The notes beneath the pieces were generated by a model. The model worked only from the letters and a program-made list of their open reading frames with translations. It was not told where the DNA came from and made no database searches. A program made the translations under genes and the position numbers. This document shows positions 1-64,000 of a DNA stretch of 64,000 nucleotides, one piece after another. Within the stretch, counting starts at the first letter, position 1, and every line of letters starts with the position of its first letter. The DNA is from Rhizobacter sp. AJA081-3 (GTDB lineage: Bacteria > Pseudomonadota > Gammaproteobacteria > Burkholderiales > Burkholderiaceae_C): contig NZ_CP059067.1 in the NCBI RefSeq assembly GCF_017795745.1, positions 1,364,001-1,428,000 of the forward strand. Reading direction: 5' to 3'.

Positions 1-1
1 C

Positions 2-787
2 AGAGCCGGCGGCGCGGCGCTGAAGTCGCATCGTGTGTCCGTACCGGTGGTCGACCTGCCGCTGGGCGCCACCGAAGACCGCGTGGTCGGCGCGCTCGAT
101 CTCGAGAAGGCGCTGGCACAGGGCGTGAAGGCCTTCGAACCGGGCCTGCTGGCGCGCGCCAACCGCGGCTTTCTCTACATCGACGAGGTCAACCTGCTCG
201 AGGATCACCTGGTCGACCTGCTGATCGACGTGGCCGCCTCGGGCGAGAACGTGGTCGAGCGCGAGGGCCTGAGCGTGCGCCACCCGGCGCGCTTCGTGCT
301 GGTGGGCAGCGGCAACCCCGAAGAGGGCGAGCTGCGTCCGCAGCTGCTCGACCGCTTCGGCCTGTCGGTCGAGGTGCGCACGCCGACCGAACTCGCCATG
401 CGCGTAGAGGTGGTGCGCCGCCGCGACCGTTTCGAGCGCGACCCCGAGGCCTTCGTCGCACAGTGGCAGAAGGACGAAGAGAAGCTGCGCCGGCGCATCG
501 TCAAGGCGCGCGAGCGCGTGGCGACCATCGATGCCGGCGACGCCGCGCTCGAATCGGCGGCGCGGCTGTGCATGGCGGTCGGCACCGACGGCCTGCGCGG
601 CGAGCTCACGCTGATCCGCGCGGCGCGCGCGCTGGCCGCCTTCGAGGGCGACGACAAGGTCACCGACGCGCACCTGCGCCGCATCGCCACGCCGGCGCTG
701 CGCCACCGCCTGCGCCGCGACCCGCTCGACGAAGCCGGCTCGACGGTGCGTGTGGAGCGCGCGCTGGCCGAGCACTTCGGCGCCTGA
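2..787 (+). CDS. bchI: Magnesium chelatase ATPase subunit I (5' truncated by window edge)
   Basis: AAA+ ATPase subunit of Mg-protoporphyrin IX chelatase, which with BchD powers Mg2+ insertion by BchH, the first committed step of bacteriochlorophyll synthesis. The reading frame is open to the first base, so the N-terminus including Walker A lies outside the window. What remains shows the Walker B-like [10 protein letters not shown], the sensor-1 region [15 protein letters not shown], the [11 protein letters not shown] arginine-finger segment and the C-terminal helical lid. An internal GTG at 35 is not the real start. bchD follows after 32 bp and bchO after that, forming a bchIDO unit. Identity is firm; only completeness is limited. 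Confidence 0.95.
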
Positions 788-819
788 GCTTGCGGCGCTG
801 ACTCCGGCATGACCCGCGC

Positions 820-2595
820 ATGAACGAGACGGCGGCCCGCTGGCGCGACGCCTGCCTGGCGGCGGCCCTGTTCGCCGTGGCGCCGCCTGCGCTCGGCGGT
901 GTGCTGCTGCGCAGCGGCGCCGGGCCGGTGCGCGACCGCTGGGTGGCCTGGTTGACCACCTGGCTGCCCGCAGGCACGCCGATGCGCCGCATGCCGCACG
1001 GCATCGCCGACGAGCGCCTGCTCGGCGGGCTCGATCTCACCGCCACGCTGCGCCTCGGCCGCCCCGTCGCGCAGCGCGGCCTGCTTGCCGAAGCCGATGG
1101 CGGGGTGCTGCTGCTGCCGATGGCCGAGCGCTTGCCGCCCGGCACCGCCGCACGGCTGGCCTCGGCGATGGACCGTGGCGAGGTGCAGGTGGCGCGCGAC
1201 GGCATCGTCGCCACCTTGCCCAGTCGCATCGGCGTGGTCGCCTTCGACGAGGGCGTGCTCGACGACGAGCCGCTCAGCCCGGTGCTCGCCGAGCGTCTGG
1301 CCTTTCGCCTCGACCTCGACGGCATCGGCTGGCGCGAGGTGCAGGGCGAGCCCGAGGGCCTGCCCACGCGCGAGGCGATAACCCGTGCCCGCGACGGCTG
1401 GGCGAAGGTGGACGCCGACGACGCCGTGCTGGAGGCGCTGTGCGCTGCCTGCGTTGCGCTGGGCATCGGCTCGGCGCGCGCGCCATGGTATGCATTGCAG
1501 GCTGCACGCATCGCCGCGGCGCTGGCCGGGCGCGACAGCATCGAGCACGACGATGCCGAACTGGCCGCGCGACTCGTGCTCGCGCCGCGCGCGCGGCAGT
1601 TGCCTGCGCCACCCCCGCAGGCCGAACAGGACGAGACCCCGCCGCCACCGCCGCAGAACGAGCCGAAGGAACAGCAGGAAGAGGAAGAGATGGCCGTGCC
1701 CGACCAGCCGCTGGACGAGCAGGTGCTCGCCGCCGCGGCGGCCGCCATCCCGGCCGGGCTGCTCGCTCGATTGAAGATGGAACAGCGCGCCGCCGGCGCC
1801 GCGCGCTCGATGGGCCGCAGCGGCGCCACGCGCATGGCCTGGCGCCAGGGCCGGCCGGCCGGCACGCGTGCCGGCAACATCCAGCGTGGCGCTCGCCTGA
1901 ACCTGATCGAGACGTTGCGCGCGGCGGCGCCGTGGCAGGCGCTGCGCCGGCGCGAACGCGGCGGTGGCGAGGGCGTGGCGGTGCGGCCGGAGGATTTCCG
2001 TGTCACGCGCTACCGGCAGCACAGCCGCACCACCACCATCTTCGCGATCGACGCCTCGGGTTCCTCGGCGCTGCACCGCCTGGCCGAAGCCAAGGGCGCG
2101 GTGGAACTGCTGCTGGCTGACTGCTACGTGCGGCGCGATCAGGTCGCCGTGCTGGCCTTCCGCGGGCAGGGCGCCGAACTGCTGCTGGCGCCCACGCGCT
2201 CGCTGGTCCGCGCCAAGCGTTCGCTCGCCGGCTTGCCCGGCGGCGGCGGCACGCCGCTGGCGGCCGGGCTCGATGCGGCCTGGGCGCTCGCCGAAGGCAT
2301 CGCGCGGCGCGGCGACACGCCGCTGGTGGTGCTGCTCACCGACGGCCGCGCCAACATCGGCCGTGACGGCCAGCCCGGTCGTGCCGCGGCGGAGGCCGAC
2401 GCGTTGAAGGCCGCTGAGCGATGGCGCGGCAGTTCGCTGGCCGCGGTCGTCGTCGACACCTCGGCCCGGCCCGAGCCGCGTGCCAAGGCACTGGCGCAGC
2501 GCATGGACGCGCTGTACCTGCCGCTGCCGCACGCGCAGGCCGCCACGCTCAACCAGGCAGTGCAGGCGGTCGCACGCGGCACCGCCGGCCGCTGA
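820..2595 (+). CDS. bchD: Magnesium chelatase subunit D
   Basis: 591-aa partner of BchI in the chelatase motor. The domain order is typical: a degenerate AAA+ domain in the N-terminal part (no usable Walker A seen), a Pro/Glu-rich linker at about residues 263-291, then a C-terminal von Willebrand A/integrin I domain with MIDAS signature D411-A-S413-G-S415 and a second metal-site segment TDGRA near 507-511. The start ATG lies 32 bp after bchI. Length and architecture match the family and nothing is broken. It lies in the bchIDO unit. Confidence 0.96.
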   Translation: MNETAARWRDACLAAALFAVAPPALGGVLLRSGAGPVRDRWVAWLTTWLPAGTPMRRMPHGIADERLLGGLDLTATLRLGRPVAQRGLLAEADGGVLLLPMAERLPPGTAARLASAMDRGEVQVARDGIVATLPSRIGVVAFDEGVLDDEPLSPVLAERLAFRLDLDGIGWREVQGEPEGLPTREAITRARDGWAKVDADDAVLEALCAACVALGIGSARAPWYALQAARIAAALAGRDSIEHDDAELAARLVLAPRARQLPAPPPQAEQDETPPPPPQNEPKEQQEEEEMAVPDQPLDEQVLAAAAAAIPAGLLARLKMEQRAAGAARSMGRSGATRMAWRQGRPAGTRAGNIQRGARLNLIETLRAAAPWQALRRRERGGGEGVAVRPEDFRVTRYRQHSRTTTIFAIDASGSSALHRLAEAKGAVELLLADCYVRRDQVAVLAFRGQGAELLLAPTRSLVRAKRSLAGLPGGGGTPLAAGLDAAWALAEGIARRGDTPLVVLLTDGRANIGRDGQPGRAAAEADALKAAERWRGSSLAAVVVDTSARPEPRAKALAQRMDALYLPLPHAQAATLNQAVQAVARGTAGR

Positions 2596-2615
2596 GCCGG
2601 CGAGGGCAGGGCGCC

Positions 2616-3506
2616 ATGCCCGATCGGCTCGACTGGGACACCGATGGCCGCGACTGGCCGAACCGCGAGGCGAGCCGCTTCGTCGAGGCCGGCGGCATGC
2701 GCTGGCACGTGCAATGCGCCGGCGATCGCCGCCGCCCCGTGGTCTTGCTGCTGCACGGCACGGGCGCCTCCAGCCATTCCTGGCGCGACCTGCTGCCGCT
2801 GCTGGCCGAGCATGCCTTCGTCGTCGCGCCCGACCTGCCCGGGCACGGCTTCAGCGACACGCCGGCCGATCGCTCCGGCTTCACGCTGCCCGGCATGGCA
2901 CGCGGCATCTCCGAACTGATGCAGGCGCTGGCGCTGACGCCAAGGGTGATTGCCGGCCACTCCGCCGGCGCGGCAGTGGCGTTGCAGCTCTGCCTGGACG
3001 GGCTGGCGGCGCCGCACGCGCTGCTCGGCCTCAACGCCGCGCTGCTGCCGATGCCCGGCGTGGTGGGATCGATGTTCTCGCCGATGGCGCGCACGCTGGC
3101 GATCAACCCGCTCGTGCCGCGGCTGTTCGCCTGGGGTGCGGCCTGGCCCGGCACTTTGACGCGCCTGCTCGAGGGCACCGGCTCGGAGCTCGACGCGCGC
3201 GGGCGTCAACTGTATGGCCGCCTCGTGCGCAGCCCCGCCCATGTGGCGGCAGCGCTGGCGATGATGGCGGGCTGGGACCTGGACACGCTGGCGCGGCGCC
3301 TGCCCGAACTGCGCTGCCCACTGCACCTGGTCGTCGGCGAGCGCGACCGCACGCTGCCGCCCGATCTGGCCTGGCAGGCTGCGCAGCGCATTCCCGGCTG
3401 CCGGGTGACACGGCTGCCCGGCCTCGGCCACCTGGCCCACGAGGAACGGCCTCAAGCGGTGGTGCGCTTGCTGCTCGAACTGCTCGAGCCGATCCCGCCG
3501 CCCTGA
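2616..3506 (+). CDS. bchO: Magnesium chelatase-associated alpha/beta hydrolase BchO
   Basis: 296-aa alpha/beta-hydrolase fold protein that always accompanies chelatase genes; its exact role in Mg insertion is unsettled in the literature. It has the oxyanion segment LLLHGTGASSHSW, the nucleophile elbow GHSAGA with Ser116, and a late GHLAHEERP motif carrying the putative catalytic His. I chose the ATG at 2616, where the conserved N-terminus (DWDTDGRDWPNREAS) begins, 20 bp after bchD; the frame stays open further upstream inside bchD. No recognisable terminator follows; the next unit has its own promoter at 3523. Confidence 0.93.
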   Translation: MPDRLDWDTDGRDWPNREASRFVEAGGMRWHVQCAGDRRRPVVLLLHGTGASSHSWRDLLPLLAEHAFVVAPDLPGHGFSDTPADRSGFTLPGMARGISELMQALALTPRVIAGHSAGAAVALQLCLDGLAAPHALLGLNAALLPMPGVVGSMFSPMARTLAINPLVPRLFAWGAAWPGTLTRLLEGTGSELDARGRQLYGRLVRSPAHVAAALAMMAGWDLDTLARRLPELRCPLHLVVGERDRTLPPDLAWQAAQRIPGCRVTRLPGLGHLAHEERPQAVVRLLLELLEPIPPP

Positions 3507-3522
3507 TCGCGGGTGTGCGCTG

Positions 3523-3559
3523 TTGACGCCCATCCGCAGAGTGTCTATTCTAGTTGACA
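3523..3559 (+). promoter_or_regulatory. crtEF promoter with PpsR/CrtJ operator
   Basis: A sigma-70-like promoter with -35 TTGACG at 3523-3528, a 17-bp spacer and -10 TATTCT at 3546-3551. A perfect TGT-N12-ACA palindrome (TGTCTATTCTAGTTGACA, 3542-3559), the consensus for PpsR/CrtJ, covers the -10. Binding there should block RNA polymerase, fitting aerobic/high-light repression. The predicted start of transcription is near 3558, giving a leader of about 60 nt before crtE. Confidence 0.75.
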
Positions 3560-3620
3560 CAAACTGCGGAAACGAGAGTTGACACCGGCCGCCGGCCGAC
3601 CGCAGCGCAGGAGATCGGCC

Positions 3621-4529
3621 TTGGACGCGATGCACCGGATCGAATGCGCCCTCGAGGCGGCCGTGGCGCTCGGCGAGGGCCGCGGCGGCCCGCCTCGGCT
3701 CGCAGCCGCAGTCCGCCACGCGGTGTTTCCCCCCGGCGCACGCATCCGGCCGCAGCTGTGCGTGGCCGTGGCCCATGCCTGCGGCGGCGACGACCCGGCG
3801 CTGACCGACGCGGCCGCAGCCGCCGTCGAACTGCTGCACTGCGCTTCGCTCGTCCACGACGACCTGCCGTGTTTCGACAACGCCCTGTCGCGGCGCGGCC
3901 GTGCTTCGGTGCACGTTGCCTATGGGGAGCGCCTGGCGGTGCTGGCCGGCGATGCGTTGATCGTGCTGGCCTTCCAGCAACTGGCCTTGTGCGCCTCGGT
4001 CCAGCCTTCGCGGCTGGGCCGCGTGATCGCCCGCGTGGCCGCCGGCGTGGCCATGCCGCACGGCATCGCGGCGGGCCAGGCCTGGGAGTGTGAACCGCGC
4101 CCGGTGCTGCGCGACTACCAGCGCGCCAAGACGGGCTCGCTGTTCGCCGCCGCAGCCGCGGCCGGCGCCGAATCGTCCGGTGCCGACCCGACGCCCTGGC
4201 TGGTGTTCGGTGACTGCCTCGGCGAGGCCTACCAGGTGGCCGACGACATCCGCGACGTGGTGGCCGAACCTCAGGCCATCGGCAAGCCTACCGGGCAGGA
4301 CGTGACGCACGGCCGGCCCAGCTCGGCCATCGAGTTCGGCCTCGACGGCGCGCTCAGCCAGTTCGACGGCCTGGTGCAGGGCTGCATTGCCGCGATTCCG
4401 GATTGCCGTGGTGCGTCGGCGCTGCGCGCCCTGGTGCGCGCCGAAGCGCGCCGCCTCGTGCCGCTGGAGATGACCGTGGCGCATGCCGGCCGCCAGCGCA
4501 TAGCCGCTGCCGCCGAGGTCGCGCGGTGA
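3621..4529 (+). CDS. crtE: Geranylgeranyl diphosphate synthase
   Basis: 302-aa trans-prenyltransferase making GGPP for carotenoids and for the chlorophyll tail. The first aspartate-rich motif DDLPCFD lies at residues 80-86 and the second, DDIRD, at about 208-212; KTGSLF lies between them. Start choice: TTG at 3621 has an AGGAG ribosome site 7 nt upstream (3609-3613). An ATG at 3630 and a TTG at 3579 are alternatives in the same frame, and the latter gives an atypically long, charged N-terminus. The stop overlaps the crtF start (GTGA), so the two are probably translationally coupled. Confidence 0.94.
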   Translation: MDAMHRIECALEAAVALGEGRGGPPRLAAAVRHAVFPPGARIRPQLCVAVAHACGGDDPALTDAAAAAVELLHCASLVHDDLPCFDNALSRRGRASVHVAYGERLAVLAGDALIVLAFQQLALCASVQPSRLGRVIARVAAGVAMPHGIAAGQAWECEPRPVLRDYQRAKTGSLFAAAAAAGAESSGADPTPWLVFGDCLGEAYQVADDIRDVVAEPQAIGKPTGQDVTHGRPSSAIEFGLDGALSQFDGLVQGCIAAIPDCRGASALRALVRAEARRLVPLEMTVAHAGRQRIAAAAEVAR

Positions 4530-5692
4530 ACTCCAAGCTTTCCGCGGTGGCCGAAGCCGGCGCCGCAGACGACGCACCGCCCTGGTGGCACCAATGGCGC
4601 GTGTGGCGCGACCAGCTGCTCGGCAGCGCCCGATTCCACCGATTCGCAGCCGCTTTCCCGCTCACCCGGCCGATCGCGCGGCGCCGCGCCCGCGGACTGT
4701 TCGATCTGATGGCCGGCTTCGTCTACTCGCAGGTGCTGATGGCCTGCGTGCAGCTGCGCCTGTTCGACATCCTTGCCGAAGGCCCGCAGTCGCTGCAGGC
4801 GCTGTGCCGCCGGCTCGATCTCGCCGAGCCGCAGGCGCTGCGGCTGCTGTCGGCTGCGGCGGCGCTCGATCTGGTCGAGCGCCGCGGAGCCGCTTACGGC
4901 CTGGGCTCGCTCGGCGCCGTGATGGTGGGCAACACCGCCCTGGTGGCGATGATCGAGCACCACGCCTCGCTGTACCGCGATCTGGCCGACCCGGTGTCGC
5001 TGCTGCGCGGCCAGCGCCCGCCCACCGAACTGGGCAGCTACTGGGCCTATGCCGACAACGCGGCCGCCGGCGAGCTCGGCGCGCAGCGGGTGGCCGATTA
5101 CTCCGCGCTGATGGCCGCCTCGCAGCCGCTGATCGCCGATCAGGTGCTCGATGCTTACCCGATCGCAAGGCACCGCTGCCTGCTCGACGTGGGTGGCGGC
5201 GAAGGTGTGTTCCTGTGCGCCGCCGCGCGGCGCGCCCCGAGCCTGCGCCTGATGCTGCTCGATCTGCCCGCCGTGGCCGAACGCGCCCGCACCCGCTTCG
5301 CGGCGGCCGGCCTCGCCGACCGCGCCGAGGCGATCGGCGGCGACTTCCTCAACCGCCCTCTGCCCACCGGGGCCGACGTGGCCTCGCTGGTGCGGGTGAT
5401 GTTCGACCACCACGACGACAACGCGATGCGCATCCTGCGCGCCGTGCGGGCAGCTTTGCCGGCCGACGGCACGCTGCTGGTGGCCGAGCCGATGGCCGGC
5501 ACCAAGGGCGCCGAGCCGATGGGCGACGCCTACTTTGGCTTCTACCTGATGGCCATGGGCTCGGGGCGCTCGCGCACCCCTCAGCGCCTGTCCGAGATGC
5601 TCCAGGCTGCCGGCTTCGGGGCGATCCGCCAGGTGCCCACGCGCATCCCGCTGCAGACCGGTCTGTTGGTCGCCAGATGCACTTCCGTTTGA
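4526..5692 (+). CDS. crtF: Hydroxyneurosporene O-methyltransferase
   Basis: 388-aa SAM-dependent methyltransferase that methylates the C-1 hydroxyl of acyclic carotenoids (demethylspheroidene to spheroidene). It has an N-terminal winged-helix/dimerisation region with AEGPQSLQALCRRLDL, then a Rossmann core with motif I DVGGGEGVF at about residues 220-228 and the post-motif FDHHDDNAMRIL. The GTG start at 4526 overlaps the crtE stop. The conserved N-terminal region begins soon after, so the longer upstream frame is not needed. The pathway partners crtA, crtC and crtD lie 10 kb downstream on the same strand. Confidence 0.94.
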   Translation: MNSKLSAVAEAGAADDAPPWWHQWRVWRDQLLGSARFHRFAAAFPLTRPIARRRARGLFDLMAGFVYSQVLMACVQLRLFDILAEGPQSLQALCRRLDLAEPQALRLLSAAAALDLVERRGAAYGLGSLGAVMVGNTALVAMIEHHASLYRDLADPVSLLRGQRPPTELGSYWAYADNAAAGELGAQRVADYSALMAASQPLIADQVLDAYPIARHRCLLDVGGGEGVFLCAAARRAPSLRLMLLDLPAVAERARTRFAAAGLADRAEAIGGDFLNRPLPTGADVASLVRVMFDHHDDNAMRILRAVRAALPADGTLLVAEPMAGTKGAEPMGDAYFGFYLMAMGSGRSRTPQRLSEMLQAAGFGAIRQVPTRIPLQTGLLVARCTSV

Positions 5693-5719
5693 CCTGGATC
5701 TCCCAATTGGAAACCACTG

Positions 5720-5751
5720 TTGACAATTCAAAGTGTCAGGTTAGGATGACA
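5720..5751 (+). promoter_or_regulatory. bchC/puf superoperon promoter with PpsR operator
   Basis: -35 TTGACA at 5720-5725, a 16-bp spacer and -10 TAGGAT at 5742-5747. A perfect TGT-N12-ACA site (TGTCAGGTTAGGATGACA, 5734-5751) overlaps the -10. The oppositely oriented repeat TGACA-N8-TGTCA (5721-5738) is nested with it. The layout mirrors the crtE promoter. It should drive bchCXYZ and, by read-through, puf and the downstream crt genes. Confidence 0.75.
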
Positions 5752-5807
5752 CTCAGGGTCCCCAGCCAGGCGCGCCGCCGGTGCGCCGAGCGGCCCGGAG
5801 CAGACAA

Positions 5808-6761
5808 ATGAACACCACGGCCATCGTCCTCGAGCAGCCCGAGCACCTGATGCTCAGCCGCCTCGACCTGACACCGCCGGCCGATGACGACGTCGTCGTC
5901 GACATCGAGTTCAGCGGCATCAGCACCGGCACCGAGAAGCTCCTGTGGAACGGGCGCATGCCCACCTTCCCGGGCATGGGCTACCCGCTGGTGCCGGGCT
6001 ACGAATCGGTCGGTCACATCATCGAAGCCGGCCCGCGCGCCAAGCACCGCGTCGGCGAACGGGTGTTCGTGCCGGGCGCGCGCTGCTACGGCGAGGTGCG
6101 CGGCCTGTTCGGCGGCGCTGCCTCCCGCGTGGTGGTGAGCGACTCGCGCATCACCGAAGTGTCCGACACGCTGGGCGACAAGAGCGTGCTGCTGGCGCTG
6201 GCCGCCACGGCGTACCACGCCGTCTCCGGCGCCGGCCAGCGCGACCCGATCGTGCCGCCGGACCTGATCGTCGGCCACGGCGTGCTCGGCCGCCTGCTGG
6301 CGCGCATGGTGGTGGTCGCCGGCTTCAAGCCGCCCACGGTGTGGGAGACCAACCCCGCACGCGTGGCCGGCAGCGAAGGCTACCCCGTGATCCGCCCCGA
6401 GGACGACGCGCGCCGCGACTACCGCGCCATCTACGACGTCAGCGGCGACTCGAAGATCCTCGACAGCCTGGTCATGCGCCTGGCGCCCGGCGGCGAGATC
6501 GTGCTGGCCGGCTTCTACACCGAGCCGCTGAACTTCGCGTTCGCGCCGGCCTTCATGCGCGAGGCGCAGATCCGCTGCGCCGCCGAGTTCAAGCGGCCCG
6601 ACCTGCTGGCCGTCAAGGAGCTGGCGGAGACCGGCGTGCTGTCGCTCGACGGCCTGATCACCCATCACGCCGAACCGATGCAGGCGGACGCCGCCTACCG
6701 CACCGCGTTCGGCGACCCCGGCTGTCTGAAGATGGTCCTCGACTGGAGACACTGCCAATGA
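5808..6761 (+). CDS. bchC: 3-hydroxyethyl bacteriochlorophyllide a dehydrogenase
   Basis: 317-aa zinc-type alcohol dehydrogenase-like oxidoreductase that oxidises the 3-(1-hydroxyethyl) group to the acetyl group of bacteriochlorophyllide a. The conserved N-terminus TTAIVLEQPE, the GISTGTEKLLWNG segment and the nucleotide-binding stretch DLIVGHGVLGRLLARM are visible. The ATG at 5808 has a GGAG box about 9 nt upstream; the in-frame ATG-like start at 5781 lies in the leader and is rejected. The stop overlaps the bchX start by 4 nt (ATGA). It is the first gene of the superoperon. Confidence 0.95.
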   Translation: MNTTAIVLEQPEHLMLSRLDLTPPADDDVVVDIEFSGISTGTEKLLWNGRMPTFPGMGYPLVPGYESVGHIIEAGPRAKHRVGERVFVPGARCYGEVRGLFGGAASRVVVSDSRITEVSDTLGDKSVLLALAATAYHAVSGAGQRDPIVPPDLIVGHGVLGRLLARMVVVAGFKPPTVWETNPARVAGSEGYPVIRPEDDARRDYRAIYDVSGDSKILDSLVMRLAPGGEIVLAGFYTEPLNFAFAPAFMREAQIRCAAEFKRPDLLAVKELAETGVLSLDGLITHHAEPMQADAAYRTAFGDPGCLKMVLDWRHCQ

Positions 6762-7762
6762 ACGCCCCCAGCAACCCGGTCATCTTCATGCGCGACGAGC
6801 GCCTCAAGGCCGAGGCCGCGATCGAGCCCGATCCGGTGCCCACCTCGCCGGCGGCCAAGACGACGCAGATCATCGCCATCTACGGCAAGGGCGGCATCGG
6901 CAAGAGCTTCACGCTGGCCAACCTCAGCTACATGATGGCGCAGCAGGGCAAGAAGGTGCTGCTGATCGGTTGCGACCCGAAGAGCGACACCACCAGCCTG
7001 CTGTTCGGCGGCAAGGCCTGCCCGACCATCATCGAGACCAGCTCGAAGAAGAAGCTGGCCGGCGAGAGTGTCGCCATCGGCGACGTCTGCTTCAAGCGCG
7101 ACGGCGTCTACGCGATGGAACTCGGCGGCCCCGAGGTCGGCCGCGGCTGCGGCGGGCGCGGGATCATCCACGGCTTCGAGACGCTCGAGAAGCTCGGCTT
7201 CCACGACTGGGGCTTCGACTACGTGCTGCTCGACTTCCTCGGCGACGTGGTCTGCGGCGGCTTCGGCCTGCCGATCGCGCGCGACATGTGCCAGAAGGTC
7301 ATCGTCGTCGCCAGCAACGACCTGCAGTCGCTGTACGTCGCCAACAACGTCTGCAGCGCGGTCGAGTACTTCCGCAAGCTCGGCGGCAATGTCGGCGTGG
7401 CCGGCATGGTGATCAACCGCGACGATGGCACCGGCGAAGCCAAGCAGTTCGCCGAGCATGCCGGCATCCCGGTGCTGGCCACGATCCCGTCCAACGAGGA
7501 CATCCGTCGCAAGAGCGCGTCCTACGAAATCATCGGCCGCCCCGGCACGCAGTGGGCGCCGTTGTTCGAGGAACTGGCCACCAACGTGGCGGTGGCGCCA
7601 CCGGTGCGCCCGAAGCCACAGACGCAAGACCAGTTGCTCGGCCTGTTCTCCGCCGAGGTGACCGGCCGCAACTTCCAGATGGAGCCGGCCACCACCTTCG
7701 ACATGGTCGGCAAGCACGAGCTGATCAAGCCGACGCTCGAAGTTGTCTACGACGCGTCCTGA
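6758..7762 (+). CDS. bchX: Chlorophyllide a reductase iron protein subunit X
   Basis: 334-aa NifH-like ATPase that passes electrons from ferredoxin to the BchYZ catalytic part of chlorophyllide a oxidoreductase (C7-C8 double-bond reduction). The deviant Walker [11 protein letters not shown] lies at residues 41-50. The two Cys regions that hold the intersubunit [4Fe-4S] cluster are seen in GRGCGGRG and VVCGGFG. The ATG start overlaps bchC by 4 nt. Compared with BchL in this window, the same P-loop sits at the same residue numbers, as expected for paralogues. Confidence 0.96.
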   Translation: MNAPSNPVIFMRDERLKAEAAIEPDPVPTSPAAKTTQIIAIYGKGGIGKSFTLANLSYMMAQQGKKVLLIGCDPKSDTTSLLFGGKACPTIIETSSKKKLAGESVAIGDVCFKRDGVYAMELGGPEVGRGCGGRGIIHGFETLEKLGFHDWGFDYVLLDFLGDVVCGGFGLPIARDMCQKVIVVASNDLQSLYVANNVCSAVEYFRKLGGNVGVAGMVINRDDGTGEAKQFAEHAGIPVLATIPSNEDIRRKSASYEIIGRPGTQWAPLFEELATNVAVAPPVRPKPQTQDQLLGLFSAEVTGRNFQMEPATTFDMVGKHELIKPTLEVVYDAS

Positions 7763-7769
7763 GACCGCC

Positions 7770-9299
7770 ATGAGCGCCGCCGACGTTCCCGTCCCAGCCG
7801 CCCTCGAAGGCGACGGCGTGGGCTGCCACACCGGTCGCGACAAGATGCTCGCCGCCGCCGAATCGGCCGGCAAGAGCGAGACGCTCGCGCAGTACAAGCA
7901 GGACTACCCGCTGCCCGAAGGCGCCGGCCCGCACGACCAGCCGCAGAGCATGTGCCCGGCCTTCGGCGCGCTGCGTGTCGGCCTGCGCATGCGCCGCACC
8001 TCGACAATCCTGTCGGGCTCGGCCTGCTGCGTCTACGGCCTGACCTTCACCTCGCACTTCTACGGCGCCAAGCGCAGCGTCGGTTACGTGCCGTTCAACA
8101 GCGAGTCGCTGGTCACCGGCAAGCTGTTCGAGGACATCCGCGACGCGGTCTACCGCGAAGCCGACCCCGACAAGTACGACGCCGTGGTCATCATCAACCT
8201 GTGCGTGCCCACCGCCAGCGGGGTGCCGCTGCAACTGCTGCCGAAAGAGATCAACGGCGTTCGCATCATCGGCATCGACGTGCCCGGCTTCGGCGTGCCC
8301 ACGCATGCCGAGGCGAAGGACGTGCTCGCGGGCGCAATGCTCAAGTACGCACGCACCGAGGCCGAAGCCGGCCCGGTGACGGCGCCGCGCGGCGGCATCT
8401 CGAGCAAGCCGACCGTCACGCTGCTCGGCGAGATGTTCCCGGCCGACCCGGTGGGCATCGGCATGATGCTCGAGCCGATGGGCCTGGCCGCCGGGCCAGT
8501 GGTCCCCACGCGCGAATGGCGCGAGCTGTATGCGGCGCTCGACTGCGCGGCGGTGGCCGCGATCCACCCGTTCTACACGGCCAGCGTGCGCGAGTTCCAG
8601 ACCGCCGGCCGCGCCATCGTGGCCTCGGCCCCGGTGGGCTACGAAGGCACCGAGGCCTGGCTGCAGGCGATCGGCAACGCCACCAACGTCGAGCAGGCGA
8701 AGATCGACGCCGCCAAGAACAAGTGGCTGCCGGCCATCAAGGGCGCGCTGGCGCGCATGCCGGTGAAAGGCCGCATCACCGTCAGCGGCTATGAAGGCTC
8801 CGAACTGCTGGTCGCGCGGCTGCTCATCGAGAGCGGCGCCGAAGTGCCCTACGTCGGCAGCGCCTGCCCGCGCACGCCGTGGAGCGCGCCTGACCTGGAA
8901 TGGCTGCAGGCGCGCGGCGTGCACGTGCAGTACCGCGCCTCGCTCGAGCAGGACATCGCCGCGGTCGCCGAGTTCCGCCCCGATCTGGCCATCGGCACCA
9001 CGCCGGTGGTGCAGGCCGCCAAGGAAGCGACGATCCCGGCGCTGTACTTCACCAACCTGATCTCCGCCCGCCCGCTGATGGGCCCGGCCGGTGCCGGCTC
9101 GCTGGCGCAGGTGGTGAACGCGGCGATCGGCAACAAAGGCCGCTTCGAGGCGATGCGCGAGTTCTTCGGCGATGTCGGCGGCGGCGACCAGGCCGGCGTG
9201 TGGGAAGGCAAGCCGGTGATGCGCCCCGAGTTCCGCGCCGAGACGCGCCGCCAGGTCATCAAGATGATCAAGCGCCGCAAGGCCGAGGAGATGATCTGA
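7770..9299 (+). CDS. bchY: Chlorophyllide a reductase subunit Y
   Basis: 509-aa NifD-like subunit of chlorophyllide a oxidoreductase, forming the catalytic heterotetramer with BchZ. Cys residues near the N-terminus ([13 protein letters not shown]) are candidates for the [4Fe-4S] ligands. The ATG at 7770 follows bchX by 7 nt; an upstream in-frame start at 7743 would overlap bchX and is not needed. The stop is shared with the bchZ start (TGATG). Confidence 0.95.
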
Positions 9300-10786
9300 T
9301 GGCCTCTCCGCTGAACTACGTGCTCGACCACGACCGCGCCGGCGGCTACTGGGGCGCCGTCTACGTGTTCACGGCCATCAAGGGCCTGCAGGTGGTGATC
9401 GACGGCCCCGTGGGCTGCGAGAACCTGCCGGTGACCAGCGTGCTGCACTACACCGACGCGCTGCCGCCGCACGAACTGCCGATCGTCGTCACCGGCCTGG
9501 CCGAAGAGCAGCTTGGCCGCGAGGGCACCGAAGGCTCGATGAAGCGCGCCCATGCGGCGCTCGACCCCGACCTGCCCAGCGTCGTCGTCACCGGCTCGAT
9601 CGCCGAGATGATCGGCGGCGGCGTCACGCCCGAAGGCACGACGATTGCTCGCTTCCTGCCGCGCACCATCGACGAAGACCAGTGGCAGTGCGCCAACCGC
9701 GCGATGTACTGGCTGTGGACCGAATACGGCCTGCGCAAGGTGCCGCAGCGCGTGCCCTTCGCCGAGCGTCCCGCGGGCGAGCGCCCGCGCGTGAACATCA
9801 TCGGCCCCTGCTACGGCACCTTCAATTCGCCCAGCGACCTGGCCGAGATCCGCCGCCTGGTGCAGGGCATCGGCGCCGAGGTGAACATGGTGTTCCCGCT
9901 CGGCAGCCACCTGGCCGACGTGTCGCGACTGGTCGAGGCCGACGTCAACATCTGCATGTACCGCGAGTTCGGCCGCATGCTGTGCGAGGCGCTGGAGCGC
10001 CCCTACCTGCAGGCGCCGATCGGCCTGCACAGCACCACCGCCTTCCTGCGCGAACTCGGCCGCTTGCTCAACCTCGACCCCGAGCCCTTCATCGAGCGCG
10101 AGAAGCACACCACGATCAAGCCGGTGTGGGACCTGTGGCGCTCGGTCACGCAGGACTTCTTCGCCACCGCAAGCTTCGCGGTCGTTGCCGGCGAGACCTA
10201 CGCGCGCGGGCTGCGCCACTTCCTCGAAGACGAGCTCGGCCTGCCCTGCCAGTTCGCGGTGTCGCGCACGGCCGGCACGAAGACCGACAACGCCGAGGTG
10301 CGCCGCCTGGTGCGCGACAAGACGCCGCTGGTGATGTTCGGCAGCTTCAATGAACGCATGTACCTCGCCGAAGTCGGCGCACGCGGGCCGATGAAGCCGG
10401 CGTTCATCCCGGCCTCGTTCCCCGGCGCGATCATCCGCCGCGCCACCGGCACGCCCTTCATGGGCTACGCCGGCGCCACCTACGTGGTGCAGGAGGTGTG
10501 CAACGCGCTGTTCGATGCGCTGTTCCACATCCTGCCGCTGGGCACGGACCTCGACCAGGTCGATGCCACGCCGGCCAGGCACACCAACGAGCTGCCCTGG
10601 GACGACGACGCCAAGGCGCTGCTCGACGACCTCGTCGAGACGCAGCCGGTGCTCGTGCGCATTTCGGCGGCCAAGCGCCTGCGCGACCGTGCCGAGTCCG
10701 AGGCCCGGCGCCTGGGCGAAGAACGCGTCAGCGCGCAGCGCATGGCGCAATCGAGCAACGTTTCGCTGCAAGGGGTGCCCGCATGA
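9299..10786 (+). CDS. bchZ: Chlorophyllide a reductase subunit Z
   Basis: 495-aa NifK-like subunit. It begins with [20 protein letters not shown] and contains the [20 protein letters not shown] Cys loop, typical of BchZ. The ATG overlaps the bchY stop. The long upstream continuation of this frame inside bchY is a shadow. The C-terminal region, with the ITPARHTN-like segment ([17 protein letters not shown]) and a charged tail, matches the family. The stop overlaps the next start (ATGA), leading into the puf region without a terminator. Confidence 0.95.
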
Positions 10787-10899
10787 AGCAGCACCTCGCA
10801 CACCCGACGTCGCGGCATCCTGCCGCGGCTGCCTCTGTCGCGCAGGCATCGCGCGCGGCTGGTCGCAAGGCCAAGCTGAAGGAGTTATCCCATGGCTGA
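10783..10899 (+). CDS. 38-codon ORF bridging bchZ and pufB (possible leader peptide)
   Basis: Unrecognised. The ATG overlaps the bchZ stop as ATGA, and the TGA stop lies inside the pufB coding start (overlap of 8 nt). The pufB Shine-Dalgarno AAGGAG lies within it. The peptide is 38 aa, rich in His/Ala/Lys/Arg, with no membrane segment (starts [15 protein letters not shown]). Rhodobacter has pufQ/pufK at this place, but I see no PufQ-like membrane helix. The start/stop overlaps on both sides suggest translational coupling of bchZ to pufB. It could also be chance in a short gap. Confidence 0.4.
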
Positions 10900-11038
10900 A
10901 AGAAAGGGCTCGATCTCGGGCCTGACCGACGAAGAGGCCCAGGAGTTCCATCGGTTCTGGGTCCAGGGTTTCGTGGGCTTCACGGCGATCGCCGTCGTCG
11001 CGCACGTGCTCGTGTGGGCCTGGCGCCCCTGGCTCTGA
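10892..11038 (+). CDS. pufB: LH1 (B870) light-harvesting beta subunit
   Basis: 48-aa single-span antenna peptide. It has the N-terminal [10 protein letters not shown] region with His20, a transmembrane helix with bacteriochlorophyll-ligand His38 in VVAHVL, and a C-terminal WAWRPWL aromatic motif that hydrogen-bonds the pigment. AAGGAG lies about 6 nt before the ATG. It is normally followed directly by pufA, but here an extra reading frame intervenes. Confidence 0.96.
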
Positions 11039-11075
11039 TTAGTCTGACGCACTGACCCAGCAAAGGGGGATTGCC

Positions 11076-11303
11076 ATGGCCCATACCCAAAGTGCACTTC
11101 ACAGGCACGACGCGCAGAGCAAGTACAACAAAAGCTACTACTTGATCTTCGCGATGAGCTTTGTCGTGTTTCTCGCGATCGCCCTCGCCGGGCAGTTGCT
11201 GGGAGCGCACTGGCGAACCTGGTTGCCCGGGGCAGAAGGCGTCAAGTCCTTGTTTGGCGGCGTCAAGGCTGCTGTCTATACCTTCATGTCGCATCTACTG
11301 TAG
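11076..11303 (+). CDS. Unassigned 75-aa single-span membrane protein between pufB and pufA
   Basis: Not recognised. The ATG has a good ribosome site (AAAGGGG, 11059-11065) and the frame is followed 12 nt later by pufA. The protein has a polar, His-rich N-terminus (about 1-20), one hydrophobic helix at about 21-43 (YYLIFAMSFVVFLAIALAG), a short GAHWRTWLPG turn, and an amphipathic C-terminal helix ending YTFMSHLL. It is not an LH alpha or beta peptide: the only His near the helix is His45 at its end, not a mid-membrane ligand. The one-helix, tailed architecture and size recall PufX or accessory LH1 polypeptides (protein W, LH1 gamma), but I see no sequence match. It is probably an LH1-RC component or assembly factor, by position only. 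Confidence 0.8.
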   Translation: MAHTQSALHRHDAQSKYNKSYYLIFAMSFVVFLAIALAGQLLGAHWRTWLPGAEGVKSLFGGVKAAVYTFMSHLL

Positions 11304-11315
11304 GAGCTTGGAATC

Positions 11316-11519
11316 ATGTGGAGAATCTGGCGTTTGTTCGATCCTTTGCGGGCGATGGTCGTCCAAGGGATCTTCCTGTTTGGCCTCGCAGCGATGATTC
11401 ACCTCATCCTGTTGAGCACGAACAAGTTCAACTGGCTCGATGGCCCGAAGAAGGCCACGGTGGCGTCTGCCAACGCCCCGATGCCGACCGCTGTTGCTTC
11501 GCTCACGCTGACGAAGTAA
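11316..11519 (+). CDS. pufA: LH1 (B870) light-harvesting alpha subunit
   Basis: 67-aa antenna peptide. It opens with [14 protein letters not shown], then a helix with the pigment-ligating His in [11 protein letters not shown], then FNWLDG. The C-terminal extension ([14 protein letters not shown] and on) is longer than in most LH1 alpha chains and Ala/Thr/Pro-rich, a trait known for Rubrivivax-type alpha subunits. AGGAG lies 9 nt before the ATG. A large inverted repeat sits between it and pufL. Confidence 0.96.
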
Positions 11520-11542
11520 CACGCAGCCCGAAGCAGCGGGCG

Positions 11543-11606
11543 GGGTCGGCGCGACGAGCACCGTTCCCCACCCGTTTGCCCGGGCGGCGCCGCGTGGCGC
11601 CGACCC
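11543..11606 (+). promoter_or_regulatory. pufA-pufL intercistronic stem-loop
   Basis: Perfect 10-nt arms GGGTCGGCGC (11543-11552) and GCGCCGACCC (11597-11606), with a smaller GGCGCC-GCGT-GGCGCC hairpin nested near the 3' arm. In other purple bacteria a structure at this place protects the 3' end of the pufBA message, giving more antenna than reaction-centre mRNA. There is no U-tract after it, so it is a stability element or partial attenuator rather than a strong terminator. Confidence 0.7.
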
Positions 11607-11634
11607 GGAGTTCTTACAGGCCGGAGGACCGAAC

Positions 11635-12474
11635 ATGGCCATGTTGAGTTTCGAAAGAAAGTACCGCGTACGCGGTGGCACGCTGATTGGCGGAGATCTG
11701 TTCGACTTCTGGGTCGGGCCGTTCTGGGTCGGATTCTTCGGCGTCACCACTTTCTTCTTCTCGTTCCTCGGGATCGCGATGATCCTGTGGGGCGCGGCCA
11801 TGGGCCCGACCTGGAACCTCTGGCAGATCAACATCGCGCCGCCCGACCTGTCGTACGGTCTGCGCATGGCGCCGCTGCTCGAAGGCGGGCTGTGGCAGCT
11901 CATCACGGTGTGCGCACTCGGTGCGTTCATCTCGTGGGCCATGCGCGAGGTCGAGATCTGCCGCAAGCTGGGCATGGGGCTGCACGTGCCCATCGCCTTC
12001 GGCTTCGCCATCTTTGCTTACTTCACGCTGGTGGTGATCCGCCCGGTGCTGATGGGTGCCTGGGGCCACGGCTTCCCGTACGGCATCTACAGCCACCTCG
12101 ACTGGGTCAGCAACGTCGGCTACCAGTACCTGCACTTCCACTACAACCCGGCGCACATGATCGCCATCAGCTTCTTCTTCACGACGACGCTGGCACTGGC
12201 GATGCACGGGGGCCTGATCCTGTCGGCCACCAACCCGGGCAAGGGTGAGGTCGTGAAGACGCCGGCGCACGAAGACACCTTCTTCCGCGATGCCGTCGGC
12301 TACTCGATCGGCTCGCTGGGCATCCACCGTCTGGGGCTGTTCCTCGCGCTGGCCGCGGTGTTCTTCAGTGCGGTGTGCATCGTCATCAGCGGCCCGTTCT
12401 GGACGCGCGGCTGGCCCGAGTGGTGGGGCTGGTGGCTGAACCTGCCGATCTGGAGCCAGTGGCCCATCAAGTGA
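11635..12474 (+). CDS. pufL: Photosynthetic reaction centre L subunit
   Basis: 279-aa, five-helix core subunit that binds the special-pair and accessory bacteriochlorophylls, bacteriopheophytin and QA/QB with PufM. The start [15 protein letters not shown] and the segments [24 protein letters not shown] (pigment His) and GSLGIHRLG (Fe/QB-side His) are intact. A GGAGG box (CCGGAGGACC) precedes the ATG. pufM follows 16 nt later. Confidence 0.98.
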
Positions 12475-12490
12475 GCCCAGGAGAACAAGC

Positions 12491-13474
12491 ATGGTCGAAT
12501 ACCAAAACCTCTTCACCAGCGTGCAGGTGGTGGGCCCGGCGGAACTGGGCGTGCCGCTGCCTCCCGGCAACAGCCCGCGCACCGGCAAGAACCCGTGGAT
12601 CGTGCACCTCATGGGGCGCATCGGCTGCGCCCAGATCGGCCCGATCTACCTCGGCCCGCTCGGGCTGGCCTCGCTGATCTTCGGCACGCTGTCGTTCAAC
12701 ATCATCGGCTTCAACATGCTGGCCCAGGTCAACTGGGATCCGGTGCAGTTCGTGCGCCAGCTGTTCTGGCTCTCACTGGATCCGCCGTCGCCGGCCTACG
12801 GCCTGTCGCTGCCGCCGCTGAACGACGGCGGCTGGTGGCTGATGGCGGGCTTGTTCCTCACCATCTCGATCTTCCTGTGGTGGGCGCGCATGTACACCCG
12901 GGCGAGGGCGCTGGGCCTGGGCACGCACGTGGCCTGGGGCTTCCTGTCGGCGATCTGGCTGTTCCTCGTGCTCGGCTTCATCCGCCCGGTGCTGATGGGC
13001 AGCTGGAGCGAGGCGGTGCCCTTCGGCATCTTCTCGCACCTCGACTGGACCGCGGCCTTCTCGCTGCGCTACGGCAACCTCTTCTACAACCCGTTCCACG
13101 CGCTGTCGATCGCCTTCCTGTACGGATCGACGCTGCTGTTCGCGATGCACGGCGCCACCATCCTGGCAGTGACGCGCTTCGGCGGTGAACGCGAGATCGA
13201 GCAGATCGTCGACCGCGGCACCGCCTCGGAGCGCGCCGCGCTGTTCTGGCGCTGGACGATGGGCTTCAACGCGACGACCGAATCGATTCACCGCTGGGCC
13301 TGGTGGTTCGCGGTGCTGTGCCCGCTGACCGGCGGCATCGGCATCCTGCTGTCCGGCACGGTGGTCGACAACTGGTATCTGTGGTCGGTGCAGCACGGCG
13401 TCGCGCCGCCGTACCCGGCCGTGTTCGGCGCGGGGGTCGATCCGGCCGCCGCCGTACAGGGAGTCAAGCCATGA
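12491..13474 (+). CDS. pufM: Photosynthetic reaction centre M subunit
   Basis: 327-aa partner of PufL with five transmembrane helices. It contains [31 protein letters not shown] (pigment His) and [12 protein letters not shown] (non-haem Fe/QA region). It runs on past the shorter Rhodobacter M chain, as in species with a bound tetrahaem cytochrome. The stop overlaps the pufC start by 4 nt. Confidence 0.98.
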
Positions 13475-14850
13475 GTGCCTTCGCGAGAATCTCTTCGATG
13501 CTCGCCGCGCTGGCCGGCGTGGCGCTGCTGGCCGGCTGCGAGCGGCCGCCGATGGATTCGGTGCAGTTCGGCTACCGCGGCACGGGCATGGTGCAGGTCT
13601 ACAACCCGCGCACGATGGCCGAGCAGATCCCGCTCAACCAGCCTCCGGCGGCGCAGCCCGCCGCCTCCGACGAAGGGCCGAAGGCCAAGGAGGTCTTCAA
13701 GAATCTGCAGGTGCTTGGCGACCTGAGTGTCGGTGCCTTCACGCGGCAGATGCTGGCCATCACGGCCTGGGTCGCGCCCAACGAAGGCTGCGTCTACTGC
13801 CACAACGCCGAGAACCTGGCCGACGACGGCAAGTACCAGAAGGTCGTCGCGCGCCGCATGATCCAGATGACGCAGAAGATCAATGCCGACTGGAAGCCGC
13901 ATGTGGCCGCCACCGGCGTGACCTGCTACACCTGTCACCGGGGCAACAACATCCCGGCGGAGATCTGGTTCACGGCGGAGCCGCAGAACAAGCGCGCGGA
14001 CTTCATCGGCAACCTCAACGGCCAGAACTACCCGGCCACCACCGTGGGCCTGGCCTCGCTGCCCAACGACCCGTACACGCCGTACCTGCAGAAGGCGCTG
14101 GACATCCGCATCGCCGGCAACACGCCGCTGCCCACCGGCAACCGCAACTCCATCCAGCACACCGAACAGACCTACGGCCTGATGATGCACATGTCCAAGT
14201 CACTGGGCGTGAACTGCACCTACTGCCACAACTCGCGCTCGTTCGGAAACTGGCAGGAGAGTTCGCCACAGCGCACCACCGCCTGGCACGGCATCCGCAT
14301 GGTGCGCGAGCTCAACAACGCCTACATGCAGCCGCTGACCGACACCTTCCCGGCGGCGCGCAAGGGGCCCACGGGCGACGTGGCCAAGGTCTACTGCGCC
14401 ACCTGCCACCAGGGGGCGTACAAGCCGGTCTACGGTGCGCCGATGGCCAAGGACTACCCCGAGTTGCTCAAGGTGGCGATGGTGAGCGCAGCAGCCCCGG
14501 CGCCGCTGCCGCTGCCGCCGCCGGTGGCCGAGGCGCAGCGTTCGGTGCTGTACTTCGACGTCGGCTCCGCGGTGCTGCAGGACGCGCAGGCCAAGGGCCT
14601 GGCCGGTCTGATCACCACGATGACGAAGGCGCCGGCCTCGAAGGCGACGATCTCCGGCTTCCATTCGGCCGCCGGCACGCTGGCGCAGAACCAGGAGCTG
14701 GCCAAGCAGCGCGCCTTCACCGTGCGCGATTCATTGCTCGCCGCCGGCATCGCCGAGTCGCGCGTGACGCTGGCCAAGCCGCAGCAGACCGGGGCCAACG
14801 TTGCCGGCGAAGACCCGACGGCGCGCCGTGTCGAGGTGACGATCAAGTAG
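13471..14850 (+). CDS. pufC: Reaction-centre tetrahaem cytochrome c with C-terminal OmpA-like domain
   Basis: 459-aa lipoprotein that re-reduces the photo-oxidised special pair. A signal peptide ends in lipobox LLAGC. Four CXXCH haem sites start at about Cys107 (CVYCH), Cys152 (CYTCH), Cys249 (CTYCH) and Cys309 (CATCH). After a Pro-rich linker ([11 protein letters not shown]), residues from about 357 to 459 resemble an OmpA/MotB domain: [11 protein letters not shown], an [10 protein letters not shown] strand-loop, [19 protein letters not shown] and ARRVEVTI at the end. Typical PufC chains lack this and are about 100 residues shorter. The usual GHTD motif is GFHS here, while the conserved Arg (KQRA) is kept. 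The ATG overlaps pufM; the frame upstream is a shadow. Confidence 0.93.
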
Positions 14851-14872
14851 CGCGGCCCGCCGCGCACCGGCC

Positions 14873-15844
14873 ATGTCGCCCATCACCGCATCGCCCATCC
14901 TCGCACCGGCGGCCGATGTGCTGCTGGCCCGGCCGCGCGGCTTCTGCGCCGGCGTCGTGCGGGCGATCGAAATCGTCGAGCGCGCGCTCGAGCTGCACGG
15001 CGCGCCGGTCTACGTGTTCCACGAGATCGTGCACAACGGCCACGTGGTGGCCGACCTGCGCGACAAGGGTGCGGTGTTCGTCGATTCTCTCGAGCAGGTG
15101 CCCAAGGGCGCGGTGACGGTGTTCAGCGCGCACGGCGTTTCGCTGGCCGTGGTGCAGCAGTCGCAGATGCGCCGGCTGCAGGTGATCGACGCCACCTGCC
15201 CGCTGGTCACCAAGGTGCACCTGCAGGCACAGCGCTACGCCCGGCAGGGCCATGCCATCGTCGTGATCGGCCACGCCGGCCACGAGGAGGTGGTCGGCAC
15301 GATGGGCCGCGTCGAGGGTGAAGTCCATCTGGTCAGCGAAGCCGCGCAGGTCGCGGCGCTGCCGATCGCCGCTGGCGCGCCGGTGGCCTACGTGACGCAG
15401 ACCACGCTGAGCCTGGACGACACGCGCGGCATCATTGCGGCGCTGAAGGCGCGTTTCCCGCAGATCGTCGGCCCCGAGACCGACGACATCTGCTACGCCA
15501 CGCAGAACCGCCAGAACGCGGTGCGCGAACTCGCGGCGCAGGTCGACGTGGTGCTGGTGGTCGGCGCGCGCAACAGCTCCAATTCGACGCGGCTGCGCGA
15601 GGTCGCGGCTCAGCAGGGCGTGGATGCCTACCTGGTGCAGGACGACAGCGGCATCGACCCGGCCTGGGTGGCCGGCGCACGCCGCATCGGCGTGACGGCC
15701 GGCGCCTCCACGCCCGAGGTGCTGGTGCAGCGAGTGGCGCAGAGGTTGCGCGACCTGGGCGCCGGTGACGTGCGCCAGGCCGAGGGTCTGGACGAGGGCA
15801 TCGTCTTCCGCCTGCCCGTGGCCTTGTTGCGGCGGGCAGCGTGA
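14873..15844 (+). CDS. ispH: 4-hydroxy-3-methylbut-2-enyl diphosphate reductase
   Basis: 323-aa [4Fe-4S] enzyme for the last step of the MEP isoprenoid pathway (HMBPP to IPP/DMAPP). The cluster Cys residues appear in [17 protein letters not shown] and [11 protein letters not shown]; the HEIVHN and SGIDPAWV segments also fit. Its place between pufC and crtA suggests co-expression of precursor supply with carotenoid and phytol-tail synthesis; I cannot tell whether a housekeeping ispH exists elsewhere. The stop overlaps the crtA GTG start. Confidence 0.95.
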
Positions 15845-16638
15845 CCACGATCGAGGCCCACGGCACCACCGCGCCGGTGGCGCGCGTCAGCGCCGACCGC
15901 CCGCCTTCGGGCGACGCGCGCGGCGGGCCGATCGCGCCGCCGTTGCAACTGGCCGGCACCGTCGCGGTGATGCTGCTGGTCGAGTACACGCCGATCGCGC
16001 GTGCCTGGGGCTGGGCCCGTCTGGTGTTGCAGCGCTGGCCGCTGCGCCAGGTCGCCGGCCTGCGTTTCTCCAAGGTGCTGGGCAGCGGCCACGAGGGCGG
16101 TTTCGGCCTGCGCCCGAGTGGGTCACGGCAGGGCCTGTTCCTGGTCTTCGACGACGAGACGACGGCGCGCCAGTTCATCGACTCGTCGCCGGTGCTCGCG
16201 CGCTACCGTGCGCATGCGACGGAGTGCTGCGTGGCGCTGCTGCGCGCCACCTCGAGCAAGGGCTCGTGGTCGGGTGCCGCGATGGTGCCGACCGCGAGCC
16301 TGCCGACCGACGGGCCGGTGGCGGCGCTCACGCGTGCATCGATCCGGCCGCGCCACCTGAGCTCGTTCTGGAGCCTTTCTCCGGCCAGCGAGGCGGCCCT
16401 GGCCGCATCGCCGGGCTGCGAACTCGCCGTCGGCCTGGGCGAGGCGCCATTGGTGCGCCAGTGCACCTTCAGCCTGTGGGACAGCGTGGCGGCGATGGAC
16501 GCCTACGCGCGCAGCGGCGCGCACCTGCTGGCCATCCGCACTTCCTACGCCGGTGACTTCTTCTCCGAGGCCATGTTCGTGCGCTTCGCGGTGCTCGATC
16601 TGCAGGGCGTCTGGAAGGGCCGCGTGTATGGCGGCTGA
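15841..16638 (+). CDS. crtA: Spheroidene monooxygenase
   Basis: 265-aa CrtA-family enzyme that introduces the C-2 keto group in spheroidene, giving spheroidenone under oxygen. Family segments include [29 protein letters not shown] and [15 protein letters not shown]. The GTG start overlaps ispH (GTGA) and is followed by a polar N-terminal extension of about 35 residues before the conserved part. It overlaps the crtD start by 11 nt. Its presence predicts that aerobically grown cells make ketocarotenoids. Confidence 0.92.
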
Positions 16639-18205
16639 GCGCGCCGGCGCGCACCGCGTGGTGGTGGTCGGCGCCGGCATCGGCGGGCTGGTGAGCGCAC
16701 TGCTGCTGGCGCGCGCCGGCCTGCAGGTCACCCTGGTCGAAGCGGCCGACGCGCCCGGCGGCAAGATGCGCCGGCTGCAGGTCGACGGTGCCGGCATCGA
16801 CGCCGGGCCCACGGTCTTCACGATGCGCTGGGTGTTCGAGCAGATCCTCGACGCCGCCGGTTTCTCGATGGCCGACCTGCCGGCGCTCACGCCGCTGGAT
16901 GTGCTGGCCCGCCATGCCTGGCGCGGCCATGAGCCGCGGCTGGACCTGTTCGCCGACCGCGAGCGCTCGGCGCAGGCGATCGCCGAGTTCTCCGGCGCCG
17001 TCGAGGCACAGCGCTTCCTCGGCTTCTGCCGGCAGGCCAAGGCGGTGTACGAGCGGCTCGAGGGCCCCTACATCCGCTCGGAGCGGCCCACGCTGCTGTC
17101 GATGGGCAGAGATCTCGGCCCGCGCGGCCTGGCCACGCTGGCCGGCCTCGGCCCGTTCGCCTCGATGTGGAGCGCGCTGGCGCGGCACTTCCGCGACCCG
17201 CGGCTGCAGCAGCTGTTCGGCCGCTACGCCACCTACTGCGGATCGTCGCCCTGGGAGGCGCCGGCCACGCTGATGCTGGTGGCGCAGGTCGAGCTCGACG
17301 GCGTGTGGTCGGTGGAGGGCGGCATGCATGCCGTTGCGCAGGCCTTCGCTGCGCTCGCGCAGCGGCGCGGCGCCAGCATCCGCTACGCCAGCCCCTGCGA
17401 GCGCATCCTGACCGCCGGCGGCCGCGTGCGCGGCGTGCGCCTGTCCGGCGGCGAGGAACTGGCCGCCGACTCGGTGGTCTTCAATGGCGACCCGCAGGCC
17501 CTGGCCGAGGGGCTGCTCGGCGACGCCGCGCGCGGCGCCGTGCCTTCGCTGCCGCGCGAGCAGCGCTCGCTGTCGGCGCTGACCTGGGCCGTGCACGCAC
17601 GCACCCAGGGCTTCCCGCTCGAGCGCCACAACGTGTTCTTCGACGACGACTACGCGTCCGAATTCAGCGACATCTTCCGCGCACGGCAACTGCCCCGGCG
17701 CGGCACGGTGTACGTCTGCGCGCAGGACCGCGGTGGCGCCACCGGCCCGTCCGGCGCCGAGCGGCTGCTGTGCCTCGTCAATGCCCCTGCCGACGGCGAC
17801 CGGCGCGCCTTCGACGCCCTGGAGACCGACCCATGCGAACAACGGAGCCTGGACTTGCTGCGCCAATGCGGTCTGCAGATCGACATGACGCCGCAGCAGG
17901 TGATACGAACCACGCCGCACGACTTTCACCGGCTCTTCCCGGCCAGCGGCGGGGCGCTGTACGGCCAGGCGACGCACGGCTGGATGTCCTCGTTCCGCCG
18001 CAGCGCCTCGACGAGCCGGCTGCAGGGCTTGTACCTGGCGGGCGGGGGCGTGCATCCGGGACCGGGCGTGCCGATGGCGGCACTGTCGGGGCAACTGGCG
18101 GCCGCGACGCTGATGGCACGCCTCGATTCGACCAGCCGGTCGCGCCGGGTGCTTATCTCTGGTGGTACGTCGACGCGGTCAGCGACGACGGCCGCCATGC
18201 CCTGA
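16628..18205 (+). CDS. crtD: Methoxyneurosporene (1-hydroxycarotenoid 3,4-) dehydrogenase
   Basis: 525-aa CrtI-like FAD oxidoreductase that desaturates C-3,4 of hydroxyneurosporene or its methoxy form. The FAD site is VVVVGAGIGGLVSALLLARA near residue 10, with the DAGPTVFTMRW region and the C-terminal LYLAGGGVHPGPGVPMA motif. The ATG at 16628 overlaps crtA. The last 25 or so codons (after LMARLDSTS) are unlike CrtD and lie over the start of crtC in another frame, so this end may be an extension created by loss of an earlier stop. Confidence 0.92.
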   Translation: MAAERAGAHRVVVVGAGIGGLVSALLLARAGLQVTLVEAADAPGGKMRRLQVDGAGIDAGPTVFTMRWVFEQILDAAGFSMADLPALTPLDVLARHAWRGHEPRLDLFADRERSAQAIAEFSGAVEAQRFLGFCRQAKAVYERLEGPYIRSERPTLLSMGRDLGPRGLATLAGLGPFASMWSALARHFRDPRLQQLFGRYATYCGSSPWEAPATLMLVAQVELDGVWSVEGGMHAVAQAFAALAQRRGASIRYASPCERILTAGGRVRGVRLSGGEELAADSVVFNGDPQALAEGLLGDAARGAVPSLPREQRSLSALTWAVHARTQGFPLERHNVFFDDDYASEFSDIFRARQLPRRGTVYVCAQDRGGATGPSGAERLLCLVNAPADGDRRAFDALETDPCEQRSLDLLRQCGLQIDMTPQQVIRTTPHDFHRLFPASGGALYGQATHGWMSSFRRSASTSRLQGLYLAGGGVHPGPGVPMAALSGQLAAATLMARLDSTSRSRRVLISGGTSTRSATTAAMP

Positions 18206-19050
18206 CCATCATCGCCTTCGTCGGCAGCGTCTTCTCGCCGTACTACCACTGGGCTCGCGCGCGCGACCCGCAGACGCCGGCGGAGGATCACTGCGCCATC
18301 AACGTCGCGCTGTACGGCGACGCCGGCAAGCGCTGGACGATGACCGAGCGCAGCCGTGCCAGCGTGACGCGAGACGTGCACGAGTTCGTCGTCGGCCCCA
18401 GCCGCATCCACTGGGACGGCGCCTCACTGGTGCTCGACCTCGACGAGATCGGCATGCCGCTGCCGCAGCGCGTGCGCGGCCGCGTGCGCGTGTGGCCGCG
18501 GGGCCTGTCCACCTTCGCCACCGCGCTGGACGACGGCGGCCGCCACCGGTGGGGGCCGATCGCACCCTGTGCGCGCGTCGAGGTCGACCTGCAACAGCCC
18601 GGCGTGCGCTGGAGCGGCGAGGCCTACCTGGATTCGAACGAGGGCGACGAGCCGATCGATCGGCCGTTCACCGACTGGGACTGGTCACGTGCCTCGCTGC
18701 GCGACGGCAGCACCGCGGTGATCTACGACGTGCGCCAGAAGCACGGCGGCGACCGCGTCATCGCGCAGCGCTTCTCGGCGGACGGTGCGGCCGAACCCTT
18801 CGAGGCGCCGGCCAGGCAGAAGCTGCCGCGCACGCTGTGGCGCATCGACCGCCACATGCGCAATGAGCCCGGCGAGCCGGCGCGCGTGCTGCACACGCTG
18901 GAGGACACGCCGTTCTACGTGCGATCGATGCTCGACTCGTCGCTGCTGGGCGAGCGTGTCACGTCGGTGCACGAAACCCTGAACGTGCCGCGCCTGATGG
19001 CGCGCACGACACGGCTGATGCTGCCGTGGCGCATGCCGCGGGTGAAATGA
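18121..19050 (+). CDS. crtC: Acyclic carotenoid 1,2-hydratase (start undetermined)
   Basis: CrtC adds water across the 1,2 double bond of neurosporene/lycopene. Conserved sequence runs from PRFDQPVAPGAYLWWYVDA through LTIIAFVGSVFSPYYHWARA to the C-terminus (about 309 codons to the TAA-type end at 19050). The frame has no ATG, GTG or TTG between an ATG at 17866, deep inside crtD, and a Met codon at 18340 past the conserved part. The coordinate given is the first clearly CrtC-like codon. A CTG at 18202 overlaps the crtD stop as CTGA and could be a non-canonical start giving a short Rhodobacter-like form. Alternatively a base change or assembly error removed the start. Confidence 0.85.
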   Translation, partial: PRFDQPVAPGAYLWWYVDAVSDDGRHALTIIAFVGSVFSPYYHWARARDPQTPAEDHCAINVALYGDAGKRWTMTERSRASVTRDVHEFVVGPSRIHWDGASLVLDLDEIGMPLPQRVRGRVRVWPRGLSTFATALDDGGRHRWGPIAPCARVEVDLQQPGVRWSGEAYLDSNEGDEPIDRPFTDWDWSRASLRDGSTAVIYDVRQKHGGDRVIAQRFSADGAAEPFEAPARQKLPRTLWRIDRHMRNEPGEPARVLHTLEDTPFYVRSMLDSSLLGERVTSVHETLNVPRLMARTTRLMLPWRMPRVK

Positions 19051-19063
19051 AGGAGCAAGGGCG

Positions 19064-19312
19064 ATGACGACGACAACGACACAGGCAGACTCTCGCTCCA
19101 CGGCCCAGTGGCTGGTCGTGGGCGCGCAACTGATCGCAGCGGCGCTCGGTGCAGTCTTCAGCTACGACTTCGGCATGCGCATCAGCGGCCTGCCGCTGGC
19201 CTTGCTGCTGGCCGCCAACGGCGCCTTCTTCGGGACGATCATGGTCGGCTATGTCGCCGATCTGGCCAAGTTGGCCAGGGACCGGCTCGAGCAAGGATCG
19301 CCGCGAAGCTGA
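19064..19312 (+). CDS. Unknown 82-aa two-helix membrane protein
   Basis: Not recognised. It follows crtC by 13 nt with a GAAGGAG ribosome site, so it is the last gene of the superoperon. It has a Thr-rich start, a first hydrophobic helix at about 15-35 (WLVVGAQLIAAALGAVF), a short loop with Asp/Arg, a second helix at about 41-65 (GLPLALLLAANGAFFGTIMVG), and a basic tail. The pattern suggests a hairpin in the inner membrane. No motif allows a function; involvement in photosynthetic membrane assembly is only a guess from position. Confidence 0.75.
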   Translation: MTTTTTQADSRSTAQWLVVGAQLIAAALGAVFSYDFGMRISGLPLALLLAANGAFFGTIMVGYVADLAKLARDRLEQGSPRS

Positions 19313-19329
19313 GAGCGGGTCCCGGGCAG

Positions 19330-19378
19330 AGTGGGCGCCGGGAGCGCCCGCCACTCAATCGCGATTTTGATCGCGATT
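19330..19378. terminator. Two hairpins between convergent crtC-orf82 and pucC-orf33 transcripts
   Basis: First, AGTGG (19330-19334) pairs with CCACT (19351-19355) around an internal GCGC pair. Second, perfect 9-nt arms AATCGCGAT (19357-19365) and ATCGCGATT (19370-19378) with a 4-nt loop, lying in the last codons of the 33-aa ORF. Neither has a strong U-tract. They sit exactly where the two transcription units meet, so a bidirectional stop is plausible. Confidence 0.45.
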
Positions 19379-19456
19379 CCAGCGGCTGAACTGGCCCCAC
19401 AGCCAGAACACGACCCAGAGCACCCAGAGAATGAAAAGCAGGTAGTGGATCTTCAT
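19355..19456 (-). CDS. 33-aa Trp-rich membrane peptide coupled to pucC
   Basis: Not recognised, and very short. The ATG overlaps the pucC stop (ATGA), with GAGGAG 6 nt upstream inside pucC. The peptide begins MKIHYLLFILWVLWVVFWLW, an uninterrupted hydrophobic helix with five Trp within about 20 residues, and ends in a polar RWNRDQNRD-type tail. The topology resembles a minimal one-helix antenna accessory peptide. There is no mid-helix His, so pigment ligation of the LH alpha/beta type is unlikely. The coupling and codon pattern support a real gene; the role is unknown, perhaps LH2 assembly with PucC. Confidence 0.65.
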   Translation of the reverse strand: MKIHYLLFILWVLWVVFWLWGQFSRWNRDQNRD

Positions 19457-20895
19457 GACGATCTCCTCTCGTATTCTTCAGTGAACGCGCGGGGAAGGCC
19501 CCCACTGCGCTGGCTGCCGATCAATGCCGCCATGGCGGCCGTCGTGGCCAGCAGCAAGGCGATCTCCAACACGTACACGGCAGCATAGCCCGTGGCCGGC
19601 ATGGCGAGCGATTCGCCGAAAAAACCCCTGGCGGCCAGCGCGGATACCACGTCGCGCAGGATGCCGCCGAGTGCCACTGCGACGCCGGCCGCCGTGGCCT
19701 GCACTGCACCCCAGGCGCCCAGCGCGAGGCCGGTCTGTTCTTTCGGTGCGCTGTTCATGGTCGCGGTCAGCGTGCCGTGGCTGAAGATGCCGCCGCCCAG
19801 GCCGACGAGCAGCACGCCCGCGCCGAACAGCGGGATCGAGGCCATCGGGGCGGCCAGCAGCACCGCGAGGAAGGCCGGGATGCCCAGCAACGCGCCGCCC
19901 GCAGCCATGCGGAACGGATCGGCGCCGCGGCTGAGAACGCCGGAGGCCCAGCCGAAGCCGATCAGCCCCCCGGCGGCGAAGGTGGCCGTCAGCGAGGTGG
20001 TGGCGCCGACGTTCATGCCCAGCACCTGGCCGCCATAGGGCTCGAGCAGCACGTCCTGCATGCTGAAGGCCATGGTGCCCAGGCCGATGGCGACCAGTCG
20101 GCGCAGGGCGTTGGCCTGTGTGATGAACTGTTCCCAGGATTCGCGGAAGGTGGCGTGCTTCGCCGGCGCGGCACCGCGCGGCGGGCGGCGCGTCTCCTGC
20201 TTCCACAGGGCGATGACGTTGAGCACCATGGTCGCCAGCCCGGCACCCTGGATCACCTGCACGAGCCGGCCGGGGCTGAACTCGGCGAGCAACTGGCCGA
20301 ACACCACGGCGCTGACCATGGTGCCCACCAGCAGCATCACGTACATCAGCCCCACCACCTTGGGCTGGGACTCCTCGGCCGCCAGGTCGGTGGCCAGGGC
20401 GAGCCCGGCGGTCTGCGTGGTGTGCACGCCGGCCCCGACGAGCAGGAAGGCGATGGCCGCACCCGCCTGGCCGATCCAGGCCGGCCAGTTCGAGGCATTG
20501 CCGCCGCCGGACAGCACCAGCAGCGCGAAGGGCATCACCGCGAGGCCGCCGAACTGCAGCATGGTGCCCATCCAGATGAAGGGCACGCGCCGCCAGCCGA
20601 GTGCGGAGTGGTGGTTGTCGGAGCGAAATCCGATGAGGGCGCGCACCGGCGCATAGATCACCGGCAGCGACACCATGATGGCGACCAGCGAGGCCGGCAC
20701 GTGGAGCTCGACGATCATCACGCGGTTGAGCGTGCCGACGAGCAGCACCAGCGCCATGCCGACGGAGGCCTGGAACAGCGACAGCCGCAGCAGGCGCGAC
20801 AGCGGCAGGTCCGGCGTCGCTGCATCGGCGAAGGGCAGGAAGCGTGGGCCGAGTCCGGTCCAGGTGACCACGAGTCTTCGGGTGAGGCTCTTCAT
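19453..20895 (-). CDS. pucC: LH2 assembly protein, BCD-family MFS transporter
   Basis: 480-aa, about 12-helix protein of the PucC/LhaA family (bacteriochlorophyll delivery branch of MFS), needed for LH2 formation in other purple bacteria. It contains FASVGMALVLLVGTLNRVMIVEL-like family signature segments, GWRRVPFIWMGTMLQFGGLA, and DVLLEPYGGQVLGM. It follows pucBA on the same strand after a hairpin, giving the usual puc order B-A-C. It is close in sequence to LhaA (29440-30876) in the same window, indicating paralogy. Confidence 0.93.
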   Translation of the reverse strand: MKSLTRRLVVTWTGLGPRFLPFADAATPDLPLSRLLRLSLFQASVGMALVLLVGTLNRVMIVELHVPASLVAIMVSLPVIYAPVRALIGFRSDNHHSALGWRRVPFIWMGTMLQFGGLAVMPFALLVLSGGGNASNWPAWIGQAGAAIAFLLVGAGVHTTQTAGLALATDLAAEESQPKVVGLMYVMLLVGTMVSAVVFGQLLAEFSPGRLVQVIQGAGLATMVLNVIALWKQETRRPPRGAAPAKHATFRESWEQFITQANALRRLVAIGLGTMAFSMQDVLLEPYGGQVLGMNVGATTSLTATFAAGGLIGFGWASGVLSRGADPFRMAAGGALLGIPAFLAVLLAAPMASIPLFGAGVLLVGLGGGIFSHGTLTATMNSAPKEQTGLALGAWGAVQATAAGVAVALGGILRDVVSALAARGFFGESLAMPATGYAAVYVLEIALLLATTAAMAALIGSQRSGGLPRAFTEEYERRSS

Positions 20896-20946
20896 GGTGG
20901 TGTCGGGTCGACTCGGTCAGAACGAATTCGATGGAGCAGACACGCA

Positions 20947-20974
20947 CGGACCGGGAGTGTTGCTTCCCGGTCCG
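20947..20974 (-). promoter_or_regulatory. pucA-pucC intercistronic hairpin
   Basis: Perfect 10-nt arms CGGACCGGGA (20947-20956) and TCCCGGTCCG (20965-20974) around an 8-nt loop, in the 104-bp gap between pucA and pucC. There is no U-tract on the minus-strand transcript. It most likely stabilises the short pucBA mRNA and reduces read-through into pucC, parallel to the puf stem-loop. Confidence 0.65.
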
Positions 20975-20999
20975 CCGTGCTGTCCACGGCGACGGTCCG

Positions 21000-21227
21000 C
21001 TACTGCTTGGTGGCGGATTTCTCCACCAGAGCGAGCGTCGTCGGTTGCTGCGACTCGACTGCGGCCGCCTTCGTTGCCTTGGCGCCACCCTCGTAGTACT
21101 TGGGCAGCCAGGTGGTGTGCGTCAGCAGCGCGTAGTGCACTGCGAACGAACTCACCGCCACGGCGCCGAGCATCAGAGGGATGCCGACCGAAGGCTTGAC
21201 GACCAGCCAGATCTTTCCATAGATCAT
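21000..21227 (-). CDS. pucA: LH2 light-harvesting alpha subunit
   Basis: 75-aa antenna peptide. It opens [17 protein letters not shown], then a helix with pigment-ligating His in [10 protein letters not shown], then [12 protein letters not shown]-terminal tail of about 28 residues, rich in Ala/Thr/Lys, is longer than in most LH2 alpha chains and echoes the known extension in Rubrivivax. It lies 15 nt downstream of pucB with a GGAGCACC-type ribosome site. Confidence 0.95.
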
Positions 21228-21242
21228 GAGGTGCTCCTTCGG

Positions 21243-21395
21243 CTACTTGAGCCAGGGTGAATAGATGTACGCCAGCAGGTGAGCCAGCGCGGCGATCATG
21301 CCGAAGATCTGCGTGCCTTGAATGATGTGGCGATGCACTTCTTCGGATTCAGCTTCGGTCAGCCCTGTGGGCCATACCTTGTTTGGGTCCGCCAT
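21243..21395 (-). CDS. pucB: LH2 light-harvesting beta subunit
   Basis: 50-aa antenna peptide: MADPNKVWPTGLTEAESEEV, then HRHIIQGTQ with an N-terminal-side His for the B800 region, then a helix with ligand His in ALAHLLAY and a YSPWLK end. The start has GGAGAA upstream. It is the first gene of pucBAC, behind a strong PpsR-covered promoter. Confidence 0.95.
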   Translation of the reverse strand: MADPNKVWPTGLTEAESEEVHRHIIQGTQIFGMIAALAHLLAYIYSPWLK

Positions 21396-21463
21396 AGTGA
21401 GTTCTCCTCTCGGGACTTTCAGGTTCCGTGCTCAACCCGCACGTGGGTACTGCAACTCTCAAG

Positions 21464-21495
21464 TGTCATTATCAAGTGACACATGTGACTGTCAA
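21464..21495 (-). promoter_or_regulatory. pucB promoter with PpsR operator
   Basis: On the minus strand, -35 TTGACA (complement of 21490-21495), a 16-bp spacer and -10 GATAAT (complement of 21468-21473). A perfect TGT-N12-ACA site (TGTCATTATCAAGTGACA, 21464-21481) covers the -10. A one-mismatch copy (TGT-N12-ACT, 21490-21507) overlaps the -35 and runs into the end of bciB. The paired layout suits cooperative PpsR binding. Confidence 0.75.
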
Positions 21496-22739
21496 GCAGA
21501 ATTGACTGCCTGACTTGATCCCGCTCGAACTTCATGCGAAGCAGGCGTCAATCCGTAAGGCTCGACGAGCGGCCACACGTGTGGCGGCACCATGTTGCGA
21601 AGCTTGCGCGGCGCTTCGCGGCGAAGATGGATCACCGTTTCCACCGCCTTCATCTCGACGCGGGCACGCGCGAACTCGAGCCCGCGCGGGCCCACGCGCG
21701 GCATCAGCCAGCCGACGATCGGGCGCAGCCAGTCGGGCATGCGGCGCAGCGGCAGCCCGCCGGCGGCACGCTCGACGTTGGCGAGGAATCCGCGCACCGG
21801 CCCGGCGCGCTTGCCCGCGCTGCCCAGCGCGGAGGTGCGCAGCTCGTCGCCCAGCAGCGAGATCAGTTCCTCGCCGCGCTCGTTGCGCACCAGCAACCAT
21901 TGCTCGCCCTGGCCACCCATGTAGCCCACGGTCAGGTCGGCCAGCACGTTGGTGTAGTCGACGCAGGTGCGGCAGGTCAGCGGGAAGAAGTCCGAGGGCA
22001 GCTGCGACAGCGGCAACTGCAGGAAAGGCACGCAGCGCCGGCTGCCGTCGGCGAAGCGGATCTCGACGTGGTAGTCGGCGCGGAACTCGAGGTACGTCAT
22101 GGTCTCGGGCCGGTCGGTGAGCAGCGCGAGGAACTCGTGGAAGCGCTCGGTGGTGGTGTTGTCCGAGCAGGGTGTGCCGATGACGTACAGGCGCTCGAAG
22201 CCGAGCTCCTGCTCGAGCGCGCGCAGCGCATACACCTGGCACGGGATGCCGATGACGGCCAGGCGCTTGAAGCCGCGCTCGCGCGCCGGTTCGAGCAGTG
22301 ACAGCAGCGGCGCGTAGCCCATGCGCATGCCGCGGCAGGCGGCCATGTCCTTCGCCTGCGTGACCAGCACCGGCACCGGGCGCCAGCGGTCGTCGGCGTC
22401 GGCGGTCATCGTCAGCACCGCATCGACCGCGCCTGTCTCGAGCAGCCGCTCGGCGATGCGCGTGGTGATGCCGCTCCACTGCGCACCGGTGCTCGGCACG
22501 CGCAGCGAGGCCCTCAGCATGCGGCGCAGCGGGCCGAAGTGCTGCTCGTCGCCGCGCGACGGGTCGCGCGCGCGGCCATGCACTCGGGTCTCCAGGCCCG
22601 CGTAGTCGGGCTGGATGAACTGGCAGGCGCGGCCGCAGCGCTGCGGGTCCGAAGAGCGCGAGATGCCGCAGTCGGTGCACAGCGTGCGGTGCACCGGTTC
22701 GGCCATGGGCGCGGCCACGCTGTCAGGCAGACGGTCCAT
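21492..22739 (-). CDS. bciB: Ferredoxin-dependent divinyl chlorophyllide a 8-vinyl reductase
   Basis: 415-aa member of the FrhB (F420 hydrogenase beta)-like flavin/Fe-S family. BciB reduces the 8-vinyl group to ethyl. An N-terminal Cys cluster (LCTDCGIS, QRCGRACQFI) is followed by the HGRARDP and QWSGITT segments seen in cyanobacterial/green-sulphur BciB. A second cluster CRTCVDY and the LADLTVGYMGG motif follow. The final C-terminal region is more variable. It is the last gene of the long bchF-bciB operon, overlapping orf55 by 17 nt. No bchJ or bciA is visible, so this is the likely sole 8-vinyl reductase here, besides the side activity of BchXYZ. Confidence 0.87.
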   Translation of the reverse strand: MDRLPDSVAAPMAEPVHRTLCTDCGISRSSDPQRCGRACQFIQPDYAGLETRVHGRARDPSRGDEQHFGPLRRMLRASLRVPSTGAQWSGITTRIAERLLETGAVDAVLTMTADADDRWRPVPVLVTQAKDMAACRGMRMGYAPLLSLLEPARERGFKRLAVIGIPCQVYALRALEQELGFERLYVIGTPCSDNTTTERFHEFLALLTDRPETMTYLEFRADYHVEIRFADGSRRCVPFLQLPLSQLPSDFFPLTCRTCVDYTNVLADLTVGYMGGQGEQWLLVRNERGEELISLLGDELRTSALGSAGKRAGPVRGFLANVERAAGGLPLRRMPDWLRPIVGWLMPRVGPRGLEFARARVEMKAVETVIHLRREAPRKLRNMVPPHVWPLVEPYGLTPASHEVRAGSSQAVNSA

Positions 22740-22890
22740 CGGATTCCTCGCGGGCCTCGGCCTCGCGGCGTCGTTTCGTCTCGCGCGCGTCGCGTGCCAC
22801 CGAGCGCAGCTGCCACCAGCCGAACAGCAGCGCGCCGCCGAACACCAGCACGCCCTCGATGAGGATCAGCGGCCAGTTCGAGCGGTCCAT
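22723..22890 (-). CDS. Unknown 55-aa single-span membrane protein between crtB and bciB
   Basis: Not recognised. The ATG at 22890 lies 11 nt after crtB and the end overlaps the bciB start by 17 nt. MDRSNWPLILIEGVLVFGGA opens a single membrane helix (about 6-26), followed by a strongly charged Arg/Glu-rich cytoplasmic tail likely to be helical. The frame upstream of 22890 is a crtB shadow. Small one-helix proteins of this type are common next to oxidoreductases, but I cannot assign a role. Confidence 0.7.
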   Translation of the reverse strand: MDRSNWPLILIEGVLVFGGALLFGWWQLRSVARDARETKRRREAEAREESDGPSA

Positions 22891-22901
22891 GGCGGCAGCG
22901 C

Positions 22902-23990
22902 TCAACGCAGTCCCCGTTGCTGGGTCATCTGGCGTTCGAACAGCTCGATCACCCAGCCGACGCGGCCGACCCGTTCGATGTCGGCCGGCAGCTCGCTGTT
23001 CGGCTCGTCCAGCCGCGCGGCATCGACGAGGTACTGCACGGCGGGCAAGGCGGCCGGCGACGGGCGCTGCACGCTGGCGGGCTTGAGCACGGCGGCGCTG
23101 GCGCGGGCGATCAGGGCGAGCTTGCGCTGCCCCGAGACCACGGCACGCTGGTTGACCGAATCGAGGCCGTTGCGCTCGATCTGCCGCCCGATCTCGGCGT
23201 AGACCAGCCGCGCCGCGCAGATGGCCGGGCGGCAGTCGCGCGGCAAGGCGCAGATGCCTTGTTCGGAGCGGCGGTAGAGCAGTTCGGCCGCATCGAGCAG
23301 ACGTTGCACCACGCTGCCCACGGCGGCGTCGAAGCGCGGCGCGGCAAGCCAGGCATCGGCATCGATGCCGGCCTCGCGCAGCCAGGCTCGCGGCAGGTAG
23401 AGGCGGCCGTTGCGCGCATCCTCGCCGACATCGCGGGCGATGTTGGTGAGCTGCATCGCCACGCCGAGTTCGCAGGCGCGGGCCAGTGCGGCCGAGTCGC
23501 GCGTGCCCATCACCAGCGCCATCATGGCACCCACAGCACCGGCCACGCGCGCGCCGTAGGCATGCACGTCTTCCAGCGTCTCGTAGCGGCGACCCTGCGT
23601 GTCCCACACGAAGCCATCGAGCAGCGCATCGAGCATCGCGCGCGGGATGGCGAAGCGATGCACCACCGCCGCGAGTGCATGGTCGGCGTCGATCGGTTGC
23701 GGGCGGCCCGCGTAGATGTGGTCGAGCCTGCGATGCAGGCCGGCCATGGCGCGCCGCGGGTCGCTGCCGAGGTCGATCTCGTCGTCGGCCAGCCGGCAGA
23801 AGGCGTACAGCGCACTGGCCGGGCTGCGCACGCGCGCCGGCAGCAGCAGCGACGCGGCGAAGAAGGTCTTCGAGCCTCCGCGCATCAGCTCGCGGCAGGC
23901 GCGCTGGTCGTAGTCCGGCGCGAAGTCCGTTGCCGCGACGGCTTCATGGGCCGTCAGCGCGAAATGTTGTTCAGGCAAGACTGCTGACAT
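22902..23990 (-). CDS. crtB: Phytoene synthase
   Basis: 362-aa squalene/phytoene-synthase fold enzyme condensing two GGPP. It shows GGSKTFFAASLLLP, the first Asp motif CRLADDEID, YCARVAG-like YGARVAGAVG, and the second motif LTNIARDVGEDARNGRLYLP. It overlaps the crtI end by 20 nt. The C-terminal 60 residues are less conserved. It supplies phytoene to CrtI. Confidence 0.95.
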   Translation of the reverse strand: MSAVLPEQHFALTAHEAVAATDFAPDYDQRACRELMRGGSKTFFAASLLLPARVRSPASALYAFCRLADDEIDLGSDPRRAMAGLHRRLDHIYAGRPQPIDADHALAAVVHRFAIPRAMLDALLDGFVWDTQGRRYETLEDVHAYGARVAGAVGAMMALVMGTRDSAALARACELGVAMQLTNIARDVGEDARNGRLYLPRAWLREAGIDADAWLAAPRFDAAVGSVVQRLLDAAELLYRRSEQGICALPRDCRPAICAARLVYAEIGRQIERNGLDSVNQRAVVSGQRKLALIARASAAVLKPASVQRPSPAALPAVQYLVDAARLDEPNSELPADIERVGRVGWVIELFERQMTQQRGLR

Positions 23991-25527
23991 GCGGAACCAC
24001 CGTTTCGAGTGCCTTGGCGGACATCAGGACACCGGGAACACCGGCACCCGGGTGGGTGCTGGCGCCGACCATGAACAGGCCCTGCACGTCCTCGCTGCGG
24101 TTGTGCGGGCGGAACCAGGCGCTTTGCAGCAGCAGCGGCTCCAGCCCGAAGGCCGCGCCCTTGAAGGACAGCAGCCGGTCGTGGAAGTCCTGCGGCGTGG
24201 TCACGCGCGAGGTGACGATCTGCTCGCGCAGACCCGGCAACACGGTGGCCTCCAGCCGCGCCTCGATGGCCCGGCGGTAGGTCTCGGCGCGCGCCGCCCA
24301 GTCGGTGCCGCTGCCCAGGTGCGGCACCGGCGAGAGCACGTAGAACGCATCGCAGCCCTCGGGGGCCATCGAGGGGTCGGTGGCGGTCGGGCGGTGCAGG
24401 TACAGGCTGAAGTCCTCGGCCAGGTGCTGGCGCTTGAAGATGTCGGTGAGCAGGCCCTCGTAGCGCGGGCCGAGCACCATCATGTGGTGCGGCACGTCGT
24501 CGAAGCGCTTCTTCGTGCCGAAGTACCAGACGAACAGGCTCATCGAATAGCGGCCGCGTTCGATGCGCTGGTCGGTCCAGTGGCGGCGGTGCTGCGGCTC
24601 GACGAGGTGGCGGTAGGTCCAGGCGGTGTCGGCGTTGCTGACGACGATGTCGGCACGGTGCAGGCTGCCGTCGGCCAGCTCGATGCCGGTGGCGCGGCCC
24701 TTGTCCACCGTGATGCGGCGCACCTCGGCGTTGCAGCGCACGGCCACGCCGCGTTCGGCGAGCAGCCCCACCATGCCGCGGATCAGCGCGCCGGTGCCGC
24801 CCATCGCCCAGTGCACGCCGAAGCGCCGCTCCAGGGTGTTGATCAGCGAGTAGACGCAGGTCACCGAGAACGGGTTGCCGCCGATGAGCAGCGGGTGGAA
24901 GCTCATCACGATGCGCAGCTTGGGGTTGCGCAGGTGGCCAGCCACCATGCGGTAGATGCTGCGCCAGCCGCGCATCTTCGTCAGCGAGGGCACGGCGGCG
25001 AGCAGGTCGCCGATGCCGTCGAAGGCCTTGGCGCCGAGCTCCTCGAAGCCCAGCTTGTAGCAGGTGGCGGCTTCCTTCAGGAAGTTCTCGTAGCCGGGCA
25101 GGTCGTCGGGGCTGAAGCGGGCCACCTCGCGGCGCATGTGCGCCTCGTCGCCGCTGTAGTCGAACCAGCTGCCGTCGTCGAAGCGGATGCGGTAGTACGG
25201 GTCCATCGGCCGCAGGTCGATGTCGTCGGCGAACTTGCGTCCGCACAGCGCCCACAGCTCCTCGAGCATGAAGGGTGCGGTGACGATGGTCGGGCCGGCG
25301 TCGAAGGTGAATCCGTCCTGCTTCCAGACGTAGGCGCGGCCCCCGGGGCCGTCGAGCTTCTCGAACACCTCGACGTGGTAGCCGCGGCAGCTCAGCCGGA
25401 TCGCCGCGGCCAGGCCGCCGAAGCCGCTGCCGATGACGATCGCCTTCGGCGCACCCTGCGGTGCGCGGCGATCGGTCGAGGCGGCCGGCGGGGCGCCGCC
25501 GCTAACGGGCGTGAAGAAGCTTTTCAT
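23971..25527 (-). CDS. crtI: Phytoene desaturase
   Basis: 518-aa FAD-dependent CrtI that introduces three or four double bonds into phytoene to give neurosporene/lycopene. The dinucleotide site is AIVIGSGFGGLAAAIRLSCR at about 29-48; FDAGPTIVTAP and the C-terminal LFMVGASTHPGAGVPGVLM are present. The start overlaps the puhE end by 26 nt. With crtC, D, F and A in this window, the product mix is predicted to be spheroidene series, possibly with some spirilloxanthin as in Rubrivivax. Confidence 0.95.
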   Translation of the reverse strand: MKSFFTPVSGGAPPAASTDRRAPQGAPKAIVIGSGFGGLAAAIRLSCRGYHVEVFEKLDGPGGRAYVWKQDGFTFDAGPTIVTAPFMLEELWALCGRKFADDIDLRPMDPYYRIRFDDGSWFDYSGDEAHMRREVARFSPDDLPGYENFLKEAATCYKLGFEELGAKAFDGIGDLLAAVPSLTKMRGWRSIYRMVAGHLRNPKLRIVMSFHPLLIGGNPFSVTCVYSLINTLERRFGVHWAMGGTGALIRGMVGLLAERGVAVRCNAEVRRITVDKGRATGIELADGSLHRADIVVSNADTAWTYRHLVEPQHRRHWTDQRIERGRYSMSLFVWYFGTKKRFDDVPHHMMVLGPRYEGLLTDIFKRQHLAEDFSLYLHRPTATDPSMAPEGCDAFYVLSPVPHLGSGTDWAARAETYRRAIEARLEATVLPGLREQIVTSRVTTPQDFHDRLLSFKGAAFGLEPLLLQSAWFRPHNRSEDVQGLFMVGASTHPGAGVPGVLMSAKALETVVPHVSSLA

Positions 25528-26353
25528 CGGAGTCCAGTGGTGCGATCACCCGGGGTTCGGGAGCCGCCGGGGCGGCAGTGCCGTCGCGATTGCGCATGGC
25601 CCACTGCCACAGCGCGGTGGCCTGCAGCGGCAGCACCAGCAGCCAGTGTTCGAGGATGGCCAGCCAGAGCAGCGTGGCCACCAGCAGCAAGCCGATGGCA
25701 CGCGCGCTGCCTGCGGGGCTGTTCAGCGCTTCGTTGACCATCCAGACCGCCACCACCGTCGACGCACTCACCGACAGCGGGAACAGCAGGTTCATGGCGC
25801 GCTTGCGGAAGAAGCTCGCCAGATAGGCCAGGTGCGGCGGCAGCAGTTCGACGCTGAGGTTGCGCACGCCGAGGAAGACGTTCAGCTTGGCACTGATGCG
25901 CATCACCCACAGCACGGCGAAGGTCTGCATGCCGACCTGGTTCGGTGCGCCCCAGGTGATGGCGACGACCAGCAGGCCCGATCCGAGGATCGCCAGCTCG
26001 TGCCAGAGGATCGCCTGCACCGCCTGCACGAAACGCTGCCAGCCCTGCGCGCCCGGGTCGGCTGCATGCTGGCGCGGCCCGGTGACCCAGCCGGTGAGGA
26101 AGCTCAGCTCGTGCCAGCCCCACAGCAGCAGCGCGCAGGTGAAGGCGCAGAAGGCCCCGGCCGGCGTGGTCTGCGATGCGGTGTGCGCCAGGCCCACGAA
26201 GGCGCCCAGGCCGAGCAGCGTCGACAGCAGGTGGCTCCATCGGAAGGTGGTGCGCGGCAGGCCGTCGAGCAGCAGCACGATGCCGGTGGAGAACCACCAG
26301 ACGAACACGGCGAACAGCACCGGCAGGGCCACGTTCAGCAAGGGTGTCGACAC
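25502..26353 (-). CDS. puhE: Photosynthetic complex assembly protein PuhE
   Basis: 283-aa multi-span membrane protein (about 7-8 helices) of the PuhE family (putative photosynthetic complex assembly protein 2). It has the WHELSFLTGWVTGPR and ISAKLNVFLGVRNLSVELLPPHL segments, which I recognise as characteristic. PuhE affects reaction-centre/LH1 levels in Rhodobacter. It lies 23 nt after acsF and overlaps crtI. Confidence 0.9.
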   Translation of the reverse strand: MSTPLLNVALPVLFAVFVWWFSTGIVLLLDGLPRTTFRWSHLLSTLLGLGAFVGLAHTASQTTPAGAFCAFTCALLLWGWHELSFLTGWVTGPRQHAADPGAQGWQRFVQAVQAILWHELAILGSGLLVVAITWGAPNQVGMQTFAVLWVMRISAKLNVFLGVRNLSVELLPPHLAYLASFFRKRAMNLLFPLSVSASTVVAVWMVNEALNSPAGSARAIGLLLVATLLWLAILEHWLLVLPLQATALWQWAMRNRDGTAAPAAPEPRVIAPLDSDEKLLHAR

Positions 26354-26376
26354 GGCCGGTTCCTAAGCTGTCTGTC

Positions 26377-27453
26377 CTACCACGCCGGTGCCACACGCAC
26401 ATCGCGCGGCAGTTCGTGGTGCTGTACCGGCAGCAGGTAGACGCGGGCGAAAGTGGCCACGGCGGCGACGGCGAGGCCCGCTTGATGCAGCCTGCCGACG
26501 AGGCCGCCGCGCGCCTTGGCGGCGTCCATGCGCTGCGACAGCTTGAACAGCCGGTCCATGCCGGCGCGGAAGGCCGGGTTGTCGATGTCCAGGCTGATCG
26601 GGAAGACCTGCCTGGAGATCTCGCTGGTGATGCGGAACACCGTGTAGTCGTACTCGGTGGGCTCCAGCCCCATCGCCTGCTTGAGCTGCGGCCGCGTGTG
26701 GTCGCGCACGTACATGGTGGCGTACACGGCGAGCAGGAAGAAGCGGATCCACAGCGTGTTCGGGCCGCGCAGCAGCTGCGGATGCGCGCGCATGATCAGC
26801 GCGAAGCTCTCGCCGTGGCGGAATTCGTCGTTGCACCAGCGCTCGAACCAGCGAAAGATCGGGTGGAAGCGCTTCTCCGGGTGCCGCTCGAGCTGGCGGA
26901 AGATGGTGATGTAGCGCGCGTAGCCGATCTTCTCGGACAGGTAGGTCGCGTAGAAGATGTACTTGGGCTTGAAGAAGGTGTACTTCTTCGTGCGCTTGAG
27001 GTCGCCCAGGTCCAGGCCGAGGCCGAAGTCCTTCAGGCTCTGGTTGATGAAGCCGGCGTGGCGGGATTCGTCGCGTGCCATGAAGCGCATCAGCGCCTTC
27101 ACGTCCGGGTTCTCGATGTGCTTGGCGATCTCGTTGTAGAGGATGCAGCCGGAGAACTCCGAGGTCACCGAGCTGATCAGGAAGTCGAGGAACTCCTGGC
27201 GCAGCTCGGGCGTCATCTGCGCCATCTGCGCACGCGCTTCTTCCGCGAACTCCGGCGTGCGCTGGAAGTGGTCGTGGTTGTTGTCGCCCTCGTACTCGGC
27301 CATCATCGCGTCCCACTCGGCGCGGATGGGCGTGACGTCGATGCGGTCCATCGCCGCGAAATCGGTGGTGTAGAAGCGCGGCGTGAGCAGCGTCTCCTGC
27401 TTGGCCTTGGCCTCGGCGTCCTGCGCGCTGGTGATGGCGTGGGTGGCTTCCAT
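26377..27453 (-). CDS. acsF: Aerobic Mg-protoporphyrin IX monomethyl ester oxidative cyclase
   Basis: 358-aa di-iron enzyme that forms ring E of bacteriochlorophyll using O2. Carboxylate/His ligands are visible in [22 protein letters not shown] and [10 protein letters not shown] (two ExxH motifs). The start ATG at 27453 has GAGGAG upstream; the longer frame to 28152 is a shadow over puhB/puhC. The C-terminus has a short membrane-associating helix. No bchE is seen in this window. Confidence 0.96.
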
Positions 27454-27464
27454 GGCTTGTCTCC

Positions 27465-27914
27465 TCAGGGGTTCTTGTGCAGCGTCAGCAGGCGGGCGAA
27501 CACGGCGGCGTTGGTGGGCCCGAAGGACTCGAGGTCGAGCCGCGCGCCGGTGGCGGTGTCCATCAGCGTGAGGCGGCCATCGGCGCGTGCGGCCAGTTCG
27601 AACGGGGGCAGCGCGCCGACCTCGCGCATGCGCCGCTCGCGCGCCAGCGCGCGCAGTGAGCCGCGCAGGAAACCCTGCTCGCCCTGCACACGCTCGAGCA
27701 GGCGGCCATCGGCGGCGTCGATCACCGCGATGCTGCCGTCGGGCCGGTCTTCGAATCGCAGCATCCGCGTGGCCACCGGTGGGGCATCCGGCGTGTGCAC
27801 CGACATGCCCGACCAGCGCACCACCGCCACGCTGATCAGCGAGATCAGCACCAGCGCGGCCAGCGCCAGCATCGGTACACGGGGAAGAGGGGCGGGAGCG
27901 TGCGAGGTGGACAT
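27465..27914 (-). CDS. puhC: Photosynthetic complex assembly protein PuhC
   Basis: 149-aa protein with one N-terminal membrane helix ([20 protein letters not shown], about 14-33) and a periplasmic domain with repeated R/D-G-S/L-x(2)-hydrophobic strands ([27 protein letters not shown]) and the late [14 protein letters not shown]. PuhC helps assemble LH1-RC. The ATG at 27914 lies 14 nt after puhB; acsF begins 11 nt after its stop. Confidence 0.9.
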
Positions 27915-27928
27915 GGTGCGGGCCTCGT

Positions 27929-28651
27929 TCAGCGGGTGGCCATGGCGGTGCCGGGCATCGCGCGGCCGTCGTCCGCCTGCGGCTGCGGCTGCGATTCCGG
28001 CAGCGGCGGCAGCGGTTCGGCAGCGTCGATCGGCTGCACGTCCAGGCCCGTGACCTGCGACCAGCTCTGCGCGAGCAACTGCGCGACCTGCGCGCCTTGC
28101 GGGACGCAGCGCAGCATCGGCTGCGGCTTGGCGAGGTGCCACGGACGCGCATGCGGCCAAAGCTGCAGCCAGGCGATGCGGTCGTTGCCGGCCAGATCGA
28201 GTGCGATGTCGCCGGTGCCGCGCGGCGCCGGCGCCATCTCGGCCGCGGCGATGCGCTTGAGGGGCAGGTTGAAGCTCAGCGTCAGCACGATGCCGATGCG
28301 CATCACCACGCGCCGGTTGGTCAGCGTGTAGGCCGTGCTGCGCGCCGACAACCAGGCGATCAGCAGCGTCAGGCCGATTCCCAGCAGCGCCAGCGGCGCC
28401 AGCGTGGCCACCGCGCGAATCGCGTCGATCGCGCTGCCGCCGTCGGCGAGCACGACCGAGCCGCGCAGCGCCAGCATCAGCGCGAAGTAGACGATCAGCT
28501 TGCGCACGTGGAAGGCGCGCACCGCCAGCGCGCGCCAGTCCGGCGCACCCTGCCAGAGCACGCGCTCGTCGGCCGGCAGTGCCTCGGGCAGGCCGTGCAC
28601 CGGCTCGTGCTCGTGCTCGCGCACGGCGCCTGCACGTTGGCTGACTTTCAC
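27929..28651 (-). CDS. puhB: Photosynthetic complex assembly protein PuhB
   Basis: 240-aa membrane protein with a PH-like (YdbS/bPH2) fold. It has [20 protein letters not shown], the typical opening of this fold, two to three membrane helices (about 55-110), the [16 protein letters not shown] strand, and a Pro/Gln-rich C-terminal tail. PuhB is an RC/LH1 assembly factor in Rhodobacter. It overlaps puhA by 4 nt. Confidence 0.92.
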
Positions 28652-29415
28652 AGCAGCGGCTCCGCGCGGCCGGGTTCGGCGTACAGCGTGCCGGCGCCGT
28701 AGTAGGCGCAGATCTTCTCTTCCTCGAGCAGCGTCACCTTGTCGGGCTGGCGCGGCGCCGGCGCGCTGGACAGCTGGTGGCCCATCACCGACTTCACCGC
28801 GATGCGGTCACGGTGCACGCGCGCGAAGGTCACCGGCAGCAGCACGAGGCGCGGGCCGGTGGGCGAGGGCACTTCGACCTCGAAGTAGCGCACGATGTTC
28901 TCGGAGTGGTCGACCCACAGGTCGTGCACCTTGCCGCCCACCTGGCCGTCGGCGCCCACCACCGGCATGCCGCGAGGATCGGGGCTCTTCGATGCCACCT
29001 CGAATCCGCTCATCAGGCGCATCGGCACGATGCGCGGGTGGCCGAGGAAGTCGATGTCCGGCTCATCGTGGCGGCGTGCATAGGCGCCAGGGCCGACGGC
29101 GGCGAACATCGGGTCGCCCACCGGCACCAGCGGCGCGCCGGCGTAGGCGTGGCCAGGCTCGGCGGAGAAGACGTGCGGATCGGGCAGCAGGTTGGGCACG
29201 CTGACCTCGCGGCCGTCGGACAGCTTGAAGGTCTTCGGGCCGGGCACCGGCCAGCCGCCGATGGTCGCCTTGCTGAAGCCGTCGGTCTCCATCGGGTAGC
29301 CCTCGCGATGGTTCTCGGCCGCGAGGTAGTAGATCAATCCGGCGAAGAAGATCCAGAACAGGTACAGCACGAGCTGCGCCACGTCGACGTATTGGGTGAT
29401 CGCTCCGGTTCCCAT
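28648..29415 (-). CDS. puhA: Photosynthetic reaction centre H subunit
   Basis: 255-aa subunit with one N-terminal helix (DVAQLVLYLFWIFFAGLIYY, about 10-29), ENHREGYPMET just after it, and a cytoplasmic PRC-barrel domain with the DPRGMPVVGADGQVGGKVHD strand region that shields QB and guides protons. It is placed after lhaA, as in Rhodobacter and Rubrivivax. Confidence 0.96.
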   Translation of the reverse strand: MGTGAITQYVDVAQLVLYLFWIFFAGLIYYLAAENHREGYPMETDGFSKATIGGWPVPGPKTFKLSDGREVSVPNLLPDPHVFSAEPGHAYAGAPLVPVGDPMFAAVGPGAYARRHDEPDIDFLGHPRIVPMRLMSGFEVASKSPDPRGMPVVGADGQVGGKVHDLWVDHSENIVRYFEVEVPSPTGPRLVLLPVTFARVHRDRIAVKSVMGHQLSSAPAPRQPDKVTLLEEEKICAYYGAGTLYAEPGRAEPLL

Positions 29416-29439
29416 GGGATGCTCTCCTTCTTGCTTGCG

Positions 29440-30876
29440 TTAGCCGGGGAAGTCGGCCAGTCCGAACTTCGCGGTGGTGGCGACCTGTGGGCGGCGGCCC
29501 ATCGGCCGCACCAGCGGGCCGAGGGCGATGAGTGCCGCGAACAGCATGTAGATCTCGAGGTGGTAGACGAAGCTGTAGCCCGTCACCGGACTGACCAGCG
29601 CCGCGCCCAGCGCGCCCTGCGTGGCCAGGTGCGACACGCCGTCGCGGATCGCGCCGCCGGCCGCGATGGCGAAGCCGCCGGCGCTGGCCTGCACGGCGCC
29701 CCAGGCGCCCAGTGCCAGGCCCACGTGTTCGGGTTGCTCCAGGCTCATCGCCGCGGTGAGCGTGCCCACGGCGAAGAGCCCGCCGCCGAAGCCGATCAGC
29801 GTGGTGCCGGCTCGGAACAGCCAGGGTGCTTCCAGCGGCGCGGCGAAGACCACGGCTGCAAAGGCCGGCAGGCCGAGCAGGGCGCCGAGTGCCGCCACGC
29901 GGTACGGGTCGCTGCCGCGCGCGAGCCAGCGTGCGGCCAGGGCGAAGGCGGCCAGCGAGCCGCCGGCCAGCATCGCGGTGAGCGCGCTGGTGGCGCCCAC
30001 GCTCAGGTGGAGGATCTCGCCGCCGTAGGGCTCCAGCACCACGTCCTGCATGTTGAATGCGGCGGTGCCCAGGCCCACGGTCCAGAGGAAGCGGCGCGCC
30101 TTGGGCTGCGCGATGAAGCTGCGCCAGCGCGGCGCGAAGGCCGGTGCCGGCTCGCCCTTGTGCTTGCGGCGCGACGGGTCGCGCGCTTCCTGCTTCCACA
30201 GCGCCACGCCGTTGAGCCAGATCGACAGCACGGCCGCGCCTTGCACTACCTGGATCAGCCGCGTCGGGCTGAAGTCGGCCAGCAGCATGCTGAAGGCCGC
30301 GCCGCCGCCGGCCATGCCCAGCAGCAGCATCACGTACATCAGGGCGACGATGCGCGGCCGGTTCGATTCGGTGGAGAGATCGGTGGCCAAGGCCAGGCCG
30401 GCGGTCTGCGTGGTCTGCAGCCCGGCGCCGACGAGCAGGAAGGCCAGGCCTGCCGCCAGGTGGCCGAGCCAGGCCAGGCCCAGCTCGCCCTGGCCGGTGA
30501 GCAGCAGCAGCGCGAAGGGCATGATCGCCAGCCCGCCGAACTGCATCATCGTGCCCAGCCAGATGTAGGGCACGCGGCGCCAGCCGAGCGCCGAGGCGTG
30601 GGTATCGGAGCGATGGCCGATCAGCGCGCGGAACGGCGCGGCCAGGATGGGCAGCGCCACCATCAGCGCCACCAGCCAGGCGGCCATGCCCAGTTCGACG
30701 ATCATCACGCGGTTCAGCGTGCCCACCATCAGCGCCGTCGCCATGCCCACCGACACCTGGAACAGCGACAGGCGCAGCAGCCGCGGCAGCGGCAGCTCCA
30801 CCGTCGCCGCGTCGGCGAAGGGCAGGAAGCGCGGTCCGACGCGCTTCCAGAGCAGGGCGAGCTGCGCCATCTTCAT
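29440..30876 (-). CDS. lhaA: LH1 assembly protein LhaA, BCD-family MFS transporter
   Basis: 478-aa, roughly 12-helix PucC-family protein required for LH1 assembly in Rhodobacter. The signature segments GPRFLPFADAATVELPLPRL, GWRRVPYIWLGTMMQFGG and DVVLEPYGGEILHL match PucC closely. The ATG at 30876 overlaps the bchM stop (ATGA); a second Met codon 6 nt on is an alternative. The in-frame continuation to 31515 is a shadow. puhA follows 24 nt later. Confidence 0.93.
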   Translation of the reverse strand: MKMAQLALLWKRVGPRFLPFADAATVELPLPRLLRLSLFQVSVGMATALMVGTLNRVMIVELGMAAWLVALMVALPILAAPFRALIGHRSDTHASALGWRRVPYIWLGTMMQFGGLAIMPFALLLLTGQGELGLAWLGHLAAGLAFLLVGAGLQTTQTAGLALATDLSTESNRPRIVALMYVMLLLGMAGGGAAFSMLLADFSPTRLIQVVQGAAVLSIWLNGVALWKQEARDPSRRKHKGEPAPAFAPRWRSFIAQPKARRFLWTVGLGTAAFNMQDVVLEPYGGEILHLSVGATSALTAMLAGGSLAAFALAARWLARGSDPYRVAALGALLGLPAFAAVVFAAPLEAPWLFRAGTTLIGFGGGLFAVGTLTAAMSLEQPEHVGLALGAWGAVQASAGGFAIAAGGAIRDGVSHLATQGALGAALVSPVTGYSFVYHLEIYMLFAALIALGPLVRPMGRRPQVATTAKFGLADFPG

Positions 30877-31585
30877 GAGCGGGCGATCTCCAGCGCCTGC
30901 GAGGTGTAGAAGCCGCTGGCCACGCGCTCGGTCCGTGCGTCGCAGAAGGCCTGCAGGCCGGGCGCGGCGAGCAGGCCGCGCTTGAGCGCCGTCTCGGCCA
31001 CCGGCTCGATCGAGGGGGCGCGGTCGCCGCGCGGGAAGAAGCGGCCCACCGCGTGCATCGCCGCCAGTGCCGGCGTGCGCGGCGCGAAGGTGATCAGCAT
31101 CGAGCGCGACACGCGCGGCGCCCAGGCTTCCAGCGCGCGCACCACGTCGTGCGCCTCGTAGTGGATCAGCGAGTCCATCGCCACCACGTGGTCGAAGTGG
31201 CCGAGGCCGGCGTCGAGCATGTCGCCACTGCGGAAGTCGATGTGGCCAGCGTTGTCGAAGGTCTCCAGGTGCTGCGCGACGCGCCGCACGGCGAGCTCGA
31301 CCAGCGTGGGCGAGAGGTCGATCGCCACCACGTGCGCGCCGCGGCTTGCCGCCTCGACGGCCAGCGCCCCGGTGCCGCAGCCGGCGTCGAGCAGGCGCAT
31401 GCCGTGCATGTCGGCGGGCAGCCACGACAGCAGCGTGGCGCGCATGCGGTCGCGGCCGGCGCGCACGGTGGCGCGGATGCGGCCGACCGGTGCGTCCGAC
31501 GTGAGGTGCTCCCACGCCTTGACCGCGGTGCGGTCGAAGTAGGTTTCGATCTCGCCGCGGCGGGCCTGGTAGGTGGCGTGTTCCA

Positions 31586-31586
<1 letters not shown>
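30873..31586 (-). CDS. bchM: Mg-protoporphyrin IX O-methyltransferase
   Basis: 237-aa SAM-dependent enzyme methylating the ring-C propionate before ring-E closure. The SAM site LLDAGCGTGALAVEAASRG lies in the first third, followed by VVAIDLSPTLVE and the MDSLIHYEAHDV segment. The ATG overlaps the bchL stop as TGATG. The upstream frame into bchL is a shadow. Confidence 0.95.
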
Positions 31587-36289
<4,703 letters not shown>

Positions 36290-36315
<26 letters not shown>

Positions 36316-37888
36316 CGTAGAGGGTCTCGATGGTGATGACCGGCACGCCACGGTCGAGCGCGAAGCGCTCGGTGTTGCGGCGTGCCTTGCCGCGCACGAA
36401 GAACGGGATCTTTCTCAGCTCCTGCTCGGCGTCTGCCGACCAGGTGGACACGGTGGCGCCGGGCGAAAGCGCCACCGGAGCGGGCGTCGTCTCGGGCAGC
36501 GGCTGCTCGATGGTCTGGGCCGGTGCGGCCGGCCGCACGGCGGCCGAGCCGAGGTGCGAGGCCGCGGCGCCCTCGTGGAACTCGAAGTCCTGGCGGAACA
36601 TGTTCAGCAGGTGCTCTTCCAGACCCATCATGAGTGGGTGCACCCAGGTGTCGAACATGACGTTCGCACCCTCGAAGCCCATCTGCGGCGAGTAGCGCGC
36701 CGGGAAGTCCTGCACGTGCACCGGTGCCGAGATCACCGCGCAGGGCACGCCCAGGCGCTTGGCGATGTGGCGCTCCATCTGCGTGCCCAGCACCAGCTCG
36801 GGCTGCAGCTCGGCGACCTTGGCCTCGACCTCGAGGTAGTCGTCGGTGATCAGCGGCTCGACGCCGTAGAGCTTGGCGGCCTCTCGGATCTCGCGGCCGA
36901 ACTCGCGGCTGTAGGTGCCCAGGCCGACGACCTGAAAGCCCAGCTCGCTGGACGCGATGCGCGCGGCGGCCACGGCATGCGTGGCGTCGCCGAACACGAA
37001 CACGCGCTTGCCGGTGAGGTAGGTCGAGTCGACCGAGCGGCTGTACCAGCTGGCGCGCGAGGTCTCGCGCTCCAGTGCCGCCTGCGGGTCCAGGCCGGCC
37101 AGCATGGCCGCTTCGGTGATGAACTCGCGCGTGGCTTGCGTGCCGATCGGCACGACGCGCGTGAAGGGCTGCGCGAAGGTCCGCTGCAGCCACTGGGCGG
37201 CCACCGATGCGGTCTCGGGGTAGAGCACGACGTTGAAGTCGGCCTCGGGTAGCCGTGCCAGATCGTCCGGGTCGGCGCCGGCCGGCGCCGTGACGCGCAC
37301 TTCGATGCCCAGACGTTCGAGCAGGCCGCGGATTTCCTTGACGTCGTCGCGGTGGCGGAAGCCCAGTGCGGTCGGTCCGAGGATGTTGCAGCTCGGCGCC
37401 TGGCCTTCGGCGCGGGCCGGCCGCGGCGTGCCCGGGGATGGCGCCTTCGGGCCGGCGAGGGCGCGCACGATGCGGTAGAAGGTCTCGGCGGCGCCCCAGT
37501 TCTCCTTGCGCTGGTAGGACGGCAGCTCCAGCGGGATCACCGGCACCGACAGGTTCAGCGCCGCGGCGAGGCCACCCGGGTCGTCCTGGATCAGCTCGGC
37601 GGTGCACGAAGCACCCACCAGCAGCGCCTTCGGCTTGAAGCGCTCGCAGGCCTCGCGCGCGGCGGTCTTGAACAGCTCGGCGGTGTCGCCGCCGAGGTCG
37701 CGCGCCTGGAAGGTGGTGTAGGTGACCGGCGGGCGCCTGGGCAGCCGCTCGATCATCGTGAACAGCAGGTCGGCGTAGGTGTCGCCCTGCGGCGCGTGCA
37801 GCACGTAGTGCACGTCGCGCAGCGCGGTGGCGACGCGCATCGCGCCGACGTGGGGCGGTCCTTCGTAGGTCCAGAGCGTCAGTTGCAT
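36290..37888 (-). CDS. bchB: Light-independent protochlorophyllide reductase subunit B
   Basis: 532-aa NifK-like subunit that with BchN reduces ring D of protochlorophyllide. [20 protein letters not shown] is the conserved start, at ATG 37888, 7 nt after bchN. The cluster-ligand region [15 protein letters not shown] and the C-terminal small domain ([20 protein letters not shown]) are present. A Pro/Ala linker of about 40 residues joins the two. Frame upstream of 37888 is a shadow. Confidence 0.96.
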
Positions 37889-37895
37889 GCGAGCC

Positions 37896-39694
<1,799 letters not shown>

Positions 39695-39725
39695 TCGAGA
39701 AGCTCTCTGCGGTTGCATGAAAGCG

Positions 39726-39766
39726 AGACTAGGCCGTTCGATGAAAAGTGTCAATCGAGGAAGACG
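39726..39766 (-). promoter_or_regulatory. bchF operon promoter with near-consensus PpsR site
   Basis: Minus strand: -35 TTGACA (complement of 39749-39754), a 17-bp spacer and -10 TAGTCT (complement of 39726-39731). A TGT-N12-ACG motif (39749-39766) overlaps the -35 and misses the PpsR consensus by one base. It is expected to drive the 18-kb bchF-bciB transcript. Confidence 0.6.
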
Positions 39767-39866
39767 TAAACCAGACTTGACAGTCTGTCGCTCGCCGCCG
39801 ATCATTCCTTTCAATGAAATGCGCGGGCCGCACACATTGCGGTGGCGCAAACCTTCCGAAGGCGGA

Positions 39867-39908
39867 TGTACACACGAATTGACGGTCCGGGGTGGTGCAG
39901 AGTAAAAA
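39867..39908 (+). promoter_or_regulatory. Putative aerR-ppsR promoter with near-consensus PpsR site
   Basis: -35 TTGACG at 39879-39884, an 18-bp spacer and -10 TAAAAA at 39903-39908. The motif TGT-N12-ACG at 39867-39884 overlaps the -35, suggesting autoregulation. The -10 matches the consensus at only four positions, so it is the weakest of the promoters listed. Confidence 0.4.
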
Positions 39909-40070
39909 CACCTTCGGTCCAACGAGATCCCGCAGAGGAAACAGCACCAGGCGAAGAACAACCCGACTGCATCCCGAGCATTGGCGACGCGCTTTGGCAA
40001 GGCTCGCCCCTCCAACGCCCCCGAGCAGACGTTCCGACAACGCACACGAGACAAGGAAGTGGAGGGCTCG

Positions 40071-40970
40071 ATGCAAGGAGGCTCCCAATCGGGAACGGTG
40101 CCGGCCGACTGCCCGGAAAGCGCCGCGGCCTGGGCTGCTGGCGGTTCACCGGCAAGTGCGCTGTTCACCGACCCCAGTCCCGGCCCGCTGGAGCGCGCCG
40201 CCTGTCTGGCACGTGCGCTCGAACTCGAGGTCATTCCGCGCCTGGTGGCGGCACATCGCGGCAACGGCAACCTGCCGGCGAGCAACGACGCGCTCAGCGG
40301 CAGCCTCGGCGAAGCCGAGGTGAATGCCTTCACCGACAGCCTGGTGCGCGGCGACGAGCGCGAGTTGTCGCAGGTGCTCGACGGGCTGCGCGACCGCGGC
40401 TTCACGGTGGAGCGTTTGCTGGTCGACCTGCTGGCACCATCGGCGCGGCAGCTCGGCCACCTCTGGACCGAGGATCTGTGCTACTTCACCGACGTCACCA
40501 TCGGCCTCGGGCGGCTGCAGCGAATGATGCGAGAATTGAGCCCGGCCTTCGGAACCGAGGTGGCCCATCCGCCCAACGGGCGCCGCGCCTTGCTGGTGCG
40601 CGCCCCGGGCGAGCAGCACAGCTTCGGGATGTCGATGGTCGCCGAGTTCTTTCGCCGTGCCGGTTGGGAAGTTGTCTCCGGGGGCGAAGGCGCAGATACC
40701 GACCCGATCACGTCGGTGCGGCGAGAGTGGTTCGATGTGGTGGGGTTTTCGGCGGGCAGCGAAGCGCGGCTCGACTGGTTGCCCTCCTGCATCGCGGCCG
40801 TTCGCCGCGCTTCGTGTCACAAGGGTGTGGCCGTGCTGGTGGGCGGCCCGGTGTTCACGTTGAGACCGCAACTGGCCCGTCAGGTCGGTGCGGACGCGAC
40901 GACCGCCAACGGGAGCGAGGCACCAGGTCTGGCCGAAAGCTTGCTTGCCGGCCGCGTGAAACACAGTTGA
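40071..40970 (+). CDS. aerR: AerR/PpaA-type cobalamin-binding antirepressor
   Basis: 299-aa regulator located directly before ppsR, as aerR/ppaA is in other purple bacteria, where it binds B12 and modulates CrtJ/PpsR. It has an N-terminal variable part, a helical cap domain (LVRGDERELSQVLDGLRDRG, LGHLWTEDLCYFTDVTIGLGRL), then a Rossmann-like B12-binding domain with E-x-H-x-x-G around His183 (GEQHSFGMSMVAEFF) and VLVGGPVF near the end. The ATG at 40071 has GGAGGG upstream, so the longer frame from 39981 is not used. It ends 78 bp before ppsR. Confidence 0.88.
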   Translation: MQGGSQSGTVPADCPESAAAWAAGGSPASALFTDPSPGPLERAACLARALELEVIPRLVAAHRGNGNLPASNDALSGSLGEAEVNAFTDSLVRGDERELSQVLDGLRDRGFTVERLLVDLLAPSARQLGHLWTEDLCYFTDVTIGLGRLQRMMRELSPAFGTEVAHPPNGRRALLVRAPGEQHSFGMSMVAEFFRRAGWEVVSGGEGADTDPITSVRREWFDVVGFSAGSEARLDWLPSCIAAVRRASCHKGVAVLVGGPVFTLRPQLARQVGADATTANGSEAPGLAESLLAGRVKHS

Positions 40971-41048
40971 ACCCCCGTCCAGCAGCTGGACGTTGACAGA
41001 CATGAAGACAACGGCCCGCAGCACCGGGAACTCGCAGGGGATGAACCT

Positions 41049-42485
41049 GTGAAGCGCCGCACGGCACCCCGCGCAGTGGTGGGTGATCTCGACGCGGCCA
41101 CCGCTCAGCGGGTGGTTGCGGCCGCCAGCGACGTCGCCTTGCTGCTCGACCCCCATGGCGTGATCCAGGATGTCGTCATCGGCAGGGATGACCTCGACCC
41201 GGTGCTGGTGGCTGACTGGATCGGCCAGCCCTGGACCGAAACGGTGACGGTCGAGAGCCGCGCCAAGGTCGAGTCGCTGCTGCGCGATGCGGCCGGCCCG
41301 CCGCGCTGGCGCCAGGTGAACCACCCGTCCACCGGCGGCGGCAGCGACTGGCCCATCCTCTATTCGGCGGTACAGATTGCGCCGCCTGGGCGTGGCAAGA
41401 CGGCGGGCCGCACGATCGCCTTCGGGCGCGACCTGCGCGCCACCGAGGCACTGCAGCTTCGCCTGATCGAGGCGCAGCAGGCAATGGAGCGCGACTACTG
41501 GCGCTTCCGCCAGGCCGAGACGCGTTATCGCCACTTGTTCCAGGCTTCGTCGGAGGCGGTGCTGATCGTCGACGCGGGCAGCCTGCGCATCCTCGAGGCC
41601 AACCCGGCTGCGGTGGCGCTGGTCTCCAACGGCGGCGGGCCGCGCCGCCTGGCCGGCGGTTCCCTGACCGCCTTGTTCGAGGCCCCCAACAGCAAGCCGC
41701 TGCAGGCCGCGCTCGCCGCCGCGCGCTCGGCTCGCCGGGCCGAGGTGGTGCGCACTGCGTTGTCCGATGGCGGCGGGCGGGTGGGCGTGTCGATGTCCAG
41801 CTTCCGGCAGGACGATGCCTCGCTGCTGCTGGTGCGCCTGTCGCGCCTGGGCACGGAGCCGTCGCCGCTGGCCGCGGTCACCGAGAGTTCGATGCTGCTC
41901 GACTTCGTGCGCAACTCGCCCGACGCGCTGGTGTTCACCGACAACGAAGGCCGCATCCAGATGGCCAATGCGTCCTTCGTCGCGCTGGCCCAACTCGGCA
42001 GCGAGGAGCAGGCGCGCGGCGAGCCGCTGGATCGCTGGCTGGGCCGCACCGGCGTCGAGCTCGGCGTGCTCATCCAGACGGTGCGCCAGCGTGGCAGCAT
42101 GCGGCTGTTCTCGACGCTGCTGCGCGGCGAGGACGGCGCCACCGCCGAGGTCGAGGTCTCGGCTTCGGCGACCACGCAGGACGGCAAGCCGATGCTTGCC
42201 TTCGCCGTGCGCGACGTCGGCCGCCGGTTGAGCGCCGAGCCGCGGGCTGCCGGCGAACTGCCACGCTCGGCCGGTGAACTCACCGAACTGGTCGGCCGCG
42301 TGCCGCTGAAAGACATCGTCGGCGAGACCACCGACCTGATCGAGCAGTTGTGCATCGAGACGGCGCTGAAGATGACCAGCGACAACCGCGCTTCCGCAGC
42401 GCAGATGCTGGGCCTGTCGCGGCAGAGCCTGTACGTCAAGTTGCGTCGTCACGGCATGGGCGACCTGGGCGACGACGAGGGTTGA
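41049..42485 (+). CDS. ppsR: PpsR/CrtJ transcriptional repressor of photosynthesis genes
   Basis: 478-aa repressor. The N-terminal domain (about 15-135) is followed by a coiled Q-linker (LQLRLIEAQQAMERDYWRFR), PAS1 (about 160-270), PAS2 (about 285-390) and a C-terminal Fis-type helix-turn-helix ending SAAQMLGLSRQSLYVKLRRH. The GTG start at 41049 has an AGGGGAT site. It has a single Cys (Cys435, IEQLCIETALKM) in the HTH, equivalent to the redox-active Cys of Rhodobacter PpsR. The second Cys used for an intramolecular disulfide there is absent. Its predicted targets TGT-N12-ACA occur at crtE, bchC, pucB and bchG in this window. Confidence 0.95.
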   Translation: MKRRTAPRAVVGDLDAATAQRVVAAASDVALLLDPHGVIQDVVIGRDDLDPVLVADWIGQPWTETVTVESRAKVESLLRDAAGPPRWRQVNHPSTGGGSDWPILYSAVQIAPPGRGKTAGRTIAFGRDLRATEALQLRLIEAQQAMERDYWRFRQAETRYRHLFQASSEAVLIVDAGSLRILEANPAAVALVSNGGGPRRLAGGSLTALFEAPNSKPLQAALAAARSARRAEVVRTALSDGGGRVGVSMSSFRQDDASLLLVRLSRLGTEPSPLAAVTESSMLLDFVRNSPDALVFTDNEGRIQMANASFVALAQLGSEEQARGEPLDRWLGRTGVELGVLIQTVRQRGSMRLFSTLLRGEDGATAEVEVSASATTQDGKPMLAFAVRDVGRRLSAEPRAAGELPRSAGELTELVGRVPLKDIVGETTDLIEQLCIETALKMTSDNRASAAQMLGLSRQSLYVKLRRHGMGDLGDDEG

Positions 42486-42487
42486 TA

Positions 42488-42509
42488 CCGAGGCCGGAAC
42501 CGGCCTCGG
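42488..42509 (+). terminator. ppsR downstream hairpin
   Basis: Arms CCGAGGCC (42488-42495) and GGCCTCGG (42502-42509) form a perfect 8-bp stem with a 6-nt loop 3 bp after the ppsR stop, followed by GTTGTAAAT. The U-run is short, but position and stem strength support a Rho-independent-like end separating ppsR from bchG. Confidence 0.65.
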
Positions 42510-42511
42510 GT

Positions 42512-42552
42512 TGTAAATCTGAGTTGACACTGTGAAGTGTCACGCCCAGAAT
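42512..42552 (+). promoter_or_regulatory. bchG promoter with PpsR operator
   Basis: A perfect TGT-N12-ACA site (TGTAAATCTGAGTTGACA, 42512-42529) covers the -35 TTGACA at 42524-42529. After a 17-bp spacer comes -10 CAGAAT at 42547-42552. A second palindrome TGACAC-TGTGAA-GTGTCA lies at 42526-42543. The transcription start would fall at about 42559, the A of the bchG ATG. Confidence 0.65.
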
Positions 42553-42558
42553 CAACTC

Positions 42559-43443
42559 ATGGCCTATCCTGCCCCGTCGGCAGTCGCGGAACTGCTCAAG
42601 CCGATCACCTGGTTTCCGCCCATGTGGGCGTTCGCCTGCGGCGCTGTCGCTTCGGGCCAGAGCTGGGGAGAACGCTGGGCCCTGGTCGCGCTGGGCGTGC
42701 TGCTCGCCGGCCCGATGGTCTGCGCCACCAGCCAGGCGGTGAATGACTGGTTCGATCGCCATGTCGACGCCATCAACGAACCGAACCGCCCCATCCCTTC
42801 GGGCCGCATGCCCGGCCGCTGGGGGCTGTACATCGCCGTGCTGTGGACGGTGCTGTCGCTGGCGGTCGCTCTCACGCTCGGCCCCTGGGGCTTCGTCGCC
42901 GCACTGGTCGGCCTCGCGCTCGCGTGGGCCTACAGTGCGCCGCCGTTGCGCCTGAAGCGCAATGGCTGGTGGGGCAACGCCGCCTGCGGCATCTGTTATG
43001 AAGGCCTGGCCTGGGTCACGGGTGCGATCGTCATGGCCGGCGGCAGCCTGCCCGACGGTCGCTCGCTCGCGCTGGCTGCGCTGTACAGCCTCGGCGCGCA
43101 CGGCATCATGACGCTCAACGACTTCAAGTCGGTCGAAGGCGACCGCCGCATGGGCATCGGCTCGCTGCCGGTGCGACTGGGCGAGGAGCAGGCGGCGCAC
43201 ATGGCTTGCTGGATGATGGCCGCGCCGCAGTTCGTGGTCATCGTGCTACTGCTGAGCTGGCAGGCCCGCGGCCACGCGCTGGCGGTGGGCGCGCTGCTCG
43301 CGGTGCAGCTGCTGCTCATGCGCCGCTTCGTCGCCGACCCGCACGGCCGCGCCACCTGGTACAGCGGGCTGGGCGTGACGCTGTACGTCTCGGGCATGCT
43401 CGTCAGCGCCTTCGCCTTGCGCGCCGCCGCGCAAGCGGGATGA
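42559..43443 (+). CDS. bchG: Bacteriochlorophyll synthase (geranylgeranyl/phytyl transferase)
   Basis: 294-aa UbiA-family membrane prenyltransferase that esterifies bacteriochlorophyllide a. The Asp-rich motif with DRHVDAINEPNRPIPSG follows the first helices, and a second region has LNDFKSVEGDRRMGIGSLPV. About 8 helices. The ATG at 42559 starts at the conserved MAYPAPSAVAELLKPITWFP. An in-frame GTG at 42532 lies inside the promoter. No ribosome site precedes 42559, consistent with a leaderless mRNA. The next gene begins 4 nt after its stop. Confidence 0.95.
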   Translation: MAYPAPSAVAELLKPITWFPPMWAFACGAVASGQSWGERWALVALGVLLAGPMVCATSQAVNDWFDRHVDAINEPNRPIPSGRMPGRWGLYIAVLWTVLSLAVALTLGPWGFVAALVGLALAWAYSAPPLRLKRNGWWGNAACGICYEGLAWVTGAIVMAGGSLPDGRSLALAALYSLGAHGIMTLNDFKSVEGDRRMGIGSLPVRLGEEQAAHMACWMMAAPQFVVIVLLLSWQARGHALAVGALLAVQLLLMRRFVADPHGRATWYSGLGVTLYVSGMLVSAFALRAAAQAG

Positions 43444-43447
43444 AGCC

Positions 43448-44776
43448 ATGACGCCGCTCGGCTGGTTCGGCATCGTGCGGCTCGGTCTGGTGCAGATGGC
43501 GCTCGGCGCCATCGTCGTGCTGACCACGTCGACGCTCAACCGCGTGATGGTGGTCGAGCTCGCGCTGCCGGCCCTGGTGCCGGGCTTGCTGGTGGCCATC
43601 CACTACGCCGTGCAGATCACGCGGCCGCGAATGGGCTTCGGCTCCGACCGCAGCGGCCGTTGCACGCCGTGGATCCTTGGCGGCATGGCCGTGCTCGCCG
43701 CGGGCGGCACGCTGGCCGCCGCTGCCACCGCCTGGATGGCCACCGAGCGTTACGCCGGCCTCGCGCTGGCCGTGCTCGCCTTCTTCTTCGTCGGGCTGGG
43801 CGTCAGCGCATGCGGCACCTCGGTGCTGGTGCTGCTGGCCAAGAGCGTGGCGGCACAGCGGCGTGCGCCTGCTGCCACCATCGTCTGGATGATGATGATC
43901 ATCGGCTTTGCGGTGACGGCCGGGCTGGCCGGCCGCTGGCTCGATCCTTATTCACCGCAGCGCCTGGTTGCCGTCAGCGGCGGCGTGGCGCTGATCGCCT
44001 GCCTCGTCGCCGTGGCCGCGCTGTGGCGGCTCGAAGGGCAGGGCGGCGTCGCCGACGGCGCCGCGCAGGACGCGGAGCCGAAGCTGCGCTTCCTCGAGGC
44101 GCTGCGCCAGGTCTGGCAGGAAGCCGCGGCGCGCCGCTTCACGATCTTCGTGTTCGTCTCGATGCTCGCCTTCAGCGCGCAGGACCTGATCCTCGAGCCT
44201 TTCGCCGGCGCGGTGTTCGGCCTCTCGCCGGGTGCGACGACGCAGCTGTCCGGCCTGCAGCACGGCGGTGTGCTGCTGGGCATGATCGCCTGTGCGCTGG
44301 CGGGCAGCCGCTGGGGCATCGGCTCGCTGCGCAGCTGGACGATCGGCGGCTGCATCGCCTCGGCGTTCGCGTTGGCGGGGCTGGTGGCCGCTGGTGTGGT
44401 CGGCCCGCGCTGGCCGTTGCACGCCACCGTGTTCGCGCTCGGCGCGGCCAACGGGGCGTTCTCCATCGCCGCCATCGGTTCGATGATGCGCCTGGCCGGC
44501 GAAGGCCGCGCCTCGCGCGAAGGCGTGCGCATGGGCCTGTGGGGCGCTTCGCAGGCGATCTCTTTCGGCGTCGGCGGCCTGGCCGGCGCAGTGGCCAGCG
44601 ACATCGCGCGCCGCTTCATCGACAGCCCCGGCGCGGCCTACGCAGTCGTGTTCGGCGCCGAGGCGGTGTTGTTCCTGTGGGCCGCGGCGCTGGCCGCCGG
44701 CATCGAGACGCGCGCGCCGCAGCGGCGCACAAGGAGATGGGCATGGACCAGATCGACACCTACGATGCCGTCGTGA
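43448..44776 (+). CDS. PucC-family MFS protein between bchG and bchP (ORF428 type)
   Basis: 442-aa, about 12-helix BCD-family MFS protein. It corresponds in position to the conserved bchG-orf428-bchP gene of Rhodobacter, often suggested to deliver or handle bacteriochlorophyll. It shares LTTSTLNRVMVVELALPALVPG and the DLILEPFAGAVFGLSPG segment with PucC and LhaA but is clearly the divergent third paralogue. Its end overlaps bchP by 34 nt in another frame. The function has not been directly proven as far as I know. Confidence 0.88.
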   Translation: MTPLGWFGIVRLGLVQMALGAIVVLTTSTLNRVMVVELALPALVPGLLVAIHYAVQITRPRMGFGSDRSGRCTPWILGGMAVLAAGGTLAAAATAWMATERYAGLALAVLAFFFVGLGVSACGTSVLVLLAKSVAAQRRAPAATIVWMMMIIGFAVTAGLAGRWLDPYSPQRLVAVSGGVALIACLVAVAALWRLEGQGGVADGAAQDAEPKLRFLEALRQVWQEAAARRFTIFVFVSMLAFSAQDLILEPFAGAVFGLSPGATTQLSGLQHGGVLLGMIACALAGSRWGIGSLRSWTIGGCIASAFALAGLVAAGVVGPRWPLHATVFALGAANGAFSIAAIGSMMRLAGEGRASREGVRMGLWGASQAISFGVGGLAGAVASDIARRFIDSPGAAYAVVFGAEAVLFLWAAALAAGIETRAPQRRTRRWAWTRSTPTMPS

Positions 44777-45942
44777 TCGGCGGCGGGCCGGCCGGTGCGA
44801 CCGCCGCCCACGAACTCGCACGCCAGGGCCGCAGCGTGCTGCTGCTCGACCGCGACGGGCGCATCAAGCCCTGCGGCGGCGCCATTCCGCCGCGGCTGAT
44901 CAAGGACTTCGCGATCCCCGACCACCTGCTGGTGGCGCGCATCCGCTGCGCTCGCATGATCGCGCCGAGCGACGCCAAGGTCGACATCCCGATCGAGGGC
45001 GGCTTCGTCGGCATGGTCGATCGCGGCCCGTTCGACGAGTGGCTACGCGAGCGCGCCGCCCAGGCCGGCGCGGTGCGAACGCGCGGCAGCTTCGAAGCCA
45101 TCGAGCGCGACGTCGACGGCTCGGCCATCGTGCGCTTCAGCGCGCGCGACCGCCGCGGCGGCGAGGCCGTGCCGGTTCGCGTGAAGGCGCGGGTGGTGGT
45201 CGGCGCCGACGGTGCCCGCTCCGAGGTGGCGCGCCAGGAGGTGCCCGGCTCCGACCGCGGCAAGTTCGTCTTCGCGTACCACGAGATCCTGCGTGCGCCG
45301 GTCGACAGGCCGGGCTACGACGGCTCGCGCTGCGACGTGGTCTACAACGGCGAGTTCTCGCCTGACTTCTACGGCTGGGTGTTCCCGCACGGCGACACGA
45401 TGAGCGTGGGCACCGGCAGCGCCGACAAGGGCTTCTCGCTGCGCAGCGCGACCGAGGCGCTGCGCCGCGTCAGCGGCCTGGGCGACACCGAGACGCTGCG
45501 CCGGGAGGGCGCGCCGATTCCGCTCAAGCCGCTGCCGCGCTGGGACAACGGCCGCGACGTGGTGCTCGCCGGCGACGCCGCCGGCGTGGTGGCGCCGGCC
45601 TCGGGCGAGGGCATCTACTACGCGATGTACGGCGGCAAGCTGGCCGCCGAGGCCTCGCTGGCCTACCTGGCCAGCGGCCAGCCGCGCGACCTGCAGCTCG
45701 CGCGCAAGCGCTTCATGAAGGCGCACGGCAAGGTTTTCTGGGTGCTCGGCGTGATGCAGTACTTCTGGTACTCGAGCGACAAGCGCCGCGAGCGCTTCGT
45801 CAGCATCTGCCGCGACCGGGACGTGCAGCAGCTCACGTTCGAGTCCTACATGAACAAGGAACTGACGCGCAAGAAGCCGATGGCCCACGTGCGCATCTTC
45901 CTGAAGGACGTGGCGCACCTTTTCGGAATGGCCCGCGTCTGA
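44743..45942 (+). CDS. bchP: Geranylgeranyl (bacterio)chlorophyll reductase
   Basis: 399-aa FAD-dependent reductase converting the geranylgeranyl tail to phytyl. The FAD site AVVIGGGPAGATAAHELAR lies near residue 8; CGGAIPPRLI, VGADGARSEVAR and the DAAGVVAPASGEGIYYAMYGG motif are conserved. Start: AAGGAG at 44731-44736 gives a 6-nt spacing to ATG 44743 but none to ATG 44737, so 44743 is chosen. The frame further upstream is a shadow. Confidence 0.95.
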   Translation: MDQIDTYDAVVIGGGPAGATAAHELARQGRSVLLLDRDGRIKPCGGAIPPRLIKDFAIPDHLLVARIRCARMIAPSDAKVDIPIEGGFVGMVDRGPFDEWLRERAAQAGAVRTRGSFEAIERDVDGSAIVRFSARDRRGGEAVPVRVKARVVVGADGARSEVARQEVPGSDRGKFVFAYHEILRAPVDRPGYDGSRCDVVYNGEFSPDFYGWVFPHGDTMSVGTGSADKGFSLRSATEALRRVSGLGDTETLRREGAPIPLKPLPRWDNGRDVVLAGDAAGVVAPASGEGIYYAMYGGKLAAEASLAYLASGQPRDLQLARKRFMKAHGKVFWVLGVMQYFWYSSDKRRERFVSICRDRDVQQLTFESYMNKELTRKKPMAHVRIFLKDVAHLFGMARV

Positions 45943-45964
45943 CCATGCCGAGCTCCGGCGGCCC

Positions 45965-46234
45965 GTGATGGACGCCTTCTTCGCCAGCGGCCGCGCGGCC
46001 GACATCGTGCTCGCGGTGCTGGTGATCGAGGCCATGGTGCTGACCGTGCTCCATGCGCGCAGCGGCGCCGGCCCGCCACCCCGGGTGTTCGCGCCGATGA
46101 TCGGTGCCGGCGTCCTGCTGGTGCTGGCCCTGCGCTGTGCCCTCACCGGAGCACCCTGGCCCTGGATCGCGCTGCTGCTCAGCGGCGGCGGGGCCGTCCA
46201 CGCGGTGGATCTCTGGCAGCGCTGGCGACGCTGA
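45965..46234 (+). CDS. Unknown 89-aa membrane protein after bchP
   Basis: Not recognised. Three hydrophobic helices: about 12-29 (DIVLAVLVIEAMVLTVL), 41-60 (FAPMIGAGVLLVLALRCALT) and 64-82 (PWPWIALLLSGGGAVHAVD), with a WQRWRR basic end. GTG 45965 and ATG 45968 are adjacent possible starts. The stop TGA is the first half of a 17-bp palindrome (46232-46248). It follows bchP by 22 nt, so it is probably co-transcribed, but its role is unknown. Confidence 0.7.
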   Translation: MMDAFFASGRAADIVLAVLVIEAMVLTVLHARSGAGPPPRVFAPMIGAGVLLVLALRCALTGAPWPWIALLLSGGGAVHAVDLWQRWRR

Positions 46235-46248
46235 CCTGTTTCAGGTCA
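46232..46248. promoter_or_regulatory. 17-bp perfect palindrome upstream of ppsR2
   Basis: TGACCTG (46232-46238), TTT, CAGGTCA (46242-46248). It is not the TGT-N12-ACA pattern. It lies 81 bp before the ppsR2 start and about 25 bp before a -10-like TAGAAT (46273-46278) that lacks a clear -35. It could be an operator for another regulator of the bphP branch, or a weak hairpin ending the bchG transcript. Confidence 0.45.
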
Positions 46249-46328
46249 AGGCGCGTCGGCCAGGGCCGGGCATAGAATGCGCCGCAAAGGACCTCCCGGA
46301 TGAACCGTCGGCCTACAGGAGAAGCAGC

Positions 46329-47693
46329 GTGAATCAACGCTCGGGCGGAACGGACGATCTCGGCGCTCTCGCCCCCTGGGCGCAGGAGCTGGCACAAACC
46401 TTCGTGTCCCTGTCCAGCGACATTGCGCTGGTGCTCGACGACGCAGGGGTCATCACCAGCGTGGCACAGGCCGGCCAGGAGCCGATCTCGCCCACGGCCG
46501 CGCAGTGGATCGGACGCCCCTGGGTCGAAACGGTCTCCGGCGGGACGCGCCGAAAGGTCGAGGCGCTGCTGCAGGATGTCACCAGCACCGGCCTGGCGCG
46601 CCGCCGCGAAGTCAATCATCCGGGGGCCGGCGGCACCGACATCCCAGTCGCGTACACCGCGATCCGCCTGGGGCGCAACGGCCCGGTGATCGCCGTCGGC
46701 CGCGACATGCGTGCCATCGCGGCGATCCAGCAGCGCTTCCTCGATGCCCAGCAGGACCTGGAGCGCGGCTACTGGCGCGCGCGTCAGGCCGAAACCCACG
46801 AGCGGCAACTGCTCCAGGTGCTCACCGACGCCGTGCTGGTGGTCGACGCCGCCACACTGACGATCGTCTCGGCAAACCGCACCGCCGCGAACTGGCTGGC
46901 CAGCAGCGGCGCGCTGGCCGGCCAGTCGGTCGAGGCGCTCTTCGACGCGCGATCGCGTGGCCCCATCCATCAGCTGCTGGTGACCGCGCGCAGCAGCGGC
47001 CGACCGGTGGAACTGCGCGCCCGCCTGCTCGGCAACCCGGTGGCCGCCAGCGTCGCCGCGACGCCGTTCCGCGCCACCGACACGCAGCGCCTGCTGGTGC
47101 GCATGCGCACCACCGGCGCGCCGGCGGCGGCCGTGCCGGGTGCCCCGCTGCGGGAAGCGGCGGCAGTGACCGACTCGGTCGGAAACATCCTGTCGTGCGA
47201 CGCCGCCTTCGTGGCGCTGATGAAGGCCGACGACGATGGTGCGCTGATCGGCAAGTCGGTCGCGCAATGGCTGGGGGAGCCGGCCGACGAACTGGCGGCC
47301 CTGCTGCAGGAAGTGCGACATGCCGGCCTGGCGGAGCGGGCGGCCGTGCCGCTGCGCGTGCCGGAATCGCTGCCGGTCCAGCTCAGCGCGACCTGGCTCA
47401 CCGAAGGCGACCAGGAATGCATCGGTCTCGTGCTTCGGCAGACCCCGCCGCGCGTGGCCGAGTTCGGCGAGGCACAGGCGGCCTTCGCGCAGGCGTGGAC
47501 GCGGCTGTGCGAGCAGCTCGGCACGGCCAGCCTGCCGGACATGCTGCGCGACGCCACGGCTCTGGCCGAGCAGCATTTCATCCGCATGGCGCTGGAGCGT
47601 GCGTGCGGAGACACCGTGGTGGCGGCCGGCCTGCTCGGCGTGAGCCCGCAGAGCCTCGCTCGCCCCGGCGACAGGAAGATCGACTCGCCGTGA
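46329..47693 (+). CDS. ppsR2: PpsR paralogue with degenerate helix-turn-helix
   Basis: 454-aa protein with the PpsR plan: N-domain (ALVLDDAGVITSVAQAGQEP), linker coiled coil (IQQRFLDAQQDLERGYWRARQAE), PAS1, PAS2 and a C-terminal helical region. The HTH starts normally (FIRMALERACGDTVVAAGLLGVSPQSLA) but ends RPGDRKIDSP, so the YxKLxRHG end of the recognition helix is missing compared with PpsR here. GTG start at 46329 with AGGAG upstream; the frame before it is a shadow. Its stop overlaps the bphP start (GTGA). By analogy with Rhodopseudomonas and Bradyrhizobium PpsR2-BphP pairs it should be the phytochrome partner; DNA binding is uncertain. Confidence 0.85.
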   Translation: MNQRSGGTDDLGALAPWAQELAQTFVSLSSDIALVLDDAGVITSVAQAGQEPISPTAAQWIGRPWVETVSGGTRRKVEALLQDVTSTGLARRREVNHPGAGGTDIPVAYTAIRLGRNGPVIAVGRDMRAIAAIQQRFLDAQQDLERGYWRARQAETHERQLLQVLTDAVLVVDAATLTIVSANRTAANWLASSGALAGQSVEALFDARSRGPIHQLLVTARSSGRPVELRARLLGNPVAASVAATPFRATDTQRLLVRMRTTGAPAAAVPGAPLREAAAVTDSVGNILSCDAAFVALMKADDDGALIGKSVAQWLGEPADELAALLQEVRHAGLAERAAVPLRVPESLPVQLSATWLTEGDQECIGLVLRQTPPRVAEFGEAQAAFAQAWTRLCEQLGTASLPDMLRDATALAEQHFIRMALERACGDTVVAAGLLGVSPQSLARPGDRKIDSP

Positions 47694-49861
47694 AGTCGAG
47701 CCCCGCGTTCGGCCAGGCCGACCTCACCAACTGCGAACGCGAGCTGATCCATCTCGCCGGGTCTGTGCAGCCGCATGGCGTGCTGCTGGCCGTTCGCGAG
47801 CCCTCCTTCGAGGTGGTGCAGGCGAGCGCCAACGTGGTCGATCTGCTGCGCCGGCAGACGGGCGAACTGCTCGAGCGGCCGCTTCGCTGGCTGGGCGGGA
47901 ACCTCGAAGATCAGGTGCGCGCGATCGCCCAACAGGACGATCTCGACGAACCGGTGCCCTTTCGCTGCCGGCTGTCGCTGGGTGGTAGCGACGCCGAGTT
48001 CGAGGGCGTGGTGCATCGCGTGCCGGGTCAATTGCTGGTGGTCGAGCTCGAACCGCTGGACACGCCGCCGGGCGGCGTCGCGGTGCTCGAACTCGACGGC
48101 GACACGCTGGCACAGCACCTGGGCCGCGCGGTGCAGCGCCTGAGTGCCGCCTCCAGCATCGGCACGCTTTCGGACGCGGTGGTGAAGTGCTTCCGCGAGA
48201 TGACCGGCTACGACCGGGTCATGGTCTACAAGTTCGACCCCGACGGCCACGGCAAGATCATCGCCGAGGCGCGCGATCCGCGGCTGGAGTCGCTGCTCGG
48301 CCACCACTACCCGGCCACCGACATTCCGCAACGCGCCCGCGAGTTGTACATCCGCAATCGCGTGCGACTTCTGGTCGACGTCGACTACGCCGCGGCCGGG
48401 TTGGTGCCGCGCCAGGTGCCCGGCAGCGCAGCCGAACTGGACATGTCGATGTGCACGCTGCGCAGCATGTCGCCATTGCACCTGCAATACCTGCGCAACA
48501 TGGGCGTGACGGCCACGCTGGTGGTGTCGCTGGTACGCGAGGGCCAGCTGTGGGGCCTGGTCGCCTGCCACCACTACAGCCCCTACAACCTGCGCTTTGC
48601 CGTGCGTGCCGCGGCCGACCTGCTGTCCGAGGTGATCGCCACGCGCATCGCGGCGATCGACAACTACGCCTATGCGCAAGTGGCCATCCAGGTCCGCCGG
48701 CTCGAGCAGCGCCTGATCGAGGCCACCTCCACCGAAGGCGACTGGCGCCTGGCGCTGCTGCGCAACCCGCGCACGCTGCTGCAGCCGCTGGACGCCACCG
48801 GCGCGGCGCTGTTCCATGACGACGAGGTGCTGAGCACCGGCGAGGTGCCGTCTACGCCGCAGCTGCGCGCCCTTCAGCAATGGGTGCAGACGCACGGCGT
48901 CGATCGACTCTTCCACTGCTCGGCTGTCGAGCGCGACAACCCCTCGCTGGCCTCGCTCACGCCCACCGCCAGCGGCGTGATCGCGGTGAAGCTTTCGGCC
49001 GACCGGCCCGACTACCTGATGTGGTTCCGCAAGGAACAGCTGCTCACCGTCACCTGGGCCGGCGACCCGGCCAAGCCGATGGTCGCCAACAACCCGATGG
49101 AGCTGTCGCCGAGGCGCTCGTTCGCCGCCTGGTCGGAGCTGGTGCGCGGCACGGCGCTGCCCTGGAGCGGCAGCGAGCTGGCGCTGGCGCGCGCCATCGG
49201 GGCCTCGCTGATCGACATCATCGTGCAGGTCAACGCGGTGCGCCTGCTGATTGCCGAACACCAGCTTTCCAAGGTGCGTGGCACGGTGGGCAGTTCGAAC
49301 GAGGCGGTCATCGTGACCGACGGCCATCAGCGCACGCTGTTCGCCAACGAGGCCTTCCTGCGACTGAGCGGGCGCACGCGCGAGACCCCTGCCCGACTGG
49401 CCGCGGTGGCCGGCCTGCTCACCCAGCCGCAGGCCGCCCAGCGTGTCTTCGATGCCCTGGTGAGCGACGGCCAGCCCTGGCGCGGGGAATTCGAGCTGGC
49501 CGGCAGCCGGCCCACGCCGCTGTCCGTGCGGGCCGAGGTGGTGCCCGCGCGCGACGGCTCGGTGCTCGGCTTCATCCTGATGTTCGACGACCTCACGGAA
49601 TCCAAGCGTGCCTTGCGCGCGCGCGAGCACCTCGAGGCATCGCTGTCGCAGGCGGCGCCATCACTGGCCGCCTTCGGCAGCGGATCGCGCGAGAACGACG
49701 AGCTGGTCAGCGCCATCCTGGCCAGCGCCAGCCTGGCGGCGATGGACATCGCCGACGGCAACATGGCGCCCACGGTGGCTCCCATGCTCGAGGAACTGGA
49801 AGTCTCGACGCGCCGCGCGACCACCCTGTACGGACGCATCCGCGGATTCACGCAACGCTAG
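47690..49861 (+). CDS. bphP: Bacteriophytochrome (PAS-GAF-PHY-PAS) without histidine kinase
   Basis: 723-aa red/far-red photoreceptor. Biliverdin-binding Cys15 lies in DLTNCERELIHLAGSVQPHG; the GAF core has YPATDIPQRARELYI (Asp211, variant of PASDIP) and LRSMSPLHLQYLRNMGV; the PHY tongue has PRRSF at 474-478. A further PAS domain lies at about 520-640 (VIVTDGHQRTLFANEAFL), then about 80 helical residues. No HisKA or HATPase domain is present, as in phytochromes that act by binding PpsR2 directly. The GTG start overlaps ppsR2. Its 3' end overlaps the opposing heme oxygenase by 14 bp. Confidence 0.93.
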   Translation: MKSSPAFGQADLTNCERELIHLAGSVQPHGVLLAVREPSFEVVQASANVVDLLRRQTGELLERPLRWLGGNLEDQVRAIAQQDDLDEPVPFRCRLSLGGSDAEFEGVVHRVPGQLLVVELEPLDTPPGGVAVLELDGDTLAQHLGRAVQRLSAASSIGTLSDAVVKCFREMTGYDRVMVYKFDPDGHGKIIAEARDPRLESLLGHHYPATDIPQRARELYIRNRVRLLVDVDYAAAGLVPRQVPGSAAELDMSMCTLRSMSPLHLQYLRNMGVTATLVVSLVREGQLWGLVACHHYSPYNLRFAVRAAADLLSEVIATRIAAIDNYAYAQVAIQVRRLEQRLIEATSTEGDWRLALLRNPRTLLQPLDATGAALFHDDEVLSTGEVPSTPQLRALQQWVQTHGVDRLFHCSAVERDNPSLASLTPTASGVIAVKLSADRPDYLMWFRKEQLLTVTWAGDPAKPMVANNPMELSPRRSFAAWSELVRGTALPWSGSELALARAIGASLIDIIVQVNAVRLLIAEHQLSKVRGTVGSSNEAVIVTDGHQRTLFANEAFLRLSGRTRETPARLAAVAGLLTQPQAAQRVFDALVSDGQPWRGEFELAGSRPTPLSVRAEVVPARDGSVLGFILMFDDLTESKRALRAREHLEASLSQAAPSLAAFGSGSRENDELVSAILASASLAAMDIADGNMAPTVAPMLEELEVSTRRATTLYGRIRGFTQR

Positions 49862-50498
49862 GTGCGGAGCGGGCGCGGTCGAGCTGCTCGAACAGCTCGC
49901 CGTGGCGGCGGAAGGCGTCGGTCGCCTCGCTGACGATCGCCTCGCGCGAGGCCGGGTCGCCCTCGATCTGATCGAGCCCGCTGCGGAACCGCTGCGCCAT
50001 CGCGCCCACCTGCTGCGGGGATCCGAAGTCGTAGAAGCGCGTGCCGGCCTCGGGCGCCAACCCGAGCGCGCGCGCCACAATCTTGCGCAGCGCCTGGCCG
50101 CCGCTGAGGTCGCCGAGGTAGCGCACGTAGGCGTGCGCCACCAGCAGCGCCGGTTCGCTGCGCTCGATCTCGGCGATGCGTGCCGCGTAGGCCCGGGCCG
50201 CCGGTTGCGCCGCCAGTTCGTCGCGCCAAGCCGGGCCGTGCAGGTGATCGAGGTCGCTGCCCAGCGGCTCCTCGCGCAGCAGTTCGGAGTTGAACACGGG
50301 GGCGATCACCGGGTGTTGCGCCTGGCGCAGCAGCGCCGCTTCGAGCGCCGCGTAGATCGGGTGCAGGCTGGCCAGCAACAGGCAGTAGCCGTTTCGATCG
50401 ACCTGACCACCGAGCAGGGCGCGCACGAAGCTCGTCGCTTCGACCTGCTTGTGCGCAGGCCAAGTCTGCGAACGCAGACGTTCGGCAAGCGAGTTCAT
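49848..50498 (-). CDS. bphO: Biliverdin-producing heme oxygenase
   Basis: 216-aa all-helical heme oxygenase that would make the biliverdin chromophore for BphP. The proximal His region is QTWPAHKQVEATSFVRALLGG (His about 16) and the distal-helix signature is YVRYLGDLSGGQALRKIVA. Met at 50498 is chosen; the frame to 50621 runs through the promoter region and adds no family sequence. It converges on bphP with a 14-bp overlap of coding ends, which links the two genes. Confidence 0.93.
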   Translation of the reverse strand: MNSLAERLRSQTWPAHKQVEATSFVRALLGGQVDRNGYCLLLASLHPIYAALEAALLRQAQHPVIAPVFNSELLREEPLGSDLDHLHGPAWRDELAAQPAARAYAARIAEIERSEPALLVAHAYVRYLGDLSGGQALRKIVARALGLAPEAGTRFYDFGSPQQVGAMAQRFRSGLDQIEGDPASREAIVSEATDAFRRHGELFEQLDRARSAPSVA

Positions 50499-50647
50499 CG
50501 GGGTCGGTTCCAGCGGGTCGGCATGAAGGGCTCCGTGGGTGCGATCATTATCGGCGGCGAGAGTTCGGTCGTGCCACGCAAAAGGCCTGGCACACCATGG
50601 CTCTCGCCATCGCCGCAACACCGCCGTGCACTATCTCCGGGCCTGCC

Positions 50648-52012
50648 ATGAACAACGACGAGCGCTTGCCGTCCCATCGCACTGACTTGGCGCAGGGCGC
50701 CGCATTGCCGCACCGCATCGTGGTCGTCGGCGGCGGCGCCGGCGGGCTCGAACTGGTCACGCAACTCGGCGACCGGCTCGGCCGCAAGGGCCTGGCGCAT
50801 GTCACGCTGATCGAGAAGACGCGCACACATTTCTGGAAGCCGCACCTGCACGAGATCGCCGCCGGCAGCGCCGACCTGCACAGCCACGCCACCGACTACC
50901 TGGCGCAATCGCACTGGCACGGCTTCCGCTACCGCGTGGGCGAGATGGTCGGGCTGGACCGCGAGAAGCGCGAGGTGATCGTCGCCCCGGCCATCGACGA
51001 CGACGGCGTACCGATCACGCAGCCCTACACGCGCGGCTACGACACGCTGGTGATCGCCGTGGGCAGCCAGACCAACGACTTCGGAACGCCCGGCGTGGCC
51101 GAGCACGCCATCGCGCTGGAGACACCCTGGCAGGCCGAGCGTTTCCACCGCCGCCTGGTCAACGCCTGCATCCGCGCACACATGCAGACCGAGCCGCTGG
51201 CGCCGCGGCAGCTGCAGGTGGCGATCATCGGCGCCGGCGCCACCGGTGTGGAGCTGTCGGCCGAACTGCACAAGGCGACGCGGGCGCTGGTCTCGTACAA
51301 CCTCGAGCGCATCGACCCGGAGCGCGACATCAAGCTCAACCTGATCGAAGCCGGGCCGCGCATCCTGCCCGCGCTGCCCGAACGCATCTCGGGAGCGGCG
51401 GCGAAGCTGCTCACCGGGCTGGGCGTGCGCGTGCGGACCGGTTCGCGCGTCACCGCGGTGACCCACGAAGGGGTGCAGCTCGCCAGCGGCGAGCTGATTC
51501 CGGCCGAACTCGTGGTGTGGGCCGCCGGCGTGAAGGCGCCTGACTTCCTTCGCGACGTGGCCGGGCTGGAGACAAACCGGCTGAACCAGCTCGTTGTCGA
51601 GCCCACGCTGCGTTGCACGCGCGACCCGGACGTCTTCGCGCTGGGCGACTGCGCCGCTGCGCCCTGGCTGGGCCACGAGGGCAACGTGCCCCCGCGCGCG
51701 CAGGCGGCGCACCAGCAGGCCTCGCACCTGGTCAAGCAGCTGCAGCGGCGCATCGAGGGCAAGCCGCTACAGCCGTATCGCTACCGCGACTTCGGCTCGC
51801 TGGTGTCGCTGGGCGAGTACAGCACGGTGGGCAACCTGATGGGCTCGCTGGTCGGCGGCAATCTGTGGGTCGAGGGCCTGTTCGCGCGCACCATGTACCT
51901 GTCGCTGTACAAGATGCACGAAGTGGCATTGCATGGCTTCTGGCGCACCGCGCTCGGCTCGATGAGCCGCTGGATGACACGCGGCACCGAGCCGCGAGTC
52001 AAGCTGCACTGA
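50648..52012 (+). CDS. ndh: Type II NADH:quinone oxidoreductase
   Basis: 454-aa single-subunit NDH-2. FAD site RIVVVGGGAGGLELVTQLG near residue 20; NADH site VAIIGAGATGVELSAELH; C-terminal FALGDCAAAP with the quinone-site region PPRAQAAHQQASHLVKQLQ. The C-terminal amphipathic/membrane part (GNLWVEGLFARTMYLSLYKMHEVAL) is typical. ATG 50648 precedes the conserved start; an in-frame ATG at 50597 lacks support. It is divergent from bphO. It marks the change from photosynthesis to general genes, though a redox link to the quinone pool is conceivable. Confidence 0.93.
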   Translation: MNNDERLPSHRTDLAQGAALPHRIVVVGGGAGGLELVTQLGDRLGRKGLAHVTLIEKTRTHFWKPHLHEIAAGSADLHSHATDYLAQSHWHGFRYRVGEMVGLDREKREVIVAPAIDDDGVPITQPYTRGYDTLVIAVGSQTNDFGTPGVAEHAIALETPWQAERFHRRLVNACIRAHMQTEPLAPRQLQVAIIGAGATGVELSAELHKATRALVSYNLERIDPERDIKLNLIEAGPRILPALPERISGAAAKLLTGLGVRVRTGSRVTAVTHEGVQLASGELIPAELVVWAAGVKAPDFLRDVAGLETNRLNQLVVEPTLRCTRDPDVFALGDCAAAPWLGHEGNVPPRAQAAHQQASHLVKQLQRRIEGKPLQPYRYRDFGSLVSLGEYSTVGNLMGSLVGGNLWVEGLFARTMYLSLYKMHEVALHGFWRTALGSMSRWMTRGTEPRVKLH

Positions 52013-52014
52013 CC

Positions 52015-52028
52015 GGGGCTACAGCCCC
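52015..52028. terminator. Short hairpin between convergent ndh and ParA-like gene
   Basis: GGGGCT (52015-52020), AC, AGCCCC (52023-52028) directly after the ndh stop and across the stop codon of the opposing gene. The stem is strong but the loop is only 2 nt and there is no U-tract, so the terminator call is tentative. Confidence 0.4.
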
Positions 52029-52708
52029 ACGTCGTCCAGGTCGCGGTAGACGTCGCGCAGCCACATCTTCACGCGCTGGCGGTCCATCAGGCCGAGTGCG
52101 GCGTGGTTGTCGCCGTTCTTGGCGTTCCAGAAGCTGCTGCTGGTGGCGTCGATCTTGTTGATCGCGCCGTCGTGCAGCCGCTTCACCGAGACGATCTTGG
52201 CGCCCAGGCCGAGCGCCCGCGCCTGCTCGCCCGACTGCTCGAGCACGCCGAAGTCGTTGCCGCGCACCTGGTTGCGCACCAGCACGTACTTCAGGCTGGT
52301 GCCGAAGCGGTCGAGCAGGCGGCGCAGCAGGTCCACCGAATCCTTGCCGGTGTCCATCACGTGCCAATAGTGGATCTGGATGCCGGACTCGTCGGCCAGA
52401 TTCAGCACGCCGGAGTCGTCCATCCAGCGCACCAGCGGGTCGTGCGTCTGGGCGGCCAGATCGACGAGGATGCGGCGATCCGGCTGCTCGACGGCGGCTT
52501 CCATGATGGCGTCCAGCGCCTCGTAGCGGTCGACGATCACCGGCGAGGCGTAGCCCGAGTAGAAGCGCATCAGCGCGCCGTGCGAGCGGTCGGTGTCGAA
52601 GCCGATGAAGGGCTCGCCGCGGTCGATCAGGTACTGCGCCAGCACCCGTGCCATCAGCGACTTGCCGACTCCGCCCTTTTCGCCGCCGATGAAATGAATC
52701 TTCGCCAT
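52019..52708 (-). CDS. ParA/CobQ-like P-loop ATPase of unknown role
   Basis: 229-aa SIMIBI-class protein. Deviant Walker A is at the very start (HFIGGEKGGVGKSLMARVL, residues 5-23), switch I region has GFDTDRSHGALMRF, and Walker B-like ILVDLAAQTHDPLVRWM. No ParB or centromere-like repeats are nearby, and it is too short for a MinD with a membrane-targeting helix. Similar orphan proteins are sometimes labelled mobilisation proteins. The function cannot be assigned. It is divergent from phoX. Confidence 0.75.
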   Translation of the reverse strand: MAKIHFIGGEKGGVGKSLMARVLAQYLIDRGEPFIGFDTDRSHGALMRFYSGYASPVIVDRYEALDAIMEAAVEQPDRRILVDLAAQTHDPLVRWMDDSGVLNLADESGIQIHYWHVMDTGKDSVDLLRRLLDRFGTSLKYVLVRNQVRGNDFGVLEQSGEQARALGLGAKIVSVKRLHDGAINKIDATSSSFWNAKNGDNHAALGLMDRQRVKMWLRDVYRDLDDVGL

Positions 52709-52808
52709 CTCGTGAGGTCCCTCGCTCGGTGGGGGTGCCGCCCGGTGCGGCCCGCTGTCGACATTCTGGCCTGTTTTCGCGGCGCTCCTCGCATCGACTC
52801 ACGTCAAA

Positions 52809-52837
52809 CCGTCACGGGAGCTTCACGGCACTGTCAT
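52809..52837 (+). promoter_or_regulatory. Pho box (three 7-bp repeats) upstream of phoX
   Basis: Three 7-bp half sites with exact 4-bp spacers: CCGTCAC (52809-52815), GCTTCAC (52820-52826) and CTGTCAT (52831-52837), so TCA recurs every 11 bp. This is the PhoB-binding layout, and the last repeat is the perfect consensus. It lies about 53 bp before the phoX ATG. Confidence 0.7.
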
Positions 52838-52889
52838 GCCCGCCGCCGAGACTGCGCCGCTTGAACCAACCCGCAGTCAAGAGGACGAC

Positions 52890-55127
52890 ATGAACAAGCC
52901 CGTGGACCTGCCGATCGGCTTCTCCGAAGAAGAGGACTCCAACACCTCCGCCAACCCGAGTTTCGACTCCATCCTGAGCGCACGTCTGAGCCGCCGCGGC
53001 CTGCTGCGCGGCGGCGTCGGCACGGCTGCCACGGCCCTGTTCGGCAGCGCCGTGCTGGCCGGCTGCGGCGGCGGCGACGACGATCCGGCACCGGTCGCAC
53101 CCACCGAGACCCTGCTCGGTTTCAGCGCGGTGGGCAAGAGCCTGCTCGACAGCGTGGTTGTGCCGGCTGGCTACACGGCCACCGCGATCTACGCGCTCGG
53201 CGACCCGCTGGCTGCCGGTGTGGCCGACTACCTGAACGACGGCACCGACACCAACTTCGAGAACCGTGCGGGCGACCACCACGATGGCATGGAGTGGTTC
53301 GGCCTGTCGGCCGCCGGCGCGGCCTCGGCCACGGCCGTGGACCGCGGTCTGCTGGCCGTGAACCACGAGGCAACCACCGACGAGAACCGCTCGTCGTTCT
53401 TCCTTCATGCCGATGGCGGCACGAGCACGCTGCCGCGTCCGGCCTTGGAAGTCGACAAGGAGCTCGCGATCCACGGCGTGTCCGTGGTCGAGGTGCGCAA
53501 GACCGGCACGGCCTGGGCCGCGGTCAAGGATTCGTCCTTCAACCGCCGCCTGACCACGCTGACCGACATCGAGATCGCCGGCCCCGCGCGCGGCAATGCG
53601 CTGCTGGTGACGAAGCACTCGACCGCCGGCACGGCAACGCGCGGCACGCTGAACAACTGCGGTACCGGCAAGACGCCCTGGGGCAGCTTCGTCACCGGCG
53701 AGGAGAACTGGTCGGGCTACTTCACCCGCCCGGTGGGCGACGACGCCGCGCGCGCCAACGACAAGAGCGTGACGTCGCTGCGCCGATACGGACGCGCCGA
53801 AGGGGCCACCTCGCGCCACGGCTGGGAGAGCGCCGGTGCCGGCGACATCTACGCACGCTGGACCAACGCGAAGACCGGTGTCTCGACCGACGGCAGCGAC
53901 GACTACCGCAACGAGATGAACGGCATGGGCTACATCGTCGAGCTCGACCCGTACGACAAGAGCAAGGCGGCGAAGAAGCGCACCGGCCTCGGCCGCTTCG
54001 CCCACGAGAGCGCGGCCTTCGGCACGCCGGTCGCCGGCCAGCCGATCGCCGTCTACCAGGGCGACGACTCGCGCAACGAATACATCTACAAGTTCGTCTC
54101 CACGGCCCTGTGGGACGCTGCCGATGCGAACCCGGCCGACCGGATGGCCACCGGCGACAAGTACCTCGACAGCGGCAAGCTGTACGCGGCGAAGTTCAAT
54201 GCCGACGGCAGCGGCGAGTGGATCGAGCTGTCGATCACGACGCCCGCGATCGCGGCTTATGCGGGTTACACCTTCGCCGACCAGGCCGACGTCTGCGTGA
54301 ACTCGCGCCTGGCCGGCGACGCCATCGGCGCCACCAAGATGGACCGGCCCGAGTGGTGCGCGGTGAATCCGGCCAACGGCGAGATCTACTTCACGCTGAC
54401 CAACAACAGCAACCGCCGCGTCGAGCCCACCGGCTCCTCGCAGCTCGCCCCGGACAGCGCTAACCCGCGCGTCTACACCGACATCAAGGGCACCTCGACC
54501 TCGCAGCAGGGCAACCCGAACGGGCACATCCTGCGCATCAAGGAAGGTGCCGCCGGCAGTGCCGCGACGGGCTTCACCTGGGACGTCTACCTGTTCGGCG
54601 CCGAGTCGGGCGCGCCCGGCGCGATCAACCTGTCGAGCCTGACCTCGGACCAGGACTTCTCCAGCCCCGACGGCCTCGTGTTCAGCCGCGCCACCGGCAT
54701 CTGCTGGATCCAGACCGACGACGGCGCCTACACCGACGTGACCAACTGCATGATGCTCGCCGCGCTGCCCGGCCAGGTGGGAGACGGCGCGAAGAAGACG
54801 CTGAGCTACAGCCGCACCGCCGGCGGCGCGCTCGCGGTGGACACCTACATCGGCAAGGCCCCGACCGCGTCGACGCTGAAGCGCTTCCTGGTCGGCCCCA
54901 TCGGCAGCGAGATCACCGGCCTGACCGAGACGCCGGACGGCAAGGCGATCTTCGTCAACATCCAGCATCCGGGCGAAAACACCGCGCAGGCCAACATCGC
55001 CGACCCGACGAAGTTCACCAGCCACTGGCCGGGCAATACCGGCTACGGCGCGGGCGGTGCAACGGCGCGGCCGCGGTCGGCGACGATCGTCATCACGAAG
55101 AACGACGGCGGGCGCATCGGCAGCTGA
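52890..55127 (+). CDS. phoX: PhoX-family alkaline phosphatase, Tat-exported
   Basis: 745-aa DUF839/PhoX protein, a Ca2+/Fe3+-dependent phosphatase releasing phosphate from organic esters. It has a Tat motif SRRGLLRGG (Arg35-Arg36) followed by a hydrophobic stretch and a lipobox-like AVLAGCGGG (Cys59). The mature part has DHHDGMEWFGL, LLAVNHEATTDE and SPDGLVFSRATGICWIQTDDG, typical of the beta-propeller metal sites. ATG 52890 has GAGG upstream. A Pho box precedes it, so phosphate-starvation induction is expected. Confidence 0.9.
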   Translation: MNKPVDLPIGFSEEEDSNTSANPSFDSILSARLSRRGLLRGGVGTAATALFGSAVLAGCGGGDDDPAPVAPTETLLGFSAVGKSLLDSVVVPAGYTATAIYALGDPLAAGVADYLNDGTDTNFENRAGDHHDGMEWFGLSAAGAASATAVDRGLLAVNHEATTDENRSSFFLHADGGTSTLPRPALEVDKELAIHGVSVVEVRKTGTAWAAVKDSSFNRRLTTLTDIEIAGPARGNALLVTKHSTAGTATRGTLNNCGTGKTPWGSFVTGEENWSGYFTRPVGDDAARANDKSVTSLRRYGRAEGATSRHGWESAGAGDIYARWTNAKTGVSTDGSDDYRNEMNGMGYIVELDPYDKSKAAKKRTGLGRFAHESAAFGTPVAGQPIAVYQGDDSRNEYIYKFVSTALWDAADANPADRMATGDKYLDSGKLYAAKFNADGSGEWIELSITTPAIAAYAGYTFADQADVCVNSRLAGDAIGATKMDRPEWCAVNPANGEIYFTLTNNSNRRVEPTGSSQLAPDSANPRVYTDIKGTSTSQQGNPNGHILRIKEGAAGSAATGFTWDVYLFGAESGAPGAINLSSLTSDQDFSSPDGLVFSRATGICWIQTDDGAYTDVTNCMMLAALPGQVGDGAKKTLSYSRTAGGALAVDTYIGKAPTASTLKRFLVGPIGSEITGLTETPDGKAIFVNIQHPGENTAQANIADPTKFTSHWPGNTGYGAGGATARPRSATIVITKNDGGRIGS

Positions 55128-55151
55128 ACGACCCTCCCGTGCGATGGTTCA

Positions 55152-55176
55152 TGGCGCCACGGCCGAAGTGGCGCCA
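55152..55176 (+). terminator. phoX downstream hairpin
   Basis: Perfect 9-bp arms TGGCGCCAC (55152-55160) and GTGGCGCCA (55168-55176) with a 7-nt loop, 24 bp after the phoX stop. No U-tract follows. It lies just before the start of the next small gene. Confidence 0.5.
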
Positions 55177-55200
55177 GAATCGCGGCATGGGAGAGCCATC

Positions 55201-55485
55201 GTGATCGAGAAGGGCTTCGCCGCCGTTGTGCTGGCGGCGTGCCTCGTCATGCTGCTGCGCCTGGCGCTGGGTGCGCAGCGTCGTCAGCGTTTCGACGCAG
55301 CCGCGATCCGCACCTGGCTGCGGCTTCGCGCGGCGGCGATCACGACGTGGCGCTGGCCGCGCTCGCGGCGACAGGCCCGGCAACTCGCCGACGATGCGAT
55401 CCGCCGCGCCAGCCAGGGCCAGTGGGACGGCAACGTCTACACGCCGGACGAATTCAAGCGCCCGCCGCGCGACAAGATGCACTGA
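55201..55485 (+). CDS. Hypothetical single-span membrane protein
   Basis: 94-aa protein from a GTG start (an ATG at 55144 in the phoX terminator is less likely). It has an N-terminal helix (EKGFAAVVLAACLVMLLRLAL), then a long Arg/Trp-rich stretch, and ends WDGNVYTPDEFKRPPRDKMH. I have seen similar uncharacterised small proteins in other Burkholderiales, but no function is known to me. Its end converges on the SDR gene 18 bp away. Confidence 0.65.
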   Translation: MIEKGFAAVVLAACLVMLLRLALGAQRRQRFDAAAIRTWLRLRAAAITTWRWPRSRRQARQLADDAIRRASQGQWDGNVYTPDEFKRPPRDKMH

Positions 55486-55503
55486 GTCCCGGAGTCGCGT
55501 TGT

Positions 55504-56262
55504 TCAGCCGCGCCCGACGAAGGGCATGTTGGTCGCCATCACCGTCATGAACAGCACGTTGGCATCCAGCGGCAGGCTGGCCATGTGCACCACCGCGTCG
55601 GCCACGTGCTTGACGTTCATGCGCGGCTCGACCTTGGTTTCGCCGTTGGCCTGGATCACGCCGTTGGCCATGCGCTCGGTCATGTCGGTGGCGGCGTTGC
55701 CGATGTCGATCTGGCCGCAGGCGATGTTGTGGCGCCGTCCGTCGAGCGCGGTGCTGCGCGTCAGGCCGCTGATGGCGTGCTTGGTGGCCGTGTAGGGCGC
55801 CGAGAAGGGCCGCGGCGCATAGGCCGAGATCGAACCGTTGTTGATGATGCGCCCGCCCTGCGGCGTCTGGCTCTTCATCAGGCGAATCGCCTCCTGCGTA
55901 CACAGGAAGGGGCCGGTCAGATTCACGTCGAGCACGGTCTTCCACTGCTCGAAGCTGAGGTCTTCCATCGGGATCGGCGGGGCGCCGGTGCCGGCGTTGT
56001 TGAACAGCACGTCGAGGCGGCCGAAGCGCTCGCGCGTCGTCGCGAAGAGTGCCTTCACCGAGGCCGGATCGCCCACGTCGGTGGGCACGGCGAGCAGGCG
56101 CTCGGCACCGCTAGGCGCAGCGGCGACGGTCTGTTGCAGCGCATCGGCGCGGCGGCCAGCGAGCACCACGTGGTAGCCGGCCTCCAGCAGGGCCAGGGCA
56201 CAGGCGCGGCCGATGCCGCTGCCGGCACCGGTGACGAGGGCAACGCGAGGGGTGGAACTCAT
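55504..56262 (-). CDS. Short-chain dehydrogenase/reductase
   Basis: 252-aa classical SDR. Cofactor motif VTGAGSGIG at 11-19, [20 protein letters not shown] (catalytic Ser) and YTATK (catalytic Tyr and Lys). The Arg residues after the second strand (LAGRRADAL) favour NADPH. The substrate is not evident from the sequence. It overlaps the upstream membrane-protein gene by 4 nt. Confidence 0.9.
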
Positions 56263-57104
56263 GGTGTGCTTTCGGGCGGCTGCGGCGCCGCATCGGTGGG
56301 GGGAAGCGGGGGCACGGCGTCGTCACCGTCGACGAAGCAGTCGGCAAACGTGAAGTACAGCGAGGTGTAGAACACGGTGGACAGCAGCAGCGAGGCCGGC
56401 ATGGCCAGCAGCGTGACTAGCTGGGCCTGGCCGAGCAGCGCAGCGATCAGGTTGGCCGCCACGCCGAGCGACAGCACCACGCCCAGCCAGGCCAGCGAGA
56501 AGACGACGAAGGCGCCCTTGTTGCGCCACATCGCGACCGTGCTCGAGAAGAGCGACTGCGCCACGCCCTGGGCGCCCCAGTGCACCAGCGCCGGCGCATG
56601 CCAGAAGGGCACCGAGAGCAGCCCCGCCAGGCCCAGGCGCATCGCCACCCCGAGCTGCAGCCGGCCATCGGCCAGCCGCTGCGCCACCTCTTCGGGTGTG
56701 GCCTTGCCGTCGGCCACCACATCCATCAGCGCTTCGAGCGCGCCGCCGTCGGCCCACTCGCTCAGCGCGATGATGGCCACGCTGGCGACGGCGTAGACCA
56801 CGCCGAGCATCAGCATCGCGCGCAGGCGCGGTGCGCCATGGCGCAGCGGTTCGATGAACGCGCTCGGCAGCGGCAGCTGGCCGCCCAGCGATTGTCTCGT
56901 CGCGATCATGAAGCCCAGCGAGCCCAGCGGCAGCAGCGCGAGCAGCAGCAGTGGCCCGATCACCGGCAGCAGCGTCAGCACGAAGACGAAGAACAGGAAG
57001 GCCGCGAACATGCCACTGAAGGCCAGCGGCTGCCGGGCGAAGGACTGGAAGCCGCGCCGGACCCAGGCGGCTCCGGTGGCGGCACTGACGTACTGCAGTC
57101 TCAT
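56259..57104 (-). CDS. BPSS1780-family multi-span membrane protein
   Basis: 281-aa protein with about six membrane helices. It opens [29 protein letters not shown], the signature of the uncharacterised BPSS1780 membrane family common in Betaproteobacteria. It ends in a Pro/Asp-rich tail. The frame upstream of 57104 runs into thrB and is not used. Function unknown. It is coupled to the SDR by a 4-nt overlap. Confidence 0.8.
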
Positions 57105-57120
57105 GGGGTCGGTGGCGGTC

Positions 57121-58095
57121 TCAAAGGCGGGTGAAGTGCCAGGGCGCCTCGACGCGCGCACGCAGCACGCGCTCGAAGTGACCGGGGTCGTGCGGGGTCA
57201 GCAAATGGGCGTCGCGTGGCAGGAAGAAGTCCCACAGCCGCGAGATCCAGAAGCGCAGGGCCGCAGCGCGCATCATCGCCGGCAGCAGGCGGAGTTCGGA
57301 GCTGGCCAGCGGCCGCACCGCGTCGTAGGCGGCCACGAAGGCCTGCGCACGCTCCTCGTCGAGGCGTCCGCTGGCCAGGTCGATGCACCAGTCGTTCAGG
57401 CACACGCCGACATCGAACAGCAACTTGTCGACGCCGGCGAAGTAGAAGTCGAAGAAGCCGGTGAGCTGATCGCGGCCATCGTCGCCCGCCTCGAACATCA
57501 CGTTGTCGCGGAACAGGTCGGCATGGATCGCCGCCTCGGGCAAGCCACGGTGCGCTGCCGAATCGGCGAGCTGGCGCTGGAAGGCGAGCTCGGTGTCGAG
57601 CAGCTTGGCCTGCTCCGACGTGACGAAGGGGCGCACCACCGGGGCGGTCTCGGCCCACCAGGCCAGGCCGCGCAGGTTGGGTTGCACCATCGGGAAGTCG
57701 TGCGCCGCCAGGTGCATGCGCGCGAGCATGTCGCCGACCATCGCGCAGTGCGGCGCGTCCGGCGCCAGGTGGTGCCGCCCGCGCAGCCGGTCGACCACGG
57801 CCGCCGGCTTGCCCTTGAGCGTGTGCAGGATCTCGCCGCGTGCGTCGCCGTAGGGCCGCGGCACCGGGATGCCGCGCTCGGACAGGTGCTTCATCAGCTG
57901 CAGGTAGAAGGGCAGCTGCTCGTGCGTGAGCCGCTCGAACAGCGTGAGCACGTAGCGCCCATGCGCCGTGTCGGCGAAGTAGTTGGTGTTCTCGATGCCG
58001 CTGGAGATCGGCTGCAGCGACTTCAGCTCGCCGATGGACAGGCGTGCGATCAGCGCGGCCGCCTCGTCGAACGAGACCTCGGTGTAGACCGCCAT
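57121..58095 (-). CDS. thrB: Homoserine kinase (aminoglycoside-phosphotransferase fold)
   Basis: 324-aa kinase phosphorylating homoserine in threonine synthesis; this is the APH-fold type found in pseudomonads and Betaproteobacteria, not the GHMP type. Start MAVYTEVSFDEAAALIA, ISSGIENTNYFADT (nucleotide loop), AIHADLFRDNVMF (Brenner-like catalytic loop) and FFDFYFAGVDKLLFDVGV are conserved. DUF2782 and polA lie upstream, an arrangement known from related Burkholderiales, suggesting this is core-genome flank. Confidence 0.93.
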   Translation of the reverse strand: MAVYTEVSFDEAAALIARLSIGELKSLQPISSGIENTNYFADTAHGRYVLTLFERLTHEQLPFYLQLMKHLSERGIPVPRPYGDARGEILHTLKGKPAAVVDRLRGRHHLAPDAPHCAMVGDMLARMHLAAHDFPMVQPNLRGLAWWAETAPVVRPFVTSEQAKLLDTELAFQRQLADSAAHRGLPEAAIHADLFRDNVMFEAGDDGRDQLTGFFDFYFAGVDKLLFDVGVCLNDWCIDLASGRLDEERAQAFVAAYDAVRPLASSELRLLPAMMRAAALRFWISRLWDFFLPRDAHLLTPHDPGHFERVLRARVEAPWHFTRL

Positions 58096-58102
58096 CGCCG
58101 CG

Positions 58103-58426
58103 TCAGAAGCTCAGCACGTGCCAGACCCGCTTGCCCGCCGCGCCTCGCGTGGTGTTGACGCCTTCGGACAGGTCGCGCGAGCCGTCGCCGACCAGGATCT
58201 CGTAACTCTGCTTCGTGCCGACCTTGGGCGTGACGACGATGCGCTGCGTGGTGCCGCGCACGCGCAGTTCCTCGATGCGGCTGCCTTCGTCTTCGTGCAC
58301 CAGCCGCTCGACCCTGGGCTCGGCCGTGGCCGCTGCCGGCGCCTTGGCTTCCTGGGCGACCGCGGGGCCGGCCAGGGCCAGCAGCCAGGCGGCAGCGAGG
58401 ACGTGCGGGGTGTTCATGGGGCTCAT
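58103..58426 (-). CDS. DUF2782 periplasmic protein
   Basis: 107-aa protein with a cleavable signal peptide (HVLAAAWLLALAGPAVAQEA) and a small beta domain (RIEELRVRGTTQRIVVTPK, SYEILVGDGSRDLS, WHVLSF) of the DUF2782 family. An internal Met at 58417 is an equally good start. It lies between thrB and the divergently transcribed polA, with 32 bp to polA. Function unknown. Confidence 0.8.
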   Translation of the reverse strand: MSPMNTPHVLAAAWLLALAGPAVAQEAKAPAAATAEPRVERLVHEDEGSRIEELRVRGTTQRIVVTPKVGTKQSYEILVGDGSRDLSEGVNTTRGAAGKRVWHVLSF

Positions 58427-58458
58427 TCTAGGCGCCGGGCTTGCTCCACAATCCCGCC

Positions 58459-61209
58459 ATGACGACGAAGACCCTGCTGCTGGTGGATGGCTCGAGCTAC
58501 CTGTATCGCGCCTACCACGCGCTGCCCGACCTGCGCAGCCCCGACGGCTTCCCGACCGGCGCCATCCACGGCATGGTGGCCATGCTCAAGCGCGCGCTGC
58601 AGGACGTGCAGCCCGAGCACGCCGCCTGCGTGTTCGACGCCAAGGGCGACACCTTCCGCAACGAGTGGTACCCCGAGTACAAGGCGCAGCGCGCGCCGAT
58701 GCCCGAAGACCTGGTCAAGCAGATCGAGCCGATCCACGAGGTGGTGAAGCTGCTCGGCTGGCCGGTGCTGGTGCCCCCGGGGATCGAGGCCGACGACGCC
58801 ATCGGCACGCTGGCGCGCCTGGCTGCGGCCAGCGGCCACGAGGTGATCATCTCCACCGGCGACAAGGACCTGGCGCAACTGGTGGGCGAGCACGTCACGC
58901 TGATCAACACGATGAGCAACGAGCGGCTCGACGTGCCCGGCGTGCTGGCCAAGTTCGGCGTGCCGCCGGAGCGCATCGTCGACTACCTGACCCTGATGGG
59001 CGACACGGTCGACAACGTGCCCGGCGTCGAGAAGGTCGGCCCGAAGACGGCTGCCAAGTGGATCGCCGAACACGGCTCGCTCGATGGCGTGATCGCCGCC
59101 GCCGAGACGATCAAGGGCGTCGCCGGCGAGAACCTGCGCAAGGCGCTCGACTGGCTGCCGACCGGGAAACGGCTCGTCACGGTGGTGACCGACTGCGACC
59201 TGGCCGCCCAGGTGCCCGGCTTCCCCTCGCTCGACGCGCTGGCGCTGCAACCGGTGAACCGCGAAGGGCTGCTCGACTTCTATGGCCGCTTCGGCTTCAA
59301 GACCTGGAAGAAGGACCTCGAGGCCGCGCTGGGTTCGTCGGCCGCCGCCGGAGCCGAGGGCGAGCACCCACCGGCCGCTGCGCCGGCGGCGGCCGCGAGC
59401 ATCGACAAACACTACGAGACGGTACTCACGCACGAGGCGCTGAAACGCTGGCTGGAGCGCATCCGCGAGGCGCCTCTGACCGCGATCGACACCGAGACCG
59501 ATTCACTGGACGGCATGACGGCGCGCATCGTCGGCATCTCGCTGTCGGTGAAGGTCGGCGAGGCGGCCTACATCCCGCTGGCGCACAGTTATGCCGACGC
59601 GCCGGACCAGCTGCCGATGGCCGAGGTGCTCGCCGCGCTGAAGCCCTGGCTCGAAGATCCGAAGGCGCTCAAGCTCGGCCAGAACATCAAGTACGACACC
59701 CATGTGTTCGCCAACGCCGGCATCGCCGTGCGCGGCTATGCGCACGACACCCTGCTCGAGAGCTATGTGTTCGAGGCGCACAAGCCGCACGGCCTGGAGA
59801 GCCTCTCCTCGCGCCACCTCGGCCGCAGCGGCCTGAGCTATGAAGACGTCTGCGGCAAGGGCGTGCACCAGATCCCGTTCGCGCAGGTCGAGGTGCAGCG
59901 TGCCGCCGAGTACTCGTGCGAGGACAGCGACATGACGCTGCATGTGCACGAAGTGCTCTGGCCGCAGCTTCGCGAGCAGGCCGGGCCGCTGTTCGTCTAC
60001 GAGAAGATCGAGATGCCCAGCGTGGTGGTGCTCGGCCGCATCGAGCGCCACGGCGTGCTGATCGACTCGGCCGTGCTGGCGCGGCAGAGCCACGAACTGG
60101 CCGAACGGCTGATGGCGCTGGAGCGAGAGGCGCACGAGCTCGCCGGCCAGCCCTTCAACCTGGGCAGCCCCAAGCAGATCGGCGAGATCCTGTTCGGCAA
60201 GCTCGGCCTGCCGGTGAAGAAGAAGACCGCCAGCGGCGCGCCCTCCACCGATGAAGAGGTGCTGGCCGAACTCGCTGCCGACTACCCGCTGCCGGCCAAG
60301 CTGCTGGAGCATCGCAGCCTCGCCAAGCTCAAGGGCACCTACACCGACAAGCTGCCGCTGATGGTCAACCCCGCCACCGGCCGGGTGCACACCCACTACG
60401 CGCAGGCGGTGGCGGTGACGGGGCGGCTGGCCAGCAACGACCCGAACCTGCAGAACATCCCGATCCGCACGCCCGAAGGCCGTCGCGTGCGAGAGGCCTT
60501 CATCGCGCCGCCGGGATGTTCGATCCTGAGTGCCGACTACTCGCAGATCGAGCTGCGCATCATGGCGCACATCAGCGAGGACCCGGGCTTGCTGAAGGCC
60601 TTTGCCGAAGGCATGGACGTGCACCGCGCCACCGCCAGCGAGGTGTTCGGCATCGAACCGGCGGCCGTGACCAGCGAACAGCGCCGCTATGCGAAGACGA
60701 TCAACTTCGGCCTCATCTATGGCATGGGCGCCTTCGGTCTGGCGCAGAGCCTGGGCATCGAACGCAGCGCGGCCAGCACCTACATCGAGCGCTACTTCCA
60801 GCGTTTTGCCGGCGTGAAACGCTACATGGACGAGACCAAGGCCTCCGCCAAGGCCAAAGGCTACGTCGAGACGCTGTTCGGCCGGCGCATCTACCTGCCC
60901 GAGATCAACGGGGGCAACGGCCCGCGCAAGAGCGGCGCCGAGCGGCAGGCGATCAACGCGCCGATGCAGGGCACGGCGGCCGACCTGATCAAGCTGGCCA
61001 TGGTGGCCGTGCAGGACCTGATCGACCACGAGAAGCGCGCCACCCGGATGATCATGCAGGTGCACGACGAACTGGTGTTCGAGGTGCCCGAGGCAGAGAT
61101 CGCCTGGGCCCGCGAGGCGGTGCCGCGCGTGATGGCCGCGGTGGCGCAGTTCAGGGTGCCGCTGCTCGCCGAGGTGGGGGTGGGGCCGAACTGGGATCAG
61201 GCGCATTGA
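58459..61209 (+). CDS. polA: DNA polymerase I
   Basis: 916-aa polymerase with all three domains: 5'-3' exonuclease (LLLVDGSSYLYRAYHALPDL, STGDKDLAQLV), active-looking 3'-5' exonuclease (AIDTETDSLDGM), and polymerase motifs A (LSADYSQIELR), B (RRYAKTINFGLIYGMG) and C (MQVHDELVFEV). Start at ATG 58459; the frame to 58441 has no ribosome site. Housekeeping replication/repair gene. Confidence 0.97.
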   Translation: MTTKTLLLVDGSSYLYRAYHALPDLRSPDGFPTGAIHGMVAMLKRALQDVQPEHAACVFDAKGDTFRNEWYPEYKAQRAPMPEDLVKQIEPIHEVVKLLGWPVLVPPGIEADDAIGTLARLAAASGHEVIISTGDKDLAQLVGEHVTLINTMSNERLDVPGVLAKFGVPPERIVDYLTLMGDTVDNVPGVEKVGPKTAAKWIAEHGSLDGVIAAAETIKGVAGENLRKALDWLPTGKRLVTVVTDCDLAAQVPGFPSLDALALQPVNREGLLDFYGRFGFKTWKKDLEAALGSSAAAGAEGEHPPAAAPAAAASIDKHYETVLTHEALKRWLERIREAPLTAIDTETDSLDGMTARIVGISLSVKVGEAAYIPLAHSYADAPDQLPMAEVLAALKPWLEDPKALKLGQNIKYDTHVFANAGIAVRGYAHDTLLESYVFEAHKPHGLESLSSRHLGRSGLSYEDVCGKGVHQIPFAQVEVQRAAEYSCEDSDMTLHVHEVLWPQLREQAGPLFVYEKIEMPSVVVLGRIERHGVLIDSAVLARQSHELAERLMALEREAHELAGQPFNLGSPKQIGEILFGKLGLPVKKKTASGAPSTDEEVLAELAADYPLPAKLLEHRSLAKLKGTYTDKLPLMVNPATGRVHTHYAQAVAVTGRLASNDPNLQNIPIRTPEGRRVREAFIAPPGCSILSADYSQIELRIMAHISEDPGLLKAFAEGMDVHRATASEVFGIEPAAVTSEQRRYAKTINFGLIYGMGAFGLAQSLGIERSAASTYIERYFQRFAGVKRYMDETKASAKAKGYVETLFGRRIYLPEINGGNGPRKSGAERQAINAPMQGTAADLIKLAMVAVQDLIDHEKRATRMIMQVHDELVFEVPEAEIAWAREAVPRVMAAVAQFRVPLLAEVGVGPNWDQAH

Positions 61210-61245
61210 ACGTGGACTTCCGAAGCGCTTGAGGGAGAGAAAGAT

Positions 61246-64000
61246 ATGAGGCATCACGTCGGCGTGGCGGCACTTGCGATCGCCTGCTGTTGCGCATTGC
61301 CCGTGACGGCACAGCCGAAGGCTCAGGGCTTCCCGACCGATCCGGCGCAGCTCGAGGCGATGATGAATGGCTATGCGCCCTTGCTGGCACACGAGACCGC
61401 ACCCGCCACGCGCCCGTATCCGGACTATTTCGGTCAGGCCGCCAGATTGACCGAGCACCTGCCGACGGAGCGTGCCGCGCTGCCTCGCCGCCCTCCGCGC
61501 GGTCCGTCGCTGGTCGTCTTGCCCGTGCAGACCGAGGCGTTCGGATTCGGCGCTCCATTCCTTGCCCTCCTCGGGGCCGAGTTGGACATGCAATTGCAGG
61601 AGAAGGGCCTGTCGGCGACGCGCCAGACGGATGCGGTGGATGCTCACGGGCCGTTCGTTCGGCGCTTCGACGAAGTGCACCTGGCCAACCTGCAAAACGA
61701 ATACCCGGAGCAGCGCCTTGTGATGCTGCACGCGGGACATGATGGCATCGACAAGTTCTTCCTCTCCCTGGTTGTTAGCGATCGGCAAGGCAAGCGTGTC
61801 GTGCAAGAGTCCCTCGTGCTGCCCGAATCCCCCGAGGCGGCCTTACTGGAAGCCGGTGGTGCCTTGGCACGAATGCTGGCTTCGGCAGGTCTTGCCGGAA
61901 CGGCGCCGGGCGCGCGCGAAACGGCCGGTGCTTGCGAGGCCGCACACTGGCAGTTGGGGGTCGGGACAGCGCCCCGATCGCCGCGCCAGCAGGCTTGCGA
62001 GGCACTTGTCGTCGGCATGCTGCTACCCGACTTCGGGACCGAATGGCCACCGACGCCGTTGTCGACGCCCGCGAGGCTGGCGTGGCTGGCTCGCGCCCAC
62101 GCCTCGGCGACGCGCAGTCCAGCGGGCGACGAACTGGCGCAGTCGATCCGCGCGCTGGCGATGCAGCAACTCGGCTTTCCGGCGTCGCTGCCCGCGCCAT
62201 CAGCCGCTTCGGCCAGCGACCCCGTCGTCGGCAAGCTCATGGCACTGGCGAGACTGGACCGCGTCGATCAGGCCCCGGTGCAGTCGACCCGCGAAGAACG
62301 GGCGCGCAGAGTTGGCGCCATCGTGCGCGACATACCCGCCTTCGCCTCGGTGCTGGTGGGCTACCGTGGCGAGTTGCTGGATGCTTTCGGCGAGATCGAC
62401 CTGTGCGAAATCGAGCTCGTGCTGCCAGGCGCGATGCCGCGCGAACGATGCCGTGCCACACCAGGGCGCTCGACAGCGCCGGCACGTTCTGCAACGCCGA
62501 TCGAGCGCCTGGCCTACCAGGAGTGGCGCATCGCAGGCCCCTACCGCGACCTGTTCCGACTGTCGCAGAGCCTGGGTCGGCGCCAAGCCACAGATGCGCT
62601 GATCGCGAGCCTTCCGGCCGATCTGGCGGCACACCCGTTCGTCGATCGGCAAGTGATCCGGCAATCGCAGCGCCCGACATCCAGCCCTGGCTTCGATGAC
62701 GCACTCGCCGCGACGCGGCGGTCGTCGCAAAGGATCCTGTCGAATCACGTCAATCTTCAGCGCGGGGACACCTGGGCGCGGCGCTGGTCCATCTCGGAGC
62801 GCCCGGTCTCGAGCAACATGAACATCGTCAACGACGATCAGGTTCGTGTATTCGCCGATGACGAGCTGCGTCTGATGTCTGTGATGAAGTTCGATCGATT
62901 CGTGGACAACGGGCTGCGCAGTGAACGAAGGGTGGCCGGCGAACGGGCCTTCTTTCTCGCGCCGGACCGTGGTCAGGTGCAGTTCGCGAAGATGCAGGCC
63001 ACCATGAAGCGAACGCCGATGCCGGCCGCGTCCAAGGGGGCGCTCGGTTCCGCCCCGATCGCACGGGTTCCGAATCATCCCTTCGGTCAGTCGTTGTCCA
63101 ACCGCGGCGAATCGAACGAAGCTGCTCTGGCCGATCGCGTGGCGGCGTCTCCTCTGGATCTGGACGCACGGCTGCGACTGGCCTTGTATCGGATCAAGCG
63201 TGGTGGATCCGTGGCCGACGCCGTGATGATGATCAGTGCCCGGCCCGACGACAAGCGGCGCGACGAGCGCATCGGCGAGTCTCATGCTTGGGCGACTCCT
63301 GCACATGCCTTCTTCTTCTCCGGCGAACTCGAGGCCGCAGGCGTGTTCTACGAGAAGGTGATTCAGATCGGCACCGGCAGCGACTCCGACCTGCTGGCGC
63401 GCAGTCGACTGCCGCAGATTGCCGGACAGTGGACGCAAATGCTCGAGGCCTCGCAGCGTCGACTTCAGCGATACGACACCGAAGCCGCGCGGCGGGACGT
63501 AGCGGCGCTGATGTTCATGCGTCGAGAGCCTGCGTCGGCCTGGCAGACGCTGCTGCCGCGCATTGCTGCTAGCGATACCGTCAATCTGTGGCATGGTGCC
63601 ATGGTGGGGCACCGCATCGAGGGGGCCGACATCAAGCAGGTCGACGCCTGGATCGTCCAGAATCGGCTGGAGAAATCGCAAGTCGACCATGCCGACGCCG
63701 ATCGTCTCTATCAGCATCTGCTTTCCGTGATTGATCGCGTTCCCACCGAGGCGCAGTTGGCTCGCCTCAAGCAGCGCGGTGCCAGCGTGTACACGGGCAC
63801 GCAGCCACGGCTGGCGGCTTCTGCACTGCTGCTGCGTTCTGCCCTGACCGGTACCTCGGCGGAAGAGGCCCGCAAGGCCGTTCTGGACGTGGTGATGGAC
63901 GAAAACGGCCAGCAGAATCGGTTTCTCATGCCCGGCTTCACCTGGGTGGCATGGCAGGCCACCAACGGCCGGGAGACGCTGCTGGACGCCGTGCGGGCGC
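61246..64000 (+). CDS. Large exported protein of unknown function (3' truncated by window edge)
   Basis: The frame is open without a stop from ATG 61246 to the last base, giving at least 918 codons. GAGGGAGA lies 7-14 nt upstream of the ATG. A signal peptide (MRHHVGVAALAIACCCALPV, cleavage near TAQP) implies export. Residues about 85-200 (SLVVLPVQTEAFGFGAPFLA, LVMLHAGHDGIDKFFLSLVV) resemble a TolB-N/CsgG-like fold. The rest is alpha-rich with repeat-like helices (AFFFSGELEAAGVFYEKVI), possibly TPR-type. Codon use is less GC-biased at third positions than in its neighbours (GAT, CTT, TTG, AGT are common), so horizontal transfer or low expression is possible. No family assigned. Confidence 0.8.
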   Translation, partial: MRHHVGVAALAIACCCALPVTAQPKAQGFPTDPAQLEAMMNGYAPLLAHETAPATRPYPDYFGQAARLTEHLPTERAALPRRPPRGPSLVVLPVQTEAFGFGAPFLALLGAELDMQLQEKGLSATRQTDAVDAHGPFVRRFDEVHLANLQNEYPEQRLVMLHAGHDGIDKFFLSLVVSDRQGKRVVQESLVLPESPEAALLEAGGALARMLASAGLAGTAPGARETAGACEAAHWQLGVGTAPRSPRQQACEALVVGMLLPDFGTEWPPTPLSTPARLAWLARAHASATRSPAGDELAQSIRALAMQQLGFPASLPAPSAASASDPVVGKLMALARLDRVDQAPVQSTREERARRVGAIVRDIPAFASVLVGYRGELLDAFGEIDLCEIELVLPGAMPRERCRATPGRSTAPARSATPIERLAYQEWRIAGPYRDLFRLSQSLGRRQATDALIASLPADLAAHPFVDRQVIRQSQRPTSSPGFDDALAATRRSSQRILSNHVNLQRGDTWARRWSISERPVSSNMNIVNDDQVRVFADDELRLMSVMKFDRFVDNGLRSERRVAGERAFFLAPDRGQVQFAKMQATMKRTPMPAASKGALGSAPIARVPNHPFGQSLSNRGESNEAALADRVAASPLDLDARLRLALYRIKRGGSVADAVMMISARPDDKRRDERIGESHAWATPAHAFFFSGELEAAGVFYEKVIQIGTGSDSDLLARSRLPQIAGQWTQMLEASQRRLQRYDTEAARRDVAALMFMRREPASAWQTLLPRIAASDTVNLWHGAMVGHRIEGADIKQVDAWIVQNRLEKSQVDHADADRLYQHLLSVIDRVPTEAQLARLKQRGASVYTGTQPRLAASALLLRSALTGTSAEEARKAVLDVVMDENGQQNRFLMPGFTWVAWQATNGRETLLDAVRA

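Follow-up and report, generated by a model that had tools for sequence, protein, structure and literature searches.

The gene at positions 11076..11303 on the forward strand of the window (the whole 64,000-nucleotide stretch of the Rhizobacter sp. AJA081-3 genome that was analysed) lies between pufB and pufA and encodes a polypeptide of 75 amino acids, here called X. Sequence comparison identifies X as a paralog of LH1 beta in which the pigment-ligating histidine is no longer kept, and its tail is homologous, as judged from profile comparison, to the C-terminal extension found in a long form of PufB.

The frame runs from ATG to TAG exactly over these positions and is preceded, six bases ahead of the ATG, by a Shine–Dalgarno-like AAAGGGGG read from the sequence (11062..11069, +), which bears out the initial annotation of a complete frame with its own ribosome site between the two antenna genes. 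The pufB gene (10892..11038, +) ends 37 bases before X and encodes a short LH1 beta of 48 residues which ends in WRPWL, has no tail and keeps both His20 and the bacteriochlorophyll (BChl) ligand His38. The pufA gene (11316..11519, +) starts 12 bases after X and encodes an LH1 alpha of 67 residues. Both genes score above the cut-offs of their NCBIfam equivalog models (pufB, NF040862, 86.1 bits against 61; pufA, NF040861, 66.4 bits against 35). They are followed by pufL (11635..12474, +), which encodes the reaction-centre L subunit (PF00124, 5.4e-98). The intergenic region between pufA and pufL (11520..11634, +) forms a stable stem-loop region (-62 kcal/mol, z -2.64, one of 200 shuffles as stable), and pufB, X and pufA are all located 5' of it, as had been noted for X. 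The pufB–X and X–pufA junctions fold no better than shuffles.

The leader just 5' of pufB (10805-10891) contains three short hairpins that are conserved across Burkholderiales puf operons, with a two-sided, pair-keeping change at seven of 15 predicted pairs in 20 hand-picked loci; they gave no match in Rfam at E up to 1. The leader also holds a frame of 38 residues (10784-10900), which may be the ORF1 of earlier papers; it seems to be conserved as RNA and not as protein, since in relatives similar bases fall into different reading frames. In R. sphaeroides the short ORF pufK, in the pufB-leader region, has been proposed to act as a gate for ribosomes into pufBA (PMC5725709). Two further LHC-family genes over the cut-off at 21105-21353 (-) of the window are probably the pucB and pucA of LH2.

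Hydropathy gives one hydrophobic helix in X, in agreement with the initial annotation, and together with the AlphaFold2 helix and the alignment with PufB it places the transmembrane segment at about residues 21–44 (11136..11207, +). AlphaFold2 predicts a long helix at residues 9–42 and, at low confidence, a tail helix at residues 59–74 (mean pLDDT 67.7). The tail itself comprises residues 51–75, PGAEGVKSLFGGVKAAVYTFMSHLL (11226..11300, +). Its amphipathic character, which had also been claimed, is modest, with a moment of 0.255 that is equalled by 8.5% of shuffles. The histidine-rich N-terminus is present in the X of the window, but it is a local feature within the least constrained part of the protein. 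A search at E up to 0.001 found one copy of X in the 5.40-Mb genome, and no match was obtained in the plasmid collection searched.

The relationship to beta was apparent in several comparisons. An LH1 beta chain was retrieved from the PDB at 2.9e-9 by phmmer with X and at 2.1e-16 with the profile of the X family. Within the alignment of 37 of the family's 39 X sequences (alignment A1), the NCBIfam PufB model was listed for 16 members at E up to 1 (best 1.9e-10) and Pfam LHC for eight (best 4.4e-6). These family listings are to be read with care, as the window's own X is listed by neither model and the unrelated Pfam membrane families DUF2567 (seven of the 37) and DMT_YdcZ (five) are nearly as frequent as LHC. 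The most telling evidence is that of profiles. Comparison of the X profile with that of the Burkholderiales long PufB gave a score of 122.7 (best of 120 segment-wise column shuffles, 25.8) and with the PufB profile of another class a score of 89.7 (best shuffled score, 25.8). Kinship with PufA was rejected, the profile score being inside the shuffle range with 25 of 120 shuffles as high.

His38 is present in all 121 distinct PufB sequences. At the corresponding place in the 130 distinct X sequences (both sets drawn from all Burkholderiales loci, near-copies included) the residue is Gln in 95, Thr in 12, Ser in ten, Ala in four, Lys, Leu and Glu in two each and Gly and Cys in one each, and a single X bears histidine (locus L032). 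In the window this residue is Gln40 (codon 11193..11195, +), which agrees with the earlier observation that X lacks the mid-helix histidine of antenna peptides. At the place of PufB His20 the window's X has Tyr22, and histidine is outside the nine commonest residues of X. Other beta residues are kept, namely Ala34 (128 of 130), Trp44 and Arg45 (129 each) and Trp47 (125). In beta polypeptides the histidine ligates BChl and a tryptophan bonds to the BChl acetyl group (PMC7806223, PMC10214105). When X is compared with long PufB (identified by sequence in PDB entries 8z81_B, 9m8m_B and 7xxf_B), the two share the helix, an alanine four residues before the ligand place, the WRxW motif and a PG...S tail; X differs in having neither the BChl-ligating histidine nor the SGLTxxEAxEFH N-terminus, and in forming a separate clade that coexists with ordinary PufB. 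In a quick tree of 74 columns, which carried a long-branch warning, all 71 distinct X tested fell on one side of a branch with SH-aLRT 100 and 88 PufB on the other. Pigment binding by X is unlikely, although it is conceivable because glutamine is able to ligate chlorophylls in other proteins.

PufX, protein W and LH1 gamma, the polypeptides to which the initial annotation had likened X, are accessory membrane polypeptides of the core complex (in part after PMC9640540 and PMC7806223). Sequence searches of the PDB with X and with the family profile listed 17 and 41 distinct sequences, respectively. Apart from a few unrelated proteins these were antenna beta chains, and none was named as any of the three. 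The PDB searches thus lend no support to a kinship of X with them. Protein W has three predicted helices (PMC7806223) compared with the one hydrophobic helix of X, and the gamma-like peptide of Rpi. globiformis has 22 residues and the opposite orientation (PMC9640540).

Nor is X, which the initial annotation had suggested may be new, a new ORF, since it is already on record as ORF2 of Rubrivivax gelatinosus (PMC12817894); an ortholog in that species (locus L048) is 69% identical. What stands is that X is a conserved LH1-type polypeptide encoded within the pufB–pufA segment, as judged from homology and distribution. The R. gelatinosus puf operon is described as containing ORF1 and ORF2 with no assigned function, and ORF2, having low identity to PufA and PufA2 and no central histidine, was rejected as the source of pufA2; the section on ORF2 compares it with PufA and PufA2 and not with PufB (PMC12817894). 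In Roseateles depolymerans, ORF74 is situated between pufB and pufA by its locus tag, shares the major 1-kb transcript with pufBA and is among the three most induced loci; in a sigma-factor mutant it fell to 2.3%, with pufA at 0.7% and pufB at 1.1% (PMC10037100). ORF2 and ORF74 resemble X in position and size, ORF74 having been matched by position and not by sequence. We did not find X described as a ligandless PufB, or the tail pattern, in the open-licence PMC literature searched.

Selection on X was estimated from 44 close pairs of loci, each locus being used once, by the Nei–Gojobori method with pooled counts. The pairs were picked with equal X length, and pufB and pufA were counted in equal-length pairs only. 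The dN/dS of X is 0.35 in frame, compared with 1.20 and 1.45 out of frame, and falls from 0.66 in the N-terminus to 0.33 in the helix and 0.16 in the tail. The corresponding values for the neighbouring genes are 0.11 (pufL), 0.18 (pufB) and 0.17 (pufA), and the tail of X is thus constrained to about the same degree as PufB. By this codon analysis, X is a real and intact gene under purifying selection that is strongest on the tail.

Of 88 phototrophic Burkholderiales genomes in which pufB could be read, 72 have X between pufB and pufA. The premise that pufB and pufA are normally adjacent therefore fails for this order, in which pufB–X–pufA is the usual arrangement. The denominator was obtained independently of X by searching for pufL, which was found in 47 of 299 genomes of the family and 46 of 399 of the order; with three shared these make 90 distinct genomes, from which two (L189 and L200) were dropped as they had cut contigs and no pufB. 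In one genome (G148) pufL and pufB were taken from two contigs. Within the family, 46 of the 299 genomes matched X, including the window's own. In 39 of these X is between pufB and pufA; in the other seven the match is the long PufB itself, with pufA directly after it. At the 118 loci measured, which come from overlapping genome sets, the X frame is 70–78 residues long and its place is constant (the start of one, at L017, was set by hand).

Named genomes were scanned as well, with a yield of 325 relatives that may include long PufB; the best 80 of these, selected by X, were kept. Among these 80 the pufB gene could be read at 79 loci and was short at every one. They include R. gelatinosus (two strains), R. 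benzoatilyticus, R. rivuli, R. albus, Piscinibacter aquaticus, P. defluvii and many uncultured betaproteobacteria, as well as two metagenome entries labelled Candidatus Fonsibacter and Bordetella parapertussis that we take to be misassignments. A search of the phylum with A1 matched 20 genomes outside the order, 15 of which were read (L205–L219). These belong to the same phylum and another class, and are thus taken to be Alphaproteobacteria.

The tail of X follows the WRxW(L/F) motif and in most members ends in (K/R)xAVYTFMSHL. Its valine is present in all 130 distinct X and its serine in 128. Long PufB, in which PGxxGY... stands at the place of the X tail, occurs in 12 of the 88 Burkholderiales genomes and at 13 of the 15 loci of the other class, one of them (L217) having an atypical tail. 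We compared the X tail with 22 long-PufB tails, 11 from Burkholderiales and 11 from the 15 loci of the other class. The profile score was 34.2 against 12.5 for the best of 300 column shuffles, and when the first five columns were omitted it was 23.1 against 12.9. On this comparison the two tails are homologous, and by analogy with beta the tail of X would be periplasmic. Long tails are present both in the other class and in Burkholderiales that have no X, which suggests that the long form is ancestral and that X arose as a duplicate of it; PufB may afterwards have lost the tail and X the ligand. In Rps. palustris the mature beta ends at Ala53, the 13 C-terminal residues have no density and mass spectra indicate cleavage (PMC7806223); in the literature covered, such cleavage is reported for this one species.

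Of the 88 Burkholderiales genomes, 72 have X and a short PufB, 12 have a long PufB and no X, four have a short PufB and no X, and none has X together with a long PufB. For the association of X with short PufB a Fisher test gives 9e-12, with kinship disregarded. The four genomes with a short PufB and no X (L139, L174, L180 and L183) each have a single-helix ORF of about 75–90 residues 5' of pufB, at the classical position of pufQ, with a comparable tail at its end. A beta-like ORF was found upstream in all four, in none of the 12 long-PufB genomes and in none of the 68 X genomes with at least 450 upstream bases; the remaining four of the 72 X genomes have fewer bases upstream, which is too short to exclude an ORF. 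The profile used in this search was built from six ORFs (the four above, L225 and L227), which match it by construction; it added seven loci, and a hit at L181 (10.5 bits, E 0.022) was left uncounted. Each of the 88 puf operons appears from these searches to contain one tail carrier, which is X in 72, long PufB in 12 and the upstream ORF in four.

Kinship among the genomes is a confounder of the mutual exclusion of X and long PufB. A quick PufL tree has ten contrasts in its best version, with ten changes of X needed, and the three contrasts on well-supported branches give a sign-test p of 0.25. Genomes with long PufB and no X are interleaved on this tree with genomes that have short PufB and X (for example, L041 with L030 and L040 with L033), and this scatter of X suggests exchange, transfer, repeated loss or replacement of the pufB–X segment. 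A plain rule for all Proteobacteria, with the tail supplied either in cis or in trans, is ruled out by the other class, in which nine of the 15 loci have a long PufB in addition to the upstream ORF, while two (L218 and L219) have a short PufB with neither the upstream ORF nor a PufQ hit.

X probably contributes to the building or the completion of the LH1 ring. In our view, an assembly role is slightly favoured over that of a permanent ring subunit. We put forward, as a tentative reading that falls somewhat short of an even chance, that X is an LH1 assembly factor acting in trans, with the tail as its working part. If the tail of PufB is removable after assembly, then it is most likely during assembly that a tail carried on a pigment-free beta of its own does its work. 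In the proposed mechanism X would act in trans in LH1 biogenesis and would, by means of its beta-like helix, associate with an alpha polypeptide as it is being made or sit where the ring is still growing, and its tail could do the job of the removable tail of long PufB in guiding, spacing or pigment-loading the alpha–beta units. X might then be released or kept at low copy, in a role comparable to that of PufQ, descent being unproven. The constraint on the tail, the cleavage in Rps. palustris and the existence of tail substitutes suggest assembly about as strongly as they suggest structure. Against assembly, the placing of X between the two antenna genes and the induction of ORF74 in the manner of pufBA (PMC10037100) suit a stoichiometric structural subunit equally well or better, and the beta residues kept in X would suit a position in the ring.

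For these reasons of gene position and expression, and because of one PDB chain, a permanent place in LH1 is nearly as likely. X would then be a pigment-free beta that takes up one position or a few in the ring, or else an additional helix on its outside, and would give the ring a gap, a stop or a quinone gate. In its action it would resemble PufX, protein W or gamma, while being built from beta. The beta-like helix with its kept residues, the location ahead of the stem-loop and the presence of ORF74 on the major pufBA transcript (PMC10037100) are all in keeping with this. The chain in question is chain 4 of PDB entry 8k5o, a single beta-like chain of 105 residues beside 16 of another beta; it is annotated 'antenna complex alpha/beta subunit domain-containing' and is possibly a single-copy beta-like member of the ring. 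We found no solved RC-LH1 with a close beta, the best PDB match of the window's PufB being 63 bits, which leaves room for such a subunit. On the other hand, it is the tail and not the helix of X that is most constrained, and in the 16 of 88 genomes that lack X its place is taken by a PufB tail or an upstream ORF, which would be odd for a subunit that makes a ring gap.

A less probable explanation, which we regard as doubtful, is that X is the PufQ of Burkholderiales, that is, a tetrapyrrole-flux or carrier protein descended from PufQ and relocated between pufB and pufA. PufQ (PF05398) is a non-structural, single-helix puf product of about 74 residues which is not a subunit of RC-LH1; its loss lowers RC-LH1 and LH2, its helix and C-terminus are conserved and its N-terminus is variable, and in R. 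sphaeroides a ferrochelatase interaction or an effect on porphyrin flux has been described (PMC5725709). It thus shares with X its size, single helix, operon and conservation pattern, and differs in lying 5' of pufB. PF05398 is not among the 19 families listed at E up to 1 for the 37 members of A1, which include X and 36 relatives. The genome of the window has no PufQ above the cut-off, a finding that would suit X in the place of PufQ but that also counts, together with the missing Pfam match and the lack of tail similarity, among the grounds on which we rejected X as PufQ itself. The profile similarity of X and PufQ is borderline (23.9, as high in one of 200 and one of 120 shuffles), and the PufQ tail does not match that of X (183 of 200 shuffles as good). 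The PufQ profile was made from nine of ten clear PufQ sequences, three further matches that barely exceeded the cut-off being left unused. It has no similarity to the two PufB profiles, for which 78 and 35 of 120 shuffles, respectively, reached as high a score. The PufQ tail is weakly similar to the long-PufB tail (three of 200 shuffles as good). All ten clear PufQ loci (at least 79 bits) have a short PufB of 49–51 residues, a point in favour of this reading, but these ten come from one bacterial family and the link with short PufB is therefore without independent replication. In our view, the likeness of PufQ and X is one of functional analogy rather than demonstrated kinship.

Beta-like single-helix ORFs without the pigment histidine were observed at the pufQ position at 13 loci, which are the four Burkholderiales loci L174, L180, L183 and L139 and, in the other class, L205, L206/L227, L207, L209, L210, L213, L214, L215/L225 and L217. 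The profile of these upstream ORFs scored 50.5 against X (best of 120 shuffles, 26.5) and 60.9 against long PufB (best shuffle, 20.7); its similarity to PufQ is borderline, with three of 120 shuffles as high. Two of the ORFs were scanned against the family models. The L225 ORF hit Pfam PufQ at E 0.021 and NCBIfam PufB at E 0.0012, both below the cut-off, and the L227 ORF had no family match. The relationship of these ORFs to X and the weak PufQ hit of one of the two tested speak for a connection of X with PufQ. It is very improbable indeed that X is a decaying duplicate of pufB, without function or just tolerated. Loss of the pigment ligand and a variable N-terminus would fit such a duplicate, but pseudogene status is ruled out by the frames at a constant place and by the dN/dS values, with the invariant valine and near-invariant serine of the tail pointing the same way.

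X, the upstream ORFs and the removable long-PufB tail, perhaps with PufQ as well, could represent one antenna-derived, pigment-free assembly module that is supplied in cis or in trans. We consider this unlikely, but if it were true PufQ would have started out as an antenna protein. X stands amid the core photosynthesis genes in most phototrophic Burkholderiales surveyed and in the long-studied R. gelatinosus. Its recognition as a beta that lacks the ligand and bears a transferable tail provides a testable hypothesis for how the LH1 ring is built or closed; it suggests that two genes can share between them what a long PufB combines, and it offers a possible origin for the proteins found at the pufQ position.
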